Shown here one piece after another: positions 1-64,000 of a stretch of 64,000 nucleotides of DNA. The first letter of the stretch is position 1, and each line of letters opens with the position of its first letter. The notes beneath the pieces are model-generated. The model was not told where the DNA came from, searched no databases, and saw only the letters and a list, made by a program, of their open reading frames with translations. The stretch comes from Nitrospira sp. (GTDB taxonomy: Bacteria > Nitrospirota > Nitrospiria > Nitrospirales > Nitrospiraceae), in NCBI GenBank assembly GCA_030653545.1, contig JAURZE010000007.1, forward strand, positions 1 to 64,000, in the 5' to 3' direction. The translations under genes and the position numbers were made by a program.

Positions 1-141
1 CCACCGCCGAGATCTATGATTACATCGAACTGTTCTATAATCGCACTCGTCGGCACAGCCATCTGAGCGGGGTCAGTCCGGAGGCGTTTGAAGCCGTGTC
101 GGAACGGGCTTAACTGTGTCCGCAAAAGCCTGGGAAGTCCA
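1..141 (+). mobile_element. Right end of an IS3-family insertion sequence (truncated by window edge)
   Basis: The first bases encode the tail of an IS3-type transposase, and the stop codon is followed within 30 bases by a sequence ending in gggaagtcca near position 141, which resembles the right terminal inverted repeat of IS3-group elements. The left end lies outside the window, so the exact boundary and any target-site duplication cannot be verified. Confidence 0.6.
3..113 (+). CDS. IS3-family transposase OrfB, C-terminal fragment
   Basis: Thirty-six codons in frame 3 read to a TAA stop at 111-113. The peptide carries YNRTRRHSHLSGVSPEAFE, the conserved tail of the integrase core of IS3 OrfB transposases (family consensus: YN..RRHS.L...SP..F). 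The protein would catalyse DDE-type cut-and-paste or circle transposition. The start and the DDE catalytic residues are outside the window, so whether the copy is intact is unknown. The stop sits just before the presumed terminal inverted repeat, the usual arrangement. Confidence 0.8.
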   Translation, partial: TAEIYDYIELFYNRTRRHSHLSGVSPEAFEAVSERA

Positions 142-333
142 AAATCGGGGGAGGGTCAAGGAAGCGGCCAAACGGTCCTTCACTGCGCGCATTGAGGGAG
201 CACATTCCCATCGTGCGGCCTCAGCGAGCAAGAGGACGACCAGGCCGCCCCTCTGCCCCCCTCTCCGCTGACATCCCTCACCAGGTGTGCTACAAACCCG
301 CTCTATATGGTGCGCTTTTCGGTGGGTGTCCTC

Positions 334-1539
334 ATGACAATGCCTCTCCGCTTCACATCCGTTGCACGGTTCACGCTAGCCGGGGCTTTTTGCAGCCTGA
401 CGCTGTCGGGCTGTCTGTCGCCGATCACGCTGAATCGCGCTGTGACCACTTACGATGAAGCGGTGACGGATGCGGTCTCCAAGCAACTGCTCATCAACAT
501 TGCCCGCGCCCATCGCCATCAACCCATTCACTTCACCGGCGTCTCGAATATCGCCGCGACGTTCGACTTCCGCGTGAATGCCGGAGCCACCCCGGCATTC
601 ACTGGAGGGTCCGGCACGACGCTCATGCCGATCTTCGGGGGCAGTGTCGCGGAGAATCCCACGATCAGCATCGTGCCGATCGAAGGGGAAGAGTTCACCA
701 AGCGGCTGCTGACCCCCTTTCAGGAAACCAAGTTCACACTTCTGCTCCGGCAGCGCTTCGATATCGATCTCTTGCTCCGGCTGATGGCGCAGGAACTGCG
801 GATCATGGGAAATGGCCAGAAGATCGCCTACCGCAATAAGCCTGCAGATCGGATAGACTACGAGATGTTCCGTCGCGTGGTGACGCACCTCTCATCCATT
901 CAGGACCAGAACCAGCTCTATGCCGAACCGCTCGTCTACAATCGGACCTGGACCATTCCCGCCAACGCGGTCACCGCCGAGGGCTTCCAGTCTTTACAGG
1001 ATGAGTATCTCGTGACCTACAGTCAGAAAGACAACACCTACACCCTGCGAAAACAAATCACGGGACGAACCCTCATCACCAACTATGACCCCGACACCCT
1101 TCCGGCCGACGAGCGGGCCCGGTTGATCGACGACGCCGAGGAAGGGCACCTCAACGATGTCTACTTCGACATCCGCCCGGGGCACGTCGGAGGGGAATAC
1201 CCCCTCAAGGGGGATTTCCGGCTGCGGAGCTTCAATAGCATTCTCAACTTTCTGGGCCGATCGCTGGAAGAAGACCCCGAATACCCCGTCGAGCAAGATC
1301 CGCGGACACCGCCCGTGCATGAAAATCCCGTCCACGCGATGGAACTCGTGCTGTCGGACAGCGCGCCGTCGGACGCCGATCTGTCGATCAAGTTCCACGA
1401 CAAACATTACGCCGTGAGCACGACCGGGCCGCTGGCCCGCTGGAACCGCGAAGGCTTTCAGTTGCTCTATCTGCTCTTTCAGATGACCGTGAGCGAAGTC
1501 CCGCGCGTGGGCGTCCCCAGCATCACGATTGCGAAGTGA
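334..1539 (+). CDS. Predicted outer-membrane or periplasmic lipoprotein, unknown function
   Basis: A 401-residue protein that I do not recognise. From the ATG at 334 the N-terminus is a lipoprotein signal peptide: basic start, hydrophobic stretch to about residue 25, then the lipobox LSGC with C27 as lipidation site. An upstream in-frame ATG at 307 would add nine residues and spoil the signal, and 340 is also possible. The mature part is soluble-looking, about 370 residues, with no membrane segment. It is followed by a convergent small gene. Lipidation is inferred from the motif; no domain could be named. Confidence 0.75.
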   Translation: MTMPLRFTSVARFTLAGAFCSLTLSGCLSPITLNRAVTTYDEAVTDAVSKQLLINIARAHRHQPIHFTGVSNIAATFDFRVNAGATPAFTGGSGTTLMPIFGGSVAENPTISIVPIEGEEFTKRLLTPFQETKFTLLLRQRFDIDLLLRLMAQELRIMGNGQKIAYRNKPADRIDYEMFRRVVTHLSSIQDQNQLYAEPLVYNRTWTIPANAVTAEGFQSLQDEYLVTYSQKDNTYTLRKQITGRTLITNYDPDTLPADERARLIDDAEEGHLNDVYFDIRPGHVGGEYPLKGDFRLRSFNSILNFLGRSLEEDPEYPVEQDPRTPPVHENPVHAMELVLSDSAPSDADLSIKFHDKHYAVSTTGPLARWNREGFQLLYLLFQMTVSEVPRVGVPSITIAK

Positions 1540-1608
1540 CGTACTGGGTGAAGGGCATGTCAACGGATGTGGGGATTCGGCATTGCTGCTGGTGTCTTCG
1601 TCGGCGGG

Positions 1609-1761
1609 TTATCGGCGGAAAGCATCCTTCCCCTTGATCACTTCCGAGAGCATCTGGTCTGCCAATTTTGCGGCGACCCGCCGACGGTACCATTGGCGTA
1701 CCAGGCCGATCACAACCATGCCTACTGCAGCGGCTACCAGCGCCCAACCTGACTCTTCCAT
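1609..1761 (-). CDS. Small single-span membrane protein (50 aa)
   Basis: A 50-codon frame with a start ATG at 1761-1759 and TAA at 1611-1609. Residues about 5-20 form one hydrophobic helix (ALVAAAVGMVVIGLV), followed by a strongly basic stretch (RQWYRRR) and a short amphipathic tail. This is the signature of a real small membrane protein with a cytoplasmic C-terminus rather than a random frame. No strong Shine-Dalgarno sequence is visible. It lies convergent to the lipoprotein gene and divergent from the serine hydrolase gene. Function unknown. Confidence 0.5.
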   Translation of the reverse strand: MEESGWALVAAAVGMVVIGLVRQWYRRRVAAKLADQMLSEVIKGKDAFRR

Positions 1762-1939
1762 AGAGGCAGCTTAATTCAGTCCCCGGCCCCAGACAAGATG
1801 GGGAAGAAACCAGTGTCATTTCCATCGGCCTGCCTGCTACAATTCCGCCCTCGTCGGCCCCCTTAATCCCGACAAAGTGGCGCCAGGCTTAGATTCACAG
1901 TAGGTCAACGGATCTTCGGGTTCCGCGTTACACACTCAC

Positions 1940-3034
1940 ATGCGACACACCTTCTTCCCGACCATTGGCCTTTCGTTTGCCCTCAGTCTCCTTGCCGGCT
2001 GCAGTAGCGGCGGATCGGAGGCCCCTCTTGCGACGCCCCCGGCTACCGGCCCCTCCTGTTCGGTCGCGCAACTCGAAGGAGCGATGGAGAGCACGCTGGC
2101 GCAGACCGCCTCGGACGTGGACTTCTCGTTCTCGGTCGAACGGCAGGATGGCCGCCGCTACAGCTACAACCGGGGCGGCTCCACGCTGCAGACTTCCTAT
2201 GAATCGGCCTCGACATCGAAACTGGTTTCGGCCGTCATCATTCTGCGGCTGGTGGAGAAAGGGTATCTGAGCCTGGCGGACAAACCGCAGCGCTACATTA
2301 CGACCTGGCCTATCGTGAACACCGATCCGCTCTTTAATATGACGCTCGAGCAGTTGCTGAGCTTCACCTCCGGCCTGACGGCCGAGCCGCCTTGTCAGAA
2401 CTTCGGAGGATCGAGCTTTGAAAATTGCGTGAACAGCATCGCGACGACTAACGCCGGAAACGGGATTACTCCGGGGCAACAGTTCTACTACGCCAGCACC
2501 CATCTACAAGTGGCGGGACTCATGGCGATCAAGGCGCGGGGCGTGGCCACCTGGCAGGATATCTTCACGGAATTCAAAACCCAAACCGGCCTCTTCCCCA
2601 CGTCGACCTATGATCTCCCCTCTGCCACCAATCCCCGCCTGGCCGGCGGCATGCACTGGACCGGCGAGGAATACATGGCCTTTCTCAAGGCGCTGAAGAA
2701 CGGCTCGCTGCTGAACAGTACCTCGATGGGTCAACTGCTGGCTGATCACACGGCCGGTGTGACAATCGCCTATTCACCGGCCCTGGTCGGCGCAGGCGAA
2801 GACTGGCACTACGGCTTCGGCCTCTGGCACGAATGTCAGAGCCCCACATTCAATTGCACCGCCGGCACCAGAGTCTCCAGCCCCGGCGCCTACGGGGCCT
2901 ATCCGTTCTGGGATCGCAGCCACGGCTATTTCGGCATCGTCTCCCGCCAGGGCGCGCTCGGAACCTTTCCAAATGGTATTGCGATCGAACGAGCCGTCCG
3001 CCCCGACGTGGAACAATGGCTGGCCTGCCCTTAG
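1940..3034 (+). CDS. Serine hydrolase / beta-lactamase-fold lipoprotein
   Basis: A 364-residue exported protein. The signal peptide ends in the lipobox LAGC with C21. A beta-lactamase or DD-peptidase-like fold is shown by the SxxK motif STSK at residues 91-94 (S91 candidate nucleophile, K94 base) and by YAS at 184-186, the usual second motif (Y-x-N/S). In class C beta-lactamase, DD-peptidase and esterase families (PF00144 type), these residues act on peptidoglycan-like or ester substrates. The third motif (HxG or KTG) is not obvious, so the substrate is open. The enzyme is probably a membrane-anchored periplasmic hydrolase, and antibiotic resistance should not be assumed. Confidence 0.75.
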   Translation: MRHTFFPTIGLSFALSLLAGCSSGGSEAPLATPPATGPSCSVAQLEGAMESTLAQTASDVDFSFSVERQDGRRYSYNRGGSTLQTSYESASTSKLVSAVIILRLVEKGYLSLADKPQRYITTWPIVNTDPLFNMTLEQLLSFTSGLTAEPPCQNFGGSSFENCVNSIATTNAGNGITPGQQFYYASTHLQVAGLMAIKARGVATWQDIFTEFKTQTGLFPTSTYDLPSATNPRLAGGMHWTGEEYMAFLKALKNGSLLNSTSMGQLLADHTAGVTIAYSPALVGAGEDWHYGFGLWHECQSPTFNCTAGTRVSSPGAYGAYPFWDRSHGYFGIVSRQGALGTFPNGIAIERAVRPDVEQWLACP

Positions 3035-3072
3035 GAATTCGTGGAATCAAAGAGAGAGGAGATGCGCCCGAA

Positions 3073-3984
3073 TCAGGCTGCCAGCTGCTTCACAGCAGGC
3101 TTGATCCGCTTGCGTACATGCAGATGGAGCCGATCTTCCATCGCATCGATCAGTCGGTGCAGTTGCGCCTGCTGTAACCCGGTCCGCTTCAGCCAGGGAT
3201 CACTGAACATCCCCGCCAGCAGGCTCATGCACGTGACAAAGAGGCCTACGCACAGCGTGGCCCACACCACCTGCCACACCGACGGCTTGGGCGGGAACAC
3301 CGAGTAAAACGCGGACCCGAGGCCCGCACCCAGCACGAAATGCGACACCGCCCGATCGCGAGCCGCCTTTCTGGCGATCTGATCGCCGATCCCGGCAATG
3401 CCGAGGGAGTGATCGCCGAACAACATCCATCCCATCACCAGCGTCAAAACCGTCGCCGCCATATCGCACACCAGCCCGCGGCTGGATGAATGGGATTCGA
3501 GCACTTTCGCGATGTCGGGCAGATCCTTCAGTGCCGTCTCTACGCTCGCCTGCGACGCAAACAGCGGGACGACGGATCGATCCCGCTTCAGCATCTCCCC
3601 CAGTCCATGGGGGACCGTCACACCGGTACCGCCCTCGCATGGCCACGCCAGCAACTCGGTGGCGATCAACCGTTCGACTTCTTTCTGATACCGCGTCTTG
3701 ATGCCGGAGGGTAGCAGCCCGACCAGATCGGCCCCGGCATGCCAGCCTAATTTCTCCGGCACCTCGACGACTTTCTTCAGCAACAGATAGGGAATCGCCC
3801 AGAGGGTATTGACGGGATGGCAGAGCAGATCGCTGACAAACGACTGCTTCTGCAGCGCGATGGTTTCTTGCAGTGAAAAATGCCGCTCGACAAACCCGTC
3901 GACCCGGGCATGACACTCGGCAATATACCGGTCGATACAATCTTCGAGCGCGGCCATCGCCGTCGCGGTGTCCTGAACAGTCAC
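3073..3984 (-). CDS. Hypothetical membrane protein, DUF6635-like
   Basis: A 303-residue protein starting at a GTG (3984-3982) preceded by a very good Shine-Dalgarno, GGAGGAGA. The first 170 residues are mostly helical and soluble, with an early motif CHPVNTLWAIPYLLLKK. Two or three hydrophobic segments follow around residues 175-190, 215-230 and 240-260. A basic C-terminal tail closes it. It resembles uncharacterised DUF6635-type proteins from memory only, and no catalytic motif is seen. It is divergent from the AEC transporter gene across a 184-bp spacer that must hold both promoters. Confidence 0.6.
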   Translation of the reverse strand: MTVQDTATAMAALEDCIDRYIAECHARVDGFVERHFSLQETIALQKQSFVSDLLCHPVNTLWAIPYLLLKKVVEVPEKLGWHAGADLVGLLPSGIKTRYQKEVERLIATELLAWPCEGGTGVTVPHGLGEMLKRDRSVVPLFASQASVETALKDLPDIAKVLESHSSSRGLVCDMAATVLTLVMGWMLFGDHSLGIAGIGDQIARKAARDRAVSHFVLGAGLGSAFYSVFPPKPSVWQVVWATLCVGLFVTCMSLLAGMFSDPWLKRTGLQQAQLHRLIDAMEDRLHLHVRKRIKPAVKQLAA

Positions 3985-4168
3985 GAGTCCATCTCCTCCA
4001 AAGGATGTCTTACTATACAGAACTCCCCTCCATGCTCAAGCAAAACGGCATCCCGGACTCAGTTGCGTATTGCGTGGCCTACCCTGCCACAGATCATCGT
4101 CCGACCCTCCCGCCGGGACCTGGTACGAGGCCACACCTTCTTTGAATTTTCTGCTACTCTCCTCCCCC

Positions 4169-5083
4169 ATGCCTCCAGCCCTGCAAGCCTTTCTGATCCT
4201 CTTCGTCGTCGGCGCTACGCTGCGTCTGTCGGGCCTGCTCGGAAAACCGCACGCGGAACGACTGGGGCTGTTCGTCTTTTCCGTTACGCTGCCGGCGACG
4301 ATTCTCGTCTCGCTCGATCGCGTGGCCTTTGCCCCGACGGCCTGGAAGCTGCCGCTGGCTGCCTGTCTGGTCTCGCTGCCATTGGTATTGGCCTCCTGGC
4401 CGATTGCACGATGGCTGCATCTCGCCCGCCCGACGCAGGGGGGATTTCTCCTGGCTATCGGCTGCATCAACTCCGTGTACTTCGCCTATCCCGTCGCCCT
4501 GGCGACATTCGGCGACGAGGGCCTCGCCCAGGCGATCCTCTTCGACCTCGGCCAAACCGCACTCACTCTCACCGCGCTCTATGCCCTGGCCGTGTGGCAT
4601 GGCACCGCGGCGCCCTCGGCGCGCTCGGCGCTCACGCGCCTGCTCACGTCGCCCCCCTTCTGGGCCTTGACGATCATGCTGGCGCTGAAAGCGGCTGGGC
4701 TTCATCTGCCCGCCTGGCTTCATACCATTTTGACGCCGGTGCATCTCATGACCACGCCGCTCGCGAGTCTCGTCCTCGGCCTCTCGATCAGCTTCGCGGC
4801 GCTGCGACGGACCTGGCGGCTCACTTGCCTGGGTGTGGCAATGCGGATGCTCGGTGGATTGCTGCTGGGATGGTTCGCGGCCTGGCTGCTGAATCTGACG
4901 GGAATGGAACGGGCGGTGGTGATTCTGATTGCCGCGATGCCCTCGGCGGTGACGGCGGTGATTTTCGCGACGGAAACCGGATTGGACGAGGATCTCGTCG
5001 CCTCGATCGTGGCGCTCTCGATTTGTCTCGGCGTGGCCCTGCTTCCCTGGCTCCCGTGGATTGCCGCGGCGCTCGTGGGCTAG
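4169..5083 (+). CDS. AEC-family (auxin efflux carrier-like) transporter
   Basis: A 304-residue, very hydrophobic protein with about ten membrane segments in two five-helix halves separated by a short loop near residue 150, the layout of the AEC / bile-acid-sodium symporter fold. Motifs such as LPATIL near residue 40 and AAMPSAVTAVIFATE near residue 255 match the half-helix NP/P-type elements of the family. Such proteins export or import small organic acids; the substrate here is unknown. The start at 4169 places the first helix right at the N-terminus. An in-frame ATG at 4070 would add a non-hydrophobic leader and is unlikely. Confidence 0.8.
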   Translation: MPPALQAFLILFVVGATLRLSGLLGKPHAERLGLFVFSVTLPATILVSLDRVAFAPTAWKLPLAACLVSLPLVLASWPIARWLHLARPTQGGFLLAIGCINSVYFAYPVALATFGDEGLAQAILFDLGQTALTLTALYALAVWHGTAAPSARSALTRLLTSPPFWALTIMLALKAAGLHLPAWLHTILTPVHLMTTPLASLVLGLSISFAALRRTWRLTCLGVAMRMLGGLLLGWFAAWLLNLTGMERAVVILIAAMPSAVTAVIFATETGLDEDLVASIVALSICLGVALLPWLPWIAAALVG

Positions 5084-5133
5084 GCTGCGATTTGCTTTGC
5101 CGGGATCCCCACTGACCGCACGTTCTGGTCGAC

Positions 5134-6435
5134 TCAGGCGCGTGAGCCGGATTCTGATGAACCTGCCGGTGGCGTTCGCCGGTCCTCGCCGGATTGGCGC
5201 GGCCGCGTATAGATGATTCTGGCGCCCGGCTTGAACGTGAGGTAGTACCACATCCATTCGGACATGACCCGCACGCGACTGCGAAACCCGATCAGGAAAA
5301 AGATGTGCACCACGCACCAGAGCAGCCAGGCAACCAGCCCGGAGAGGTGCCACGAGCCGAACTGGACCACCGCTTGGGCACGGCCGATGGTCGCCAGCAT
5401 ACCCCGATCGGCATAGACAAACGATGGGCGCTGCTCCGTCGCGATTTCCTCCCGAATGAGCCGTGCGACATAGCGACCTTGCTGCATGGCGACGGGAGCC
5501 AGCCCCGGCAGCGGAATCCCGTCCGGTCCGGCACAATGCGCGGCATCGCCGATGACGAAGATCCAGGGATCGCCCGGAATCGTGAGGTCCGGGAGCACGG
5601 GAATGCGACCGGCCTCGTCACGGGACACCGCCAGCGAAGCGAGCAGCGGGGACGCCGTATTGCCGGCGGCCCAGATGATATTCGTGGATCGCACGACCTC
5701 ACCCCCGATCACGACGCCGTCGGGGCGGACCTCACTCACTCGACTATTGAGCTTGATCGTGACACCCATGCGGACGAGCGCGGCGGCGGCGGTCGCCGAC
5801 AGGTCGGCGCAAAACCCGGGGAGAATCCTGGGCCCCCCTTCCACAAGGACTATGGACAAATCCTCAAGACGCAAGGTTGGGAAATCAGGCCCCATGGCCT
5901 TTCGTCCGATTTCCGCCAGCGCGCCGGCCAGTTCGACGCCGGTGGGCCCTCCCCCCACGATCACGAACGTGAGTCGATCATGAGTACCGGTGGCGATACG
6001 TCGCCGTTCGGCCTCTTCAAACGCCAACAGCATGTTCTCGCGAAGACGGACCGCGTCGGCCAGCGTCTTGAGCCCTGGGGCAAACTGTTCCCACCCCTCA
6101 TGCCCGAAATAGGCGTGGCGCGCTCCGGGTGCCACGATAAGGACATCAAACGGAATCGGGGCGCTGTCCCTCAACCGCACCAGACGCGCCGCACGATCGA
6201 TGGTTTCCACTTCGTCCATCACCACGCGAAGATTGGAATGCCGCCGGAGCAGCGTGCGCAAGGGCCAGGCAATGTCCCCGGGCGCCAGCGCGGCGGTGGC
6301 CACCTGGTAGAGCAAGGGTTGAAACACATGATGATTGGTGCGGTCGATGAGCACGCTGTCAACATCGCGCAACGATTGCGCGGCCGCGAGGCCTCCGAAA
6401 CCGCCCCCGATGATGACGACCCGTTTGTCAGGCAT
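5134..6435 (-). CDS. ndh: Type II NADH dehydrogenase (NDH-2), FAD-dependent
   Basis: A 433-residue flavoprotein. The FAD-binding Rossmann motif is GGGFGG at residues 10-15, and the NAD(P)H-binding motif is GGGPTG at 161-166. The membrane-anchoring C-terminal helix typical of NDH-2 (LVAWLLWCVVHIFFLIGF) lies near residue 380. NDH-2 oxidises NADH and reduces quinone without pumping protons, so it can relieve an over-reduced NAD pool. The gene is convergent with the AEC transporter. Closest alternatives in the family are sulfide:quinone oxidoreductases, but the cysteines expected for SQR are absent. Confidence 0.9.
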   Translation of the reverse strand: MPDKRVVIIGGGFGGLAAAQSLRDVDSVLIDRTNHHVFQPLLYQVATAALAPGDIAWPLRTLLRRHSNLRVVMDEVETIDRAARLVRLRDSAPIPFDVLIVAPGARHAYFGHEGWEQFAPGLKTLADAVRLRENMLLAFEEAERRRIATGTHDRLTFVIVGGGPTGVELAGALAEIGRKAMGPDFPTLRLEDLSIVLVEGGPRILPGFCADLSATAAAALVRMGVTIKLNSRVSEVRPDGVVIGGEVVRSTNIIWAAGNTASPLLASLAVSRDEAGRIPVLPDLTIPGDPWIFVIGDAAHCAGPDGIPLPGLAPVAMQQGRYVARLIREEIATEQRPSFVYADRGMLATIGRAQAVVQFGSWHLSGLVAWLLWCVVHIFFLIGFRSRVRVMSEWMWYYLTFKPGARIIYTRPRQSGEDRRTPPAGSSESGSRA

Positions 6436-6578
6436 GAAAAGACGCTAGGGACAGGCTAAGACCCGGAGAGGACAGTGTCAACTTTCGGATGGGGACGACT
6501 GCGGCATTCTCGATCTACTGCGACCTCGCCCTGCTCCCCGGCTGCCCCGGATTTCCGCAGCGCTCGTGGGCAAAAAAC

Positions 6579-6932
6579 CTAGGCTGTAATCTTTCCGACC
6601 TTGGTCGCTCTTGCCCGAACAGTTCCCCGCCGCCGTCCACGCGCCGCCTTTCGGACTGTCACTTCTACGTCCTGGCCCAGGAGTGAGAGAAAGTGAACAA
6701 GGCGTTCAATAGAAAAACCCGCCATCTGACCGGCTAAGAGCTTTGATATCTTGGCCTGGTCAATGCCCAGCTGCGCCGCCGCTTCAACCTGCTTCCACCC
6801 CTGTCCTTTGATCGTCTCCTGCAATGCTTGCAGCAAACCACTTTTCAGAATCAGCTCGGCGGATCTCTCTTCAGAAAACCCCAAATCCCGAAATACATTG
6901 CCACTACCTTTGGTCACTGTAGCGCGTGTCAT
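6579..6932 (-). CDS. Xre/HigA-type antitoxin with helix-turn-helix
   Basis: A 117-residue protein. The start at 6932 gives an ATGA overlap with the toxin stop; an ATG 21 bases further upstream is less likely. Residues about 50-75 form a classic helix-turn-helix (QVEAAAQLGIDQAKISKLL), followed by a segment typical of short Xre antitoxins and a basic tail. Family members bind the toxin and repress their own promoter. Toxin-first gene order fits HigBA-like and related RelE/Xre modules. Confidence 0.85.
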   Translation of the reverse strand: MTRATVTKGSGNVFRDLGFSEERSAELILKSGLLQALQETIKGQGWKQVEAAAQLGIDQAKISKLLAGQMAGFSIERLVHFLSLLGQDVEVTVRKAARGRRRGTVRARATKVGKITA

Positions 6933-7267
6933 CGGTCTTGCTCCTTCCTCCATCTCACCAGATCGGCATATCGACCTTTGGCAAGACGGATATCACTATT
7001 CAGTGTCTTCTGGGACCGTTTCTCAAAGACGTGCAGCACATACACGGCTTCTTCGAACTTCGCCAGGTAGAGCACTCGATAGCCTCCGCTCTCATCCCGC
7101 ACCCGGATTTCATTGACGCCGGGACCCACCGCCGGCATCGACTTCCAGTCGTCCGGCTCTTTCCCCTGCTGCACCTTGAAAAGTTGATGCCCTGCGGTCT
7201 CCCTGGCATCATCAGACAGATCCTGCAGGTCTTCCCGCGACGATCCCACAAAATGAACCGGCTTCAC
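6929..7267 (-). CDS. RelE/HigB-like type II toxin (phage Gp49-like family)
   Basis: A 112-residue protein of the RelE/ParE superfamily. It contains a short N-terminal helix pair, then the beta-sheet core GVNEIRVRDESGGYRVLYLA around residues 50-70, and the C-terminal HVFEKRSQKT strand-helix typical of the Gp49-like (PF05973) group, where the K/R residues are needed for mRNA cleavage. It is translationally coupled to the downstream antitoxin by an ATGA overlap. It appears intact. Such modules are often horizontally acquired. Confidence 0.85.
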   Translation of the reverse strand: MKPVHFVGSSREDLQDLSDDARETAGHQLFKVQQGKEPDDWKSMPAVGPGVNEIRVRDESGGYRVLYLAKFEEAVYVLHVFEKRSQKTLNSDIRLAKGRYADLVRWRKEQDR

Positions 7268-7337
7268 TTCGCTCCTGCCTTACTGTGCCCTACTGCATCA
7301 TATGCCACAACTGGCATACCTGCAAGGCCCATCCTTA

Positions 7338-7412
7338 ACTTGCTCCAACGAGCCGGATACAAGCTTTCAGGACTTCACCTTATTCAGGACTTTCTGCCCA
7401 TGATCACATCGC
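7338..7412 (+). repeat. 75-bp imperfect direct repeat, copy 1
   Basis: Copy 1 of a block beginning acttgctcc and ending cccatgatcacatcgc. It matches copy 2 at 7561-7636 with about ten substitutions and one single-base indel. Both copies include an ATG preceded by the same leader, so this looks like a duplicated start region of the downstream lipase gene. From copy 1 the frame closes after about 20 codons. Together with copy 2 it fills the gene-free stretch 7268-7623. Confidence 0.8.
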
Positions 7413-7560
7413 GCTGTTCGGGGAATGGCGGCTCTCGCAGAAGGGTACCTGAATACAGCAGAAGATGAGAGACCTTCCTATCCGGCCCACCCCTTCAATG
7501 TTTCCATGACGCCAAACAATGGATGCAGTGCATTCACCGGTGCTGCAATTGATGCGCTTG

Positions 7561-7636
7561 ACTTGCTCCGACGAGCCAGATACAAGCCTCTCAGGATTTC
7601 ACCTTAACCAGGACGTTCTGCCCATGATCGCATCGC
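7561..7636 (+). repeat. 75-bp imperfect direct repeat, copy 2 (covers lipase start)
   Basis: Copy 2 of the block at 7338-7412. Its ATG (7624-7626) is the chosen start of the lipase lipoprotein, so the repeat spans the probable leader, ribosome-binding site and first codons. The two copies are 223 bp apart. Confidence 0.8.
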
Positions 7637-8508
7637 CGAGTACTACACCGTTCCGCACATTCGCCTTCATCGTGACGCTCGCCGGTCTCGTCGCTGCTTC
7701 CGCAGGCTGTTCCAAGAACGCCCTGCCGAAACCAACGCCTTCACAGCCGTCTGTGCCCATCGATTTCGCGCTCGCGGGGCAATATGCCCAACGGGCGGCT
7801 CTGGTCTATGAGACCGATGCGTCGATCAAGCAGAAATCGCCGGCCGGCTCACTCATCTCCTTCATGGTTGAAACGCCCAAGGGAGTGAAGGCCTACATCG
7901 AGACGGACGATGCCAGAAAGATTCAGTGGGTGGCCGTGCGGGGCACCGCGACCCTGGAGAACATGAAACTCGACGTGGACTACAACAAGGTGGTGGATGG
8001 CCGGCTGCAGATTCCCCTGCACAAGGGTTTCGCCGACACGGCGCTGCAGGTCTATGCCTTTGCGAAGCCACTATTGCGGCCGGGCTATGAAGTGCGCGTG
8101 ACGGGGCACAGCCTCGGCGGCGCGGCGGCGTCGATCGTCTTGATGCTCTTCAAGGAAGACGGGGTGAAGCTCGGTCAGGCGATGACGTTCGGCCAGCCGA
8201 AGGTGACGAACCGCGCGGGCGTCGAGAAGTATCGGGGGCTGCCGCTGCTGCGTTTCGTGAACGACAAGGATCCGGTGCCGCTCCTCCCGCCGCTGGATAT
8301 CTCCACGATCCTCGACGAAGGCCCATACAAGCATATCGGCCCCGAAGTCGTGCTGAAAGACGGGACCAACTACGCCTATTTCAGCGACGCCCAGGCGGAG
8401 CGCTTCTCTGTGATCTCGTTCTGGAACTCGCTCGGCAGGCAAGAGGTCCCGGACCATTCCATCTCGAATTACCTGCAGAGCCTTCAAGCGAAAACGGGCG
8501 TACGGTAG
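7624..8508 (+). CDS. Class 3 (fungal-type) lipase, lipoprotein
   Basis: A 294-residue exported alpha/beta hydrolase. The signal peptide ends in a lipobox, ASAGC, with C29. The core carries GHSLGG at residues 161-166 (nucleophile S163), D216 in NDKDPVP as the likely acid and H237 as candidate catalytic histidine, the pattern of class 3 lipases (PF01764). It probably hydrolyses acylglycerols or other esters at the cell envelope. The start at 7624 is chosen because it gives a complete lipoprotein signal, and longer in-frame starts do not. Its 5' end lies inside a duplicated 75-bp block. Confidence 0.85.
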   Translation: MIASPSTTPFRTFAFIVTLAGLVAASAGCSKNALPKPTPSQPSVPIDFALAGQYAQRAALVYETDASIKQKSPAGSLISFMVETPKGVKAYIETDDARKIQWVAVRGTATLENMKLDVDYNKVVDGRLQIPLHKGFADTALQVYAFAKPLLRPGYEVRVTGHSLGGAAASIVLMLFKEDGVKLGQAMTFGQPKVTNRAGVEKYRGLPLLRFVNDKDPVPLLPPLDISTILDEGPYKHIGPEVVLKDGTNYAYFSDAQAERFSVISFWNSLGRQEVPDHSISNYLQSLQAKTGVR

Positions 8509-8529
8509 CGCGCCCGACGCGGAGAGGAA

Positions 8530-8544
8530 CGGACCGTCGGTCCG
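8530..8544. terminator. Short hairpin between convergent genes
   Basis: The sequence cggaccgtcggtccg is a perfect inverted repeat lying between the stop of the lipase gene and the stop of the DUF4396 gene. It could act on both transcripts. No T-run follows, so intrinsic termination is uncertain. Confidence 0.35.
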
Positions 8545-8580
8545 CTCCCCCCTCTGTGCAATGCGGCGTCGGATGCCAGC

Positions 8581-9168
8581 TCAGTGACAGTGATGCGCGT
8601 GCACCAGTGCGTGGCCTTTGCCGCGCGCGATCAGCCAGCGGTTCACCGGAAAAGCGGCGGCGCCCGCCAGGATCAACGAGACGATCAAGCTTCCCCAGAA
8701 CAGAGGATCGGATAATCCGGCGTCCATCGCGCCGGGAATCACGAGCATGATCGCGTTATCCACTAACTCCATCGTCCCCATGGAGAGGGTATCGGAGGCG
8801 AGAGCCAGCCCGAGTGCTGCGCCCCAGGCCATCCCCGCTTTTCGTAGCGGCCAGAGTGTCATCCCGTAGCCGATCAGAAACGCGAGGGCTACGGCGAGCG
8901 CCACCGTCGGCCAGTTACTCCACCCGAGCGCCGTCCCGATCACCATCCCCAGCACTTCGCCGATGGTGCAACCGGTCAAGCAATGCAGCGTCGCCATGAA
9001 CGCAGTGCGGGTGAGGGACGTCGTGTCCTGCACCGCCCCATGGTGGCGATGGGCCATCTGCGGTTCATGCCGCTCGTGATGATGTGCCTGTTCCTTCGGC
9101 CCGGCGCAGCAGACCGGTTGCTCTTCTATCTCTGGAAGCGTGGCCGCGACGGATTCGTTACGGATCAT
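8581..9168 (-). CDS. DUF4396 membrane protein, Cys/His-rich N-terminus
   Basis: A 195-residue protein. Residues 1-55 are rich in Cys and His (PVCCAG, HHHERHEP, AHRHHG) and look metal-binding; the C-terminus ends in HAHHCH. Between them are four membrane segments with a conserved core (LHCLTGCTIGEVLGMVIG near residue 65), typical of DUF4396. The function of the family is unknown. The histidine clusters and the neighbouring Cys-tailed sigma factor, transcribed in the same direction just upstream, suggest a metal-linked role (inference). Confidence 0.8.
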   Translation of the reverse strand: MIRNESVAATLPEIEEQPVCCAGPKEQAHHHERHEPQMAHRHHGAVQDTTSLTRTAFMATLHCLTGCTIGEVLGMVIGTALGWSNWPTVALAVALAFLIGYGMTLWPLRKAGMAWGAALGLALASDTLSMGTMELVDNAIMLVIPGAMDAGLSDPLFWGSLIVSLILAGAAAFPVNRWLIARGKGHALVHAHHCH

Positions 9169-9244
9169 GTGAGGCCTCCCGGTGAGTGGTGAATGTTGCC
9201 GTTCACCCTTACAGACGGAGGAGGGAGCGGATTATTACAGTCGG

Positions 9245-9838
9245 CTAACAGGTACAGTTCAAGCAGCCGTGCTTCGTGCAAATCCCGCAGGTTTGTTCGA
9301 GGGTTGCCCGCAGGGCCTGCCGCGCCCGATGGAGACGGACGGTGAGATTGTTGGAGGTAACATTGAGCTCCCTGGCCACGGCCGCCGGGGACTCGCCTTC
9401 CAAGTCGACACGACGGATGAGCTCGGCATAGGCGGGACGGAGCTGAGTCACCAGTGGCGCCAGGCAGGCGCAGAGGGTCGGCCGGACTTCATCGAGCCCC
9501 GGCATCTTGTCTTCCCCCAACGTGACCAATTCATCGAGGAGGCCGTCCACTTTCCGGCGGTCGGCGGCGTGAGACCGGTAGTAGTCCACCACCGCATTGC
9601 GCAAGATTCGATAGAACCAGCTGACGGCGCTGTCGTGATGGTGCAGTTCGTGGCCGCGCTCGACCGCTTTGACCAGACTCTCCTGGAGCAGATCTTCGAC
9701 CAGCGCGTCGTCGGACAGCCGCTTGCGCAGAAAGGCACGGAAAGCCGATTCCTCCGCCAACAGGCGCCGCATGAGTTCATCCAGGGGCGTCGGACCGGAG
9801 GCGGTCCGGCCAGATTGAGCAACCGTCTTCTTTCCCAT
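9245..9838 (-). CDS. ECF sigma factor with Cys-rich C-terminal tail
   Basis: A 197-residue sigma-70 family regulator. Region 2 is at about residues 35-90 (DDALVEDLLQESLVKAVE, then SWFYRILRNAVVDYY), and region 4 at about 125-180, with the helix-turn-helix ESPAAVARELNVTSNNLTVR. The last 14 residues hold five cysteines (C184, C187, C192, C195, C197) and H190. Sigma factors of the CorE type use a similar C-terminal Cys-rich domain to sense copper or cadmium directly, without an anti-sigma factor. No anti-sigma gene is adjacent here, which fits. The likely target is the DUF4396 gene downstream (inference). Confidence 0.85.
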   Translation of the reverse strand: MGKKTVAQSGRTASGPTPLDELMRRLLAEESAFRAFLRKRLSDDALVEDLLQESLVKAVERGHELHHHDSAVSWFYRILRNAVVDYYRSHAADRRKVDGLLDELVTLGEDKMPGLDEVRPTLCACLAPLVTQLRPAYAELIRRVDLEGESPAAVARELNVTSNNLTVRLHRARQALRATLEQTCGICTKHGCLNCTC

Positions 9839-9875
9839 TGCCCCTCGATCGCTGTAGTGGCCTCCCCCGTTCCCC

Positions 9876-10889
9876 CTACTTGTAGCCGATCACCATGCCG
9901 TCCGGTCCGGCCAACCGCTCCACCTTGGTCTTCTTGAAGCCGGCTTCTTTCATCCACGTGCGGCAGTCGGCGCCGGTGAAGTCGAAGCCTCCGGGGGTTT
10001 CGATCAGCATATTGAGGCTCATCAGCAGGCCGAACGCGTTCTCCTTGCGCGCATCATCGATGAGGGCTTCATGGACGATCACCGCGCCGTTCGGCGGAAG
10101 CGCCTCGTAGGCCTTGCGCAGGAGCATCAGTTTTTCGTCGAGGTTCCAGTCGTGGAGGATGTGGCCCATGATGATGACGTCGACCTGCGGCAGCGGCTCG
10201 TTGAAGAAATTGCCGGGACGGAACTGCAGCCGCTTTGCCAGGCCCTTACTCTGAGCATAGGCCTCGAACACCGGTTGCACGACCGGCAGATCCATGCCGA
10301 GCCCGGTGAGGTGCTTGTGCGCGAGCGCGATTTCGACGGCGACACCACCCTGCGCGCAGCCGACATCGGCAAAGGTCTTGTATTTCTTCCAGGGAAATTT
10401 TTTGGCAATTCCGCGGCCGGACCCGATGCTGAGGCCCGTCATGGCCTTTAAAAATCCTTCGAGCCGCTGCGGGTCGCTATAGAGCGTGCCGAAGAAATCG
10501 CCGCCGGTCTTCACTTCATTCTGCGGCTGGCCGGTGCGAAGCCCGTCGGTCAGCGAGCCCCAAAAGTGATACAGCCGCGCATTGCACATTTCGAGGATGC
10601 CGCCGATATAGGACGGCTTGGCCCGATCCAGAAACAGCGCGGTTTCCGGCGTATTCGCGTACCGTGTGCCGGTACGCTTCAGCATCCCCAAGGCAACCAG
10701 CGCATCGAAAAAGTCCCGTGCGCTGCGCGGATGCAGGTTGAGTCGCGCGGTCAACTCCTCCAGCGTGCGCCCGCCCTTCGCCAGCTCGGTGAAGAGCCCG
10801 AGTTCAATGGCGCTCAGGAGAGTCTTCGATCCCAAGAAACCGGTGCCCAGTTCCATGACCTTCGCCGGTGTCAGAGGCTTCTTTGCCAC
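9876..10889 (-). CDS. SAM-dependent O-methyltransferase-like protein
   Basis: A 337-residue protein with a winged-helix dimerisation domain (about 15-90, [20 protein letters not shown]) followed by a class I methyltransferase domain. The SAM-binding loop is [17 protein letters not shown] near residue 170, and the GHILHDW motif near 245 is typical of family 2 O-methyltransferases (PF00891), whose histidine can serve as catalytic base. The substrate is unknown; relatives act on small phenolics, polyketides or carotenoid-pathway compounds. It is a stand-alone gene between the sigma factor and the flavin reductase, on the same strand. Confidence 0.75.
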
Positions 10890-10936
10890 GGTGCGATCCT
10901 TTCCTCAGGGAGTTATGCCGATCGTTGAGCGGCCGT

Positions 10937-11671
10937 CTACTCTGGCGCCCCGGCCGCCGAATCGTAATACTTTTCGCGATAGATGGGGCAAAGCCCCTTC
11001 TGCTGCAGCGTCTTCGTCACGTCGGCAATCATTCCGCCGCTTCCGCAGAGATAGACGGCAAGGTGCGCCACCGACGTGACGCGCTCCTCGACCAGCCGCT
11101 GCACCCGGCCGGTTTCTCCGGACCAGCCCGGATCCGGACGAGAGAGCGTGAGGACCGTCGTCATCTTCGGCATCTTCTGCGCGAGCGCGATCAAGTCTTC
11201 CTGATAGTACAGATCCCGCTGGCTCCGAAGACCCCAGAACAGGGTGGCCGGCCGGGGATCGGGCCGCTCCGCGTTCGCCAGGAGCATCGACCAGATGGGC
11301 GTAATGCCGGTCCCGGTGGCGACGAAGAGCAGGTCGCGTCCGGGATCCTCGCGTAGCGTGAAATGACCGGCCGGTCCTTTGAATCGTGTCGTATCGCCCT
11401 CTTTGAAGCCATAGAGCAACGTGGATCCGGGCCCGCCCGATACGCGGTTGAACAGGAGGGTGACGACGCCGGGACGGCTGGGTGAAGAGGCGATGGAATA
11501 GGCCCGCGTCACGAGGCGTCCGGTCTCGGGATGCGGCATGTCGAAAGAAATAAACTGGCCCGGTTTGAACTCGATGGCGGCGGGCTCGATGAGTCGCAAA
11601 TCGAGTTGTCGCACATCGTGCGTCAAATCCTTGATCGACTCAATCTGTGCGGCAAACGTATGAATGGACAT
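10937..11671 (-). CDS. Ferredoxin-NADP+ reductase-like flavoprotein
   Basis: A 244-residue FNR-superfamily enzyme without a fused ferredoxin domain. The FAD-binding motif is RAYSIASS near residues 56-63, and the NAD(P)H-binding motif is GTGITPIWSML near 120. It ends in YREKYYDSA. It would move electrons between NAD(P)H and a small carrier such as ferredoxin or flavodoxin. The gene lies downstream of zwf on the same strand, separated by 203 bp holding a hairpin, so co-transcription is uncertain. An NADPH link with glucose-6-phosphate dehydrogenase is attractive but inferred. Confidence 0.8.
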   Translation of the reverse strand: MSIHTFAAQIESIKDLTHDVRQLDLRLIEPAAIEFKPGQFISFDMPHPETGRLVTRAYSIASSPSRPGVVTLLFNRVSGGPGSTLLYGFKEGDTTRFKGPAGHFTLREDPGRDLLFVATGTGITPIWSMLLANAERPDPRPATLFWGLRSQRDLYYQEDLIALAQKMPKMTTVLTLSRPDPGWSGETGRVQRLVEERVTSVAHLAVYLCGSGGMIADVTKTLQQKGLCPIYREKYYDSAAGAPE

Positions 11672-11764
11672 CGCAGCCTGTCAGCCCGGTTGGGTGGTTG
11701 ATGCGCCGATGGCCGGAGTACGCTTCGATACGTTGAGTCGTTGCGTGACGCGAGAACGCTGCCG

Positions 11765-11796
11765 GCCGGTTTGTCAGCATCCTGCTCGAAACCGGC
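11765..11796. terminator. Hairpin downstream of zwf
   Basis: Inverted repeat gccggttt (11765-11772) / aaaccggc (11789-11796) with a 16-nt loop, about 80 bp past the zwf stop on the minus strand. The loop itself can pair agca with tgct. There is no clear T-tract. Confidence 0.35.
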
Positions 11797-11874
11797 GCAT
11801 TATCGGCTGGCTCGGTACGCAACGTCAAGATTGGGATGAGAGAGAGGATCGTCCGGGAACCGTTGGAACCCGGT

Positions 11875-13338
11875 TCACCAGCCGAGTTGCCATTGATGGC
11901 CCTGGCGTTCGACCAGCGCATCCGCCTCGCGCGGTCCCCAGGAGCCGGCCGAATACGGATGCACCACTTGCTTGCCGGTCAGGAGGGGGTCATAGAGCTT
12001 CCAGGCCTTTTCGGTAAACTCCGCGCTGACGAACAGGGTCTGATCCCCGATCATCACATCGCGTAAAAGCGTCTCGTAGGCCTCGGGCAGCTGCCCGAAC
12101 GCTTTCTGGTAGTCGAACTGCAATGCATGGTCGCTCAGCATGAACGGCCGCCCGGGACTCTTCACGGAAAAGCAGAGAGAGAATCCTTCGCTGGGCTGCA
12201 GCGTGATCAACAGCTTATTGGACGCGATGCTGCCAGGATCGATGGACGGAAACACATGGGCCGGGGCCTCGCGGAAAATGACGGCGATCTGCGTGAGCTT
12301 TCGGGGAAAGCGTTTCCCGGTGCGCAGATAGAACGGAACGCCCTTCCAGCGCCAGTTGTTTATCTCCGCTTTCAATGCGACATAGGTTTCCGTGCTGGAA
12401 TCCCTCGGTACACCCGGCTCCTCGCGATACCCGGGAATCGTCTGGTCGCCGATCTGCCAGGAGGTGTATTGGCCGAACACCACGTCCTGCTCCGCAATCG
12501 GCGCAATGGAATGGAGCACTTTCATCTTTTCGCTCTGAATGGCCTCCGCATCGAACGAGACCGGGACTTCCATCGCCACGACGGTCATGAGCTGGGTCAA
12601 ATGATTCTGCAGCATGTCGCGCAGAGCGCCCGCCTGTTGGTAGTAGGCCCCGCGATGTTCGACACCGAGATCTTCGGCCACGGTAATCTGCACGTTCTCG
12701 ATGGCGTCGCGTTTCCAGAGCGATTCGAAAATCGGGTTGGCGAACCGGAAGGCCAGCAGATTCTGGACGGTTTCCTTTCCCAGATAGTGGTCGATCCGGT
12801 AGATCTGCGATTCGTCCACGTACCGGTGCAACGTGGTATTCAGCTGGCGGGCTGATTGGAAATCGTGCCCGAAGGGCTTTTCGAAGACGACGCGCACCCA
12901 GCCACGCCCCTTGAGCAGTCCCGCCCGATCCAACCCTTCGATGGCGTTGGGCGCAATGTCGGGCGGCACGGCCAGATAGAACACGCGATTTTCCGGCATG
13001 ACGTGTTCCAGTTCAATCCGGCGAATGTACGTCGCTAACGCGGCATAATCGTCATCCGTCCCCCGGCCGATGGTGTGGTAGTAAAGACAGGCGTCGCACC
13101 ACTCGCGCAATTCGTGATCGTTGTGCCAGCCGGCCTTGTGCAACCCTTCATGCGCCCAGAGCCGAAACCCGTCCTCACCGACTTCAGGCAAAGCCGCGCC
13201 CACAATCAGCGTGTTCCGGGTTTCCAACACACCCTGATCCCGCAAATGGTAGAGCGCGGGCAACAACTTTCGACGGGTCAGATCGCCGGTGGCTCCGATG
13301 ATGACAAAGACGTGCGGCTCAACCTGCTGTGGCGGCAT
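11875..13338 (-). CDS. zwf: Glucose-6-phosphate 1-dehydrogenase
   Basis: A 487-residue cytosolic enzyme that oxidises glucose-6-phosphate to 6-phosphogluconolactone with NAD(P)+, feeding the oxidative pentose phosphate route. The N-terminal dinucleotide-binding motif is GATGDLTRRK at residues 15-24. The substrate-binding signature RIDHYLGKETVQN, with its catalytic His-Lys region, is present near residue 180, and the length is typical. No 6-phosphogluconolactonase or Gnd gene is next to it. Supply of pentose phosphates would connect with the phosphoketolase gene elsewhere in the window. Confidence 0.95.
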   Translation of the reverse strand: MPPQQVEPHVFVIIGATGDLTRRKLLPALYHLRDQGVLETRNTLIVGAALPEVGEDGFRLWAHEGLHKAGWHNDHELREWCDACLYYHTIGRGTDDDYAALATYIRRIELEHVMPENRVFYLAVPPDIAPNAIEGLDRAGLLKGRGWVRVVFEKPFGHDFQSARQLNTTLHRYVDESQIYRIDHYLGKETVQNLLAFRFANPIFESLWKRDAIENVQITVAEDLGVEHRGAYYQQAGALRDMLQNHLTQLMTVVAMEVPVSFDAEAIQSEKMKVLHSIAPIAEQDVVFGQYTSWQIGDQTIPGYREEPGVPRDSSTETYVALKAEINNWRWKGVPFYLRTGKRFPRKLTQIAVIFREAPAHVFPSIDPGSIASNKLLITLQPSEGFSLCFSVKSPGRPFMLSDHALQFDYQKAFGQLPEAYETLLRDVMIGDQTLFVSAEFTEKAWKLYDPLLTGKQVVHPYSAGSWGPREADALVERQGHQWQLGW

Positions 13339-13561
13339 TCGCGAGGTCCTCTTGTTGCAGTATGTTGCTCTTCAGAATTTTGATCATGCCAAAGATACCA
13401 TGCCCCCCTACCGGACAGCGACGGGCGCTAAGGGCACCCTGTTCAGAGGCCGGCGAAAGGAGTCAGAAGAATCCGCTTTACGTGCCCCGTCCAGACCAAC
13501 AAGATTTTCGCACAATCTGCGTCATTTGGATAAGGAGTCGGCATCCTCTTGCCGTGATGAC

Positions 13562-13966
13562 TCAGCTCCTACCGTTGCTCCCTGAAAGATGCTTTCTTAT
13601 GGTTTCCAGGATTCTCTGGGACCGGGCTTCGTCGCCGGTGAGCCCCACACGTATGGTTATCTGTGTCCGGGAATCCCCGATCGAATCCAGATCGATCCAT
13701 ACATGAGCGCGATCGGCAAACTCGGATTCCGTGTGGCCAGACAACTTATCGACCCGGTCCTCCGATGGCTTCAGTTCCAATTCCTTCAACGCGGCCAGCG
13801 TAGCCCCGTGAACAGCCGGCACGTCGTAGCCAAGTTCCTCCGTGAGGTTGCCCATCACATAAACGGCACCGGCTGCTCCACCCGCCGCCCCGACGAGGAA
13901 GGCCACGCAGCCGGAACCGGACGCAGCCAGCGCGCCACAGATCGCCCACCCTGCTGTGGCTGTCAT
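13562..13966 (-). CDS. DUF3568-family lipoprotein
   Basis: A 134-residue small protein. From the ATG at 13966 it has a short hydrophobic signal ending SGSGC with C20, a possible lipobox. A glycine/alanine-rich hydrophobic segment follows (FLVGAAGGAAGAVYVMG). The remaining 95 residues have the beta-alpha pattern of DUF3568 proteins, including the RTQITIRVGLTGDEARSQRI block. Function unknown; members are small envelope proteins. An in-frame ATG 33 bases upstream would lengthen the N-region. Confidence 0.7.
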   Translation of the reverse strand: MTATAGWAICGALAASGSGCVAFLVGAAGGAAGAVYVMGNLTEELGYDVPAVHGATLAALKELELKPSEDRVDKLSGHTESEFADRAHVWIDLDSIGDSRTQITIRVGLTGDEARSQRILETIRKHLSGSNGRS

Positions 13967-14113
13967 CCAATACGATCCCCTATGACCTTTGCGACCCACA
14001 CGGCACCTCAGTCAGTTGGATTTGGGGGGAGAAGGCACATCAGGGATAAGCAGAGATGACCGACACCTGAGGCCGTCAGACCGACCGACGACCCGGTATC
14101 GCGCCGCGCGCCG

Positions 14114-15166
14114 TTATGACAATCCATGCTGGTCCCGCCCAATACGGCCGTCGTAGCGGTTTGTGGACTTAAACAACTCGAACCGCCCGTCCATGGCGTG
14201 GCGGGCCACGCGAGTCCGCAGGCCCTGCATCTCGGCGACCGTCATCGGGACGAACCGCCGCACGATCTCGAGATTCTGCCGCAAGACGTCCCGCGAATCG
14301 ATGCCGCTGACCAGCGACGCTATCGGCAAACTTAACACATACCGCAGCGCTTCTTCCGGTGTGACGAGCCCCTGTTTGATCGGTTCGGCATTCCCGCTCA
14401 AGCTTTTCATCCCGATCGGAGCGATGCCCCGCTGCGTAAGGACCGGCAGCACCTCCAGCTCGAAACTCCGATAGGTTCCGTCGAAGACATTGAGCGGCAT
14501 CTGGCAGGTGTCGAACGGAAAGTCGTGGGCGAGCATCTTCAGATGAATCTTTGGATCTTTGTGTCCGGTGAAACCGATGAACCGCACCTTACCCTGCCGC
14601 TTCGCTTCGAGCAAGGCCTCGGCCCCGCCGCCCGGCGCAAAGTGCCGATCGGGATCGTCGAGATAGACCACTTCGTGAATCTGCCAGAGATCGAGATAAT
14701 CCGTCTTCAGGCGACGGAGCGATTCGTCGAGCTGCTGCAACGCCACCCGCTTATCGCGTCCGTGCGAGCAGACCTTCGTCATGAGAAACACCTGCTGCCG
14801 CCGGCCTTGTAGGGCCTTCCCCATCAGCTCTTCGGAGCGTCCGCCGTTGTACTCCCAGGCATTGTCCAGAAAGGTCACGCCGGCGTCGATCGCTTCATGG
14901 AGGATGCGAATCGCCTCGGCGTCATCTTCGATTCGGCCCCAATGGGCGCCGCCGAAACAGAGTGCGGAGACCTGCACGCCGGTTTTCCCCAGCAGGCGCT
15001 TCGGAATCTCCCCGGTGGCCGACGAGCGCGCCGGCTCCAGCGCATCGGCCAATCCGCGAGCGCCGCCCAGCGCAACCATCGATCCGAGCGCACCGATCGC
15101 CTTTAACAACTGCCGACGATTCAGCGACCTTTCCCCGTCATCTCGATCAAGACTTCGTAGTTTCAT
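14114..15166 (-). CDS. Tat-exported aldo/keto reductase
   Basis: A 350-residue protein. The N-terminus carries the twin-arginine motif NRRQLLK (R17-R18) followed by a hydrophobic region, so export by Tat is likely. The TIM-barrel domain shows the AKR catalytic tetrad D101, Y106, K131 and H164 (FLDNAWEYNGG, LMTKV, LWQIHE). AKRs reduce carbonyls with NADPH; export suggests either a tightly bound cofactor or a different role, as seen in other Tat-linked AKRs. The C-terminus lacks the ferredoxin-type cysteines of some relatives. The substrate is unknown. Confidence 0.8.
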   Translation of the reverse strand: MKLRSLDRDDGERSLNRRQLLKAIGALGSMVALGGARGLADALEPARSSATGEIPKRLLGKTGVQVSALCFGGAHWGRIEDDAEAIRILHEAIDAGVTFLDNAWEYNGGRSEELMGKALQGRRQQVFLMTKVCSHGRDKRVALQQLDESLRRLKTDYLDLWQIHEVVYLDDPDRHFAPGGGAEALLEAKRQGKVRFIGFTGHKDPKIHLKMLAHDFPFDTCQMPLNVFDGTYRSFELEVLPVLTQRGIAPIGMKSLSGNAEPIKQGLVTPEEALRYVLSLPIASLVSGIDSRDVLRQNLEIVRRFVPMTVAEMQGLRTRVARHAMDGRFELFKSTNRYDGRIGRDQHGLS

Positions 15167-15410
15167 AGCAGAACCTCCGAGTCCTTTCCTTCCTCACCCC
15201 CACCACCACAAGGCGGATGATCGGACGGACTGCTTCGGCTGCGACATCGCGCCATTCATAGCCAATAGGCCTGCAAAGAAAGCGTACGACGGCATTGCGC
15301 TGTTCCAGCGCAGCCTCACAGGAGTACGCGGCGTGCTCTATCAAGAATCCAGCAGCTCTCGCGATTATTCGCATGATCTCGCAGCCGAAGCAGTCCGCCC
15401 GGTCAGCCGC

Positions 15411-15998
15411 CTATTTCCCCACATCCCCCAGTCCCCGCATCTCATCCAACCAGTCGGCCCTCTGACGGTCCGTCAGCCCGTCGATAGATCCGATGATAGT
15501 GGATTTCACCGGGCCGATGCCACAGAACCAGAGGGTGTTGCGCTTGAGAGATCTGAGACTGTGGGCGAAGAAGATCCAGCGGTACACAAACGCCGGCATC
15601 CCCATGGTCACGACGATGCGGGCCGACTTTCCCGTGAGCAGCTTTTTCGCCATCCCGCCGGACTTCTGATACTCGAAGGCAAAGCCCGGACGCAGAAGCT
15701 GTTCCAAGAACCCTTTCAGTAATGCCGGCATCGATCCCAGCCAGAGCGGATAGATGATCACCAGGTGATCGGCCCAGGTCACGACATCCTGCGCCTGCTT
15801 GATCGCCTCCGGAGGTTGGCCCTTCTCGAAATCCTGTTTTGTCCGCAAGAGAGGAAAGTCGAGCGCCGCCACGTCGATACGCATCACATCATGTCCGCCA
15901 TCCTCTGCCCCCTTGGCATATTCGTCGGCCAGCGCATGGCAGAAATGTCGGGCCGTCGAGTCGGGATGACCCTGAATGATGGCGATATGCTTGGGCAT
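15411..15998 (-). CDS. NAD(P)H-dependent quinone/flavodoxin-fold oxidoreductase
   Basis: A 195-residue flavoprotein of the NQO/MdaB/KefF group. The FMN/FAD phosphate loop is IAIIQGHPDSTARHF at residues 5-19, the flavin-contact motif is YPLWLGSMPALLKGFLE near 105, and GMPAFVYRW lies near 145. It should reduce quinones by two electrons from NAD(P)H, protecting against redox cycling. Genes on both sides are unrelated, and transcription is probably independent. Confidence 0.85.
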   Translation of the reverse strand: MPKHIAIIQGHPDSTARHFCHALADEYAKGAEDGGHDVMRIDVAALDFPLLRTKQDFEKGQPPEAIKQAQDVVTWADHLVIIYPLWLGSMPALLKGFLEQLLRPGFAFEYQKSGGMAKKLLTGKSARIVVTMGMPAFVYRWIFFAHSLRSLKRNTLWFCGIGPVKSTIIGSIDGLTDRQRADWLDEMRGLGDVGK

Positions 15999-16029
15999 AG
16001 AGTCCTTGAGGAACTATTTCTGCACCTTG

Positions 16030-16581
16030 CTAGAAGAGTGGATGGTGCGGCGCGCTGCCGGGCGGTACAGACTCCGTGATCCCCCCCTTGTTGCCGAGGA
16101 ACCGCCAGGCTCCGTCTTCGTAAATCAGATAGTGGACCTCGTTGACCCAGCTATCGATCGTGATGGTCTTCCCTGACTCCTTATCGATACCATAGAGCCC
16201 GCCGGTACAGGTGACCGAAGCCTTCTTCACCTTCCCTGTCTGCATCAGCTTCACATCGGTGAACACATGACGGGAGGACAGATCCCGATAATGCACGAAC
16301 ACTTCAGCCCAGATGCGTCGGACATCGGCCGGCTTCAGACCATAGTAGTTGTAGCCTTTTGCATAAAACGGCATAAGGGACTTGATGTCGGCCTGCCGCA
16401 CCGCCGCATCGGCCTGATCGAACGCCGCCACGACATCCCGCATCAGCGCTTGGTCACGCTCCCCCACCACCCCCGGCACGACCTCGACATCGGCTGCGCC
16501 CGGCGCCGGATAATAAAGAGCCACGAGGGCAAGAGCGCCTCCCAGCAACGCACCACTCACAATAAGGCGGTTCCACTTCAT
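16030..16581 (-). CDS. Exported NTF2/SnoaL-like protein, paralogue A
   Basis: A 183-residue protein. From the ATG at 16581 it has a signal anchor (KWNRLIVSGALLGGALALVALY). The rest is a cone-shaped NTF2-like domain: helix VVAAFDQADAAVRQADIKSL, then YYGLKPADVRRIWAEVF, and the sheet ending WRFLGNKGG. It ends in PHHPLF. A clear paralogue lies at 22959-23504 with the same order of motifs and the same terminal signature. Such domains bind small ligands or act as accessory subunits; the role here is unknown. Confidence 0.7.
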   Translation of the reverse strand: MKWNRLIVSGALLGGALALVALYYPAPGAADVEVVPGVVGERDQALMRDVVAAFDQADAAVRQADIKSLMPFYAKGYNYYGLKPADVRRIWAEVFVHYRDLSSRHVFTDVKLMQTGKVKKASVTCTGGLYGIDKESGKTITIDSWVNEVHYLIYEDGAWRFLGNKGGITESVPPGSAPHHPLF

Positions 16582-16847
16582 AGCGACTAAAAAAGCAATG
16601 ATGATGCCAGGCACCCCACGTCCGCGCGTAGGAACTTCTCTCGCCAGAAAAGACGGTTCTGATGTGATTACCTGGGCGCCGACTCCGCGAGTTGGGGCCT
16701 AACTCCCCAGCCTCCACTTTTGCTCTGCTGCACAATGCACCAATAGAAGAGCCGGACAACCGGCAACTGCCACGTATCGAAGGGACCGGGGCAGGCATAC
16801 CGGATGCACTTCCTCTCCATGAGGAGACTTGGAGGAGATTTGCGACG

Positions 16848-17576
16848 ATGCCGATTCCCCTGCTGGATATTACTGCACTCACCTTCGAGGCGGATCATCA
16901 TCCCATCCTGGATCGGCTCGACTTGTCGATCCAGCGGGGTGAGATTCATGCCCTGCTCGGCGCCAATGGATCGGGGAAAACCACACTGGCCTATGTGTTG
17001 ATGGGATGCGAAGGCTATGTGGCGAGCGGAGGCCATATCCTATTCGACGGGATAGACCTGTTACCGCTCAAGATGTATGAACGGGCCAGATTAGGGCTCA
17101 CGCTCGCCTGGCAGGAACCGGCGCGATTCGAAGGGGTCACGGTGCGCGAATATCTCAGCCTGGGAAATCCGGACTTCGATCCGGCACCGGCCCTCAGGCA
17201 AGTCGGTCTTGACCCGGACCGCTACCTGCATCGCCGGGTGGATAAATCCCTCAGCGGAGGAGAACGCCACCGGATCGAACTCGCCTCGGTGTTATCGATG
17301 AACCCGAAGCTGGCAATCCTCGATGAGCCGTCGGCCGGGATCGATATGCTCTCGATTACACACATTATCGGCATCATTCGCGCGGTGAAAGCCGGCGGCG
17401 GATCCGTCATCTTGATCACCCATCAGGAGGAGGTCGCCCTCATCGCCGATCGCGCGTCACAACTTTGCGCCGGACGCATCATCTTCTCCGGCAGTCCCCG
17501 AGAAGCCGTCGATCATTTCCGTGGGCGGGCCTGCGTTCGTTGCGACGGGGAGGTGTGTACCGATGTCCGACCTTGA
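16848..17576 (+). CDS. sufC: SufC-type ATPase of Fe-S cluster assembly
   Basis: A 242-residue ABC ATPase. Walker A is GANGSGKT (38-45), the signature LSGGE (135-139) and Walker B LAILDEPSAGID (155-166). The start at 16848 is preceded by TTGGAGGAGA, a strong ribosome-binding site. It is translationally coupled to the SufB/D gene, overlapping it by 14 bases. SufC hydrolyses ATP to drive cluster assembly on its SufB/D partner. The C-terminus has an extra Cys cluster (CVRCDGEVC), not needed in E. coli SufC. No sufS, sufU or sufE lies nearby. Confidence 0.85.
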   Translation: MPIPLLDITALTFEADHHPILDRLDLSIQRGEIHALLGANGSGKTTLAYVLMGCEGYVASGGHILFDGIDLLPLKMYERARLGLTLAWQEPARFEGVTVREYLSLGNPDFDPAPALRQVGLDPDRYLHRRVDKSLSGGERHRIELASVLSMNPKLAILDEPSAGIDMLSITHIIGIIRAVKAGGGSVILITHQEEVALIADRASQLCAGRIIFSGSPREAVDHFRGRACVRCDGEVCTDVRP

Positions 17577-18498
17577 TGACCTCAGACGCACCCTGCCGAT
17601 GGTCGGAGCTGAACCCTCGATTCTCGATGATACGAGCATTGCGCATGTCGTGGCGCATGGGCACCACATCCTGAGTCGGCGGACGGTGCCCGGAGTCCGC
17701 GTCGAGCTAGAAGAAACGCCGGATGCCATTATCGGGAAACTGATCGTCGAAGCGGGTGCGCAGATCGCCCAGCCCATCCACATGTGTTTCGGACTCGCGC
17801 ATCCGACCGGAATCCAACAGATCACAATCGACGTCCAGATCTGCGAAGGGGCGCAGGCGCGCGTGCTGTCCCATTGCCTCTTTCCTCTTGCGCAAGCGGC
17901 GGAACATCGCATGCAAGCCATGATGGAGATCGGACCGGGTGCATCGCTGACCTATACCGAAGGCCACTACCACGGCCCCCATGGAGGCATGCGGGTCTTG
18001 CCCCATGCGACAATCAAGATCGGCAAAGGCGCGCGGTATTTTTCGGACTTCTCGCTGCTCTCCGGCTCGGTAGGCACGCTCGACATCGACTATCTCGTGG
18101 AAGTGGAAGCCGACGGCCTGGCCGAACTCAGCGCGAAGATCTTCGCGCATAAGACCGATCACATCACGCTCAAAGAAGCGGTGATGCTCCGCGGGGAGCG
18201 CTCACGCAGTCTCATCAAGACCCGCGTGGTGCTGGAAGATCAGGCGCAAGCCGACATCGTCGGCATTACTGAAGCCTATGCCAAAGGCGCGCGCGGCCAC
18301 GTCGATTGCATGGAGATCGTGCAGGGCCAGGCCCATGCCAGCGCCATCCCGATCGTGCGGGTCTTTCATCCCGAGGCCAAAGTCACCCACGAAGCCGCCA
18401 TCGGCAGCGTGGACAAGAAAGAACTCGAAACGCTGATGGCCCGGGGACTGAGTCCCGAGCAAGCCGTCGAAATGATCGTGAGCGGGATTCTGCGGTAA
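17563..18498 (+). CDS. SufB/SufD-type Fe-S cluster scaffold protein
   Basis: A 311-residue beta-helix protein, shorter than E. coli SufB (495) or SufD (423). It has the core GHYHGPHGG motif at residues 134-142, the C-terminal block VTHEAAIGSVDKKELE with H276-E277, and the closing SPEQAVEMIVSGIL. Candidate cluster ligands include C249, H276 and E277. The C-then-B order with a single short scaffold gene matches the minimal SUF (SMS-like) systems described in archaea and deep-branching bacteria. It starts at 17563 inside the sufC end, after a gggaggt ribosome-binding site. Confidence 0.8.
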   Translation: MSDLDDLRRTLPMVGAEPSILDDTSIAHVVAHGHHILSRRTVPGVRVELEETPDAIIGKLIVEAGAQIAQPIHMCFGLAHPTGIQQITIDVQICEGAQARVLSHCLFPLAQAAEHRMQAMMEIGPGASLTYTEGHYHGPHGGMRVLPHATIKIGKGARYFSDFSLLSGSVGTLDIDYLVEVEADGLAELSAKIFAHKTDHITLKEAVMLRGERSRSLIKTRVVLEDQAQADIVGITEAYAKGARGHVDCMEIVQGQAHASAIPIVRVFHPEAKVTHEAAIGSVDKKELETLMARGLSPEQAVEMIVSGILR

Positions 18499-18545
18499 GT
18501 GGGATTAGCGCCTGAGACAGACCACAGTTGTAAGGAGACCCTCCG

Positions 18546-18899
18546 ATGATCACATCCATCGCCTTCACCGTCTATCCGGTCTCGAACATGGAACGAGCGC
18601 GAGCCTTCTATGAGCATGTGCTCGGATTGCATATGAGCTACAACTACCAGGACGTATGGGTGGAATACGATCTGAGCGGATCGACCTTCGCCATCACGAC
18701 CACGGAGATGGGCCATACCCCTGGGGCCAAGGGCGCAGTCGTGGCATTTGAGGTATCGGATCTCGACGCCTTCCTGCTGAAGATGAAGGAGCGGGCCGTG
18801 TCGTTCGTCGTGGAAGCGTTCGCCACGCCGGTCTGCCGCATGGCGGTGATCGAGGATCCGGACGGCAATCACATCACGATCCACAAGCGGCATGGGTGA
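18546..18899 (+). CDS. VOC (glyoxalase/bleomycin-resistance fold) protein
   Basis: A 117-residue protein with the paired beta-alpha-beta-beta-beta modules of the vicinal oxygen chelate superfamily. It starts with TVYPVSNMERARAFYEHVLG and ends with IEDPDGNHITIHKRHG, where the histidines and a Glu could bind a metal. The activity cannot be told from sequence; dioxygenase, glyoxalase or binding roles are all possible. It follows the sufC-sufB pair after 47 bp, so it may share their transcript. Confidence 0.75.
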   Translation: MITSIAFTVYPVSNMERARAFYEHVLGLHMSYNYQDVWVEYDLSGSTFAITTTEMGHTPGAKGAVVAFEVSDLDAFLLKMKERAVSFVVEAFATPVCRMAVIEDPDGNHITIHKRHG

Positions 18900-19214
18900 G
18901 CAGACAGCTTGGACCGGGCTGCGGCTGGTCCCCCCAGCCAGCTGTCGCGCTTTGCAGCAGCCCCGAAGCGACGGTTGAGGAACTTTGCCCGAACAGCAGA
19001 ATCTCAGCCACGTCCTCATTATGCGGGCTGCGGCCTAAACCAATGCCCCAGCAGCGTTCTTCTCCGAATAGCCCCCCACCTCGTGACGGCATGTGGATTG
19101 CTCAGTTGAAAGTATCCGCAACGTACCTGACCATTCGGCAGTACCGATCTTCATCCGTCGGTCGGCAGGTGCAGTTTCACACCGCGCTCATACACATCAC
19201 AAAGGAGGACTCCC
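18900..19214. other. Gene-free spacer with a weak hairpin
   Basis: No convincing coding frame was found on either strand. Directly after the VOC stop lies an imperfect hairpin at 18911-18931 (ggacc ... ggtcc, 11-nt loop), flanked by cagct / agctg, which may end the suf transcript. A good ribosome-binding site (aaaggagga) precedes the dodecin gene. Confidence 0.5.
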
Positions 19215-19415
19215 ATGTCAGTTGCCAAGATCATCGAGATCAGTTCTGAATCGCCGAAGAGCTTCGAGGATGCCATTCAAAGCGGGATCTCCCGGGCCGC
19301 CAAAACCATACACGGCATCAAGTCGGCCTGGGTGAAGGAGCAGCATGTCGTGGTGGATAACAGCAAGGTCACCTTGTATCGCGTGGATCTGAAGGTCACG
19401 TTTGTGTTGGACTAG
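19215..19415 (+). CDS. Dodecin (flavin-binding dodecamer)
   Basis: A 66-residue protein matching the dodecin fold: strand SVAKIIEISSESPKSF, a single helix (EDAIQSGISRAAKT), then the two-strand hairpin GIKSAWVKEQHVV. The flavin-stacking tryptophan of bacterial dodecins is present in SAWVKE. Dodecins form hollow 12-mers that store FMN, riboflavin or CoA and protect against light-driven flavin damage. The AAAGGAGGA ribosome-binding site is strong. It is followed closely by the MlaC-like gene, though any link is unclear. Confidence 0.9.
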   Translation: MSVAKIIEISSESPKSFEDAIQSGISRAAKTIHGIKSAWVKEQHVVVDNSKVTLYRVDLKVTFVLD

Positions 19416-19494
19416 CGAACACTTCCGATTGCTCCGCATGGCTTTTCGGTCGCGGCCTCACGCCGCGGCCGTTGCCGCAGTGAGGATCTTTCGT

Positions 19495-20148
19495 ATGCCT
19501 CCTACCAGCCTTCGCAGCGGGAAGCTGTGGGTTTTGGCCGGCGCTCTGAATCTGTGCCTCATTCTATCGACGGTGCCCATCGCAGGGGCATCGAGCCAAT
19601 CCGCAGAATCCCCCACTGAGGTCGTGCGGGCGACGCTCACGGAAGTGTTCCGCATTCTCGATGATCCCAAGCTGAAGGATCCGGCCAAGCTCCTGCCGCG
19701 CCGGCGTCTGCTGGAACAGGTCATCGGCGAACGCTTCGACTACGCGGAAATGTCCAAACGCGCCCTGGCCGCCAATTGGACTCCGTTGACCAACGACCAA
19801 CGAGCCGAATTCGTCGAACTATTCAAAGCCTTCTTGTCCGACCGGTATGCGGGAAAAATCGAAGGCTATTCCGGAGAGCGGACGGAGTATCTCAGCGAAC
19901 GACTCGAAGGGCAATATGCGGAAGTCCGCACCAAGCTTGTATCCAGCAAAACAGAAATCCCGATGGATTACCGCCTGATGAACAAAGCAGGCCGCTGGTA
20001 CGCGTACGATATCATCGCGGACGGCGTCAGCCTGGTGAAAAACTACCGCAGCCAGTTCGACAAGATCATCCACTCCGATTCCTATGACGAACTGGTGAAC
20101 CGGCTGCGCAACCGCACCGTGGTTGAGGAAAAGAAAGACACGCGGTGA
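19495..20148 (+). CDS. MlaC/Ttg2D-like periplasmic phospholipid carrier
   Basis: A 217-residue protein. The start at 19495 (RBS gtgagga) gives a signal peptide (WVLAGALNLCLILSTVPIAGA) with cleavage near residue 30. The mature part has the MlaC fold: VRATLTEVFRILDDP, then the RFDYAEMSKRALAANW helix, and the sheet MDYRLMNKAGRWYAYDIIADGVSLVKNYRSQF that is diagnostic of the family. MlaC ferries phospholipids between outer- and inner-membrane Mla complexes. The matching mlaEFD genes are 35 kb away (54.9-58.0 kb), so this is either their separated partner or a paralogue. Earlier in-frame ATGs exist but spoil the signal. Confidence 0.85.
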   Translation: MPPTSLRSGKLWVLAGALNLCLILSTVPIAGASSQSAESPTEVVRATLTEVFRILDDPKLKDPAKLLPRRRLLEQVIGERFDYAEMSKRALAANWTPLTNDQRAEFVELFKAFLSDRYAGKIEGYSGERTEYLSERLEGQYAEVRTKLVSSKTEIPMDYRLMNKAGRWYAYDIIADGVSLVKNYRSQFDKIIHSDSYDELVNRLRNRTVVEEKKDTR

Positions 20149-20831
20149 CACGCACACCCCCCTTCCTCGTGCGGCCCGCCATTTGACCTTCAGAGAAACA
20201 CGGTTATCTGATTCTTGAGTGGAGGCCTCGGCGAGAGGAATAGTCAAGGATAGAGAGGCCGAGCGCAGGGATGGTGAGCAAGCCCGCCGAACGAGCGGGA
20301 AGCCTGAAATCCCTCCAAGGTCTCAAGAATGGATCCAAGCTCTCCAAACCCGCCTCCGCTCCGCTTTTTTGTTCCCGGACAATCTCCTTACAAGATGAGC
20401 GACCTCTTCATCTTCCCCGCCTGGGTGGGGTTATTTTCTGTATGTATGAGGGGTACTCGATGAGACGTATGGAGGGTAATAAAACAAGGGGCCTGCCCTT
20501 ATGTGGTTTCGCGGGATGCCGCTCACCCGCCGGGATCAGATTCAGCAATCCTTCAGTCGCTTGAAGCTGATTGCTCCGCGTCTCAACTTCGTACAGACTC
20601 GAATCAACGGCCATACCTAGTGACACCGACGATTGATAACGCGTCCCTCGAACCCGAACCCGCTACTCTCACGACAACCGCGTCCTCCGCACGTTGGCTG
20701 CATAAGAGCAGGTCATACTCCAAAGAGGTTGCCACCCTCGCTAAGCCCATCCCCCCTCCCTCACTTCTATAGTAATCACTCTCCCCCGGGGATCAAAGGA
20801 GTCTCGAACCAGTCAACTGTAGCCCGATGCC
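20149..20831. other. Gene-free 0.7-kb spacer
   Basis: No frame with coding character is seen on either strand. Inverted repeats include cccgc / gcggg at 20283-20299, and cccc-gcctgggt-gggg at 20415-20430, followed by a T-rich stretch (ttattttctg) that could be a terminator for the dodecin-mlaC transcript. The last 200 bases are C-rich and sit beyond the end of the malic enzyme gene. No repeat copy or tRNA was found. Confidence 0.4.
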
Positions 20832-22175
20832 TCACTGTTCAGGATTCGGAGGCTGTGGAATAACCCCTTGGCCGGTGAGGACGGCAAGAGCCTTCCGGGC
20901 ATCGCTGATCCTGTCCACCGCGGACCGGCGCAACTCTTCGGCGGTTTTCAGCAGCCGGGCGACGCCCTGCGCTTGCGCTTTCATCGCCGTTGCCACCGCC
21001 ACTCTCGGAACGACCTCCCATTCATCCATCGCCGGCAGAATGTACCCGTCGTGGAGTCCCTTGTCCGCCGCATACTGTGCGAGCTCATGCGCCGCCGCCA
21101 TCGCCATCTCATCGGTGATGGTCCCGGCCCTCACATCGAGCGCGCCGCGGAAGACGGCAGGAAAGACGAGGGAGTTGTTGACCTGATTCGGGAAGTCCGA
21201 CCGCCCCGTGGCGACAATGCGGGCACCCGCCGCTTTCGCCTCCCACGGCCAGATCTCAGGGACCGGATTCGCACAAGCAAACACGATGGCGTCCCGGGCC
21301 ATCGTCCGCACCCACTCCGGCCTGATGATACCGCCGGCGGCAAAGGCCAGGCACACATCCGCACCGGCCAACGCCTCGGCAATTCCTCCTCGACGCTGAT
21401 CCCTGTTCGATTCCACACACACCGCCCATTGCTCGCTATAGTCCGGATTCGCTTCATAGGCATGACGATGCAAGCCAAGTATTCCTCCCAGATCGCAAGC
21501 GACGATCTTCCCTGTATCCGCGCCACTGGCTTTCAGATACCGATAGGTCGGGATATTGGCCGCACCCATGCCGATCATCGCGATACGGACATGACCGATC
21601 TGTTTGCCGACGACCTTCAAGGCGTTGAGCAAGGCCGCGAGCACCACCGTTCCGGTGCCCTGCTGGTCGTCATGCCACACCGGAATCGTGCACAGCCGAC
21701 GGGCTTCGCGCAGGACGCGAAAGCACTTCGGCATGGCGATATCTTCGAGATTAATCCCCCCGAACGACGGCTCCAGCAGCTTCACCGTGCGAACGATTTC
21801 ATCCGGATCTTTGGTGCCGAGACAGATCGGCACCGCATCCACCCCGCCCAGATATTTAAACAGCAGCGCCTTACCTTCCATGACCGGCAAGCCGGCTTCC
21901 GGTCCGATGTCCCCCAGGCCGAGGACTCTCGTACCGTCTGAAATGACTGCGATCGAATTCGCTTTATTCGTGTGTACATACACCAAATCCGGCTGAGCCT
22001 GAATCGCACGGCAGGGAGCGGCGACGCCCGGCGTATACCAGATCGAGAAATCCTCCACTCCTCGAATGGGACACTTGGGCGCTGTTTGTATCTTGCCCTT
22101 GTAATACGCATGGAGCCGAAGCGCCTCTTCGGCCGGCTTCCGGGCTTTGGCGAGCAACTCTTCCGGCGTGGGCAT
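20832..22175 (-). CDS. NAD(P)-dependent malic enzyme
   Basis: A 447-residue enzyme that decarboxylates malate to pyruvate with reduction of NAD(P)+. The N-terminal malic domain has YTPGVAAPCRAI (near 48-59), SDGTRVLGLGDIGPEAGLPVMEGK (78 onwards), and the metal-binding VWHDDQQGTG motif near 160. The NAD-binding domain has GMGAANIPTYRYL near 200. The length is that of single-domain bacterial enzymes lacking the phosphotransacetylase extension. The product pyruvate would feed central metabolism. It is a stand-alone gene. Confidence 0.92.
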   Translation of the reverse strand: MPTPEELLAKARKPAEEALRLHAYYKGKIQTAPKCPIRGVEDFSIWYTPGVAAPCRAIQAQPDLVYVHTNKANSIAVISDGTRVLGLGDIGPEAGLPVMEGKALLFKYLGGVDAVPICLGTKDPDEIVRTVKLLEPSFGGINLEDIAMPKCFRVLREARRLCTIPVWHDDQQGTGTVVLAALLNALKVVGKQIGHVRIAMIGMGAANIPTYRYLKASGADTGKIVACDLGGILGLHRHAYEANPDYSEQWAVCVESNRDQRRGGIAEALAGADVCLAFAAGGIIRPEWVRTMARDAIVFACANPVPEIWPWEAKAAGARIVATGRSDFPNQVNNSLVFPAVFRGALDVRAGTITDEMAMAAAHELAQYAADKGLHDGYILPAMDEWEVVPRVAVATAMKAQAQGVARLLKTAEELRRSAVDRISDARKALAVLTGQGVIPQPPNPEQ

Positions 22176-22320
22176 CAGCTACCCCTTTCCTGCTCTTGCA
22201 AATGATTGCGCATCATCAACATGGCACACCTCTGCCCTGCGGGGGGACTCTTAATCCGTACTATCTTTGCGTCTTGTTTTCTATCCTGAAGCTGCTTGGA
22301 CTGCCGGACCCGCCTGGAAA

Positions 22321-22338
22321 GGGAGCGGCAGCGCTCCC
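22321..22338 (-). terminator. GC-rich hairpin after the zinc-ribbon gene
   Basis: Perfect inverted repeat gggagcg (22321-22327) / cgctccc (22332-22338) with a 4-nt loop, 21 bp past the stop of the minus-strand zinc-ribbon gene and followed on that strand by TTTCC. A short but plausible intrinsic terminator. Confidence 0.5.
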
Positions 22339-22359
22339 CGATTCCAGCAGGCATGTAGC

Positions 22360-22593
22360 TTAGCTGAGAGAGAACTCTCTCTGGCGAGTACCGATGTGTC
22401 CATGTTCCGACTCCGCGACGGGCTGCCGTCGATGGGCGAGAATCACCGGATCGATCCGCTCGCCGCAACTGACGCAACGCCAGTCGTACGAAGCGAGTTC
22501 GTGCACCGGCTCCGGAACCATGAGACCACCGCAGCGATGACAGCAATCGATGCCCACTGATTTGGCGACGGATTTTCTCGAAACCTTGACCAT
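22360..22593 (-). CDS. Small zinc-ribbon protein
   Basis: A 77-residue protein. The start at 22593 is favoured by an excellent ribosome-binding site (GAGGAGGGAGGCG); an upstream ATG at 22632 has none. Two knuckles, C18-x2-C21 and C40-x2-C43, set 18 residues apart, form a treble-clef or zinc-ribbon site. The N-terminus is basic (VKVSRKSVAKS). Small proteins of this kind often bind nucleic acid or serve as accessory factors. No partner is evident. Confidence 0.7.
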   Translation of the reverse strand: MVKVSRKSVAKSVGIDCCHRCGGLMVPEPVHELASYDWRCVSCGERIDPVILAHRRQPVAESEHGHIGTRQREFSLS

Positions 22594-22958
22594 AATCGCC
22601 TCCCTCCTCTTGGTTGAAGTATCGCGTTGCACATATGAGCCACCATTCCAGGAAAGGATTCATGCCGGACTCGCACCCGATTCTTCAGGAGATTCTTGAA
22701 GAGGCTGCGAAGCCAGCCGCTCCACGATTACAATGTTGATTGCCTTGTTGATTACCTTACTGGCGCGATTTGCCACGCCCCCTCTCCTGCAATGGCGATT
22801 TCTGCAACAAACTCAACCAGCCCCTTATGACCTTCCCAGAGTAGAATCCCTGGATTCATGAGAAGATCGTACGTCTTGACTCATTGATCCCTTGGTCTCT
22901 ACCTTGCAGTTCTCATACTCACAGTCACGCACAGATAGCTCACAGGAGAAAGATTCCC
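22594..22958. other. Divergent promoter region, no gene seen
   Basis: This stretch lies between the minus-strand zinc-ribbon gene and the plus-strand NTF2-like gene and must hold both promoters. No coding frame is convincing. A strong ribosome-binding site (cacaggagaaag) ends it on the plus side. Confidence 0.5.
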
Positions 22959-23504
22959 ATGAATGTTCAATCAGCCTCAATCTTAGCCGCACTGTGCCTC
23001 GGGCTAGGGCTCTGGGCATCACAACCCGCTGTCGCCGTCGCCAAGACCCAGATCACGGCGAGCACGATTCAGGAGGTGGATTCACAAACAATCAAAGAAT
23101 TGCTGGCTACGTTTGAACAAGCGGAGCAAGCGATGCACTCCCAGGACCTTGATGGGGTGATGGCGTTGTATTCGGATGATTATTACTATCATGGCCTCAA
23201 AAAGGCCGACATCAGGAAAGTCTGGGCGCAACTCTTCGAGCATTACAAAGAGCTGGAAAGTTTTCATACGTTTTCCGTCATCCGGACCGTGGGGACCGGC
23301 AGCAAGCTCACCGCCGAAATGACCTGCACCGGGGTGGTCTGGGGCACGGCGAAGAACACCAAACTGAGAAGTCCGGTCGATAGCTGGTACGAGGAAGTGC
23401 ACTTTCTGAAGAAGGAAAACGGCCGCTGGAAGATTACCGGCAACGCCGGCGGAGAATCCCAACCGGTCCTTCCCTTTGGAACAGCACCGCATCCGCTCTT
23501 CTGA
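22959..23504 (+). CDS. Exported NTF2/SnoaL-like protein, paralogue B
   Basis: A 181-residue protein with a cleavable signal peptide (ILAALCLGLGLWASQPAVAVA) and an NTF2-like domain. It shares with the gene at 16030-16581 the blocks YYHGLKKADIRKVWAQLF, VTCTG-like EMTCTG, SWYEEVHFL, and the terminal APHPLF. The central helix ATFEQAEQAMHSQDLDGVMALY matches the SnoaL-like start. The ligand is unknown. The start at 22959 follows a good RBS. Periplasmic location is inferred from the signal. Confidence 0.7.
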   Translation: MNVQSASILAALCLGLGLWASQPAVAVAKTQITASTIQEVDSQTIKELLATFEQAEQAMHSQDLDGVMALYSDDYYYHGLKKADIRKVWAQLFEHYKELESFHTFSVIRTVGTGSKLTAEMTCTGVVWGTAKNTKLRSPVDSWYEEVHFLKKENGRWKITGNAGGESQPVLPFGTAPHPLF

Positions 23505-24086
23505 GCGTCGCTTCTTTAACTTGGATTGGGATTGTGGAGGCAGCACCCAGCGCGCCGACGAACGGGCGATTCGCCAGGAAATGCACAGCGACCCGCTTCT
23601 GTGAGGAGCTCTCCAATCCGTTCACTCACTGCGGAAGTGAATTCAAGTGACCCGGCACCTCCAACCCTCTCTGATCACCCTGCGCCTCCCAATCTTCGGA
23701 CTCTCTTCGGAGCCGTGCCTCCTACGGGCACCGCGATGGAAGCGCACCCCTTCGAACCCACTCCACACCTGACCCGGACCAGAACTCCGAACCCACCATC
23801 CAGCACAGAAGCGGGAACCCTCGTTTATCCTGGTCTCACCTCCCCTCTTACTTCTGTGATAACGCCGAGACATGCGAGATCAATGGCGAACAACTCCCCA
23901 CCGGCACAATCGGCACTGCCCTATAACGCAACAGTCACCGGGTCTTCCTCGCGGTGACTGCGCTCAACGCATGATCGAACCCGTTGAATCTCCACTGATC
24001 ACATTATTTCTTCCGTGCCCTCTTTTCTTTGGCATCGTCGATGCTATTCACTTCTTTAGCAGTACACCGATTGATTGAGGTGCACC
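23505..24086. other. Gene-free spacer with a strong hairpin
   Basis: No convincing coding frame. The clearest element is a perfect 9-bp inverted repeat, cagtcaccg (23932-23940) / cggtgactg (23952-23960), with an 11-nt loop and no T-run; it may be a transcription end or an RNA element. The stretch around 23640-23870 is C-rich, like the spacer at 20640-20790. A promoter for the downstream small-protein gene must be near 24000-24080. Confidence 0.45.
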
Positions 24087-24317
24087 ATGGCAATAGCTCA
24101 AGATCCCAACGCCACTCTTTTGGAGTTGGTCCAACAGATTCCGGGTTGCGATGTAGAAGAGTTAACGGCGCGTTGCCCTCAGGCCACATGGAATCAGGTG
24201 CTTCTAGCTTTGGACAATCTCAGCCATGCAAGACAGGTCACGCTTCGGCAACAGGGTCAGGGTCGATACACGGTAGGGCTGGGCTCTCGGTTTTACCCCT
24301 TCGAAAGGAGGCGATGA
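24087..24317 (+). CDS. Small predicted winged-helix DNA-binding protein
   Basis: A 76-residue protein preceded by tgaggtg at the ATG at 24087. The pattern helix (ATLLELVQQI), helix (VEELTARCP), recognition-like helix (TWNQVLLALDNLSHA) and a wing (QVTLRQQGQGRYTVG) is that of a compact winged helix-turn-helix. It heads a train of stress-type genes and overlaps the next small gene by 4 bases (ATGA), so it may regulate them. The family is unknown to me, and DNA binding is inferred. Confidence 0.6.
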   Translation: MAIAQDPNATLLELVQQIPGCDVEELTARCPQATWNQVLLALDNLSHARQVTLRQQGQGRYTVGLGSRFYPFERRR

Positions 24318-24472
24318 TGTTTCGCCATCCCCATTACTTGGACATTCCCTGGGATATCCACTGGCACACGGGTGCACAGACACGCCATCGACACCTCTGG
24401 TGGCTGATCGGCGTGCTGGTGCTGATGGCGCTGCTCCTGATCGGGGTGCGGGCCGTCGGCGGAGACTTCTAG
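24314..24472 (+). CDS. Small single-span membrane protein, His/Trp-rich N-terminus
   Basis: A 52-residue protein overlapping the previous gene by ATGA, with AAAGGAGGCG just upstream. The N-terminal half is rich in aromatic residues and histidine (HPHYLDIPWDIHWHTG), followed by a hydrophobic helix (WWLIGVLVLMALLLIGVRAV) and a short acidic end. Six histidines before the helix could bind a metal. Function unknown; tight coupling to the DNA-binding protein suggests a joint role. Confidence 0.65.
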   Translation: MMFRHPHYLDIPWDIHWHTGAQTRHRHLWWLIGVLVLMALLLIGVRAVGGDF

Positions 24473-24516
24473 AATACGTCCCGTTGGTTGAATGACGTAA
24501 CAGCAAGGGAGGCGTC

Positions 24517-25218
24517 ATGTTATTTCGCGATCGTCGCCATGCCGGGATTCTATTAGCCAATCATCTGCAGGCCTATCGGGGCGATCATCACGCGGTCGTG
24601 CTCGCCTTACCGCGCGGAGGGGTCGTGGTGGGGCATGAGTTGAGCATGGCGCTCCATCTGCCGTTGGACGTCTTCATCACCCGCAAGATCGCGGCGCCCG
24701 AATCGCCGGAATATGCGGTGGGGGCCGTGAGCGAAACCGGTGCCGTCTATCTCAACCAGGAAGCCGTGCGGGCCATGCAGCTGTCTCAAGACGATCTCGA
24801 CGGGCTGATCGCCGCGCAGCGCCGTGAAATTGAGCGGCGCCGAGTCCTTTATCGCGAGGGGCGCGGTTTACCGCACCTCCATCATCGGACGGTGATTCTG
24901 GTCGACGACGGAGTCGCAACGGGGGCGACGCTGTTCGCCACGCTGGATGCGCTCTCCGCGCTGAATCCCCTGCGCGTGGTCGTGGCGATGCCGGTCGCGC
25001 CGCCCGCGACAGCCGAACGCATTCGCGCTCTCGTCGACGAGTGCGTGATTCTGTCGACCCCGGAACCGTTTGCGGCCGTCGGATGTTTTTTCGAGGAGTT
25101 TGACCAAGTGACCGACGACGAAGTGATCCGCACCCTGCACCAGGCCAACGAGGCCTTCCAGGGTAAACCTAATGCCAGACGGACACGTTCCGCCATGCCT
25201 TCAACCAAGGGAGTATGA
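24517..25218 (+). CDS. Phosphoribosyltransferase-domain protein
   Basis: A 233-residue protein of the type I PRTase fold. The PRPP-binding signature is VILVDDGVATGAT at about 126-138, and a preceding loop LALPRGGVVVG at 29-39 is typical of the stress-linked PRTase-like group. The substrate is not known; many members in this group sit beside Usp and alpha/beta hydrolase genes. The C-terminal 30 residues are basic and variable. It is spaced by 3 bp from the next gene, indicating a common transcript. Confidence 0.8.
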   Translation: MLFRDRRHAGILLANHLQAYRGDHHAVVLALPRGGVVVGHELSMALHLPLDVFITRKIAAPESPEYAVGAVSETGAVYLNQEAVRAMQLSQDDLDGLIAAQRREIERRRVLYREGRGLPHLHHRTVILVDDGVATGATLFATLDALSALNPLRVVVAMPVAPPATAERIRALVDECVILSTPEPFAAVGCFFEEFDQVTDDEVIRTLHQANEAFQGKPNARRTRSAMPSTKGV

Positions 25219-25221
25219 TCG

Positions 25222-25722
25222 ATGACCACCAGTCCCACTGCCGGAGGCCATGAAGCCCGCCGAGACCGTTTTGTCGAAGAGAACCGACACGACTCGTACA
25301 AATTGCCGGGCAAGCTGGCAGAGCCGACGGTGTGCCCCAAATGCAGCGCAGTCTTTCATAAAGGACGATGGAGCTGGGTTGCCCCGCCGGTCGGCGCACA
25401 AGAAACAGTCTGTCCCGCCTGCCACCGGTTACAGGACAAGCGCCCGAAGGGCGTGCTTATGCTGAAAGGCAGCTTTGCCTCCCAACAATCGGAACAGGTG
25501 ATGGGCGTGATCAAGAATGTCGAAACGAAAGAAAACAAAGAACACCCGCTCGCCCGCATCATGAGCATCGAGAACACGCCGGACGGCCTGGTGATCTCGA
25601 CTACAGATGCGCATTTGCCCAGACAGATCGGCGAGGCGCTGAAACATGCCTATCACGGCGAGCTGGAAATTCACTATGGCGAAGGGGAGGACTCCGTCCG
25701 GGTTAACTGGACGAAATCCTAA
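25222..25722 (+). CDS. BCAM0308-family protein (zinc-ribbon, NMD3-related)
   Basis: A 166-residue protein. The N-terminal zinc ribbon uses C38-x2-C41 (VCPKC) and C64-x2-C67 (VCPACH). The C-terminal domain includes NKEHPLARIMSIENT and LPRQIGEALKHAYHGELEIHYG, the typical BCAM0308-family ending. The family takes its name from a gene in the low-oxygen-activated locus of Burkholderia cenocepacia (from memory). The biochemical role is not known; RNA or ribosome binding is suggested by the NMD3-like fold. It lies between a PRTase and a Usp gene. Confidence 0.8.
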   Translation: MTTSPTAGGHEARRDRFVEENRHDSYKLPGKLAEPTVCPKCSAVFHKGRWSWVAPPVGAQETVCPACHRLQDKRPKGVLMLKGSFASQQSEQVMGVIKNVETKENKEHPLARIMSIENTPDGLVISTTDAHLPRQIGEALKHAYHGELEIHYGEGEDSVRVNWTKS

Positions 25723-25763
25723 CCGCCCGCCACAAGTCCGGGAATGCAATAGAGGGAGCTGCC

Positions 25764-26621
25764 ATGAAGGTTGTTGCAGGTGTCGATTGGTCCGATGAAG
25801 CGTTTTCCGCCGTTGAGCAACTCGGCCTCTTATACAAACCGGAGGAAGTGCTGTTGGTCCACGGAGTGGACCTGGGAATGTTTCAATCTCCCCTGTTGGC
25901 CGGAGCGGCCAATCTTCAGGGGTATGACGATTTTCGTCGAGCAATGATCGATGCCGGGCACCAGGCCGTCGAACGCGGGCGAACGGTGTTGCCCGCCGAC
26001 ATTCCCTCCGTGCAGACCAAGTCCGAGCTGCACCACGCCGCAGCCTTCATACTCGACAACGCCAGCGCGGCGAAGGCCGACCTCATCGTCCTCGGCACGC
26101 ACGACCACTCGCGCCTCGCGGAGTTGCTCGTCGGCAGTGTGTCGCATCATGTCCTGCTCCACTCACGCATCCCGACGCTCATCGTCAAAGGTAAGGCCAA
26201 ACCCGTCACGCGCGTGCTCGTGGCCATCGAAGGCCGCGAGGATGCCGCCCGAGTGCAAGCCTGGCTCACGGCACATCCCTTCAGAAATCCCGTAGCCCTG
26301 ACCATTCTCTCAATCGTGCCATCACTCACCATGGTCCAGCCGGAGATCATGGCGGGGTACCAAACCTGGTCTGAGGAGCACAAGCGCCAGGCCGAACAGA
26401 TCGTGGCCGAGACGGCTCAGGCCTTGGCTGGTCCGCGCTATACGGTCACTACCGATGTCCGAATGGGCGATCCGGTTTCTGCCGTCTGCGCCGCGGCCAC
26501 GGGACATGACTTACTCATTGTCGGATCGCACGGCCGCACAGGCGTGGATCGTTTTCTTCTCGGCAGCGTATCGCATGGCATCGTTCACAAAGCTGGATGC
26601 TCCGTACTCGTGGTACGGTAA
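25764..26621 (+). CDS. Tandem-domain universal stress protein
   Basis: A 285-residue protein with two Usp domains, about 1-142 and 148-285. The second holds the ATP-binding motif G-x2-G-x9-G-S (GSHGRTGVDRFLLGSVSHG). In the first the equivalent is GTHDHSRLAELLVGSVSHH, lacking the second glycine, so only the second half probably binds ATP. Usp proteins support survival under starvation or low oxygen. The gene lies in the stress-type train. Confidence 0.9.
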   Translation: MKVVAGVDWSDEAFSAVEQLGLLYKPEEVLLVHGVDLGMFQSPLLAGAANLQGYDDFRRAMIDAGHQAVERGRTVLPADIPSVQTKSELHHAAAFILDNASAAKADLIVLGTHDHSRLAELLVGSVSHHVLLHSRIPTLIVKGKAKPVTRVLVAIEGREDAARVQAWLTAHPFRNPVALTILSIVPSLTMVQPEIMAGYQTWSEEHKRQAEQIVAETAQALAGPRYTVTTDVRMGDPVSAVCAAATGHDLLIVGSHGRTGVDRFLLGSVSHGIVHKAGCSVLVVR

Positions 26622-26651
26622 CGCCGTTTCTACAAAGGAGTTCACACCGCT

Positions 26652-27014
26652 ATGAGAACATTTTCCGTGATCTGCGCTCTCAGTATCGTCATCCTCGGAT
26701 CTTCCTGGGTAGCCGGGCAAACCCCGCGCGGCAACCCCCAAGCGGGCCAAGGGATATACGAACAACAGTGCCTGCGCTGCCATGGCCCTAAACTTGACGG
26801 CAACGGGCCCGACGGCCAATATCTCATCGTGAGGCCTGCCAACTTGCAGTCACAGATCTCGCGAGCGAAAACCGATTGGGAGCTGCTCATCACCATTTCC
26901 AACGGCGTGCTCTTCAGCCCGATGCACGGGTTTCGAGGCAGGTTAACGGATCAGCAGATGCTGGACGTCTTGTCCTATATCCGGAGCATGGCTCCTTTTG
27001 ACATGGTCAGTTAG
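26652..27014 (+). CDS. Monohaem c-type cytochrome
   Basis: A 120-residue protein with a cleavable signal peptide (about residues 1-22) and one haem site, CLRCH, near residue 40. The class I fold is shown by GIYEQQCLRCHGPKLDGNG, a distal methionine in PMHGFRG, and the C-terminal helix QQMLDVLSYIRSM. It belongs to the same small-cytochrome group as those at 42.5, 51.3 and 53.9 kb. It should carry electrons in the periplasm. It is next to a redox-active membrane protein. Confidence 0.9.
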   Translation: MRTFSVICALSIVILGSSWVAGQTPRGNPQAGQGIYEQQCLRCHGPKLDGNGPDGQYLIVRPANLQSQISRAKTDWELLITISNGVLFSPMHGFRGRLTDQQMLDVLSYIRSMAPFDMVS

Positions 27015-27020
27015 CCGGCG

Positions 27021-28178
27021 GTGAACCATCGGGACACACGCTGGTCCGGACTCATTCGCAGGGCGGCGATCGGTTGCGCACTCTTCCTGATAAGCTTCTG
27101 CGGAGTCAGCGCCCAGTCAGGAGAACCCGCGCCCGACCTTGAAGTTTTTGTCCGATCCGGCTGCCCTCACTGCGAAGTCGCACAATCGTTCCTCGCCGAC
27201 ATCCGACAAACACGTCCGGGGCTGCGAATAGTCGTCTACGATATCGCGGAAGACAGCCTTGCCCGCCGCCGGCTTTCACACTTGGGAACCGAACAAGGCC
27301 TGGGCAGCCTCGGCGTACCCGCCTTCCTCATCGGCTCGGAACTGATCATTGGCTTTCAATCGGCCGACACAACCGGGAAGGAGATTCTTGCACGACTCGA
27401 TCACCCCCCCGCACACACGGTCGCGCCAACAGCCGGCGAAAGTATTCAGTCCCGTTGGCTCGGAGAATTACGGGTCACGGACCTGGGCTTACCGCTCTTT
27501 ACGATCACGATCGGCCTGCTGGATGGATTCAATCCCTGCGCCATGTGGGTCCTGCTGTTTTTGCTGTCACTCCTCGTCAATCTTCAAGACCGGCGGAAGA
27601 TGGCTCTCATCGCCGGAACCTTTGTCCTCGTCAGCGGCCTGGTCTATTTTGCCTTCATGGCCGCCTGGCTGAACATCTTCCTCCTGATCGGCCTGTCGAG
27701 AGCCGTTCAGATCGGTCTCGGCTGCATCGCGTTCCTGATCGGATCCGTCAATGTAAAGGACTTCTTTGCATTGCACCGCGGCCTTTCGTTGAGCATTCCC
27801 GAGTCCGCCAAGCCCGGCCTCTATGCGCGCACCAGGCAGATCCTTCAAGCCGAGCATCTCGCCAGCGCGCTGGCGGGAGTCGTCGTCCTGGCAGGATTCG
27901 TGAACGTCGTCGAGCTGCTATGCACCGCCGGGTTTCCCGCTCTCTATACCCAGATTCTGACCATGCAGCAGATGCCCGCATGGAAATATTACGCATACCT
28001 CGGCCTGTATAATTTGGCTTATGTCTTCGACGACAGCCTCATGGTCATCATCGCAGTCATTACGCTGAGCCGCACGAAGCTACAGGAACGGGCCGGCCGT
28101 TGGCTCAAGCTGACCAGCGGCCTGGTGATGGTCGGACTGGGCGCAATCTTGCTTCTTCAACCCAAGTGGCTTCCGTGA
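27021..28178 (+). CDS. Glutaredoxin-like domain fused to a CcdA/DsbD-like membrane domain
   Basis: A 385-residue protein starting with GTG, 6 bases after the cytochrome stop. After a signal-like helix, the N-terminal domain (about 35-125) is a glutaredoxin fold with the active site C48-P-H-C51 and the cis-proline loop LGVPAFLIG. About six membrane helices follow from residue 160, with prolines and cysteines such as FNPCAMWVL and ELLCTAGFPALY, as in the DsbD/CcdA family. It probably passes thiol electrons across the inner membrane to the periplasm, for example for cytochrome c maturation or repair. Confidence 0.75.
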   Translation: MNHRDTRWSGLIRRAAIGCALFLISFCGVSAQSGEPAPDLEVFVRSGCPHCEVAQSFLADIRQTRPGLRIVVYDIAEDSLARRRLSHLGTEQGLGSLGVPAFLIGSELIIGFQSADTTGKEILARLDHPPAHTVAPTAGESIQSRWLGELRVTDLGLPLFTITIGLLDGFNPCAMWVLLFLLSLLVNLQDRRKMALIAGTFVLVSGLVYFAFMAAWLNIFLLIGLSRAVQIGLGCIAFLIGSVNVKDFFALHRGLSLSIPESAKPGLYARTRQILQAEHLASALAGVVVLAGFVNVVELLCTAGFPALYTQILTMQQMPAWKYYAYLGLYNLAYVFDDSLMVIIAVITLSRTKLQERAGRWLKLTSGLVMVGLGAILLLQPKWLP

Positions 28179-28185
28179 GGTGCCT

Positions 28186-29370
28186 ATGCATCCCGAACCC
28201 GGTACCTTGCCGCCAGGAAGACAGGAACTCTCCATGACGGATGCGGCGAACGTTCCCGGCCAGACGGGGTTTCACATCGACCGTGGAACCTGTTTCGTAC
28301 TGTTTGCTTACGATATTGCCCGCTCCGTCGACCTGACCCGAGCCGAACGCCGCATTACGGCCATCACGGAACGGAGCCGCCTGAAACACAAACGGCGGGC
28401 TCCGGCCTATTTCGACTATACGCCGGCGCCGCTCCGGATAACGGCCGATGTCGATCCGATCGCCATCGGCCAATACCGCACCGGCCCGGTCGTGGATATG
28501 CTGCTGTACGACTTCGGGGGCGTGTGTGTGTCCTACAGTCTTCCACTCCAAGGCCCCTTCAGTTCTCTTGAACTGCTGAGCCAGGATCTCTATGAGAATG
28601 CGGCGCTGCTGAGCGATTCCCGCCGCCGGATCGAAGAACTCCTGACCGGACTCGGAGACGCCGCAGAGCGGCCTCATATTGCCGACTTCGTGGAAGACTA
28701 TGTGATCCTGCACATTGAACAGGCCACCCCGGCTCTCGCTCCGGACACGCTATTGACGGGGTTTGCGCAGCCTCTCGCGCGGCTCCTCCGGTCGGAGACG
28801 CTGGAACTCGCAGACCAGCAGGTCCACGACTCCCTCAACCAACGCATCTCGTTCGGCTCCGATGATGTCGCCATCATCGATTGGAACGCGACACTCATCT
28901 ATGGCCGGGACATGGAGGACGTCGTGGCCGTGATAGAATTCGCCAATGTAGAGCTGCTCGAAATGCGGTTTCTGGATCAGCAGCTCGATCTGGCCTTGGA
29001 TCAAGCCTATCAAGCCTCATCCCTGCGGCGCTGGGACCGTCCATGGTTTCCGGGAGCGCCGCGCGCAAACGTCCGCCGCATCGCGCAACTTCAGGTGGAC
29101 GGAGCGATTTTATTCGAGCAGGTCACCAACACCCTCAAACTGTTCGGCGACCAGTATCTGGCCCGCGTGCACCGGCTGCTCTCGCAGCGTTTTCACCTGG
29201 AATCCTGGGACGCCAGCATCACCCGCAAACTCCATACGCTCGACAGCATCTACGGAAAGATGACCGAGAGCGCCGCGTCCTGGCGGATGGAGGTGTTGGA
29301 GTGGATCATCATCGTCCTGATCACCATTTCGATCGTCGTCTCGTTTCTGCCGGGATTGGCCGGCCACTGA
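28186..29370 (+). CDS. RMD1/DUF155-like protein with C-terminal membrane anchor
   Basis: A 394-residue protein. The N-terminal region has LYDFGGVCVSYSLPL near residue 100, like the FxxGxxVFW core of DUF155 (yeast Rmd1, YagE). The C-terminal end has a helix SAASWRMEVLEWIIIVL followed by a membrane span, the arrangement in that family. The match is from memory and remote. The ATG at 28186 has gaggtg before it; a GTG 6 bases upstream is an alternative. It is co-directional with the flanking genes. Function unknown, possibly a membrane-associated scaffold. Confidence 0.55.
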   Translation: MHPEPGTLPPGRQELSMTDAANVPGQTGFHIDRGTCFVLFAYDIARSVDLTRAERRITAITERSRLKHKRRAPAYFDYTPAPLRITADVDPIAIGQYRTGPVVDMLLYDFGGVCVSYSLPLQGPFSSLELLSQDLYENAALLSDSRRRIEELLTGLGDAAERPHIADFVEDYVILHIEQATPALAPDTLLTGFAQPLARLLRSETLELADQQVHDSLNQRISFGSDDVAIIDWNATLIYGRDMEDVVAVIEFANVELLEMRFLDQQLDLALDQAYQASSLRRWDRPWFPGAPRANVRRIAQLQVDGAILFEQVTNTLKLFGDQYLARVHRLLSQRFHLESWDASITRKLHTLDSIYGKMTESAASWRMEVLEWIIIVLITISIVVSFLPGLAGH

Positions 29371-29388
29371 GGAGTCCCATCGGTCGAT

Positions 29389-31557
29389 ATGAAACCTTCG
29401 ACGGAATTCTCCAGGGCACACTCCCTGAAGCCGTTTTTCCATCCCTGCACAGTCGCCGTCGTCGGCGCATCGCGGGAACCGGCTGGTATCGGACATCGCA
29501 TCCTGCTCGCGCTCCTGGGCAGTCAATTTCCCGGCACGATCTTCCCGGTCAATCCGCACGCCACCGAGGTGGCAGGGCTCAAAACGTTCCCTTCGCTGAC
29601 CGCGGTACCAAGCCCCGTCGATCTCGCCATCATTGCTGTTCCACCGCAACTCGTCCTCTCAGTGATCGATGAATGTGCCGCCGCACACATTCCGGCCGTC
29701 GTCCTCATCACAGCGGGCTTTGCAGAAACCGGCGGGGCCGGACGTTCACTTGAGCTGCAACTACAGGAAAAGATCCTCCGGCACGGGATACGATTGATCG
29801 GGCCGAATTGCTTCGGGTTAATGAACCTGGATCCCGCCGTGCGGTTGAATGCCACCTATACACCCGCGATCCCTTCTGCCGGACGAGTGGCCATCGCATC
29901 CGAAAGCGGCGGACTGGGACTGGCGGTCGTGACCGCAGCCCGGCGATTGAATCTCGGCCTCTCCAGCTTCGTCAGTGTCGGCAACCACATCGATGTGTCG
30001 GTCATCGACCTGCTCGAATACTGGGAACAGGATGAATCCACCCAGGTGATCCTGCTCTATCTCGAAACCATCGTGGATCCTCACCGGTTCAGACGAATTG
30101 CCGATCGAGTAGGCCGGCTAAAACCGATCATCGCGTTAAAGGCAGGCAAGACATCGGCAGGCCAATCCGCAGCCGGATCGCACACCGCGGCGCTCGCCAC
30201 AAACGACACAGCCGTCGACGCGCTCTTCATTCAATGCGGCGTGATCCGCGCGAACACGCTGGACGACTTTCTGGCCTTGGCGACCGGCCTCTCCGCCCAG
30301 CCGGTGCCTCAAGGGCGGCGTATCGGCATCCTGACGAATTCCGGCGGTCCCGGCGTGCTCTGCGCGGACAGTTGCGCAACGGAAGGGCTCACGGTTCCTG
30401 AATTGTCCAACCTGACGCAATCCGTCTTCGCCTCCTTTCTCCCCCCCACAGCAGCCCTCAGAAATCCTGTCGATGTGATCGGATTTGCCACAGAAGCGCA
30501 GCATGCACAGGCCGTCGAGGCGATGCTCAAGGCGGATGAGATCGACGCCCTCATCATCGTCCACGTCTCGGTCAGGGCCGAAGACAATCCCCCCGTGGCA
30601 GCCGGGATCATCCGGGGCATCCGCGAAGCCCACAGGACGAGCGGGACACAGAAGCCGATCTATATCTGCTGGATGGCGGAAGGAGATCTGGACCGGAACT
30701 TCACCGTGAACGGAGAAACCATTCCCACGTATCCGCATCCGGAGATTCCTGCTCGTATCATCAACCAGGCGATCACGTACGAGGCCTGGAGACGGCAGCC
30801 AATTGGACCGGTGCCACGCTACCCCGATGCCGGCCTGGACAGCGCTAAAACGATTTGCGCAACAGCCTTATCCGACCGCGGGCCGGGATGGCTCACCACG
30901 CAAGAAACCCGCGCCCTCCTCGCAGCGATGCACCTCCCGCTGGCGCAAGGCGCCGTCGCCACGACTGCGGAAGAGGCCGTCACGGTCGCGCGTGAGATCG
31001 GTTATCCCGTAGCAGTGAAGCTCGCGTCCCAAACGATCCTGCACAAGACCGAGATCGGCGGCGTACGTTTGAACCTCGCCGATGAACAGGCCGTGCGTGA
31101 CGCGTTCGAGGCGATCAGGACCAAGCTCGCGCAGGAAGGAAAACCGGATGCGATGGAAGGTGTACTGGTGCAGCCGATGCTGTCGGGCGACATAGAAGTG
31201 ATGGCCGGCATGACGCGCGATCCGCTCTTCGGCCCCCTGCTGGCCTTCGGCCTCGGAGGGATTCATGTCGAGATTCTCGGCGACGTACAGTTCCGCATCG
31301 CTCCGCTGACCGATCGCGATGCAACTCAGATGGTGCGCGAGATTAAAGGCTATCGATTACTGCAAGGCTACCGGGGGCAGCCTGCAGCGGATGTGAAGGC
31401 GGTCGAAGAGGTGCTGTTGCGTCTCTCTCACCTCGTCGAAGAAATTCCCGGGATCAGTCAACTAGACCTGAATCCGATCTTCGCCCTGCCAGAAGGACAA
31501 GGTTGCCGGATTGTGGATGCACGGATTCGCGTTAAAAAGAATCCCGGGGAGGCTTAG
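29389..31557 (+). CDS. ADP-forming acetyl/acyl-CoA synthetase (fused subunits)
   Basis: A 722-residue enzyme converting acyl-CoA + ADP + Pi to acid + CoA + ATP, and the reverse. Domains in order: CoA-binding Rossmann (about 15-140; VVGASREPAGIGHRIL), two succinyl-CoA-ligase-like domains (about 150-460) with the phosphohistidine candidate H265 in GSHTAALA, and an ATP-grasp domain (about 500-720; EIGYPVAVKLASQTILHKTE). No C-terminal GNAT domain is present. In the low-oxygen setting of neighbours it could make ATP from acetyl-CoA. Confidence 0.88.
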   Translation: MKPSTEFSRAHSLKPFFHPCTVAVVGASREPAGIGHRILLALLGSQFPGTIFPVNPHATEVAGLKTFPSLTAVPSPVDLAIIAVPPQLVLSVIDECAAAHIPAVVLITAGFAETGGAGRSLELQLQEKILRHGIRLIGPNCFGLMNLDPAVRLNATYTPAIPSAGRVAIASESGGLGLAVVTAARRLNLGLSSFVSVGNHIDVSVIDLLEYWEQDESTQVILLYLETIVDPHRFRRIADRVGRLKPIIALKAGKTSAGQSAAGSHTAALATNDTAVDALFIQCGVIRANTLDDFLALATGLSAQPVPQGRRIGILTNSGGPGVLCADSCATEGLTVPELSNLTQSVFASFLPPTAALRNPVDVIGFATEAQHAQAVEAMLKADEIDALIIVHVSVRAEDNPPVAAGIIRGIREAHRTSGTQKPIYICWMAEGDLDRNFTVNGETIPTYPHPEIPARIINQAITYEAWRRQPIGPVPRYPDAGLDSAKTICATALSDRGPGWLTTQETRALLAAMHLPLAQGAVATTAEEAVTVAREIGYPVAVKLASQTILHKTEIGGVRLNLADEQAVRDAFEAIRTKLAQEGKPDAMEGVLVQPMLSGDIEVMAGMTRDPLFGPLLAFGLGGIHVEILGDVQFRIAPLTDRDATQMVREIKGYRLLQGYRGQPAADVKAVEEVLLRLSHLVEEIPGISQLDLNPIFALPEGQGCRIVDARIRVKKNPGEA

Positions 31558-31724
31558 GGAAGCTCTGTCATGAGCGTTCAGGTGAGCGGTGTAGCAATCA
31601 CCCTCACCGCCGTGAGCACAACAGGGTTCTACCCCGCCAAATCGAGTATTGCGACCTCACGAGCCAAAGTAAGAAGGCCGATCCTTATTCCCACCTACAT
31701 TCAACGGCCACTCCGAACATCGTG

Positions 31725-32081
31725 TTACGCCGCGCGGCGTTTGGTGGCCCGACTGCCCGAACGAGAGCTTGAACCACGGCTCCGGCCACCGGGTGCTGCG
31801 GCGTACAACTTCAACCCCAGCGCTTTCACCACCTTAAGAATCGTGTCGAAGTCAGGGCTTCGCTCACCAGAAAGCACCTTATACAGGCTTTCGCGGGACA
31901 GACCGGCATCTCGCGCAACTTGCGCCATACCTTTCGCGCGAGCAATATCTCCCAGCGCCTTGGCGATGAAGGCAGCATCGCCCTCAGCCTCTTCCAGACA
32001 GGCCTCCAAATACGCCGCCATTTCCTCGGGCGTCCGCAGATGCTCGGCAACAGCGTAACGAGTGGTCGTTGTTTTACTCAT
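31725..32081 (-). CDS. Addiction-module antidote (HI1420-type antitoxin)
   Basis: A 118-residue protein with the family's N-terminal block (HLRTPEEMAAYLEACLEEAEGD) and a helix-turn-helix (QVARDAGLSRESLYKVLSGE, about residues 55-75). Antidotes of this group neutralise HI1419-type killers and repress their own promoter. It lies 9 bp after a toxin gene that carries two disabling lesions (see 32091-32382). The antitoxin frame itself is intact, with a lysine/arginine-rich tail. Confidence 0.85.
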   Translation of the reverse strand: MSKTTTTRYAVAEHLRTPEEMAAYLEACLEEAEGDAAFIAKALGDIARAKGMAQVARDAGLSRESLYKVLSGERSPDFDTILKVVKALGLKLYAAAPGGRSRGSSSRSGSRATKRRAA

Positions 32082-32090
32082 ACTGCGCTC

Positions 32091-32382
32091 CTACAAATGT
32101 TGTGCAAGACGCAAGGCCATCTTGATATCGGTGGCCTGTGTGCGTTTATCGCCACCAGCCAGCAACACCACCACTTCACGTCCGTGCTTTACGAAATACA
32201 CACGATAACCAGGACCATAATCAATTCGGGTTTCAGAAACGCTCTCACCGACCGGCCGGACATCCCCCCGCATTGCCCGACGCCAGCCGCTCGATCCTGA
32301 TTTGAATACGCGCCCTCGCACGGAAATCACGCAGCCCATCTAACCAGCGTGCAAACGTCTACGTTTTGCGAGTTTCCAACAT
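32091..32382 (-). pseudogene. HI1419-type addiction-module killer, inactivated
   Basis: Read from the ATG at 32382-32380 the frame begins MLETRKT and then hits TAG at 32361-32359, where relatives carry an acidic residue (RKTEVFARWLDGL). The frame resumes as TFARWLDGLRDFRARARIQ, then is shifted by one extra G in a run of six (C-run 32264-32269 on the plus strand); after correction it continues GDVRPVGESVSETRIDYGPG to the C-terminus. Two separate lesions make a full-length toxin impossible unless sequencing is wrong. The toxin belongs to the RelE/ParE superfamily of RNA-cleaving proteins. Confidence 0.8.
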
Positions 32383-32484
32383 GACGAGCTGTAGCCATAC
32401 GGCTACAGCTTGTCAATATGGCTTCATAGCTTGAGAAACCTATAGGAGGGGAGCAAACAAGGAGAGTATCCAGGCCATCGCGCA

Positions 32485-32865
32485 TCACCGCAGCGTCTTC
32501 AGCCAGGCTTGAATGTCGGCCATCTGCTGTTCGGTGATCGCGCCTTTCAAGGGCGGCATCACGTGCCGCCCTTCATAGACGACCTTCCAAAATGCATGCT
32601 CATTGGATAACACGGGATTGCCCGCTAACCGAGGACCGAGTCCACCCGTGGCACCGGAGTTATGGCAGACAATACAACTGGCATTGTAGAGTCCTTCGCC
32701 TCTGCCACTATCCCCCGCAGGACGCTTTAACGCATTCCCGCTCGAACTATTCTGGTCAACGCCTTGCGGCCCCCCGTCGGTCGCCCGACCCGCAATCCCG
32801 TTGCTCCCGGCTTCGATAACGACCATAGCAAGGACGGCGCAAATCACCCATCTATTCATGAGCAT
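32485..32865 (-). CDS. Monohaem c-type cytochrome
   Basis: A 126-residue protein beginning at the ATG at 32865 (32859 is also possible), with a signal peptide (WVICAVLAMVVIEAG). One haem site, CIVCH, lies near residue 66, followed by GATGGLGPRLAGNPVL. The distal part VMPPLKGAITEQQMADIQAWL provides the methionine ligand and the C-terminal helix. It is a clear relative of the second haem domain of the diheme cytochrome at 47798-48418. Periplasmic electron carrier; partner unknown. Confidence 0.88.
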   Translation of the reverse strand: MLMNRWVICAVLAMVVIEAGSNGIAGRATDGGPQGVDQNSSSGNALKRPAGDSGRGEGLYNASCIVCHNSGATGGLGPRLAGNPVLSNEHAFWKVVYEGRHVMPPLKGAITEQQMADIQAWLKTLR

Positions 32866-32887
32866 GACTCCATTTCGTGATCCGGCG

Positions 32888-33319
32888 TCACTTTGGTCCC
32901 GCAGAGCCTTCCTTTCTGAGGACCGCCAGATACGCCAGGGTATCGGCAAGTTCCTTAACCGTCATCGTCGTGTCAGGAAACATGCCTGTCCCGGGATGGC
33001 CTTCGCGAACGGCTCGTGCGCGCTGCTTGTCGCGCTTCAGACGGAGCGCTTTTGAATTGCGGAGATCGGCAGGCGGAGGGTTCAGCCGGGCAATCAACGC
33101 TGCCGTGTCGGCAGCGAGTTCCGGTCGTTTGTCGATGTGCCCATCGACACCGTGACAGTAATAACAGACGCCTTTCCCATTGAACACCGCTCGCCCTGCC
33201 TCGGCATTGCCTTGCTCGGTCGCCGAAATAGCAGGCGCTTGCCGACCAGCCTGAACAAGGCTGCCGTCACAAAGTACGAATCCCATCAAGGCGAGGCCGA
33301 CGTAGGAGATTCTCTTCAT
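32888..33319 (-). CDS. Monohaem c-type cytochrome
   Basis: A 143-residue protein with a signal peptide from the ATG at 33319 (YVGLALMGFVLCDGSLVQA). The haem site is CYYCH near residue 54, and a methionine in PGTGMFPDT is the likely sixth ligand. The C-terminal helix is ELADTLAYLAVL. Its start is chosen for the signal; the longer frame lacks one. It follows a diheme protein on the same strand with 65 bp between. Confidence 0.85.
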   Translation of the reverse strand: MKRISYVGLALMGFVLCDGSLVQAGRQAPAISATEQGNAEAGRAVFNGKGVCYYCHGVDGHIDKRPELAADTAALIARLNPPPADLRNSKALRLKRDKQRARAVREGHPGTGMFPDTTMTVKELADTLAYLAVLRKEGSAGPK

Positions 33320-33384
33320 AATAATCCTTCTGCGTTCCTGTGCCTGGATGACCTCGCATGTACGGCGGAGGTGTTCGGCAACCG

Positions 33385-33714
33385 CTAGTATTTCTCCACT
33401 CCCTTTCGTCCTCCCGCATGGCAACGGAGGCAATCGGCAAAACGCCCAGGCCCATGAATGCCCTTGGCTTTCGACCGAAGGTTTCGAACCAGCTCATTAT
33501 CCAGTGTCCGGGGACTGAGACTCTGGTCTCGCTCCGCCCGGTGACAGTCCCAACAGGTCTTCGCGCCGGTTGCTCGAAAGATCAGATCACTGTGGGGATT
33601 GACGGTCTGATCAACCTCAGCGGGACCTGCGGCTTGCACAACCCCTTCGCCGCCACCGATCCGCGCCGCCATGATAAGGAGCGCTACAGTGAATCCAAAC
33701 CCTCGTCTCAGCAT
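33385..33714 (-). CDS. Small diheme c-type protein
   Basis: A 109-residue protein with a signal peptide (FTVALLIMAARIGGG) and two haem attachment sites, CWDCH near residue 54 and CLRCH near residue 95. There is little sequence between them to form a full class I fold twice, so it is more like a multihaem-type protein. Histidines such as H41 could give bis-His ligation. Position next to the cytochrome at 32888 and the hemerythrin gene suggests a common function in redox or oxygen handling. Confidence 0.8.
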   Translation of the reverse strand: MLRRGFGFTVALLIMAARIGGGEGVVQAAGPAEVDQTVNPHSDLIFRATGAKTCWDCHRAERDQSLSPRTLDNELVRNLRSKAKGIHGPGRFADCLRCHAGGRKGVEKY

Positions 33715-33756
33715 GCCAACCCTCTGGAGTCTCTCTCCCGGCCGCGCACCATTCTC

Positions 33757-34200
33757 TCAGGCAATCTTCTCCATCGCACGAAATGCCACCTCACGCTCCT
33801 CGGGACTGATCAGGTGATCCATTTCAGGATAGAGCACCTCCTCTTCCGACATATTGTGCCGATCCAGCAAATCCAGCAGAATCTCTTCCTCTCGGTCGGT
33901 CTCCGGATTCTGCGCCTGGATCTTGCGCGCGAGCGATTCCAGACACTCCCAGATTTCCCGGTGCTCGTTGCGCATGACAATCGTAGGGCCTCCGCCTGTC
34001 ATGCCCGACTTCTTCTCCCACAGAGGAAACATGACCTCTTCCTCCCATGCCACATGCCGCTGCAGGCCCGCCTTGAACTCGAGAAACGCGCTCTTGGCCT
34101 TGAGGAAATCCGTCCGCTTCAATGTCTGGAAAGACTTAAAGAGCGCATCCAGACGTTCATGGTCTTCGTCAAACATGGTGCTGATGGTGCGTTCGGGCAT
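33757..34200 (-). CDS. Hemerythrin-domain protein
   Basis: A 147-residue four-helix protein with the diiron ligand pattern of hemerythrins: H14 (DEDHERL), H49 and E53 (RHVAWEEEV), H in MRNEHREIW near 79, H in DRHNMSEEEVLYPEMDHL near 115, and the closing E/D. It lacks a membrane segment and signal peptide, so it is cytosolic. Such proteins bind O2 or NO, or serve as RIC/YtfE-type iron-donor and NO-stress proteins. It sits among cytochromes. Confidence 0.88.
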   Translation of the reverse strand: MPERTISTMFDEDHERLDALFKSFQTLKRTDFLKAKSAFLEFKAGLQRHVAWEEEVMFPLWEKKSGMTGGGPTIVMRNEHREIWECLESLARKIQAQNPETDREEEILLDLLDRHNMSEEEVLYPEMDHLISPEEREVAFRAMEKIA

Positions 34201-34213
34201 AAGCGCTCCTTCC

Positions 34214-34729
34214 TTATGAGCTTCGCAGTTTGTATTCCAGATGGCAGGCCACGCAGGCCTTCAAGACGTTGTTGAATTGCGGCAGAATCTGTTTCAGATC
34301 TTTCGTCGGCATCATACGGGCAAGTTCCTCCGCGGCGGCATGATGGGCCATAGCCAGGTCGTGATAGGCCGGAGGGAAGTTCTCCGGCTGCTGATGCGCC
34401 ATCGCCTGCCGATGCATAAAGAAACCCAGGTGCGATTCCGTTAAGCCTTTCGCCAACTCATAGTCCTCATCAACCAGCGCGTTCACAATCACTTGCAGGG
34501 TTTCTAAATGCTGCAACATCACAGCACGATGCTCCATCCCGGCTGCCGGCGACAGCGGAATGGGCTGTCGGACATCGGACGTCAGAATAGGATGCGACCG
34601 TTGTTCCCCATGGCGATGTTCGACCTTCGCGCAACCAGCGAAGAACAACACGCAGAGAATCCCAAGACTTGCCCCTCCAAGAAGCACCTGCTTCACGTTG
34701 TATCTTGATCGCGAAGAACTCTGAGACAT
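34214..34729 (-). CDS. Cytochrome c'-like lipoprotein
   Basis: A 171-residue lipoprotein, lipobox FFAGC at C33. The mature domain is helical, with the haem site CVACH placed near the C-terminus (residue 160), as in cytochromes c' and related four-helix proteins, and many histidines and methionines in the middle. It is therefore a membrane-anchored periplasmic cytochrome. Cytochrome c' proteins bind NO or CO. It is adjacent to the hemerythrin gene. Confidence 0.8.
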   Translation of the reverse strand: MSQSSSRSRYNVKQVLLGGASLGILCVLFFAGCAKVEHRHGEQRSHPILTSDVRQPIPLSPAAGMEHRAVMLQHLETLQVIVNALVDEDYELAKGLTESHLGFFMHRQAMAHQQPENFPPAYHDLAMAHHAAAEELARMMPTKDLKQILPQFNNVLKACVACHLEYKLRSS

Positions 34730-35002
34730 TCCGAACCCCTCTCAATACAATCTCGCTGTTATTGCCAGCCAGCCAGAGCGTCCCCCACCTGCCAAACTAT
34801 CGACCGACCTATATCGAGACGATAGGAGCAATGGGCATGCCTCCGACTTCTCCATCAGAAGCATTTGATTGCTATACAGAGACAACAACTTGGCGAGCTC
34901 TTGTGGAACGTGGCCGGTGAGAATGGGGTCAATTGCTCCAGCAGCTCAATCAGTACTGGCGCACAATGCGACAATAGATATTTTGAGCCCTGTTACTTCT
35001 TA

Positions 35003-36811
35003 CTATTGCGCGGCTCTCTCTACTGTGCGGGTCCTGCCGGCAAGGTCCTGCGCGCGCTCCGGCTCAACGAGCTTGAGCAACCGGTCGATACCAACAGGTT
35101 CATCGGCCTGCATCGGCACGAGGGCGACGCGGCTGGCGTGGCGGGTGCGCACCGCTTCAATCTGGGCCAGCTCGAACGAAGCCCGCTGCTTCAACAGCGG
35201 TGACGATGTTGGCGCTGCTGACAGGCTGTTGTTGATGAGCCACGCCCAGGGCTCGATGCCAGCGCGACGCAGCTCGTCCTGTAACCCTGCGGCCTCCAGC
35301 ACCGGGGTGGTTTCCGCCAAAGTTACAATCATCACCTTCGTCCGTTCAGGGTCCTGTAGCCGCATCATCGGCGTGGTGTGGTGCAGCAGCGGGTCAATAT
35401 GGCGGGTCGCTTCGCGGTGAAAGGGGCCGGTAGCATCGAGCAGCAGCAGGGTATGCCCGGTCGGCGCCGTGTCCATCACGATAAATTTCTTGCCGGCCTC
35501 GCGGATAATGCGGGAGAACGCCTGGAACACCGCGATTTCTTCCGTGCAGGGCGAACGCAAGTCTTCTTCCAGCATGGCACGGCCCTGGGCATCGAGGTCC
35601 TTGCCTTTGGTGGCGAGGACATGTTCCCGATAGCGAGCGATCTCGGCGTGCGGGTCGATTCGGCTGACATCCAGGTTGTCCAAGGTACCCGACAGCGTGC
35701 CGGTCAGGTGGGCGGCAGGATCGGACGTGGTCAAATGTACGGGAAGCCCGCGTTTGGCCAGTGCCACCGCCACCGCAGCGGCAAGCGTGGTTTTACCGAC
35801 ACCGCCCTTGCCCATCATCATGACAAGGCCGTGGCCGGTCTTGGCGATCTCGTCAACCAGCCCCGACAGCCGTGGAAGGTCCTTGAAGTTGGCGACTGTA
35901 CTAGGGGCCACAGGGATCGCGTCGTCTCGATCAGAGAAGAGACTACTCAGCGCCTCCACCCCAACAAGGTTAGCGGCCTTGAGCGGCAGAAAATCGATGG
36001 GCAGATCTCGCAGCACCACAGGCATCGCGACGAGCGCCTCTTGCTCATGCCGATAGATGGCGGCGGCCAAGGCGTCCTGTCGCGCTTCGCGTTCCGGCAG
36101 GACCCCGTTGATGACGAGATACTGCCTGGACAGGCCGATGGCGGCGAGTTCCTGGTGCGTGCGCGCGACCTCGTCCAGCGTGGTTTTCTGCGCACGCGAC
36201 ACCAGGATCAAACGAGTATGGTCGGGATCAGATAACGCCTTGACCGCGGCCGCGTACTGCTGGCGTTGCTTGTCCAGCCCCGACAGTGGGCCGAGACAGG
36301 AGGCGCCCCCCGGGTTCGCTCCGATGAAACCGCTCCACGCGCCCGGGAGTTGCAGCAGGCGGATGGTATGGCCGGTCGGTGCCGTGTCGAAGATAATGTG
36401 ATCGTAGGCGGCAATCAATGCCGCATCGGTCAGCAACGCGGTGAATTCGTCAAAGGCTGCAATTTCGGTGGTACAGGCCCCGGAAAGTTGCTCCTCGATG
36501 CTCTTCACCACGGAGTCCGGCAGCTGTCCACGTACCGGGCCGACGATTCGTTCGCGGTACTGCTGCGCCGCCAATTGCGGGTCGATTTCCAAAGCGGAAA
36601 GCCCCGCGACATTGGCCATGGGGGTGATCCTGTTGCCGATGGTCTGGCTAAACACCTGACCGACGTTGGACGCCGGATCGGTGCTGACCAGGAGGACCTG
36701 CTTGCCCTGTCGAGCCAGACGGATCGCGGTGGCGCAGGAGAGCGATGTTTTCCCTACGCCACCCTTGCCGGTAAAAAACAGGAAGGCGGGTGCGTGATCT
36801 AGAAACAACAT
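35003..36811 (-). CDS. arsA: Arsenite/antimonite-transporting ATPase ArsA
   Basis: A 602-residue ATPase that energises arsenite export. It has two homologous halves, each with a deviant P-loop GKGGVGKT (15-22 and 334-341) and the DTAPTGHT signature. The metalloid-binding cysteines are C113, C172 and C422, the same numbers as in plasmid R773 ArsA, which supports the start at 36811 (RBS aaaggag). A frame 45 bases longer exists but breaks that numbering. Last gene of the ars operon, 25 bp after arsD. Confidence 0.95.
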   Translation of the reverse strand: MLFLDHAPAFLFFTGKGGVGKTSLSCATAIRLARQGKQVLLVSTDPASNVGQVFSQTIGNRITPMANVAGLSALEIDPQLAAQQYRERIVGPVRGQLPDSVVKSIEEQLSGACTTEIAAFDEFTALLTDAALIAAYDHIIFDTAPTGHTIRLLQLPGAWSGFIGANPGGASCLGPLSGLDKQRQQYAAAVKALSDPDHTRLILVSRAQKTTLDEVARTHQELAAIGLSRQYLVINGVLPEREARQDALAAAIYRHEQEALVAMPVVLRDLPIDFLPLKAANLVGVEALSSLFSDRDDAIPVAPSTVANFKDLPRLSGLVDEIAKTGHGLVMMMGKGGVGKTTLAAAVAVALAKRGLPVHLTTSDPAAHLTGTLSGTLDNLDVSRIDPHAEIARYREHVLATKGKDLDAQGRAMLEEDLRSPCTEEIAVFQAFSRIIREAGKKFIVMDTAPTGHTLLLLDATGPFHREATRHIDPLLHHTTPMMRLQDPERTKVMIVTLAETTPVLEAAGLQDELRRAGIEPWAWLINNSLSAAPTSSPLLKQRASFELAQIEAVRTRHASRVALVPMQADEPVGIDRLLKLVEPERAQDLAGRTRTVERAAQ

Positions 36812-36836
36812 GATGCGCTCCTTTGACAGGATGAAC

Positions 36837-37199
36837 TCAGCAGCATGAGTCGCCACTGCAGCAGCTGCCTTCTGCCTGACTCACCGTTGGGACAGCGACT
36901 AAACGGGCCCAACGGGTCAACTCAGCCCGGCTGGGATACCGCCCGGCCAGGGCCACTTCGCCGTCCACGAGAATCAGCGGGAGCGACGCCTCCCCCGAGC
37001 GCTCTAAAAAGCTTTTGACTCGAGGATTGTTCGCGAACTGCAACGGTTGTTGCCCCAGGTTAACCCGTTCGATCTTGACGCCTTGCTGCTTCGCCCACTC
37101 AACATCGGCGGCAAAGTTTACCAACGCCTGATCCACATCGACTCCGCACACACCCGTACTGCAGCACATCGCCCCGTCATACACCTCAATCTTCGTCAT
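36837..37199 (-). CDS. arsD: Arsenic metallochaperone ArsD
   Basis: A 120-residue protein that hands As(III) to ArsA. It has the N-terminal metalloid site C12-C13 and C18, plus vicinal pairs C113-C114 and C119-C120, matching the family. The fold is thioredoxin-like. ArsD is also a weak repressor in some operons. The gene lies between arsC and arsA. Confidence 0.95.
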   Translation of the reverse strand: MTKIEVYDGAMCCSTGVCGVDVDQALVNFAADVEWAKQQGVKIERVNLGQQPLQFANNPRVKSFLERSGEASLPLILVDGEVALAGRYPSRAELTRWARLVAVPTVSQAEGSCCSGDSCC

Positions 37200-37244
37200 G
37201 TCGAACCTCCAGAAAATGGAAGGATAAGTGGCCCCTACTGCCTG

Positions 37245-37727
37245 CTACGACAGCTTTCCAATGCGGTCGAGTTCAACCGTGAGCTGCTCACGATCTTGCG
37301 TGAGCCGGCCGATCGGCAATTTCAGGAAGGCTTCGATACGGATCCGTAAGGTGCGATAAGCCTGCTCGAACTTGGCATCAATTTCGGCCTCGCTCCCGGT
37401 CGCTTTTGCCGGATCTTCTACACCCCAATGGGCACGCAACACCGGACCAAGATAGGCCGGACAGGTTTCCCCGGCTGCGTTGCCGCACACCGTGATGACG
37501 AGATCCGGGATGGCCGGAAGGTCCGTCCACGACTTACTGTGCAAGCCCTCGGTCGAAATGCCCTCGCGCCGCAAAAGCGCCAGGGATCGAGGATGGACCG
37601 CGCCCGTCGGATGGCTCCCCGCACTCATGGCGCGCCATTCAGGGCCTGCCAGGGCGTTGAACGTGGCCTCAGCTAACACAGAGCGGCAGGAGTTGCCGGT
37701 ACAGAGGAACAGGACGAATCGTTTCAT
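37245..37727 (-). CDS. arsC: Arsenate reductase, low-molecular-weight phosphatase type
   Basis: A 160-residue enzyme reducing As(V) to As(III). It carries the P-loop C9-T-G-N-S-C14-R (CxxxxxR) and the redox pair C81 and C89 of thioredoxin-coupled ArsC. The C-terminal third is longer than in S. aureus ArsC (131 residues). Its ATG overlaps the acr3 stop by 4 bases, so the two are translationally coupled. Glutaredoxin-coupled ArsC is excluded by the motif. Confidence 0.93.
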   Translation of the reverse strand: MKRFVLFLCTGNSCRSVLAEATFNALAGPEWRAMSAGSHPTGAVHPRSLALLRREGISTEGLHSKSWTDLPAIPDLVITVCGNAAGETCPAYLGPVLRAHWGVEDPAKATGSEAEIDAKFEQAYRTLRIRIEAFLKLPIGRLTQDREQLTVELDRIGKLS

Positions 37728-38824
37728 ACAGAACCCTCCGCGGGGAACCAGTCACGGGTTCGATTGCACACGGCGCAGACGGATAGCATGACCGGGACTT
37801 CCACCAACACGCCCACCACTGTGACCAACGCCGCTCCTGACTCGGGTCCGAACAGCGCGATAGCCGTGGCCACTGCGAGCTCAAAGAAGTTGCTCGCCCC
37901 GATGAGCGCCCCCGGTGCGGCCACAGAGTAGGGCACCTTCAGCAATTTCATGAGTCCGTACGCCAACGACGAATTGAAATAGACCTGGAACAGAATCGGG
38001 ATGGCGATCAAGAACACATGAAATGTCTTGCCCAGAATATTCTCGGCTTGAAAGGCAAAGATCAAGATGAGCGTGGCGAGGAGTGCTCCAATGGTCACGG
38101 GGGCAAATCGTGGCAGGAGAACGTCCTCAAACCAGGTCTTCCCATGGTTGCGAATGAGCCAGTGCCGGAGCAGCACCCCAAGAGTTAAGGGAATCACGAT
38201 AAAGACAATGACTGAATACAACAGAACCTCGAAGGGGACTTGTAGCGAGGACGCGCCGCTGACCAGAAACCCGACAAGCGGAGCAAACAGCACCAACATA
38301 ATAAGATCGTTCACGCTGACCTGCACCAGGGTATAGGCCGGATCGCCGTCCGTGAGATAGCTCCAGACAAACACCATCGCCGTACAAGGTGCTGCCGCCA
38401 AGATAATCGCGCCTGCGATGTATTGGTCCGCATCGGCTGCTGTGATCCAGCTTGAGAACACGAACCGGAAAAAGACCCAGGCAAAGAACGCCATGGAAAA
38501 AGGCTTTACAATCCAATTCACGAACAGGGTCACCAGCAAGCCCCGCGGCCGCTTCCCGACATTACGCACAGCAGCGAAATCAACCTTCATCATCATCGGG
38601 GTGATCATGAGCCAAATCAGGACCGCGATAGGGAAATTAACGTGACTCCCTTGGCCAAACTCAAGGCTTCTAAGGACTTGTATTGTCGTTGGAGCCCATT
38701 GGCCCAGGAGAATTCCTGCGACCATACAGAGTCCGACCCACAGGGTGAGGTACCGTTCAAAGAGGTTCAGCCGTTTCTCACTTGGCTTCGCGTGAATAAC
38801 TGGTGCAATCGCGATATCCATCAC
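37724..38824 (-). CDS. acr3: Arsenite efflux permease Acr3
   Basis: A 366-residue transporter with about ten membrane helices. Family marks include APCTAMVFVWSYLTDGDPAY near residue 150, with the cysteine essential for arsenite transport, and the repeat region ASNFFELAVATAIALFG near 325. It exports As(III), and can be energised together with ArsA. Acr3, rather than ArsB, is the permease here. It overlaps arsC at the 3' end. Confidence 0.95.
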   Translation of the reverse strand: MMDIAIAPVIHAKPSEKRLNLFERYLTLWVGLCMVAGILLGQWAPTTIQVLRSLEFGQGSHVNFPIAVLIWLMITPMMMKVDFAAVRNVGKRPRGLLVTLFVNWIVKPFSMAFFAWVFFRFVFSSWITAADADQYIAGAIILAAAPCTAMVFVWSYLTDGDPAYTLVQVSVNDLIMLVLFAPLVGFLVSGASSLQVPFEVLLYSVIVFIVIPLTLGVLLRHWLIRNHGKTWFEDVLLPRFAPVTIGALLATLILIFAFQAENILGKTFHVFLIAIPILFQVYFNSSLAYGLMKLLKVPYSVAAPGALIGASNFFELAVATAIALFGPESGAALVTVVGVLVEVPVMLSVCAVCNRTRDWFPAEGSV

Positions 38825-38839
38825 GCAATAAATCCTCTC

Positions 38840-39664
38840 TTAGTTTTTGTGAGTCTGAGTGGGTTTGCGGGCACGCACAAACGCGCTCATGAACTTCCCG
38901 TCTATCTGCGGCCCAAGCTTTTCCACATTGAGTCCTGCGCCGACCAAGAAGTCTTTGGCATCCTCGGCGCGATAGACGCGCGTGGGGACGATCTCAATCT
39001 CGTCAAACCCCGCCTTCACAAGTTTGTCCCGGTAGGCGGACTCTTCTAAGGCCCCCGCCACACAGCCCATCCACAGTTCAACGCTGTGGCGGATCTCAGC
39101 CGGGACATCGCCGCGCACGACCACATCGGAAACGGCAAGCCGGCCGCCCGGCTTCAGAACCCGGAAGGCCTCGGCCAACACGCGATCTTTGTCGGACGAG
39201 AGATTGATGACACAGTTGGAGATGATCACATCGACGACATGATCTCCCAATGGAATGTCCTCGATCTCGCCCTTGAGAAACTCCACATTCCGGACTCCTG
39301 CTTTCTCCTGGTTCTCCCGCGCCAAGGCGAGCATCTCGTCCGTCATATCGAGGCCAAACACTTTACCGGCCGGTCCAACCCGACGGGCCGACAGCAGGAC
39401 ATCGATGCCGCCACCGGAGCCAAGATCCAGGACCGTCTCGCCGGGATTGAGTTCCGCCAACGCCGTCGGATTCCCGCACCCGAGCGAAGCCAAGACGGCT
39501 TCCGCCGGGAGTGCCTCTGTTTCATTCTTCCCGTAGAGATTGGAGGTAATGAAATCGACTCGCTCCGGAACCGACCCACAGCAGGAACTGCCGCCTCGTT
39601 TTGCTTGCAGCGCTGCTTGCCCATATTCAGCCTTTACAAATTCCTTAATCTCTTGGCTGTTCAT
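38840..39664 (-). CDS. arsM: Arsenite S-adenosylmethionine methyltransferase
   Basis: A 274-residue enzyme making methylated arsenicals. The SAM-binding motif is VLDLGSGGGIDVLL near residue 78. The arsenic-binding cysteines are visible as C28-C29, C63, the SNCVINLS cysteine near 150, and the WMGCVAGAL cysteine near 200. The RBS agaggga lies before the ATG. A palindrome at 39683-39698, just upstream, is probably the ArsR site. It is the second gene of the operon. Confidence 0.93.
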   Translation of the reverse strand: MNSQEIKEFVKAEYGQAALQAKRGGSSCCGSVPERVDFITSNLYGKNETEALPAEAVLASLGCGNPTALAELNPGETVLDLGSGGGIDVLLSARRVGPAGKVFGLDMTDEMLALARENQEKAGVRNVEFLKGEIEDIPLGDHVVDVIISNCVINLSSDKDRVLAEAFRVLKPGGRLAVSDVVVRGDVPAEIRHSVELWMGCVAGALEESAYRDKLVKAGFDEIEIVPTRVYRAEDAKDFLVGAGLNVEKLGPQIDGKFMSAFVRARKPTQTHKN

Positions 39665-39682
39665 CGGGTACTCCCTCTATTC

Positions 39683-39698
39683 ATCAACAAATGTTGAT
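39683..39698. promoter_or_regulatory. Palindromic ArsR operator candidate between arsR and arsM
   Basis: Perfect inverted repeat ATCAACA-AA-TGTTGAT (7-bp arms, 2-bp centre) in the 52-bp gap between arsR and arsM. The same architecture, with one mismatch, occurs in the arsR promoter at 40048-40063. Two matching sites around an ArsR gene strongly suggest an operator. Confidence 0.7.
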
Positions 39699-39716
39699 TC
39701 ATCAGCGCCAAAACAA

Positions 39717-40034
39717 CTAACAACACTTCGCTGAGTAGCCCCGTCGTGGGGATACGTCCCGTAACGACCGCACGATCTCTTCTAATTCCTTGAGGGCGTC
39801 TGTATTGAGAGAATAATGAATCCAGCGGCCCTCAGGACGATCCGTGATCAGACCTGCATCCTTGAGCACTTTCAGATGAAAGGACAGCCGCGACTGTCCG
39901 GTCTTGAGGGCCTCGGTGAGGTCGCATACACAGTACTCACCCTCTTTCAGGCGCTCCAGGATCTCCAGCCGTGTTTCGTCTGACAACGCATGGAAGAGAC
40001 TCACGCCTTGATCTCGCCGCTTGATGGTCGTCAT
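39717..40034 (-). CDS. arsR: ArsR-family metalloregulatory repressor
   Basis: A 105-residue winged-helix repressor. The metal site EYCVCDL has C35 and C37 in the DNA-binding helix, and the C-terminus ends in C104-C105. DNA recognition helix: QSRLSFHLKVLKDAGLI. As(III) binding releases DNA and derepresses the operon. The ATG at 40034 is preferred over one 18 bases upstream, which would lie inside the promoter; from the promoter position the transcript appears leaderless. Confidence 0.93.
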   Translation of the reverse strand: MTTIKRRDQGVSLFHALSDETRLEILERLKEGEYCVCDLTEALKTGQSRLSFHLKVLKDAGLITDRPEGRWIHYSLNTDALKELEEIVRSLRDVSPRRGYSAKCC

Positions 40035-40042
40035 ATTGTAAT

Positions 40043-40070
40043 GATATACCAATATTTATTGATGAGTCAA
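40043..40070 (-). promoter_or_regulatory. arsR promoter with overlapping operator
   Basis: Read on the minus strand: -35 TTGACT (40070-40065), 16-bp spacer, -10 TATATC (40048-40043). The inverted repeat at 40048-40063 (ATCAATA-AA-TATTGGT, one mismatch) fills the spacer. Only 8 bases separate the -10 box from the arsR ATG, so transcription should start at or next to the start codon. The promoter call is by inspection. Confidence 0.65.
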
Positions 40071-40122
40071 GAACGGGAACATCGCGGGCATCACAGGGCA
40101 AATTCCTGCTATATCAGCGACC

Positions 40123-40816
40123 CTACCGTGAGCTCTCGTTCCCGGGTGTGAGTCCTGAGCAATAGTCGACGGCGGCTTCGATGGCCACCAGGCCAGCCTG
40201 TTTGGATTGCACGGCCTCTCGATCACGCCATGATCGGCTACTCTCCTCTCGATCTCCGAATCCAAGTTGATACTCGTGACCTTCCTCACTCTATCTACAA
40301 TCTGACGGCCGACAGCTTCTGCTTCGGCCTCCACATTCTGATACAGATAGTACCCGTGGCTGTCCTGGTCGTCGTGAAGGTCGATCAAGAGATCGAAGGG
40401 CTGTTGGAGTATTGCGTGGACGAACGGATCTCCGCTGATGGCTGAAGGACAATGAATTCGCGATTCAGATCCTGGCCATTGCGATTCTCCCGAATACTCT
40501 ATTCATACCCCCCGGGATTAAGACAAGGAATGAGCACGGACTGGCACCGGCCCAATCAAGGTTGATGTCGATGCTGTTCGAGCCATGTGCAGAGCACTTC
40601 AACTCCGGAGGGTTCATCTCCATGGGCACCGGCCGTGAGCAACGCGCGGCGGGAATGACAATGGCTAAGTACGATCGTGGCAAGACGGCAACCTGGTTGA
40701 TGGGCCGATGTGTCTTCAAGAAAGAGCGTCGAATCAGGCGCCAAGGGGAGCGCCTTGGTCAGACACTCAAAGACACGGGAGTAGTCTCTCGATTTCTGTA
40801 GCACTTTCACTCTCAA
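40123..40816 (-). pseudogene. M14-family zinc carboxypeptidase / succinylglutamate desuccinylase-like, degraded
   Basis: Fragments in all three minus-strand frames can be read in order: YSRVFECLTKALPLAP, then LLTAGAHGDEPSGVEVLCTWLE (HxxE zinc ligands), then VLIPCLNPGGYE followed by TAG, then IRENRNGQDLNREF, then the LLIDLHDDQDSHGYYLY zinc-ligand histidine block, and finally AGLVAIEAAVDYCSGLTPG ending at TAG (40125-40123). At least one internal stop and about three frame changes lie between them, so the gene is dead. M14 enzymes remove C-terminal or acyl groups. It lies just upstream of the ars operon. Confidence 0.75.
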
Positions 40817-40830
40817 TCCGGCGATGGATC

Positions 40831-41220
40831 TCAGGTTGTGGCGGACTTTGCCTCTTCTTGTTTGAGAATACCTCCTACGGCTTCCCGCAATCGATCCAGG
40901 ATTCCCGTGTTGTCGGTGCCACGGATATCCACGGGGACGAAGTGTTTCTCATTGAAGCCGGTCGCGCGAATGAGTTTCTTGAACAGCTTCTCCTGAGCCT
41001 TCGGAGCGCAGGCGCCGACGAGCAGGTAACTGTCCGGCCCGGCGGCCTTCATCGCCTCTTCCAGAACGGCATTCCCTCCCTAGCCGCATAACTGCGGACT
41101 CAGAACGGTGTACTTCACGTCTAGATCCGATTCGACCTCAAACGGAAGCTTATTCATATCGGAGCCTTTGAATGAATCGCAGAGCCCCTTGCAGTTACAC
41201 AACAACACCTTGATTTCCAT
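40831..41220 (-). pseudogene. HdrA N-terminal-domain-like protein with an in-frame amber codon
   Basis: From the ATG at 41220 the frame runs MEIKVLLCNCKGLCD ... SPQLCG, hits TAG at 41082-41080 (codon 47), then continues in the same frame as GGNAVLEEAMKAAGPDSYL, LVGACAPKAQEKLFKKL and ends ILKQEEAKSATT. The pieces look like the N-terminal domain of heterodisulfide reductase subunit A-like proteins (C-x-C, then LCG and GACAP motifs). Only this domain (about 129 codons) is present, so either it is a truncated gene or a small stand-alone form that has acquired a stop. The TAG could also be a sequencing error. Confidence 0.65.
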
Positions 41221-41312
41221 GGGTCACCCCCAAACGCACCCATCACACATTGACCGGTTTCCAACAAGCAGCACCACGCGCTCCTCGATATGAGCGCAAA
41301 CGGCGCGCCCAC

Positions 41313-41669
41313 TTATTTCCTCAGCGCCGCTTGGGCCTCCGCTGCCTGCTCGCAACCCATACACATAGCCGCCGCGGGGACCGCCTCCAGTCTGGACTGG
41401 GGAATGGCCGTTCCGCATTGTTCACATCGACCGTACTGTTCGGACCCCAGCTTGAAAAGCGCCCGGTCGATCGCCTCGATCTCGACCTTCGCTCGTCCGT
41501 CCAGACGATCGAGTAGCCGGACCATGGTCTCCTCCTGCCCCCGCTCCTCCACTTCGCTTTCGATATCGCTTTGGAGCCAGCGCAGATCCTCTTCCGTCTT
41601 GGCCACTTCCCGGAACAACTCACGCCGTTGGGTGATCAGCTTCTTCCGAATATCGTCCACCAGTAGCAT
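41313..41669 (-). CDS. TraR/DksA-type C4 zinc-finger protein
   Basis: A 118-residue protein. A long coiled-coil helix pair (about 5-70) precedes the C4 zinc finger, C82-x2-C85 (RCEQCG) and C103-x2-C106 (MCMGCE), the layout of DksA/TraR proteins that enter the RNA polymerase secondary channel. It lacks the DxxDxA tip of DksA, so its activity may differ. The ATG at 41669 follows GGAGGAGA. A GTG one codon upstream is less likely. Confidence 0.88.
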   Translation of the reverse strand: MLLVDDIRKKLITQRRELFREVAKTEEDLRWLQSDIESEVEERGQEETMVRLLDRLDGRAKVEIEAIDRALFKLGSEQYGRCEQCGTAIPQSRLEAVPAAAMCMGCEQAAEAQAALRK

Positions 41670-41698
41670 CACTCTCCTCCTTCTTGACGATGGCCGCG

Positions 41699-42010
41699 TC
41701 AGCTACAGCATTTATCCATCTTCTCTTTCATGGCGTCTTTTCCTGCGGTGACAGCAGCTTCAACATCCTCGCGTTTTTCGGCCACGAAATGCTTCCCTCG
41801 TTCAATCATTTCATCGAGGGCGGCGCGAGCCTCTTTGGCCTTCTCGATCACCTCTTCCTCCGCCTTCCTCGCGTACCCTCTTAATTCACGCCTCGTCTCT
41901 TCCCCAGATTTGGGCGCGAGCAAAATCCCGGCGACCGCTCCCGCGATGGCGCCGCCAAGAAACGCAAGGGCAACAGCTTGCGATGAACATCGTGCCTCGT
42001 GGTTATCCAT
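41699..42010 (-). CDS. YtxH-domain small membrane protein
   Basis: A 103-residue protein. A hydrophobic Gly/Ala-rich segment (ALAFLGGAIAGAVAGILLAP, about 15-34) is followed by the charged helical tail of YtxH/gas-vesicle-like stress proteins. The charged tail contains RGYARKAEEEVIEKAKEARA. Members are general-stress proteins of unknown function. It ends in a Cys pair (KCCS). Co-directional with the DksA-like gene, 26 bp apart. Confidence 0.8.
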   Translation of the reverse strand: MDNHEARCSSQAVALAFLGGAIAGAVAGILLAPKSGEETRRELRGYARKAEEEVIEKAKEARAALDEMIERGKHFVAEKREDVEAAVTAGKDAMKEKMDKCCS

Positions 42011-42254
42011 GGTTATTCCTCCGTGATGATTAAGTTCTTCATTAATTGAAAAGCCAGGTTCGTGCCAGACTCCTCTAGCCGGCGATTTACCGATTGCGCT
42101 GATTTGATAAGTGCTTCCGAGGAGGGTAATTGAGGGCGCTTACGTTGCTGAGGCATTCCAGGCCTTGCCGATAACGCACCCTGGTGCAAAAGGCGACAGA
42201 ACCGGTCGATCAGGAGAGAGGATCGCCCGGCTCCGAAGTGAACTAACTCACGGC

Positions 42255-42500
42255 GTTAAGGGAGCCCAGGCGCGGACATAGCTCAGGACATCCATCATAA
42301 CTAATAAGCCTGGTGGCAAGACACACAGAAGCCGCGATCTGAGGCACCTGCATCAGACTATGAACGTACCGAGTTACTCCGGCATCGGAATTGAGATCAG
42401 GACCGCGCCCAGCACATCATTGAGTTTGTAGTCACGCTTCGGGCTGCGCGGATCGGCGTTGTGGCCACGCTCACCGACGAGACGGCATGATGCGCCATAA
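42255..42500 (-). pseudogene. Remnants of c-type haem protein genes in a gene-free stretch
   Basis: The stretch 42011-42516 has no intact gene. On the minus strand three fragments can be read: HNADPRSPKRDYKLNDVLG followed by AVLISIPMPE and a stop (resembles haem-binding DUF3365 domains, YK..DV.GA..I..P); SDRGFCVSCHQAY ending at a TAG (42303-42301), with an intact CxxCH; and DVLSYVRAWAP, like the last helix of a class I cytochrome c. Each fragment is short and they lie in different frames, so these are decayed pieces. Low confidence in the exact family. Confidence 0.4.
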
Positions 42501-42516
42501 TGCCCCTCGTTGCACA

Positions 42517-42870
42517 TTACGGCTTGAGCGACCGGATATAGGCCAGCAGGTCGGCTATTTGCGCCTCTTCAAACGCTCCATCAAAACTCGACATCGCCGT
42601 GCCGGGGCGCCCTTCTAGGATGGTCTTGCGCAACTGTGCATCGGTCTTCGACTGGGTCCCTTTGGCAGTCAGGTTGGCGGGCGGTGGCGTTAAATAAGCC
42701 GCCATGTCGCTGTCACCTTTGCCCGTCGGACCATGGCAGCTCTGGCAACTCTCCAGATAGATCTTCTTGCCGGCCTCGGCATTGCCTTTTGCCGCCCCCG
42801 CCATCGTCAACTCTGTCCATCCCACCATACACAGAACCGCAAACAAGCCGGGCCCTATTATTCTCGACAT
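42517..42870 (-). CDS. Monohaem c-type cytochrome
   Basis: A 117-residue protein starting at the ATG at 42870, preceded by GAGGAGGACGAGG, with signal peptide (GPGLFAVLCMVGWTELTMAG). Haem site CQSCH near residue 41, then the methionine ligand region PGTAMSSFDG and the C-terminal helix QIADLLAYIRSL. It belongs to the same group as the cytochromes at 51280 and 53874. It is the last gene of the cytochrome-rich minus-strand block. Confidence 0.9.
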   Translation of the reverse strand: MSRIIGPGLFAVLCMVGWTELTMAGAAKGNAEAGKKIYLESCQSCHGPTGKGDSDMAAYLTPPPANLTAKGTQSKTDAQLRKTILEGRPGTAMSSFDGAFEEAQIADLLAYIRSLKP

Positions 42871-42941
42871 CCTCGTCCTCCTCTGCGTTTGACACCCTCG
42901 CTCCCGGTACATCTGACGCGTCGCGCAAGACGTTTGTCTCT

Positions 42942-43598
42942 TTATTTCAGCGTCATCATGTACGCCGTGATCGCATAGATATCTTCGTCCGGCAGCGGCG
43001 GCTTCGGGATATAGGCGCCGCTCTCCGGCTCGAAGTCGTTCGGATTCTGATTGAAGCGGTACACCCAATCCGCATGCAGCCGTTCATTGATCTTGATAAA
43101 GGATGTGCTTGACGTCCCTCCCGCATACCCTTTTGCCGTCTTCGCCGGCGTGAAGTGGCAGTTCTGGCAGCCATGCTCCCGATACAGCTTTTCTCCCCGA
43201 GCCAGCTGCTCCGGTGTGCCCGGCTTCATGACGCCTTCCGTGATGCGAGCATCCTTCCGTTTCGCAAGAAACCCTGCCACCGCCTTCGCCTGATCGGGAG
43301 GCAAAGCGAGATGGCGTTTCTTGCGCTCCGGGCGAAAGTCGTAGCCGACGGGGTAATGTTTGAAGTCGGGATTCTGGAGCCACGCCATCAGCCAGTCCTG
43401 CTGATACTTATTTCCAGCCCAGATAAGATCCGGCGCCTTCTTTGTTTTGCGCGGGGCGGGCTTCCCTTCAATCCGATGACATTGCACGCACAGCGACTTC
43501 ACGATCTGTTCTCCGGGATCCGCCGCAAGCCCTATTCCGAACTGGGCCACAACCAGCACCGCTGCGAGCCAGGCCCCAAGCATCCATCTGATAGTCAC
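42942..43598 (-). CDS. Diheme c-type cytochrome
   Basis: A 218-residue exported protein with two haem sites, CVQCH near residue 37 and CQNCH near residue 145. It starts at GTG 43598 (or ATG 43583). A longer frame to 43664 is rejected because it runs through a strong hairpin. Its domains align with the first two domains of the triheme cytochrome at 46750-47760 (shared APDLIWAG, YRFNQNPNDF-type motifs). It probably docks with a membrane or periplasmic oxidase. Confidence 0.88.
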   Translation of the reverse strand: MTIRWMLGAWLAAVLVVAQFGIGLAADPGEQIVKSLCVQCHRIEGKPAPRKTKKAPDLIWAGNKYQQDWLMAWLQNPDFKHYPVGYDFRPERKKRHLALPPDQAKAVAGFLAKRKDARITEGVMKPGTPEQLARGEKLYREHGCQNCHFTPAKTAKGYAGGTSSTSFIKINERLHADWVYRFNQNPNDFEPESGAYIPKPPLPDEDIYAITAYMMTLK

Positions 43599-43624
43599 AC
43601 CACCCCTCTTAGCTCTCCACACCC

Positions 43625-43658
43625 GGCGGCGCCGCAGCCCATCGACTGCGGCGCCGCC
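43625..43658. terminator. Strong 13-bp hairpin between CBS and diheme cytochrome genes
   Basis: GGCGGCGCCGCAG (43625-43637) and CTGCGGCGCCGCC (43646-43658) are perfectly complementary with an 8-nt loop. It follows the CBS-protein stop on the minus strand by 22 bases and precedes the cytochrome start by 27. No T-run follows, so it may be an attenuator, an mRNA-stability element or a rho-dependent end rather than a simple terminator. Confidence 0.7.
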
Positions 43659-43679
43659 AAGCACACGCCGGTCGCGCGA

Positions 43680-44123
43680 TTACATTGCCGGATTCTCGAT
43701 ATCGACGCCCAATCCGATCCATGCCCGCAGAATGTCGTGGCGGGTGATCGAATGCGTCACCTTTCCGTTGCGTTGAACCGGAAGGTTCAACAGCCGCTTC
43801 TCATCCATCAGCTTGAGGGCGTCTTCGATGCTCGTCTCATCGGTCACCGCAATTCGATCCTTCCCCATGACGTCTCCGGCTGTCAGTTGATTCAGATCCT
43901 TCTCCGCGCTCAGCGCGCGCAAAATATCGAACTCGCTCACGAAACCGATAAATTGTCCCGCATCATCGACAACCGGCGCACCCGGTGTATGCGTCGTCAG
44001 CAGTTCCACCGCCACGCCCATCGCATTGTGAGTCCGGCCAAATACGAGATCGTTCGTCGCATGCACCTGCCCCACTGTCTTGAAGCCTCCGACAGGAACG
44101 CCCGGTCTGGATAACGTAGACAT
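43680..44123 (-). CDS. Tandem CBS-domain protein
   Basis: A 147-residue protein with two CBS motifs (about 15-75 and 85-145; DAGQFIGFVSEFDILRAL and RNGKVTHSITRHDILRAW). These pairs bind adenine nucleotides and often sense energy state. The ATG at 44123 has AAGGAGGGG before it. No catalytic domain is attached, so it is likely a regulatory subunit. The gene sits in the cytochrome block. Confidence 0.85.
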   Translation of the reverse strand: MSTLSRPGVPVGGFKTVGQVHATNDLVFGRTHNAMGVAVELLTTHTPGAPVVDDAGQFIGFVSEFDILRALSAEKDLNQLTAGDVMGKDRIAVTDETSIEDALKLMDEKRLLNLPVQRNGKVTHSITRHDILRAWIGLGVDIENPAM

Positions 44124-44613
44124 GAACCCCTCCTTGGTGTTGGTGAATGAAGAAACGGGCACTCTTGAATCCTCTCAAATGCCCTGCCTATTTATGTGAG
44201 GCTTCGAGGTTGAATAGGATTCGCACATCGCCTGCACAATCACTCGATAGGCTGACAATTTGGAGAGAGCGCAAGAGTCATACCTCTCTCTGTGCGTAGG
44301 CTTCATAGAAGAGCACCTGAACCCAACTACTTGATTGAGCTGATTATGAGAGAGAGAGAGTAGCGCTATGCAATGGCGTGCAGCTTATTGCCCCAGACGC
44401 GAGGCTATCGATGGCGCAAAGATACTCATCAGGTCGGCATCAGATGCGGTGAAACGCTACGATATCTGTCTTGGATGCGACTGCTGAATGACTGCAAGGA
44501 AGGAAACTATAAAGAGGGGCACTGCCGCTGAAAGGATTCTGACGGGCGTCGATGCGGCAACCGGAGCCGTCTCAAGAGGATGGCTCCGGCTTCACCGCAA
44601 TGTTGATCTCAAG
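44124..44613. other. Gene-poor spacer with hairpin and a possible 39-aa frame
   Basis: Upstream of the CBS gene and downstream of the cytochrome gene at 44614. It holds an AG-dinucleotide run near 44346-44360 and a perfect 8-bp hairpin, ccggagcc (44561-44568) / ggctccgg (44582-44589) with a 13-nt loop, lying about 25 bp after the cytochrome stop. A plus-strand frame at 44368-44487 is listed separately. Confidence 0.5.
44368..44487 (+). CDS. Possible 39-aa Cys-tailed protein
   Basis: An ATG at 44368, preceded by a purine-rich gagagagag stretch, opens 39 codons ending at TGA 44485-44487. The peptide starts MQWRAAYCPRREA and ends YDICLGCDC. The pattern CP-xx plus C-x2-C-x-C resembles a damaged zinc ribbon (the second Cys of the first pair would be Arg). 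Little else supports it, so treat it as tentative. Confidence 0.25.
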   Translation: MQWRAAYCPRREAIDGAKILIRSASDAVKRYDICLGCDC

Positions 44614-45204
44614 TTACCGGCTACAGGCTTCTCCCTCGCATCCGCCCATTCCACTTCTCGGGCCTCGATGCTCCATGCCGCCCATCCCTCCGCCAGGTCC
44701 CATTCCGGAGCCCATGCCTTCTCTGTGCCCCATCATGCCTGGCCCATGTTCTCCGGCAAAGCTTCGCTCGTATTGGATGATGGACCAGATCTCCTCATCG
44801 CTGAGTTGATCGCCAAATCCGATCATGGCCGTGCCGGGCGAACCGTGCTTGATGACCCAGTAAATCTCGCCTTCCGTCCGATGCCGCCAGAATCCATGGT
44901 GTTGAAAATTACGCGGCGAGGGGTCGAGACCGACTGCCGCCATGCCGTTGCCCGATCCGTCTTTGCCGTGGCAATTGAAGCAGGTGCCTTTGCCGTTGTA
45001 GAGCGCCTTGCCCTTCTCGACGATCTCGGCAGAATTCGGCAACGGACTCGCCAATGCGCGCGCCTCCGCCAGCTTGTCGGCCGGGACGCGCGGCTGCATC
45101 ATAGGGCGCTCGGCCGCCGACAGGGCCGATGCACTCAAGAGACCACAAGCCAGCACAACCGTCAGCATACGTGTGATTGTCATGGTCGCAATTCTGCTCC
45201 TCAT
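44614..45204 (-). CDS. Monohaem c-type cytochrome with Gly/Met-rich tail
   Basis: A 196-residue exported protein. One haem site, CFNCH, lies near residue 76; the methionine ligand is probably in PGTAMIGFGD, and the helix is DEEIWSIIQYERSF. The last 45 residues are unusual: repeated GM/GG units (HREGMGSGMGPGGGMGG), ending in GGCEGEACSR. Such Met-rich tails can bind copper or other soft metals. Its ATG overlaps the ppk2 stop by 4 bases. Confidence 0.85.
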   Translation of the reverse strand: MRSRIATMTITRMLTVVLACGLLSASALSAAERPMMQPRVPADKLAEARALASPLPNSAEIVEKGKALYNGKGTCFNCHGKDGSGNGMAAVGLDPSPRNFQHHGFWRHRTEGEIYWVIKHGSPGTAMIGFGDQLSDEEIWSIIQYERSFAGEHGPGMMGHREGMGSGMGPGGGMGGMEHRGPRSGMGGCEGEACSR

Positions 45205-46262
45205 AAATCGAGCTCCACCATCTTGCGATGAAAGCGCGTGATGATATTGGGATCCGGCGTCAGACGAATCTGCGTCTCTTCTTTGCCCTTGTAGGGCAGG
45301 AGATTCAACACATACCGCAGACTCTCCAGCCGCGCGGACTGCTTGTCATTCGCCTTTACAATGATCCAGGGACTGAAGGTGGCGTGCGTCTTGCTGAACA
45401 TTTCTTCTTTGTAGCGCGTGTAGGAATCCCACAGTTCCTGCGCCTTTTCATCGACCGGACTCAATTTCCACTGCTTCAGCGGATTCTGGCGGCGCGCCTC
45501 GAAACGCTTCGCCTGCTCCTCTTTGGAGATGGAAAACCAGAACTTGATGATGGTCACGCCGTCTTCGTAGAGCATATGCTCGAACTCGGTGACCTGCTGC
45601 AGGAAGCGCTGATGATCTTTTTTGCTGCAGAAGCCCATTACCGGTTCGACTACGGCGCGGTTGTACCAACTGCGGTCAAAAAACACGATCTCGCCCTTGT
45701 TCGGCAATTGCCGGATATAGCGCTGGAAATACCACTGGCCGCGCTCTTCATCCGACGGCTTAGGGAGCGCGACGACTCGCATGGCGCGAGGATTCAAGTG
45801 TTCCGTAAAGCGGCGAATCGTGCCGCCCTTGCCGGCCGCGTCACGGCCTTCGACCAGAATCGCTATCCGCTGGCCGCTCTCCTGCACCCACCGCTGCAAT
45901 CGAACCAGCTCGACCTGAAGCTGCTGCAATTCCTGCTCATACAGCAAGGTCTTGCGCACTTCCTCCAGATCGACCTCTTTCCGCTTCAGGAGTGTCAACA
46001 ACCCTCTTCGAGTGTTGATGCGAATCAGGTCGTCATCCGTCAACGCGTGCCCGGCGACACCGATCGCATAGGCGATCTGATCGACGGCTTTGCTCTGTCC
46101 CTGACGATAGCCATCACCTTGCCTGGGAATCGCGGTGGGAATGTCTTCCAATTCAGCAGCCAGCCGCTCTCCGTCTGTATCGGCGATGGCTTCGCCATCC
46201 CGTTCAGCCCGACGCTCTTTCCTATTCTTTGATTTGCCGGTCGACTCGTCTTCAGCAGCCAT
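45201..46262 (-). CDS. ppk2: Polyphosphate kinase 2
   Basis: A 353-residue PPK2-family kinase. Walker A is GRDAAGKGGT (139-148), and the lid/arginine motif FDRSWYNR lies at 195-202. It uses polyphosphate to phosphorylate nucleotides (or the reverse). A 110-residue N-terminal extension rich in charged residues precedes the core. It is co-directional with cytochrome genes, and overlaps the next one by ATGA. Polyphosphate would act as an energy store when electron acceptors run out. Confidence 0.9.
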   Translation of the reverse strand: MAAEDESTGKSKNRKERRAERDGEAIADTDGERLAAELEDIPTAIPRQGDGYRQGQSKAVDQIAYAIGVAGHALTDDDLIRINTRRGLLTLLKRKEVDLEEVRKTLLYEQELQQLQVELVRLQRWVQESGQRIAILVEGRDAAGKGGTIRRFTEHLNPRAMRVVALPKPSDEERGQWYFQRYIRQLPNKGEIVFFDRSWYNRAVVEPVMGFCSKKDHQRFLQQVTEFEHMLYEDGVTIIKFWFSISKEEQAKRFEARRQNPLKQWKLSPVDEKAQELWDSYTRYKEEMFSKTHATFSPWIIVKANDKQSARLESLRYVLNLLPYKGKEETQIRLTPDPNIITRFHRKMVELDL

Positions 46263-46295
46263 GACATCTCCCCCGCGTTAGACTCGATCTCTACG

Positions 46296-46655
46296 TTAGA
46301 ACACGACACTGCGATCACGTTCGGCAACGGCCTTGATGTAATCCGGCATGCCTTTAATAGATGCGCCAGCAACCAAATCGGCTCCGCCGATTTGCCTCGC
46401 CACCGCACAGGCGCCGCAGACCCATATGGGAATATTTGCAGCTTGTACCCCGGCAAGCAAGTCTTTTAGCGGTGTTAGATTCACACCATGAACATGATCG
46501 GCCGTACCCTTCCGTCCCAACGTCACCGCTTCGTTCCAGAGCCAGAGCACCACGTCGTGTCCCTGCTCTTTGGCCGCTTTCGCCGCGACGAACGGGAGCG
46601 TCGCCATCGTGGGATCATCCGTGCCTCGGCTGCCTGAAATAATAAACGTCGCCAT
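46296..46655 (-). CDS. DsrE-family sulfur-carrier-like protein
   Basis: A 119-residue DsrE/DsrF-fold protein with the core GHDVVLWLWNEAVTLG (about 32-47) and the paired cysteines C80-G-A-C83 in IWVCGACAVARQIG, where DsrE proteins carry a persulfide. Such proteins shuttle sulfane sulfur in the cytosol. The gene lies between ppk2 and the triheme cytochrome. A role in tRNA thiolation is also possible, but TusBC genes are absent here. Confidence 0.85.
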   Translation of the reverse strand: MATFIISGSRGTDDPTMATLPFVAAKAAKEQGHDVVLWLWNEAVTLGRKGTADHVHGVNLTPLKDLLAGVQAANIPIWVCGACAVARQIGGADLVAGASIKGMPDYIKAVAERDRSVVF

Positions 46656-46687
46656 CGATGAACCCTCCGTCCCTCGTCGTTCGTCGT

Positions 46688-46727
46688 TCGTATCTCGCGG
46701 GCGCTATTCACGCTTCACGAGATACGA
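46688..46727. terminator. 10-bp hairpin downstream of the triheme cytochrome gene
   Basis: TCGTATCTCG (46688-46697) pairs perfectly with CGAGATACGA (46718-46727); the loop contains a smaller gcg / cgc stem. The left flank has tandem cgttcgt units. It lies 23 bp past the cytochrome stop on the minus strand and could be a terminator or a dispersed REP-like element. Confidence 0.5.
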
Positions 46728-46749
46728 GAGACGCTTCTCCACACGTTTC

Positions 46750-47760
46750 CTATTTCGGCCCTTTGAACGTCGTCTTTAAATAGGCCATGACATCGGCCAC
46801 GCCCTGCTGCCCGATGGTCAGGCCCCAATAGGGCATGTTGGCGGATTTGCCCATCGCCGCGCCGCCGTGATTGATCATGTTGTACAGATACTCGGTCGGC
46901 ACCTCGCTGAAGTTGATATTGGCGTGGATCGCGGGTTTCGGCTCGATCGTGGCCGCAGCCGGCCCGTCGCCCTTGCCGGTCGCGCCGTGGCACTGCATAC
47001 AGTACTCTTTATAAATCACTTTGCCGCGGCCGGGGCTGGCCTTGGAGAACTCCTGACTCGTCCAGGGCTCGTAGTATTTGAAGTCAGGCACGCCCTGCAC
47101 CATCAAATAGCCGATCACGGCGCGAAGCTGCGGCTCCGTCGCATCGGCCAAAAACTCTCCGCTATGAGGCGTGAAGTCTTGTGGATTCTGCCCGAACCGG
47201 AACAGCCAATCCTGGTTGTATCGTAGTCCGGCCTTCTCTAACGCCGCACTCTGCTGGCCGCCGATGAGCTTCCCGTTTTCCTCGACCGTGTGACAGCCGA
47301 GACAGGCATGGGCCTTGTAAGCCATCCCGCCGAACGCCGCTTCGAACTTCGTCACTTTCGCCAAATCGAACGCCCCGACTTTTACGCGCGGATCCTTGTT
47401 GTGTTCGGCCAGGTAATCGGCAATCCCGTTGGCCTCGGCCTCCGAGACGGTCACATGCTTATGCGCTTCCTGCGATTGATCCCAGCGATACCCTTTGACA
47501 TACAGGGGCGCTTCTTTGCCGGTCAGCCAGCGAATCAACCAGGCCCGGTTGTACTTGCTCCCGGCCCAGATCAGATCGGGCGCCTTGAGATTGAACCGGG
47601 AGTCAGGCTGCCCTTCCATTCGGTGACATTGGACGCAGTTCTGCTGAATCAGCTCCTTGGCCTTGGGCTGATCGGCTCCGAACAACAACCGTGGTGTAGA
47701 CATCAACCCCACCAATGTCAGCAGCGCCCCTCCGACAACTACGCTCCGTCTCACGTTCAT
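46750..47760 (-). CDS. Triheme c-type cytochrome
   Basis: A 336-residue exported protein with three haem sites: C42-x2-C45-H46, C153-x2-C156-H157 and C254-x2-C257-H258. The first two domains resemble the diheme cytochrome at 42942-43598; the third (CMQCHGATGKGDG) is a class I unit like the small cytochromes nearby. Fusion of a diheme and a monohaem module is the simplest reading. It is probably a periplasmic electron hub. A signal peptide is present (VVVGGALLTLVGLMSTP). Confidence 0.88.
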   Translation of the reverse strand: MNVRRSVVVGGALLTLVGLMSTPRLLFGADQPKAKELIQQNCVQCHRMEGQPDSRFNLKAPDLIWAGSKYNRAWLIRWLTGKEAPLYVKGYRWDQSQEAHKHVTVSEAEANGIADYLAEHNKDPRVKVGAFDLAKVTKFEAAFGGMAYKAHACLGCHTVEENGKLIGGQQSAALEKAGLRYNQDWLFRFGQNPQDFTPHSGEFLADATEPQLRAVIGYLMVQGVPDFKYYEPWTSQEFSKASPGRGKVIYKEYCMQCHGATGKGDGPAAATIEPKPAIHANINFSEVPTEYLYNMINHGGAAMGKSANMPYWGLTIGQQGVADVMAYLKTTFKGPK

Positions 47761-47797
47761 GACCGCTCCTTTCCTCTATGGTGAACTCGACTACCCG

Positions 47798-48418
47798 CTA
47801 CTTCGTCAGTAACCACGTGTGTACGTCGGCGATATCTTGCTGACTCAACACCGATCCCCAGGCCGGCATCGGCCCTCGCCCATGCAGCACGGTCTCCCAG
47901 AACAGATCGTCATGTTTCAGAATCGGATTCTTCGCCAGCTTCGGCCCCATCCCGCCAGTCGCACCGGCGCCGTGACAGGCCTGGCAATTATGCTCGAAGA
48001 TGCCCGCCCCTCTTGTCGCCACGCCGACGAGCGGACCGTTGTCCGCCGGCTCCTGCGTGAGCGGCTCCGCTTTTCTCAATTCCTGATCGAGCGGCGGGAG
48101 ATGATCCGGCGCAGCCGGGTGATAACGGGCCGACAGGTACCGCACGAGCAGGTCGGCTTCATCATCGGCAATCTCCGCCCCCCAATGTTTCATCTTGTCG
48201 ACCGTCGCAGCCCAGCGGTCTTTCGGCAAGCGCTGTTGAGCCACCAGATCCGGACTGTGGCACACCGAGCAACGCGCCACGATCAGCCCTTCGGCACGCG
48301 GCGCCAGCGTTGCGCTCACCGACGCCTGATCGTCTTCCTGCGCCGCCGTCAGCACGACAAGACCGGCCACTGCCAACAACACTGCACCGATGATCGCAGA
48401 GGTACGCACTATCATCAT
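47798..48418 (-). CDS. Diheme c-type cytochrome, likely partner of the molybdoenzyme
   Basis: A 206-residue protein with a signal anchor (AIIGAVLLAVAGLVVLTA) and haem sites C50-x2-C53-H54 and C145-x2-C148-H149. Its ATG at 48418 overlaps the sulfite-oxidase-like gene stop by 4 bases (ATGA), as in sorAB-type pairs where the cytochrome takes the electrons. The second domain is close to the monohaem cytochrome at 32485-32865. Electron acceptor from the Mo centre is inferred from the coupling. Confidence 0.88.
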   Translation of the reverse strand: MMIVRTSAIIGAVLLAVAGLVVLTAAQEDDQASVSATLAPRAEGLIVARCSVCHSPDLVAQQRLPKDRWAATVDKMKHWGAEIADDEADLLVRYLSARYHPAAPDHLPPLDQELRKAEPLTQEPADNGPLVGVATRGAGIFEHNCQACHGAGATGGMGPKLAKNPILKHDDLFWETVLHGRGPMPAWGSVLSQQDIADVHTWLLTK

Positions 48419-49599
48419 ATCTGCACCGTCACAGACACACGGTCCCACCCGTTCCACAAGAACCCGCTGGGATTCCACGGACTCTCTTGGGGTTGAACCT
48501 GTCCCGCGGCATCCGTCGCACGACAAAGGATCGTCACGGCCCCGGCCCCCTTGGGCTTCCACAGGAACTGCCATTGCCGCCAGGCATAGGGCTCGTCTTC
48601 GCCGACCAGCCGCGCCGGCTCCCAGGTCTTGCCGTCATCGAACGAAAGCTCCACGGTCGCCACAGCCTCTTCTCCGCTCCAGGCCACGCCCTGCACAGTG
48701 ACCGGTCCTCGCCCGACCTCATCGCCGTTGACGGGTGAAGCGATCAGTGACTTCACGACCATCGCCTCCACGGGAACCATCGACGTCCCCGGCAGGCCGG
48801 AGTTCGGTTGGATGGCCGTGACCGGCACACGATACGCCGTCTGCATGTAATACCCCTTGGCTTCGTCTGCCTGCACCGTGATCTCCGTCAACCATTTGGT
48901 ACAGGAATCCGCCATCCAGCCCGGAGTAATGACTCGCAACGGCGCGCCATGCAACAACGGCAAGGGGCGTCCATTCATCTCATACGCCAGGATCGTGTCC
49001 GGATGAACGGCTTTCTCCAACGGGATGCTTCGCGTAAACAATGGAACAGAGGCCACAACCGGGCGATCAGCGCCTTGGAGTTGCACGTGCTTCGCGGCCG
49101 GCCGTAGGCCGGCTTTGGCCAGCACGTCCCGCAGCCGCACACCAGTCCATTGCGCATTGCCGACCGCGCCGCGCTCCCATTGCACACCCGGCACCTTCGG
49201 ACGATGGAACGCGCGCCCGTTGCCGCTACATTGGACGACGGCCGTGATCGTTACCCGTTCAAACTCTTTGAGATCCCTGAGTGTGAGTTCCAACGGATGT
49301 TCGATCAATCCCCCGACATGCAGCCGCCAATTGGCCTCGGCAATCAATTCGGGCGCGGGCGGACCGAAATGACTTCTTACGAAAAATCGATGATTAGGGG
49401 TCACATAGGACGTGAATTCGCGCACGGGCGTTTCCGCATCGTACGGTCGCATCACGCGTACGGTCTGCGGGCCGGTTTCCGGTGACGCTGTCTGCTGGGC
49501 CAGCGCCGGTCGCATCTGACGCCAGACCGCGAGTCCGCCGATCATAGCGGCCATCCGCTTGAACAGTGTTCGACGGGAGGATGACACGGACTCGCTCAT
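48415..49599 (-). CDS. Tat-exported sulfite-oxidase-like molybdopterin enzyme
   Basis: A 394-residue sulfite-oxidase-family protein. The twin-arginine motif SRRTLFKRM (R9-R10) starts at the ATG at 49599. The Mo-binding domain has the cysteine ligand C124 in VVQCSGNGR, then the VQWERGAVGNAQWTGVRL block; the C-terminal dimerisation domain has ATVELSFDDGKTWEPARL. Enzymes of this family oxidise sulfite to sulfate, or reduce other substrates (YedY type). The cytochrome neighbour favours a dehydrogenase. It overlaps both neighbours by ATGA. Confidence 0.88.
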   Translation of the reverse strand: MSESVSSSRRTLFKRMAAMIGGLAVWRQMRPALAQQTASPETGPQTVRVMRPYDAETPVREFTSYVTPNHRFFVRSHFGPPAPELIAEANWRLHVGGLIEHPLELTLRDLKEFERVTITAVVQCSGNGRAFHRPKVPGVQWERGAVGNAQWTGVRLRDVLAKAGLRPAAKHVQLQGADRPVVASVPLFTRSIPLEKAVHPDTILAYEMNGRPLPLLHGAPLRVITPGWMADSCTKWLTEITVQADEAKGYYMQTAYRVPVTAIQPNSGLPGTSMVPVEAMVVKSLIASPVNGDEVGRGPVTVQGVAWSGEEAVATVELSFDDGKTWEPARLVGEDEPYAWRQWQFLWKPKGAGAVTILCRATDAAGQVQPQESPWNPSGFLWNGWDRVSVTVQI

Positions 49600-50009
49600 G
49601 GATGCACTCCCGTTGCATGAGGATTGAGCTGGATCGTGACGGGCGGGGCGCCGGAGAAAGATTGATGCACCGTGCACCCGTGGGCGACCTTCAACAAGCG
49701 CTCTTTCATGTCCGGCGTGAGACGATGCGGCAACCGGATCGTCAATACCATCTTCCCCACGCGATGAGGTCCCTCGGCCATCTCCCACTCGGCATCCACC
49801 CCGAGGCCGTCACGGGAAATGTCATGCCGTGCGCAGAACTGCCCGACGAAGTAACCGACGCAGCTGGCGACCGAGCCGACAAAGAGTTCGACCGGACTCA
49901 TCCCCGCATCGTGGCCGCCATCTTCTTCCGGCTGATCGGTCACCACACGATGCCGACCGCTGGTGACGTCGTATCTGGTGCCACCGTGATACGCGACCGT
50001 GAGTTTCAT
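49596..50009 (-). CDS. OsmC-family protein
   Basis: A 137-residue protein. The start at 50009 (RBS aggagcg) is chosen; the stop overlaps the molybdoenzyme ATG. The OsmC fold is shown by GMSPVELFVGSVASCVGYFV with its cysteine, and the later HGCTVHQSFSGAP with C. OsmC/Ohr proteins reduce organic peroxides using paired cysteines, and some relatives act on persulfides. A second OsmC gene is at 51846. Confidence 0.85.
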   Translation of the reverse strand: MKLTVAYHGGTRYDVTSGRHRVVTDQPEEDGGHDAGMSPVELFVGSVASCVGYFVGQFCARHDISRDGLGVDAEWEMAEGPHRVGKMVLTIRLPHRLTPDMKERLLKVAHGCTVHQSFSGAPPVTIQLNPHATGVHP

Positions 50010-50110
50010 GTCATCCGCTCCTGCGTCCTTCGTGAATGGAGAGCGCGACAGGCGCGACTCGCCAAGATGAAACTTCCAACCCGTCACGCGTTTCTCGCAC
50101 GTCTCGCGCA

Positions 50111-50965
50111 CTAGTACGGCGTATCCGCCGGTTTGCCGCCCTTTGGCCAATCGTGCTGCTTGCCGGGGAAATCAGGACGCGGCTGGCTGTTCACATAGGC
50201 CGCCACATCGAAAGCCTCATCGTCGGTCAGTGTCCAGCCCCAGCCTCTCGGCATATTGGACTTGATGAACGGCGCCGCCACCGTGATACGAGCCATCCCT
50301 GCCGCAATACTGTAGGAATGCGGACCCCAGACCGGCGGTGCGGCCATCGTCCCTTGCCCCTCCGCTCCATGGCAGAACACACACTTCGTCGCGAACTGTT
50401 TTTTCCCGTTCACGGGATCGGGAATGTGGCTGGAGGTCAGACGTGGGATCCCGCGCCATGGCACCGCACTACCCGGTGGGAGGTTTTGCGACAACCACTC
50501 GATGTAGGCCACGACGGCCTGTAACTTGGAACTATCGGAGGGAAGAGCTTTCCCGTTCATGCTGCGCTCGAAACATTCATTGATGCGATCCGCCAGCGTC
50601 ATCTGCCGATCCGCTCGCGCCCGGTATTCCGGATACAACCGGCTGATGCCCACAAACGACGCGGTGTTCGGATTCAGGCCGGCATCGAGATGACAATTCG
50701 TGCAATTCAGCCGATTGCCCACGTAGGGCCGCCCGTAGTCCTGTGTATCGACCACAATCTTGTAGCCTAAGCGAATCTGCTCGCCTCGTTGATCGCCGGG
50801 GATCAGCTCAGGCGATGGCGGCGCAAACACCATATCGGCGGACGTTAACCCGTCACCCCTATGGCCGGACTCAAGAGTCGAAACGACCTTCGGGGTTGGC
50901 GTGCATCCACCTTCACCGACCAGCAATCCAACCGCAATGACGCATGTCCAGAGATATAATCGCAT
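50111..50965 (-). CDS. Thiosulfate-dehydrogenase-like diheme cytochrome (TsdA family)
   Basis: A 284-residue lipoprotein (signal ends LVGEGGC, C21). Haem sites are C88-x2-C91-H92 (LNCTNCHLDAG) and C195-x2-C198-H199 (CVFCHGAEGQG). Between them is the TsdA signature LADRINECFERSMNGKALP, whose C131 is the position of the Cys axial ligand of haem 1 in TsdA. TsdA oxidises thiosulfate to tetrathionate or works in reverse. The family also contains SoxX-like forms, so the substrate should be tested. Confidence 0.8.
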   Translation of the reverse strand: MRLYLWTCVIAVGLLVGEGGCTPTPKVVSTLESGHRGDGLTSADMVFAPPSPELIPGDQRGEQIRLGYKIVVDTQDYGRPYVGNRLNCTNCHLDAGLNPNTASFVGISRLYPEYRARADRQMTLADRINECFERSMNGKALPSDSSKLQAVVAYIEWLSQNLPPGSAVPWRGIPRLTSSHIPDPVNGKKQFATKCVFCHGAEGQGTMAAPPVWGPHSYSIAAGMARITVAAPFIKSNMPRGWGWTLTDDEAFDVAAYVNSQPRPDFPGKQHDWPKGGKPADTPY

Positions 50966-50975
50966 TGCCTCCCCG

Positions 50976-51194
50976 CTAGCCCTTCTTCCCAGGGGCGATC
51001 GGACAGGTATTGATCCCGAATACAGTCCAGAGCGGGCAGAATCCAATGGCCCCGGTGACTAGGGCAATGGTCCCAACCACAAGCGCCACCCCGGTACCCA
51101 CCGGCGGCAATCCCGCAAAAGCTCCGATTCCCAGGGCAATGACTCCAACAACGATTCGAATGGGTCGTTCCACCCCTCCAACATTGCATGCCAT
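50976..51194 (-). CDS. DUF2892 (YgaP-type) membrane protein
   Basis: A 72-residue protein with two membrane helices (IRIVVGVIALGIGAFAG and GVALVVGTIALVTGAIGFCPLW), the DUF2892 fold attached to rhodaneses such as YgaP. C54, in the GFCPLWTVFGINTCPI block, and a later Cys are conserved. In other species it is linked to sulfur transfer. The start at 51194 follows gggaggt; a GTG lies one codon earlier. It is the gene directly upstream of the TsdA-like gene, 10 bp apart. Confidence 0.85.
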   Translation of the reverse strand: MACNVGGVERPIRIVVGVIALGIGAFAGLPPVGTGVALVVGTIALVTGAIGFCPLWTVFGINTCPIAPGKKG

Positions 51195-51279
51195 CACGAC
51201 ACCTCCCGGTTAAGCTCGCCACTCATCGACCACTTTGCACTCGTAGGAGTCAGGATCTGCTAAAAAGATTCGCTCATTC

Positions 51280-51648
51280 TCAAGGCCCCTGCTTCAATGT
51301 CCGCACATAGGCCAACACATCCCAGATTTCGTCGTCTGATAACGCCGTACTCCATGCCCCCATCGCCGTGTTGGGCTTGCCATCGTGAATTCGTTTGAAG
51401 AGACTGGCATCCAAACGGGTCTGAATGCCCGGTGAGGTCAGATCGGCCGGCTTTGGAACGAGGTGAATTCCCATCGCTCCTTTGCCATCGATCCCGTGAC
51501 AGCGAATACAGGTATTGGAATAGATCTCTCGACCGATCACGGCATCAGAGTCCTTCCCCGGAGCCGGAAGATCTTTCAATCCGCCACCACCGAACCCGAC
51601 CGAGACTATCCCGATCACACCGATGAATATGATTCCGACAACACGCAT
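51280..51648 (-). CDS. Monohaem c-type cytochrome
   Basis: A 122-residue protein with signal peptide and haem site CIRCH near residue 52. The stretch HDGKPNTAMGAWSTALSDDEIWDVLAYVRTL supplies the methionine ligand and the C-terminal helix. It is almost the same design as the cytochromes at 53874 and 42517, so the locus has expanded by duplication. Periplasmic electron transfer. Confidence 0.9.
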   Translation of the reverse strand: MRVVGIIFIGVIGIVSVGFGGGGLKDLPAPGKDSDAVIGREIYSNTCIRCHGIDGKGAMGIHLVPKPADLTSPGIQTRLDASLFKRIHDGKPNTAMGAWSTALSDDEIWDVLAYVRTLKQGP

Positions 51649-51845
51649 ACCACCTCTTCTGTTTACAGGAAAACTAATGCGAGCGATGTGCCATCAGTGT
51701 GAAAGTCAGGTGAGAAAACTAATCAATGATCCCAGTAGGTTAGCTTCTATACCTGAAGGACAGATAGGCGCGTGACCTTCAAGTGGCGAGAAACACCCCA
51801 GGCCAGCTTTCACACACTGTCCCAGGATGCCCCAGTTCGAGGAAA

Positions 51846-52280
51846 TCAACGAATGGTTGGGACGAGGGTGACGTGAGCCTTCATCGAGTTCGAAATCAGG
51901 CAATTGGCTTCAGCCTTTTCGATCAGCTCCTTAGCTTTGGCGGCATCCCCACCGGCATGAAGCGTAATCACCGGCTTTAGCGTGATGGCCGTGAATTGAA
52001 ACTTGCCCTCGACCAATTCCAGCTTTCCTTCAGCCGCACTCTCGTAGGAGGCAAAGGCCAGACCGGCTCGCTCCGCCACCGACAAGAACGTGGTCATCAA
52101 ACAGATATTGGCAGACGCGACGAATAGATCTTCAGGCGACCAGATGCCGTCATGCCCTTTGAATTCCGGCGGCGTCGCGACCGCCACATCGGGCTTGCCC
52201 GCGCAGGAAATCACTCCTTTGCGCTGTTCCGTCCATTTCACCGCCGTGTGATACAGATAGACTTTCGGTTTCGATTCCAT
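51846..52280 (-). CDS. OsmC-family protein
   Basis: A 144-residue protein, second OsmC paralogue in the locus. The core WSPEDLFVASANICLMTTFLSVAE has the first cysteine, and the second is in KAEANCLISNSMKAHV. It has no signal peptide and is cytosolic. It resembles OsmC/YhfA-like thiol peroxidases. Co-directional with the DsrE-like and cytochrome genes. Confidence 0.85.
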   Translation of the reverse strand: MESKPKVYLYHTAVKWTEQRKGVISCAGKPDVAVATPPEFKGHDGIWSPEDLFVASANICLMTTFLSVAERAGLAFASYESAAEGKLELVEGKFQFTAITLKPVITLHAGGDAAKAKELIEKAEANCLISNSMKAHVTLVPTIR

Positions 52281-52333
52281 ACTTCCTCCTAGTCCCTGCT
52301 TTCAGCCATCAGCTATAAGCCATGAGCTCTCCG

Positions 52334-52783
52334 CTACGGCTTGATATAGGCCCATCCCTGTTCCTGCCGCTCCATCAACCGGACCATCGCCGGAACGGTA
52401 TCCCCGACTTCCGGGATCAAATCCTCACGCACGAGCTTCATCGCTTTCATCGTATTCGAACAGGCGGTATACCGCACGCCATACTCCGCCTTCAAGTCCG
52501 CCAGATCCTGCCTGAATGCCGTCGCACCCTTTGCGAGCAACGTCAGACCGGCCCCGTGAACGACCAGTTCCAACTGAAGATGTTCGCGCCCCACCTCCTG
52601 GTAGAGGTGTCGGATATTGTTCAGCGCGCCCCGCTGAACTTTCTCGTCGCCCGAGTTCAGATGCATGACGACACGATGCGTTTGATCCACCGGGATCTGC
52701 TCGCCCAAACTATGCAGAGGCATGGCGTGAAACAATAACAGCACGCCGAACAGCCCGGTCAGGACGATGGACGATTTCCACAT
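52334..52783 (-). CDS. Exported DsrE-like protein
   Basis: A 149-residue protein with a signal peptide (SSIVLTGLFGVLLLFHAMPL) from the ATG at 52783, preceded by a ggggga RBS. The DsrE-like fold is seen in HRVVMHLNSGDEKVQRGALNNIRHL and the conserved cysteine in YGVRYTACSNTMKAMKL. Unlike the DsrE gene at 46296 it is exported, which suits a periplasmic sulfur or haem-linked role. Function is inferred. Confidence 0.78.
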   Translation of the reverse strand: MWKSSIVLTGLFGVLLLFHAMPLHSLGEQIPVDQTHRVVMHLNSGDEKVQRGALNNIRHLYQEVGREHLQLELVVHGAGLTLLAKGATAFRQDLADLKAEYGVRYTACSNTMKAMKLVREDLIPEVGDTVPAMVRLMERQEQGWAYIKP

Positions 52784-52806
52784 ATCTCCCCCCGTCACTT
52801 GCGATA

Positions 52807-53355
52807 TTAGGGTGAACCGCCTGCAACCAGTCGAATTAACTGTGTCCCCGCCCAGACAAAAAACACGCCGTACACCGATCCGAAAAACCAGGGAAAGCTG
52901 ACGGCGCGATGGGCCCACCACTGCCGGTGTTGACGGAACGCCCAGTTCGGCAAGAATACCGGCGGCTCGTTCAGGGGATCTTGGATAGGCAGCCTCGTCT
53001 CATGGAGCTGGTAGAGGCCCATGATCAGCTTCTGCCGATCCCAGACGGGAGACTGTTCGATCCCGCGTAATCGCCACTCCCACAAGGCATTCTGACCTGA
53101 CAATCGCCCAAGCACGATCGCCATCTGGAGACACATCAACACGCCAAACGCACAGAGGAGCGCAATCAACACGGTGAACGACAACGGCAGCAATCCCCGC
53201 GAGACGATCAGGCCGATCACCGCCACGAAAATGGAATGGGCCGTCAGATAGTCGGAGAGCATCGTGTGATAGTCGCGCACCCCGGAGGTCCAGAGCATCA
53301 GCAAGCGCTCATAGGTAGGATCAAGATCGGAGCGATCCGTCGCCGCACTCATCAT
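52807..53355 (-). CDS. Four-helix membrane protein of unknown function
   Basis: A 182-residue protein starting with an ATGA overlap with the VIT-like gene. Helical spans are near residues 40-58 and 63-85, with one more near 155-175. An acidic N-terminal region (LDPTYERLLMLWTSG) is predicted to lie in the cytosol. No domain is recognised. Coupling to the VIT-like gene suggests that the two work together. Confidence 0.6.
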   Translation of the reverse strand: MMSAATDRSDLDPTYERLLMLWTSGVRDYHTMLSDYLTAHSIFVAVIGLIVSRGLLPLSFTVLIALLCAFGVLMCLQMAIVLGRLSGQNALWEWRLRGIEQSPVWDRQKLIMGLYQLHETRLPIQDPLNEPPVFLPNWAFRQHRQWWAHRAVSFPWFFGSVYGVFFVWAGTQLIRLVAGGSP

Positions 53356-53840
53356 GGCCTCCCGTCCGCCACATACAGCCGGACCCAATCACCGACCGCA
53401 TGCGTGAGAGCCACCACGCAGAGCGCAATCACGAGGTGTTCACCGATGACTTTCCAGGGCGCGATTCCTTGCGTCCTTGCGATAACAAAGCTGAGCCCTG
53501 CCAACAAGAACAGGCCCCACATGACGCTGATGAGAATGGCCTGATCGAGCGGCGCCAGCAGAACCGGGACGGCAAAGGTGAGGGCGATGACGAACTTGGC
53601 CAGAAACGTGGCCAGGGTCGATTCCCAGATCTGACTGGCCGGACTATTGTTTTTTGATTCTTCCGACACATGGATGCCGAGCGCATCCGACATGGCGTCG
53701 GCGATCGCTATCGTCAGAATCCCGCCGATGACGATGGGGCGTGAATGTGTCCCTGAATTCAATCCGACCATCAAGCCCAGCGTAGTAATGACGCCCGACG
53801 TCAACCCGAAGCTCAGCCCGGTCTTCCAAGAGACTCTCAT
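53352..53840 (-). CDS. VIT1/CCC1-family membrane protein, short form
   Basis: A 162-residue protein with about five membrane spans. The N-terminal GLTSGVITTLGLMVGLNSG matches the first helix of vacuolar iron/manganese transporters, including the Met and polar residues. It is shorter than full-length VIT proteins (about 230) and lacks their cytosolic metal-binding helix, so transport activity is uncertain. Probably iron or manganese handling. Confidence 0.7.
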   Translation of the reverse strand: MRVSWKTGLSFGLTSGVITTLGLMVGLNSGTHSRPIVIGGILTIAIADAMSDALGIHVSEESKNNSPASQIWESTLATFLAKFVIALTFAVPVLLAPLDQAILISVMWGLFLLAGLSFVIARTQGIAPWKVIGEHLVIALCVVALTHAVGDWVRLYVADGRP

Positions 53841-53873
53841 GACATGACAGCCATTCCTTCGATCATTTCATCT

Positions 53874-54224
53874 TCATCGCGGAAACGTCAGGATATAGGC
53901 CAGCACATCGCGCATCGCGTCATCCGACACAGTGGACTTCCACGCGTCCATCGCCGTATTCGTCCGGCCGTCATGGATGCTTCGGAGTAACCGTGAATCG
54001 GATTTCACCAGGACCTGGCTCGACGTCAGATCCGCCACCGGTGGATCGAACTGCGTCGCGCCATCCCCTCTCCCCTGCGAGCCATGGCAGGCCAGGCAGT
54101 ATTTCTCATAGACCTGCTTCCCACGATAGAGATTCACCTCGCCTGCCGCAAATCCTGGGATAGTCATCGCCAGCCACCAGCCGATCACGGCGACCACGAT
54201 CATCCGCATACGGAAATCCGTCAT
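53874..54224 (-). CDS. Monohaem c-type cytochrome
   Basis: A 116-residue protein. The start at 54224 gives a signal peptide (MIVVAVIGWWLAMTIPGFA). The haem site is CLACH near residue 44, and the ligand region is HDGRTNTAMDAWKSTVSDD. The C-terminal helix is RDVLAYILTF. It is a close relative of the cytochrome at 51280. First gene of the cytochrome block, about 40 bp after the lipid-transport operon. Confidence 0.9.
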   Translation of the reverse strand: MTDFRMRMIVVAVIGWWLAMTIPGFAAGEVNLYRGKQVYEKYCLACHGSQGRGDGATQFDPPVADLTSSQVLVKSDSRLLRSIHDGRTNTAMDAWKSTVSDDAMRDVLAYILTFPR

Positions 54225-54263
54225 GATCTTCTTATCCCCCACTTCTGATAGCCTGCCACTCAT

Positions 54264-54896
54264 CTACCGATTGCACTCCGGCTGATGGCGCACACAGCTG
54301 TGGAGCCACGACGTGACCTGCGTGAGTATGGTCGCGGTTGCCTGATTCGCCGCCAACACCCCCCCGTAAGCATCCTCGCTCGGAGCCTGGGCCACCGCTT
54401 CGAAGGTCTTCGTGCTCGCGACCCGAGACTCCTTGAGATCCACGAGCTGGCTACGGAGCGTGATCCGCACGCGGCTCGGCCGTTGCAGAAACTCCTGCTG
54501 GACAGCGACCCCCGCCACATCCAACCGATAGTCTCCGCGAATGGAACTCGGCAAGGCGACGACCGTGCGCCAGTCACCGGTTCGACCGGCCGACTGCACC
54601 AGCAAAGGCGCAAACAGACGCGCGGGACTCTCGGCCCATTGATTCGTGGCGTAGTATTCCAACTCGAACTGCCGCGTGACATAGACCATCCGCTGCGTCT
54701 CGAACCCGGGCTCCGCCTGTGGCAGGCTTATCAACAAAACCGGCCCATCCACTGGAACGGGACGCCCTTCATCAAACCCTCCGTCCGCGCTCAATTGAAA
54801 GGTATGAACCGGAAGGGCATCGCCCCGAGGCGAGAAACAGCCCGATGCCGTCAATAACAGCATCATCAACACCATTCGTCCAAACCACGATTTCAT
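54264..54896 (-). CDS. PqiC-like lipoprotein of an Mla-type transporter
   Basis: A 210-residue lipoprotein with lipobox TASGC at C20. The mature domain has the pattern of ABC-type transport auxiliary lipoproteins: VLLISLPQAEPGFETQRMVYV and FELEYYATNQWAESPARLFAPLLVQ. It is placed directly after mlaD, as in pqi/yeb and Mla-type operons, where it acts as an outer-membrane partner. The start at 54896 fits the signal. Confidence 0.8.
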   Translation of the reverse strand: MKSWFGRMVLMMLLLTASGCFSPRGDALPVHTFQLSADGGFDEGRPVPVDGPVLLISLPQAEPGFETQRMVYVTRQFELEYYATNQWAESPARLFAPLLVQSAGRTGDWRTVVALPSSIRGDYRLDVAGVAVQQEFLQRPSRVRITLRSQLVDLKESRVASTKTFEAVAQAPSEDAYGGVLAANQATATILTQVTSWLHSCVRHQPECNR

Positions 54897-54906
54897 CCGT
54901 GCCTCC

Positions 54907-55869
54907 CTATTCGCCGGGTCCGCGGCGCGGCGCCTGCTTCCCGAACACCAGCGCGTTCGGCTCCCGCTCAAGATCACGCACCACGCGATTGAGGGTTCCG
55001 GTCAATTGCCGCAGTTCACTCACCAACAGACTCGATTCTGGCAAGGTCTGGCGTGAGAACTGCTCCACTTCCGGCTTCGTCTCATGGACCAACGTCCCGA
55101 CGGCCTTGCTCGTCACCGCCAACTCGTCGGTCAGTCGCTGGAGCGATGAGGCACTCTTGTTGATCCGCCCGAGCAGTAACGGCACCTGCTCGTTGAGCGA
55201 CAGGGTCATCTTGGCGAGATTGTCCGCACTCTGCTCCGCGCCGGACAGCCCGCGATCCAGTTGATCCTTGTGCGCGGCGATCGTCTGCGCCACCTCGGAC
55301 AGGTCTTTGAGTGTCTGCTTCAACCGGACCCGGTTCTCCTCATCCACCACTTCCGACGCCCCCTTCACCAACACATCAAGATCGGTGAGCAGTTTGGCCA
55401 GTCCTTTTTCAGATAAGAGCCGCGACATCCCCTCGTCGAGACGGAAGAACAAAGATGGCCCTGTCTTGATCACCGGATATTCCTGCCCCGGCTCGGCCTG
55501 CAGCGGAGGGGCATCGCGGCTGCCGCCGGTCAAGTTGATCGTGGCCAGTCCTGTGAGTCCCTGCGTTTCAAGAACGGCGATGGTATCCGTCTTGATCGGC
55601 GTCCCGCGCGCGATATCCAACGTCAACAGCACCTCTTCTGGATTGCTCTGGTTCAAGGTGATGGCCTTCACCCGCCCCACGTCCACCCCGCGATACTTGA
55701 CCGTGGAATCCACGCTCAACCCTGCGACGGACTCCCGCATAAACGCTTCGTATCGGTCATTCACGCCGCGGTAGTCTGTCTTGCCCAGCCAGAACATGCC
55801 GATCACCATCGCCGCGCCGAGGACGACGACAAAGGAGCCCACGAGAAAATAATTCACCTTCGGTTCCAT
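54907..55869 (-). CDS. mlaD: MlaD/MCE-family lipid-binding protein
   Basis: A 320-residue protein with an N-terminal membrane anchor (FLVGSFVVVLGAAMVIGMFWLG), then an MCE domain (about 35-110; VDSTVKYRGVDVGRVKAITLN) and a long helical tail, as in periplasmic MCE hexamers. MlaD moves phospholipids between the ABC transporter and MlaC. It follows the ATPase gene, and is 10 bp from the PqiC-like gene. Confidence 0.9.
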   Translation of the reverse strand: MEPKVNYFLVGSFVVVLGAAMVIGMFWLGKTDYRGVNDRYEAFMRESVAGLSVDSTVKYRGVDVGRVKAITLNQSNPEEVLLTLDIARGTPIKTDTIAVLETQGLTGLATINLTGGSRDAPPLQAEPGQEYPVIKTGPSLFFRLDEGMSRLLSEKGLAKLLTDLDVLVKGASEVVDEENRVRLKQTLKDLSEVAQTIAAHKDQLDRGLSGAEQSADNLAKMTLSLNEQVPLLLGRINKSASSLQRLTDELAVTSKAVGTLVHETKPEVEQFSRQTLPESSLLVSELRQLTGTLNRVVRDLEREPNALVFGKQAPRRGPGE

Positions 55870-55909
55870 GACACCCTCATTCTACTCGCTTCCGGATCTC
55901 CTGAACGCG

Positions 55910-56752
55910 TCACGTGCGACGCCCTTGTTGATTCCAGGCCGCCTGCTCCTGCGCCGCGCGCCCCCGCGGGCCCTGGAAATATTCACGAATGACAGGGTCG
56001 TCGGACTGTGACAACTCCTGCATCGTCCCGACGCCGAGAACCTTTCCGTTGCCCAAGACCGCCACCCGATCGGCGATGCGCCACAGCGAATCCAGATCAT
56101 GCGTCACCATGACCACCGTCAGTCCCAACAAGCGCTTCAGAGAGAGCACCAGATCATCGAATCCCGCGGCGATGATCGGATCCAGACCCGCCGTCGGCTC
56201 ATCGAGGAACAACAATTCAGGATCCATCACGATCGCCCGGGCCAGCGCCGCCCGCCGCCGCATCCCGCCGCTCAGTTCGCTGGGAAACTTGGTGGCGCTG
56301 TCCGGCGGCAATCCCACCATCGCAATCTTCACGGCCACAATCTCACGGATCAGTTGCGGGCTCAGGCCCGTAAATTCCCGCAGCGGCACCGCGACATTTT
56401 CCGCCAGTGTGAACGAACTGAACAACGCCCCTTGCTGGAACATCACCCCAAACCGCCGATGGATCTGGCGACCGTCGTATTCTTCCAGCGCCCGACTGTC
56501 TAAGCCGAACAGGCGGATCGACCCGGACGAGGGCGTGAGCAGCCCGACGATTTCACGCAACAGCGTCGATTTCCCGCACCCGTTGCCGCCCGCAATCGCA
56601 AAGACTTCGCCGCGCCGGACCGAAAGGCTCACATCCGCGTGCACCACGGCCTGGCCGAACCGAGTCGCCACATGACTGACCTCGATAATCGGCGCGCTGA
56701 TGTCGTCGGAACCGGCCCGTGACTCGGCGCCACTCAGTCCCCTAGTTCCCAT
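55910..56752 (-). CDS. mlaF: ABC transporter ATPase, MlaF type
   Basis: A 280-residue ATPase with Walker A (GGNGCGKST), the signature LSGGMRRRAALARAI and Walker B LLFLDEPTAGLDP. The start is uncertain: the ATG at 56752 is used, and the ATG at 56809 would add 19 Arg-rich residues. It powers phospholipid movement with MlaE and MlaD. The C-terminal QGPRGRAAQEQAAWNQ is a variable tail. Confidence 0.88.
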   Translation of the reverse strand: MGTRGLSGAESRAGSDDISAPIIEVSHVATRFGQAVVHADVSLSVRRGEVFAIAGGNGCGKSTLLREIVGLLTPSSGSIRLFGLDSRALEEYDGRQIHRRFGVMFQQGALFSSFTLAENVAVPLREFTGLSPQLIREIVAVKIAMVGLPPDSATKFPSELSGGMRRRAALARAIVMDPELLFLDEPTAGLDPIIAAGFDDLVLSLKRLLGLTVVMVTHDLDSLWRIADRVAVLGNGKVLGVGTMQELSQSDDPVIREYFQGPRGRAAQEQAAWNQQGRRT

Positions 56753-56864
56753 CTTCGCTATACTCCCGCGCCAGCGAGAACGGCGGGGAAAGCGCGCCAA
56801 AAGCGACATGGGAGACCAGATCCATCAGTCCCGCGACTCACGCCTGTCCCGCCTGTCTCGCGCA

Positions 56865-57998
56865 TCACAAATCCCACCAGTTCAGCAAAATACTACAAAT
56901 CGCGTCGAACACAATGACCAGGAAAATGCTCTGCACCACACTGATGGTCGTATGACGGCCGACATCGTCCACCCCGCCGCGAATCTGGAATCCCTGGTAG
57001 CATCCGACCAGCGCAATGATGATGGCGAAGAAAGGCGCCTTGGCGATTCCGATGAAAAAGTGCCGGACTGCGACCGCGTCTTCAAAGCGCGAAACAAACT
57101 CCGTAAAGCCGACATTCAACTGGCTCGAAGCGATCAACATTCCCCCAAAGACTCCGAGCACATCCGCGTATACCGTCAGCAACGGCAAGGCGACGACTAA
57201 CGCCAGCGCCCGCGGAAGGACGAGCAGCGCCATCGGCGAGATGCCCAGCGTCCGCACGGCATCCAGCTCTTCCGTCACCTTCATGGTGCCGATCTCGGCC
57301 GCATAGGCCGATCCCGACCGGCCTGCAATGAGAATGGCCACGATCAAGGGTGAGATCTCACGAAGCAACGAGATGCCCACCAGATCGACGATGAAAATGT
57401 TCGTCCCGAACTTTCGTAGCTGCTCGGCGCCCTGATAGGCGATTACCACGCCGATGAGAAACGTCAGCAAGCCCGTGATGGGCAAGGCATTCACCCCGTC
57501 GATTTGCAGCATCCGTAAGAGAGAACGCCAACGCAGCGACCCCGGTTGGCGCAGCACGCGCAGAAAAGCGACGGTGCTCTCGCCAAGAAAGGCGAGACCG
57601 CGCCTACCGGACTCCAGTTCATGCCACGCGACCCGTCCCACTCGCTCGATCCATCCCCCTTGCCCCCTTTGCCCCCCTTGCGCCGGGACCACCCCGAACG
57701 CGTTCGCCGACTGCGTCTCGACCATGTGGAGCAACGCGGCGAATTGCGCTGGCAGGCCTTGGAGCGACGCCGTTCGTCCACCCCGACCGGCCGCACGGAG
57801 ACTCTGGCACAAGAGCACCGCCCCGCCTGTGTCCATCGTGGTAATCTCGCTCGCGTCGTAGATCACGCCGCCCCTCTCGGGCCAGCCGAGCGCGCCGGCT
57901 TGGCATTCGAGGTCGGCGACATTCGGCAGAACCCACCGGCCGCGGCAATACATCACATGGTCCACGCGCTCAATCGAAGCCTGCCGTTCCATCGTCAT
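56865..57998 (-). CDS. mlaE: MlaE-type permease with N-terminal STAS domain
   Basis: A 377-residue inner-membrane permease. The N-terminal ~110 residues form a STAS-like domain (IYDASEITTMDTGGAVLLCQSL), which in E. coli is a separate protein, MlaB. The permease part has the MlaE core, LREISPLIVAILIAGRSGSAYAAEIGTM, and ELDAVRTLGISPM. The start at 57998 has gaggtg upstream; an ATG 45 bases further also exists. First gene of the operon. Confidence 0.9.
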   Translation of the reverse strand: MTMERQASIERVDHVMYCRGRWVLPNVADLECQAGALGWPERGGVIYDASEITTMDTGGAVLLCQSLRAAGRGGRTASLQGLPAQFAALLHMVETQSANAFGVVPAQGGQRGQGGWIERVGRVAWHELESGRRGLAFLGESTVAFLRVLRQPGSLRWRSLLRMLQIDGVNALPITGLLTFLIGVVIAYQGAEQLRKFGTNIFIVDLVGISLLREISPLIVAILIAGRSGSAYAAEIGTMKVTEELDAVRTLGISPMALLVLPRALALVVALPLLTVYADVLGVFGGMLIASSQLNVGFTEFVSRFEDAVAVRHFFIGIAKAPFFAIIIALVGCYQGFQIRGGVDDVGRHTTISVVQSIFLVIVFDAICSILLNWWDL

Positions 57999-58071
57999 GT
58001 TCTCGTCACACCTCGCATCAACCAGCGCTGCCGTCCGGCGCATCCCCCGCGCCGCACATCCTTCGTACAGA

Positions 58072-59874
58072 TCAGTGCGTATCCATAATCGCTCTCAGCT
58101 CACTCCCGCTAATGACTTCCCGTTCCAGCAGGACCCGCGCGCCTTCGGTCAAGGCGGCTTTGCGTTGTTCGAGTAGCCGCTTCACCCGCTCATACTGTTC
58201 GTCGATGATCCGCCGCACTTCACAATCGATTTCCCGGGCCGTCTCCTCGGAATAATCCCCTTTTTCCGACGCCACCGGAATCTGGACGAACTGCGGCTGC
58301 CGTTCCCGTTCCAGCGTAATAGTACCCAGCTTCTCGCTCATTCCGTAGGCCTTCACCATGCTCTTGGCAATGTCCGTCGTTTTAACCAGATCGTTCTGCG
58401 CGCCGGTGGAGGCCTCGCCGAAGATCATTTCCTCGGCAATGCGTCCCCCTAGGAGCACCGCAATCTTGTTCTCCAGCTCGGACTTCGTCATCAGAAACCG
58501 GTCCTCGGTGGGCAATTGCAGTGTGTAGCCAAGCGCCGCCACGCCGCGAGGAATGATCGAGATTTTCTGTACCTGATCCGAGCCCGGCAACGAGATCGCC
58601 ACCAGCGCGTGACCGGTCTCATGATAGGCCACCCGTTCTTTCTCCATCTTATTGAGGACCCGATTCTTCTTTTCCAACCCAGCAATCACCCGTTCCACCG
58701 CTTCCTGCAATTCCGAGATCCCCACCAGGTCTTTGCCGCGCCGCACCGCCAGCAACGCCGCCTCATTGATGATATTGGCCAGATCGGCGCCGGAAAATCC
58801 GGGCGTCATTGCCGCGATGTTCTCGAGATCCGCATCAGGACCCAGCGGCACGTGCTTGGCATGGACTCGAAGGATAGCGAGGCGCCCGATCTTGTCCGGA
58901 CGGTCCACCACGACGTGGCGATCGAACCGGCCTGCGCGCAAGAGCGCCGGATCGAGAATTTCCGGACGGTTGGTCGCTGCCATCAAGATGACACCGATGC
59001 GGGGATCGAACCCGTCCATCTCAACCAGCAATTGATTGAGCGTCTGCTCACGTTCTTCATGGGCCATCGGTCCCATGCCCCGCGCTTTCCCCAGTGCATC
59101 CAGTTCATCGATGAAGATAATGCATGGCGCCTTCAGCTTCGCCTGTTCGAAGAGATCGCGCACGCGCGCCGCGCCCACCCCCACAAACATTTCCACAAAC
59201 TCCGACCCGCTGATGCTGAAGAACGTCACCCCGGCCTCTCCCGCGACGGCGCGCGCCAGCAACGTTTTACCGGTCCCAGGCGGGCCGACCAATAAGATGC
59301 CTTTGGGGATCTTGCCCCCCAGCCGGGTGAACTTCTCCGGCGTCTTGAGAAACTCGATCACCTCGCGGAGTTCCTCCTTCGCTTCGTCCACTCCGGCGAC
59401 ATCGGCAAAAGTGATCTTGATATCGGTCTCGGCGTAAATCTTCGCCTTGGACTGGCCGACCTGCATAAAGCCACCCTGGGCCTGCCCCAGCCGGCGAATG
59501 AAGAAATACCAGATGGCCCCGAAGATGGCGACCGGCAGAACCCACGACATCACATCGCGCCAGAAGGTCGTCTCGATCACCCCGACGAACTTCACGCCGT
59601 GCTGATTTAACTCCCGGACGAGATCCTGATCTTCCACCCGAATGGTCGAAAACAGCTTCGGCTCTTTAGCCTCGCCCTCCGGCTTGAGCGTCCCCGTCAA
59701 GGTGTGGCTGCCGACCGCCACCTCGGCGACTTTGCCGGCCATCACAAGCTGCCTGAATTCGCTATAGGGCAGCTCTTCAATCTTCTGGAGGACATGAATC
59801 AAGTCGTGCACGAGAATCACCGCCCAGATGGCGAGAAAGACGTACCAGATGGAAAACGAGATTTTCTTATTCAT
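58072..59874 (-). CDS. ftsH: ATP-dependent zinc metalloprotease FtsH
   Basis: A 600-residue membrane protease. Two N-terminal helices frame a small periplasmic domain, then the AAA+ domain has Walker A GPPGTGKT (197-204), and a SRH segment [20 protein letters not shown]. The zinc site is H418-E-T-G-H422. FtsH degrades membrane and short-lived cytosolic proteins. The start at 59874 overlaps the phosphoketolase stop by ATGA. Such a placement in a metabolic operon is unusual. Confidence 0.93.
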
Positions 59875-62249
59875 CGCCGGCCTCCTGGCCATGTCCAATT
59901 GCGAATCTCCGGCAGGTCTTCGCCATGCTCAGTGATGTATTGCTTATGTTCGATCAATTTGTCACGCATCGCCTGCCTCACATAATCGGCGCGCGACCCG
60001 TGCAACGGCACCCGGTCGATGACGTCCCCGACCAGATGAAAGCGGTCCAGGTCGTTCATCACCACCATGTCGAACGGGGTACTCGTCGTGCCTTCTTCCT
60101 TGTAGCCCCGCACATGCAGATTCCCATGATTGGTTCGCCGATACGTGAGCCGATGGATCAACCAGGGATAGCCGTGAAACGCGAAGATGATCGGCTTGTC
60201 CACGGTGAAGAGCGCATCGAACTCCTTGTCGCTCAGTCCATTGGGGTGCTCCCTGGTCGGTTGCAGTTTCATGAGATCCACCACGTTGACGACCCTCACC
60301 CTCAATTCCGGCAGGTGCTCGTGCAGCAAGGCGACCGCCGCCAGCGTTTCCATCGTCGGCACATCCCCGCAACAGGCCATGACCACGTCGGGCTCGCTCT
60401 CCCGGTCGTTGCTCGCCCAATCCCAGATTCCGATGCCGGCCGTGCAATGTTTGAGCGCGGCGTCCATGTCGAGCCACTGCGGCGCGGACTGCTTGCCGGC
60501 AACGATCACATTCACATGGTTGCGGCTGCGCAGGCAATGGTCCGTGACGGACAACAAGGTATTGGCATCGGGCGGAAGAAAGACCCGGATCACCTCGGCC
60601 TTCTTATTGACGACGTGATCGATGAAGCCGGGATCCTGATGGCTGAACCCGTTATGGTCCTGCCGCCAGACGTGGGACGACAGCAGATAATTGAGCGACG
60701 CGATCGGCCGCCGCCAGGGGATGTGGCGGCACACCTTCAACCACTTGGCATGTTGGTTGAACATCGAGTCGATAATATGGATGAACGCTTCATAGCAGGA
60801 GAAGAATCCATGCCGGCCGGTGAGAAGATACCCCTCCAGCCACCCTTGGCACTGGTGCTCGCTGAGCATTTCCATCACCCGACCGTCCGGTGCCAGGTGA
60901 TCGTCGTATGGATAGCGATCCGCCATCCAGGCGCGATTGGTCACCTCCAGGACATCCTGCCAGCGATTCGAGTTGTTCTCATCCGGGCTGAAGAGGCGAA
61001 AGTTGCGGCTGTCCATATTGAGCTTCATCGTGTCACGCAAAAACTGTCCCATGAGGCGGGTAGACTCCGCCTCGACCCCGCCCGGCTTGGTCACCCTGAC
61101 GGCGTACGTGCGGAAATCCGGCAGGCGCAAATCCTTGAGGAGGAGCCCGCCGTTGGTCTGGGGATTGGCGCTCATGCGGCGCGACTTCTTCGGTGCAAGC
61201 TCGGCCAGTTCAGGCTTGAGTCGTCCGGCCTTGTCGAACAATTCCCTCGGCTTGTAGCTCTTCATCCACTTTTCGAGGATGGTGATGTGCCCGGGCTTAT
61301 CCATTTCGCCCATGGGCACCTGGTGAGAACGCCAGTAATCCTCCGCTCGCTTGCCGTCGATCGACTTGGGACAAGTCCAGCCTTTCGGCGAGCGCAGAAC
61401 GATCATCGGCCATCGCGGACGGCCCATGAATCCTTTCGTGCGGGCTGCGCGTTGAATCTTCTTGATCTCCGCAACGACGGTGTCCAACGTGGCCGCCATG
61501 AGTTGATGCATCGTGCGGGGATCGCGCCCTTCGACGAAATACGGCTTGTAGCCGTAGCCGCGAAACAGTTGATCCAGTTCCTCATGACTGATACGGGCCA
61601 GGACGGTGGGATTCGCGATCTTGTACCCGTTCAAGTGGAGAATGGGCAGTACCGCACCGTCAGTGACGGGATTCAGAAATTTATTGGAATGCCAGCTCGT
61701 CGCGAGCGGACCGGTTTCCGCTTCGCCGTCGCCGACCACGCAGGCCACGATCAGATCGGGATTGTCGAAGGCGGCCCCATAGGCATGCGACAAGGAATAC
61801 CCTAACTCGCCGCCTTCATGGATGGAGCCCGGTGTTTCCGGAGCCACGTGACTCGGAATACCGCCGGGAAACGAAAACTGCTTAAAGAGCCGCTTCATCC
61901 CCGCTTCGTCCTGCGAGATGTTCGGATAGACCTCGCTGTAGGTGCCTTCGAGATACGCATTCGCTACAAGCCCCGGACCGCCGTGCCCCGGACCGGTGAT
62001 ATTGATCATGTCCAGGTCGTGCTGCGTGATCACCCGGTTCAGATGCATATAGATGAAGTTGAGTCCCGGCGTGGTTCCCCAGTGCCCCAGCAACCGCGGC
62101 TTGATATGGGCTCGTCTCAGCGGCTTCTTCAGAAGCGGGTTATCGTAGAGATAGATCTGGCCGACGGAGAGGTAGTTCGCCGCCCGCCAATAGGCGTCCA
62201 TCTTCTTGAGCAGGTCCGGTGTGAGCGGTTTCTTCTTTGTCAGCGGCAT
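59871..62249 (-). CDS. xfp: Phosphoketolase (xylulose-5-P/fructose-6-P)
   Basis: A 792-residue TPP enzyme that splits xylulose-5-phosphate (or fructose-6-phosphate) to acetyl phosphate and glyceraldehyde-3-phosphate (or erythrose-4-phosphate). It shows [12 protein letters not shown] near 53-64, [19 protein letters not shown] near 84-102, and the TPP motif GDGEAETG (173-180). The length matches the family. It directly follows ackA, 16 bp away. With AckA it makes ATP without an electron acceptor. Confidence 0.95.
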
Positions 62250-62265
62250 CGTCTTCTCAACGCTC

Positions 62266-63471
62266 CTATTTTGTCTTAGCCAGTACAGAACGCACGGATT
62301 GCGCAATTTCACGCTCTTCGTCCGTATGGATGACGCGAACGGTCACCCGGCCACCCTCTGTCGAAATCACGGCGTCATTCATCTCGTTGAGCCGATCATC
62401 AATCGTGATGCCGAGAAACCCCAAGCCCTCGCAGACCCTGGCGCGGATGACCGGCGAGTGCTCGCCGATTCCGGCACTGAACACCAGGGTATCCACCCCG
62501 CCTAACGCGGCGGCCAACGCGCCGATGGCTTTCTTCGCTTGATAACAAAACAGCGCGACCGCTTCGGCCGCCCGCGGGTCTTGCTCCTCCAGGGCGAGCA
62601 AATCGCGTATATCAGCACTGCTCTCCGACAGGCCGAGCAGGCCGGACTCTGAATTGACCATCTTGTGGAACTGCTCCACGGTCAGGCCTTCCGTTCGCGT
62701 GAGATAGGAAATCAATCCCGGATCGAGATCGCCCGAGCGCCGGCTCATGGGCAGACCCGATGCCGGCGTGAACCCCATGGTCGTTTCAATACTCTTCCCG
62801 CCCGTCACCGCCGCCAGGCTGGCCCCGTTTCCCAAATGCGCGAGAATGACCCGCCCCTCAGCCTCCCCCTGCTTGCCGATTCCGGCCAACTCCTTCATCA
62901 GAAATGCATAGGACAAGCCGTGAAATCCGTACCGTTGGATGCCCATCTTGTCATATTTTCTGGGGATCGCCAGCAGGCGAGCCACGCGCGGCATGTCGCG
63001 ATGAAAGGCCGTGTCGAAACAGGCGATGTGAGGCACCCCTGGATAACGCCGGCTGAACACTTCCACAAGGCCGATCTCTGCCGGCATGTGTTCCGGATCA
63101 TAGGGGCTGATTCGCTGCAATTCAGCCATCACTGCCGGAGTTACCGGTTCAGGCCGGCTGTATTTCATACCGCCATGGACAATGCGATGCCCCACGGCCA
63201 CCAGAGCGGCGGGACCGACTCGTTGTTCAATCAAATCCAGCAGCGGCCCGACACAGGCCGCATGATCGTCTCCCTGAATCGCGACTTGCTCTGTCCGGCG
63301 GCTCATGACATCCGTCATCGACAACCGGGTGCCGAGCAACCCGATGCGTTCGACCTGGCCTTCCATGAGACGACGCAGCTGCGGCTTGGCCTCAAACAGC
63401 GCAAACTTGATACTGGACGAACCGGCATTGATCGCCAGGATGCCGGGACCTGGATGAGGCAATGCCGACAT
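62266..63471 (-). CDS. ackA: Acetate kinase
   Basis: A 401-residue kinase making ATP + acetate from acetyl phosphate. Motifs: N15-A-G-S-S-S20 near the N-terminus, VGHRIVHGG near 100, and GNGASLAAV near 205. The start at 63471 (RBS gaggagag) overlaps the stop of the upstream HAD gene by one base (TAATG). It is the natural partner of the phosphoketolase downstream. The reverse reaction may allow acetate use. Confidence 0.95.
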
Positions 63472-64000
63472 TAGGCTCTCCTCTGAAGTGAGGCAGGCAA
63501 AGCCGAACAATCATGATCCAGCAAGTCTCCGATGCGCTCGACCGTCGCGTCCGGCGACGGATACCGGCCAGGCAGCTGCTGATCCAACGCATAGTGCCCC
63601 TGACGAGGAAGCACCGTCGTCACACGTGATCCCCAGATTTTTTTCACCGCGGCAAGAATGCGCAGCTTGTCGTCGATCAGCACATACTGCTGAGCCGGAT
63701 ACCGGTTCGCCACATCCTGTAACTCCTGTTCCTTGTGCACATAGATCAACACATTCCCACCGACGGCCTCAAACAACCCCGACCGCTCGACCTTTCTCGG
63801 CTGAAACACCACATCACCATCGGAAAGGATGACGACCTTGCCCCACCGCTTGGCATGTTCCACGACGGCGAGCGCCTTCGGGTACAACCGATCGGCAAAC
63901 GGGTAATGAATCAGAAAGCGTGAGACCGTTAACAGATGGGGGTCGTGGGGATACTCGATGCGGTATTGTTGCAGAGCACCCAGATAGTCTGCATAGCCCA
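63471..64000 (-). CDS. HAD-superfamily hydrolase, C-terminal part
   Basis: The frame is open to the window edge, and its start is outside. The visible part has the pattern VVILSDGDVVFQPRKVERSG (HAD motif II-like Ser/Asp), a Lys near KVERSGLFEAVGG, and VLIDDKLRILAAVKKIWG, which supplies the DD of motif IV. It is a phosphatase-like protein of unknown substrate. A one-base overlap with ackA couples it to the phosphoketolase operon. Partial: no N-terminal nucleophile Asp can be seen. Confidence 0.8.
   Translation of the reverse strand, partial: GYADYLGALQQYRIEYPHDPHLLTVSRFLIHYPFADRLYPKALAVVEHAKRWGKVVILSDGDVVFQPRKVERSGLFEAVGGNVLIYVHKEQELQDVANRYPAQQYVLIDDKLRILAAVKKIWGSRVTTVLPRQGHYALDQQLPGRYPSPDATVERIGDLLDHDCSALPASLQRRA

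What the first reader, a model, noticed from the sequence alone, without database searches (positions are those of the whole stretch)
50111..50965. TsdA-like diheme cytochrome anchored as a lipoprotein
The Cys between the haem sites (C131, in NECFERSMNG) is at the TsdA axial-ligand position, and a lipobox Cys21 suggests anchoring in the membrane. Nitrospira are not generally known as thiosulfate oxidisers, so activity would be news.
Basis: partly seen in the sequence, partly recalled or inferred. Interest (0 to 1): 0.55.

Follow-up and report, generated by a model that had tools for sequence, protein, structure and literature searches.

The report
Thiosulfate enzyme conserved in Nitrospira nitrifiers
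The gene encodes a two-haem enzyme of the thiosulfate dehydrogenase (TsdA) family that most relatives in this family of nitrifying bacteria also carry, beside other sulfur genes, so these nitrogen-cycle bacteria may also handle thiosulfate, which nobody has yet tested.

Summary
Window 50111-50965 (-) is a 284-aa dihaem cytochrome with a conserved lipobox Cys21. C131 is exactly at the haem-1 ligand position of Allochromatium vinosum TsdA. It is 44% identical to that enzyme and 39% to Marichromatium TsdBA (the two references are 39% identical to each other). A predicted model matches TsdA crystals at Z 31.6, rmsd 1.4 Å over 225 residues. The substrate-binding residues known from A. vinosum are all present. 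Haem 2 has the Asn-Met pair of Campylobacter TsdA, not the Lys-Met pair of A. vinosum.

A homologue occurs in 123 of 175 genomes of the family (86 of 114 of high quality), including N. moscoviensis and 51 of 61 amoA-bearing genomes. It is under purifying selection, and no genome passes the SoxB or DsrA cut-off. Its neighbourhood is conserved and sulfur-flavoured: OsmC, a SorA-like sulfite-oxidase-family protein, DsrE, YgaP-type membrane protein, and in 19 of 60 contexts a split YeeE/YedE sulfur transporter directly downstream.

Best reading: a periplasmic lipoprotein TsdA passing thiosulfate electrons to cytochrome c. Activity, direction and use are untested. I found no report of TsdA in Nitrospira in the library searched.

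The parts
50111..50965 (-). tsdA-like gene, 284 aa, dihaem c-type cytochrome with lipoprotein signal
50903..50905 (-). Cys21, predicted lipidated Cys
   Evidence: 67 of 69 homologues have Cys in this column
50690..50704 (-). haem 1 attachment site CTNCH (residues 88-92)
50573..50575 (-). Cys131, predicted axial ligand of haem 1
   Evidence: aligned with A. vinosum TsdA C123 (precursor); C in all 68 rows that reach it
50615..50617 (-). Arg117, equivalent of substrate-binding R109 of A. vinosum TsdA
   Evidence: 68 of 69 rows, 1 gap; role from PMC4423706
50585..50587 (-). Arg127, equivalent of R119
   Evidence: R in 63 of 69 rows, Q in 5, 1 gap
50561..50563 (-). Ser135, equivalent of S127
   Evidence: S in 61 of 69 rows, N 6, G 1, 1 gap
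50369..50383 (-). haem 2 attachment site CVFCH (residues 195-199)
50288..50290 (-). Arg226, equivalent of R224
   Evidence: 68 of 69 rows
50252..50257 (-). Asn237-Met238: Met is the predicted distal ligand of haem 2; Asn replaces the A. vinosum Lys
   Evidence: M in 68 of 69 rows (1 gap), N in 66 of 69; roles from PMC5146829
50976..51197 (-). YgaP-type membrane protein, stop codon about 10 bases before tsdA start
   Evidence: PF11127 E 6.1e-18
49596..50009 (-). OsmC-family gene directly downstream of tsdA
   Evidence: PF02566; 56 of 60 contexts, same strand
48415..49599 (-). SorA-like molybdenum enzyme of the sulfite oxidase family
   Evidence: closest PDB chain S. novella SorA, E 8.6e-72; 30 of 60 contexts
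47798..48415 (-). dihaem c-type cytochrome next to the SorA-like gene
   Evidence: NCBIfam SorB E 6.8e-14, under its cut-off; 29 of 60 contexts
46750..47760 (-). trihaem c-type cytochrome
   Evidence: 53 of 60 contexts
46296..46655 (-). DsrE-family gene
   Evidence: PF02635 E 1.5e-18; 50 of 60 contexts
51280..51648 (-). monohaem c-type cytochrome upstream

Best explanation
The gene encodes a genuine TsdA: a periplasm-facing, lipid-anchored dihaem cytochrome that interconverts two thiosulfates and one tetrathionate. By the published TsdA mechanism, thiosulfate adds to the sulfur of the Cys that ligates haem 1 (here C131), a second thiosulfate releases tetrathionate, and electrons leave through His/Met haem 2. 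In this aerobic organism I infer it runs mainly as a thiosulfate dehydrogenase, passing electrons to one of the several c-type cytochromes encoded beside it and on to the terminal oxidase, so thiosulfate would enter the chain at the cytochrome c level, as nitrite does. It sits in a conserved sulfur-related module (OsmC, often a SorA-like sulfite-oxidising enzyme with its cytochrome, DsrE, in some relatives a split YeeE/YedE sulfur transporter) without Sox or Dsr pathways. Shown: homology, predicted fold, ligand and substrate residues, distribution, synteny, purifying selection. Inferred: activity, direction, electron acceptor, physiological role.
For: Sequence: PDB hits; identity to each characterised reference as high as between the references, 44/39/39%. 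Structure: pLDDT 86.6, all eight TsdA rows Z 30.1 to 31.6 against 11.6 for the best SoxA. Ligands C131 and M238 present in every row that reaches them; R117, R127, S135, R226 conserved, matching residues shown or proposed to bind substrate. Distribution: 123 of 175 family genomes; one clade in a tree of 75 rows, SH-aLRT 83. dN/dS 0.07-0.16 in 8 pairs. Neighbours. No SoxB (0 of 175 over cut-off) or DsrA (0 of 175).
Against: No activity data. The model has no haems. Haem 2 carries Lys-x-Asn-Met as in Campylobacter TsdA, whose bias is toward tetrathionate reduction. R127, described as invariant in TsdA and SoxA, is Gln in 5 of 69 rows. No TsdB homologue was recognised next to it: the neighbouring trihaem cytochrome matches the 5lo9 TsdBA chain only weakly, in its TsdA part. 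SoxB and DsrA searches had no positive control genome over cut-off. Nitrospira has no thiosulfate phenotype in print that I found.
Confidence: 0.66

Rival explanations
1. It is a TsdA that works chiefly backwards, as a tetrathionate reductase, letting the cell dump electrons on tetrathionate at low oxygen.
For: Haem 2 surroundings (Lys235-x-Asn237-Met238) copy Campylobacter K252/N254/M255, an enzyme with reductive bias.
Against: PMC5146829 reports that changing these residues shifts bias in complex ways, so the motif does not fix direction. M. purpuratum TsdBA also has Asn-Met. The SorA-like neighbour is an oxidative type of enzyme, and the hosts are aerobic nitrifiers (recalled).
Confidence: 0.17
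2. The TsdA fold has been re-purposed: it oxidises or carries another sulfur species (for example a persulfide or thiosulfonate handled with OsmC, DsrE and YgaP-like partners), or serves only electron transfer within the nitrite-oxidation chain.
For: The most constant neighbours are OsmC, a trihaem cytochrome and DsrE rather than TsdB or Sox proteins. Two Nitrospinaceae MAGs from another phylum also have TsdA beside relatives of the same cytochromes. R127 is lost in 5 of 69 rows.
Against: All substrate residues are intact in the window protein, and the clade is no further from the characterised enzymes than they are from each other.
Confidence: 0.15
3. The enzyme is a real TsdA but serves sulfur housekeeping or detoxification of thiosulfate made inside the cell, not energy conservation.
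For: YeeE/YedE-type transporters in 19 of 60 contexts can serve sulfur assimilation (PMC11073785, search listing only). No complete sulfur-oxidation pathway was found.
Against: The enzyme lies among many c-type cytochromes on one strand, which fits respiration.
Confidence: 0.35

Closest known systems
TsdA of Allochromatium vinosum (PDB 4wq7, 4v2k)
   Same: Two CxxCH haems, Cys ligand of haem 1 between them, R109/R119/S127/R224 equivalents, Met distal ligand of haem 2, same predicted fold
   Different: Window protein has Asn where A. vinosum has the haem-2 Lys ligand (K208 mature), a lipoprotein N-terminus and a conserved tail of about 16 residues ending in DTPY
TsdA of Campylobacter jejuni
   Same: Asn-Met pair and the upstream Lys at haem 2 (K252, N254, M255) as described in PMC5146829
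   Different: Not aligned here (no sequence in hand); from a food-borne gut bacterium with a catalytic bias toward tetrathionate reduction
TsdBA fusion of Marichromatium purpuratum (PDB 5lo9)
   Same: 39% identity over the TsdA part, Asn-Met at haem 2
   Different: The window protein has no fused TsdB
SoxA of SoxAX
   Same: Cys-ligated haem, same Pfam domain; weaker structural match, Z 11.6
   Different: NCBIfam SoxA score 33 against a cut-off of 110; no SoxB over cut-off in the family

Membership tests
TsdA (thiosulfate dehydrogenase / tetrathionate reductase) | Two CxxCH haem sites in one exported chain | tested here: met
   residues 88-92 and 195-199 with N-terminal signal
TsdA (thiosulfate dehydrogenase / tetrathionate reductase) | Cys distal ligand of haem 1 between the two sites | tested here: met
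   C131 aligned with A. vinosum C123; 68 of 69 rows, 1 truncated. Position only; ligation itself not measured
TsdA (thiosulfate dehydrogenase / tetrathionate reductase) | Substrate-binding Arg, Arg, Ser and the partly conserved second-domain Arg | tested here: met
   R117, R127, S135, R226 in the window protein
TsdA (thiosulfate dehydrogenase / tetrathionate reductase) | Strictly conserved Met ligand of haem 2 | tested here: met
   M238; 68 of 69 rows, 1 gap
TsdA (thiosulfate dehydrogenase / tetrathionate reductase) | TsdA fold | tested here: met
   Foldseek E 2.2e-25; Z 31.6, rmsd 1.4 over 225 residues, on a predicted model
TsdA (thiosulfate dehydrogenase / tetrathionate reductase) | Thiosulfate to tetrathionate conversion in vitro | not testable with these tools
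   no experiment possible
TsdA (thiosulfate dehydrogenase / tetrathionate reductase) | TsdB dihaem partner (optional feature) | tested here: inconclusive
   several cytochromes adjacent; the trihaem one did not match the TsdB part of 5lo9
SoxA | SoxA equivalog score over NCBIfam cut-off | tested here: not met
   33.1 bits against 110
Bacterial lipoprotein | Cys at the end of a signal peptide, conserved in relatives | tested here: met
   Cys column 67 of 69 rows
Bacterial lipoprotein | Canonical lipobox residues at -3 to -1 | tested here: inconclusive
   window has E-G-G-C, non-canonical at -3; some relatives canonical

The most novel reading that the evidence does not exclude
Thiosulfate conversion by TsdA is a widespread ancestral trait of Nitrospira nitrifiers, comammox included: a Sox-free, Dsr-free module (TsdA, SorA-like sulfite dehydrogenase, DsrE, OsmC, and in part YeeE/YedE transport) that feeds sulfur electrons into the same cytochrome c pool as nitrite, so nitrification and thiosulfate oxidation are coupled in single cells.
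Probability: 0.38. Interest if true: 0.72.

Novelty: new member of a known kind. Interest (0 to 1): 0.52.

Why it matters
Nitrospira are widespread nitrite oxidisers in soils, waters and treatment plants (recalled). If they turn over thiosulfate, they link the nitrogen and sulfur cycles directly, have an alternative electron donor when nitrite is short, and would have to be counted in sulfur budgets and in the design of thiosulfate-fed nitrogen removal. The question becomes directly testable in N. moscoviensis, which carries the gene and its module and is in culture (recalled).

Tried and rejected
SoxA identity: rejected (NCBIfam 33 bits against a cut-off of 110; fold match far weaker than TsdA).

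Recent transfer or a stray gene: rejected by distribution, one-clade placement, conserved synteny and dN/dS. The tree is a quick search with SH-aLRT only (83 for the Nitrospiraceae clade), so its deep branching is unsure.

TsdB among the neighbouring cytochromes: the trihaem cytochrome had no convincing match; left open.

Is the window's organism itself a nitrite oxidiser? The narH profile found no NXR-type protein in the own assembly, but found matches in complete or nearly complete relatives (N. moscoviensis G055, G092, G053, G116, G006, G131) and in the closest relative G120; in all, 10 of 18 genomes tried. Fragmented assemblies (G000, G054, G121, G021 among them) lacked it, so I take this as an assembly gap, not shown. 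amoA is absent from the own genome.

Counts I do not use: hits of the neighbouring monohaem cytochromes (called cyc51 and cyt579) reach almost any c-type cytochrome. The small gene first named DUF2892 was read in the wrong frame there; the right frame gives YgaP-like TM, and its conservation was not counted.

The 60 contexts were chosen by me out of the 122 other genomes with a match, not at random. The association of R127Q with loss of OsmC (3 of 4 against 1 of 56, Fisher p 4.6e-4) ignores relatedness.

Papers: passages only were seen of PMC9239080, PMC9326234, PMC5146829, PMC6879331, PMC4423706, PMC11033732, PMC10839748, PMC10203281, PMC12345210, PMC10367259, PMC7608252, PMC8115675, PMC7565560 and PMC11784365; of PMC12342949 passages and section 23. 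PMC11073785, PMC11582611 and PMC9562282 were seen in search listings only. Not every paper in the listings was opened, and most subscription papers are not held, so absence from print is limited to those searches.

Full report
Observation. Window 50111-50965 (-) encodes 284 aa with two CxxCH sites, a Cys at 131 between them and a Cys at 21 after a hydrophobic stretch. Against PDB sequences the best matches are A. vinosum TsdA entries (E 2.5e-54 for the K208N entry, 1.7e-53 for wild type) and M. purpuratum TsdBA (2.2e-42); the next hits are generic cytochromes at 3.6e-8 or weaker. Pfam assigns SoxA-TsdA_cyt-c over its cut-off. NCBIfam has no TsdA hit above cut-off; its best hit is SoxA at 33 bits against 110.

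Active site. In an alignment of 69 Nitrospiraceae rows with the two references, C131 aligns with A. vinosum C123 and is C in all 68 rows that reach it (one row, L018, is truncated). M238 (haem 2) is M in 68 of 69 rows with 1 gap. R117, R127, S135 and R226 match A. vinosum R109, R119, S127 and R224, shown or proposed to bind thiosulfate in PMC4423706 (passages). Exceptions are reported: R127 is Q in 5 rows, S135 is N in 6 and G in 1, R226 is Q in 1. At haem 2 the motif is Lys-x-Asn-Met; A. vinosum has Lys at the Asn position. PMC5146829 (passages) says the Met is strictly conserved in TsdA, that Campylobacter has K252/N254/M255, and that this surrounding influences direction. So the window protein should have His/Met at haem 2, and direction is open.

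Anchor. The Cys21 column is Cys in 67 of 69 rows; L044 and L067 lack it. The window's own residues before it (E-G-G) are not canonical at -3. I take lipidation as likely, not proven.

Structure and relatedness. AlphaFold2 on 37 rows gave pLDDT 86.6, with residues 19-43 poorly predicted. TsdA crystals lead both Foldseek (E 2.2e-25) and VIA-align (Z 31.6, rmsd 1.4 Å over 225 residues; best SoxA Z 11.6). Identities are window to A. vinosum 44%, window to M. purpuratum 39%, A. vinosum to M. purpuratum 39%: the window protein is as close to proven TsdAs as these are to each other.

Distribution. 123 of 175 genomes of the family match at E 1e-10 or better, 86 of 114 of high quality, in 8 of 22 genera. 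In the phylum 115 of 395 match a profile. Named records include N. moscoviensis NSP M-1, a MAG named N. defluvii, and MAGs RCB (contig named Rifle_cladeB) and CG24E. By my hand comparison, 51 of 61 amoA-bearing genomes have it; the own genome has no amoA match. In a 75-row tree the Nitrospiraceae rows form one clade (SH-aLRT 83; quick method). dN/dS in eight pairs is 0.07-0.16. Against universality: complete genomes such as G131 lack it, and several other genera lack it.

Neighbourhood. In the window the same strand carries, upstream, a YgaP-type membrane protein (PF11127) and a monohaem cytochrome; downstream, OsmC, a SorA-like protein, a dihaem cytochrome, a trihaem cytochrome, DsrE and PPK2. 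OsmC and SorA-like overlap by 4 bases and the next pair meets at one base, as in an operon (coordinates). Of 60 contexts that I fetched out of 122 other matching genomes, OsmC is present in 56, the trihaem cytochrome in 53, DsrE in 50, PPK2 in 43, SorA-like in 30 and its cytochrome in 29, all on the tsdA strand. In 19 of 60, N. moscoviensis included, two PF04143 (sulphur transport, YeeE/YedE) half-proteins lie directly downstream of tsdA on the same strand (the Pfam scan was made on the N. moscoviensis pair only); YeeE is a thiosulfate uptake protein in E. coli (PMC11073785, listing only). The window itself lacks this pair. The SorA-like protein is closer to S. novella SorA (E 8.6e-72) than to P. 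pantotrophus SoxC (2xts, 4.7e-41), and shares the FFVR, QCSGN and TAYR stretches with SorA. No family genome reaches the cut-off for SoxB (0 of 175) or DsrA (0 of 175); neither search had a positive control over cut-off.

Mechanism. From PMC4423706 (passages) TsdA works through a Cys S-thiosulfonate on the haem-ligating Cys. Electrons leave through haem 2. With the thiosulfate/tetrathionate couple at +198 mV (PMC9562282 abstract, listing), electrons would enter at the cytochrome c level, where nitrite electrons also enter in Nitrospira (recalled). The direction, the acceptor and the use to the cell are inferences.

Comparison with print. PMC12342949 (passages and section 23) reviews sulfur genes of Nitrospirales, names SorAB (largely lineage IV) and SQR, and does not mention tetrathionate; its one mention of thiosulfate is about soxYZ-bearing relatives. 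PMC11033732 (passages) reports soxCD as prevalent in Nitrospirales without the other sox genes; the SorA-like gene here may be what such annotation calls soxC. PMC9239080 (passages) reports tsdA in Nitrotoga, another nitrite oxidiser. None of the opened papers reports TsdA in Nitrospira; this rests and on an open-licence library only.

Verdict. A real, ordinary-looking member of a known enzyme family in an unexpected and consistent place: a widely conserved gene of Nitrospira nitrifiers in a sulfur-related module. Interest comes from the physiology it predicts and the ease of testing it.

Noticed in passing
L029, L032, L050, L055, L069 (tsdA homologues): Arg127 (equivalent of A. vinosum R119, called invariant in TsdA and SoxA) is Gln; 3 of the 4 such genomes with a fetched context have also lost the OsmC neighbour, against 1 of 56 others.
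   Followed up: partly
L145:3826-8750, L146: Two Nitrospinaceae MAGs (another nitrite-oxidising phylum) have a tsdA beside homologues of the window's trihaem and cyt579-like cytochromes, in L145 fused into a 473-aa protein.
   Followed up: partly
L177, L178, L179, L188: Genomes of another Nitrospirota family (f22) carry up to four TsdA-like copies, some in ORFs of 525 to 733 aa.
   Followed up: no
window 48415-49599: SorA-like gene occurs in 77 of 175 family genomes, including N. moscoviensis and a MAG named N. defluvii, while PMC12342949 describes SorAB as largely restricted to lineage IV.
   Followed up: partly
window 42500-54300: Unusual density of small c-type cytochrome genes on one strand, with two OsmC and two DsrE genes interspersed.
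   Followed up: partly
own genome G000: No NXR-type beta subunit found in a 99.9% complete assembly although near relatives have it; probably lost from the assembly.
   Followed up: partly
L173:5001-5758 (A. vinosum plasmid pALVIN01): A TsdA-like gene split over two annotated ORFs, apparently broken.
   Followed up: no
L151: A MAG labelled Klebsiella pneumoniae with a TsdA 47% identical to the window's, on a long branch in the tree; the label looks doubtful.
   Followed up: no
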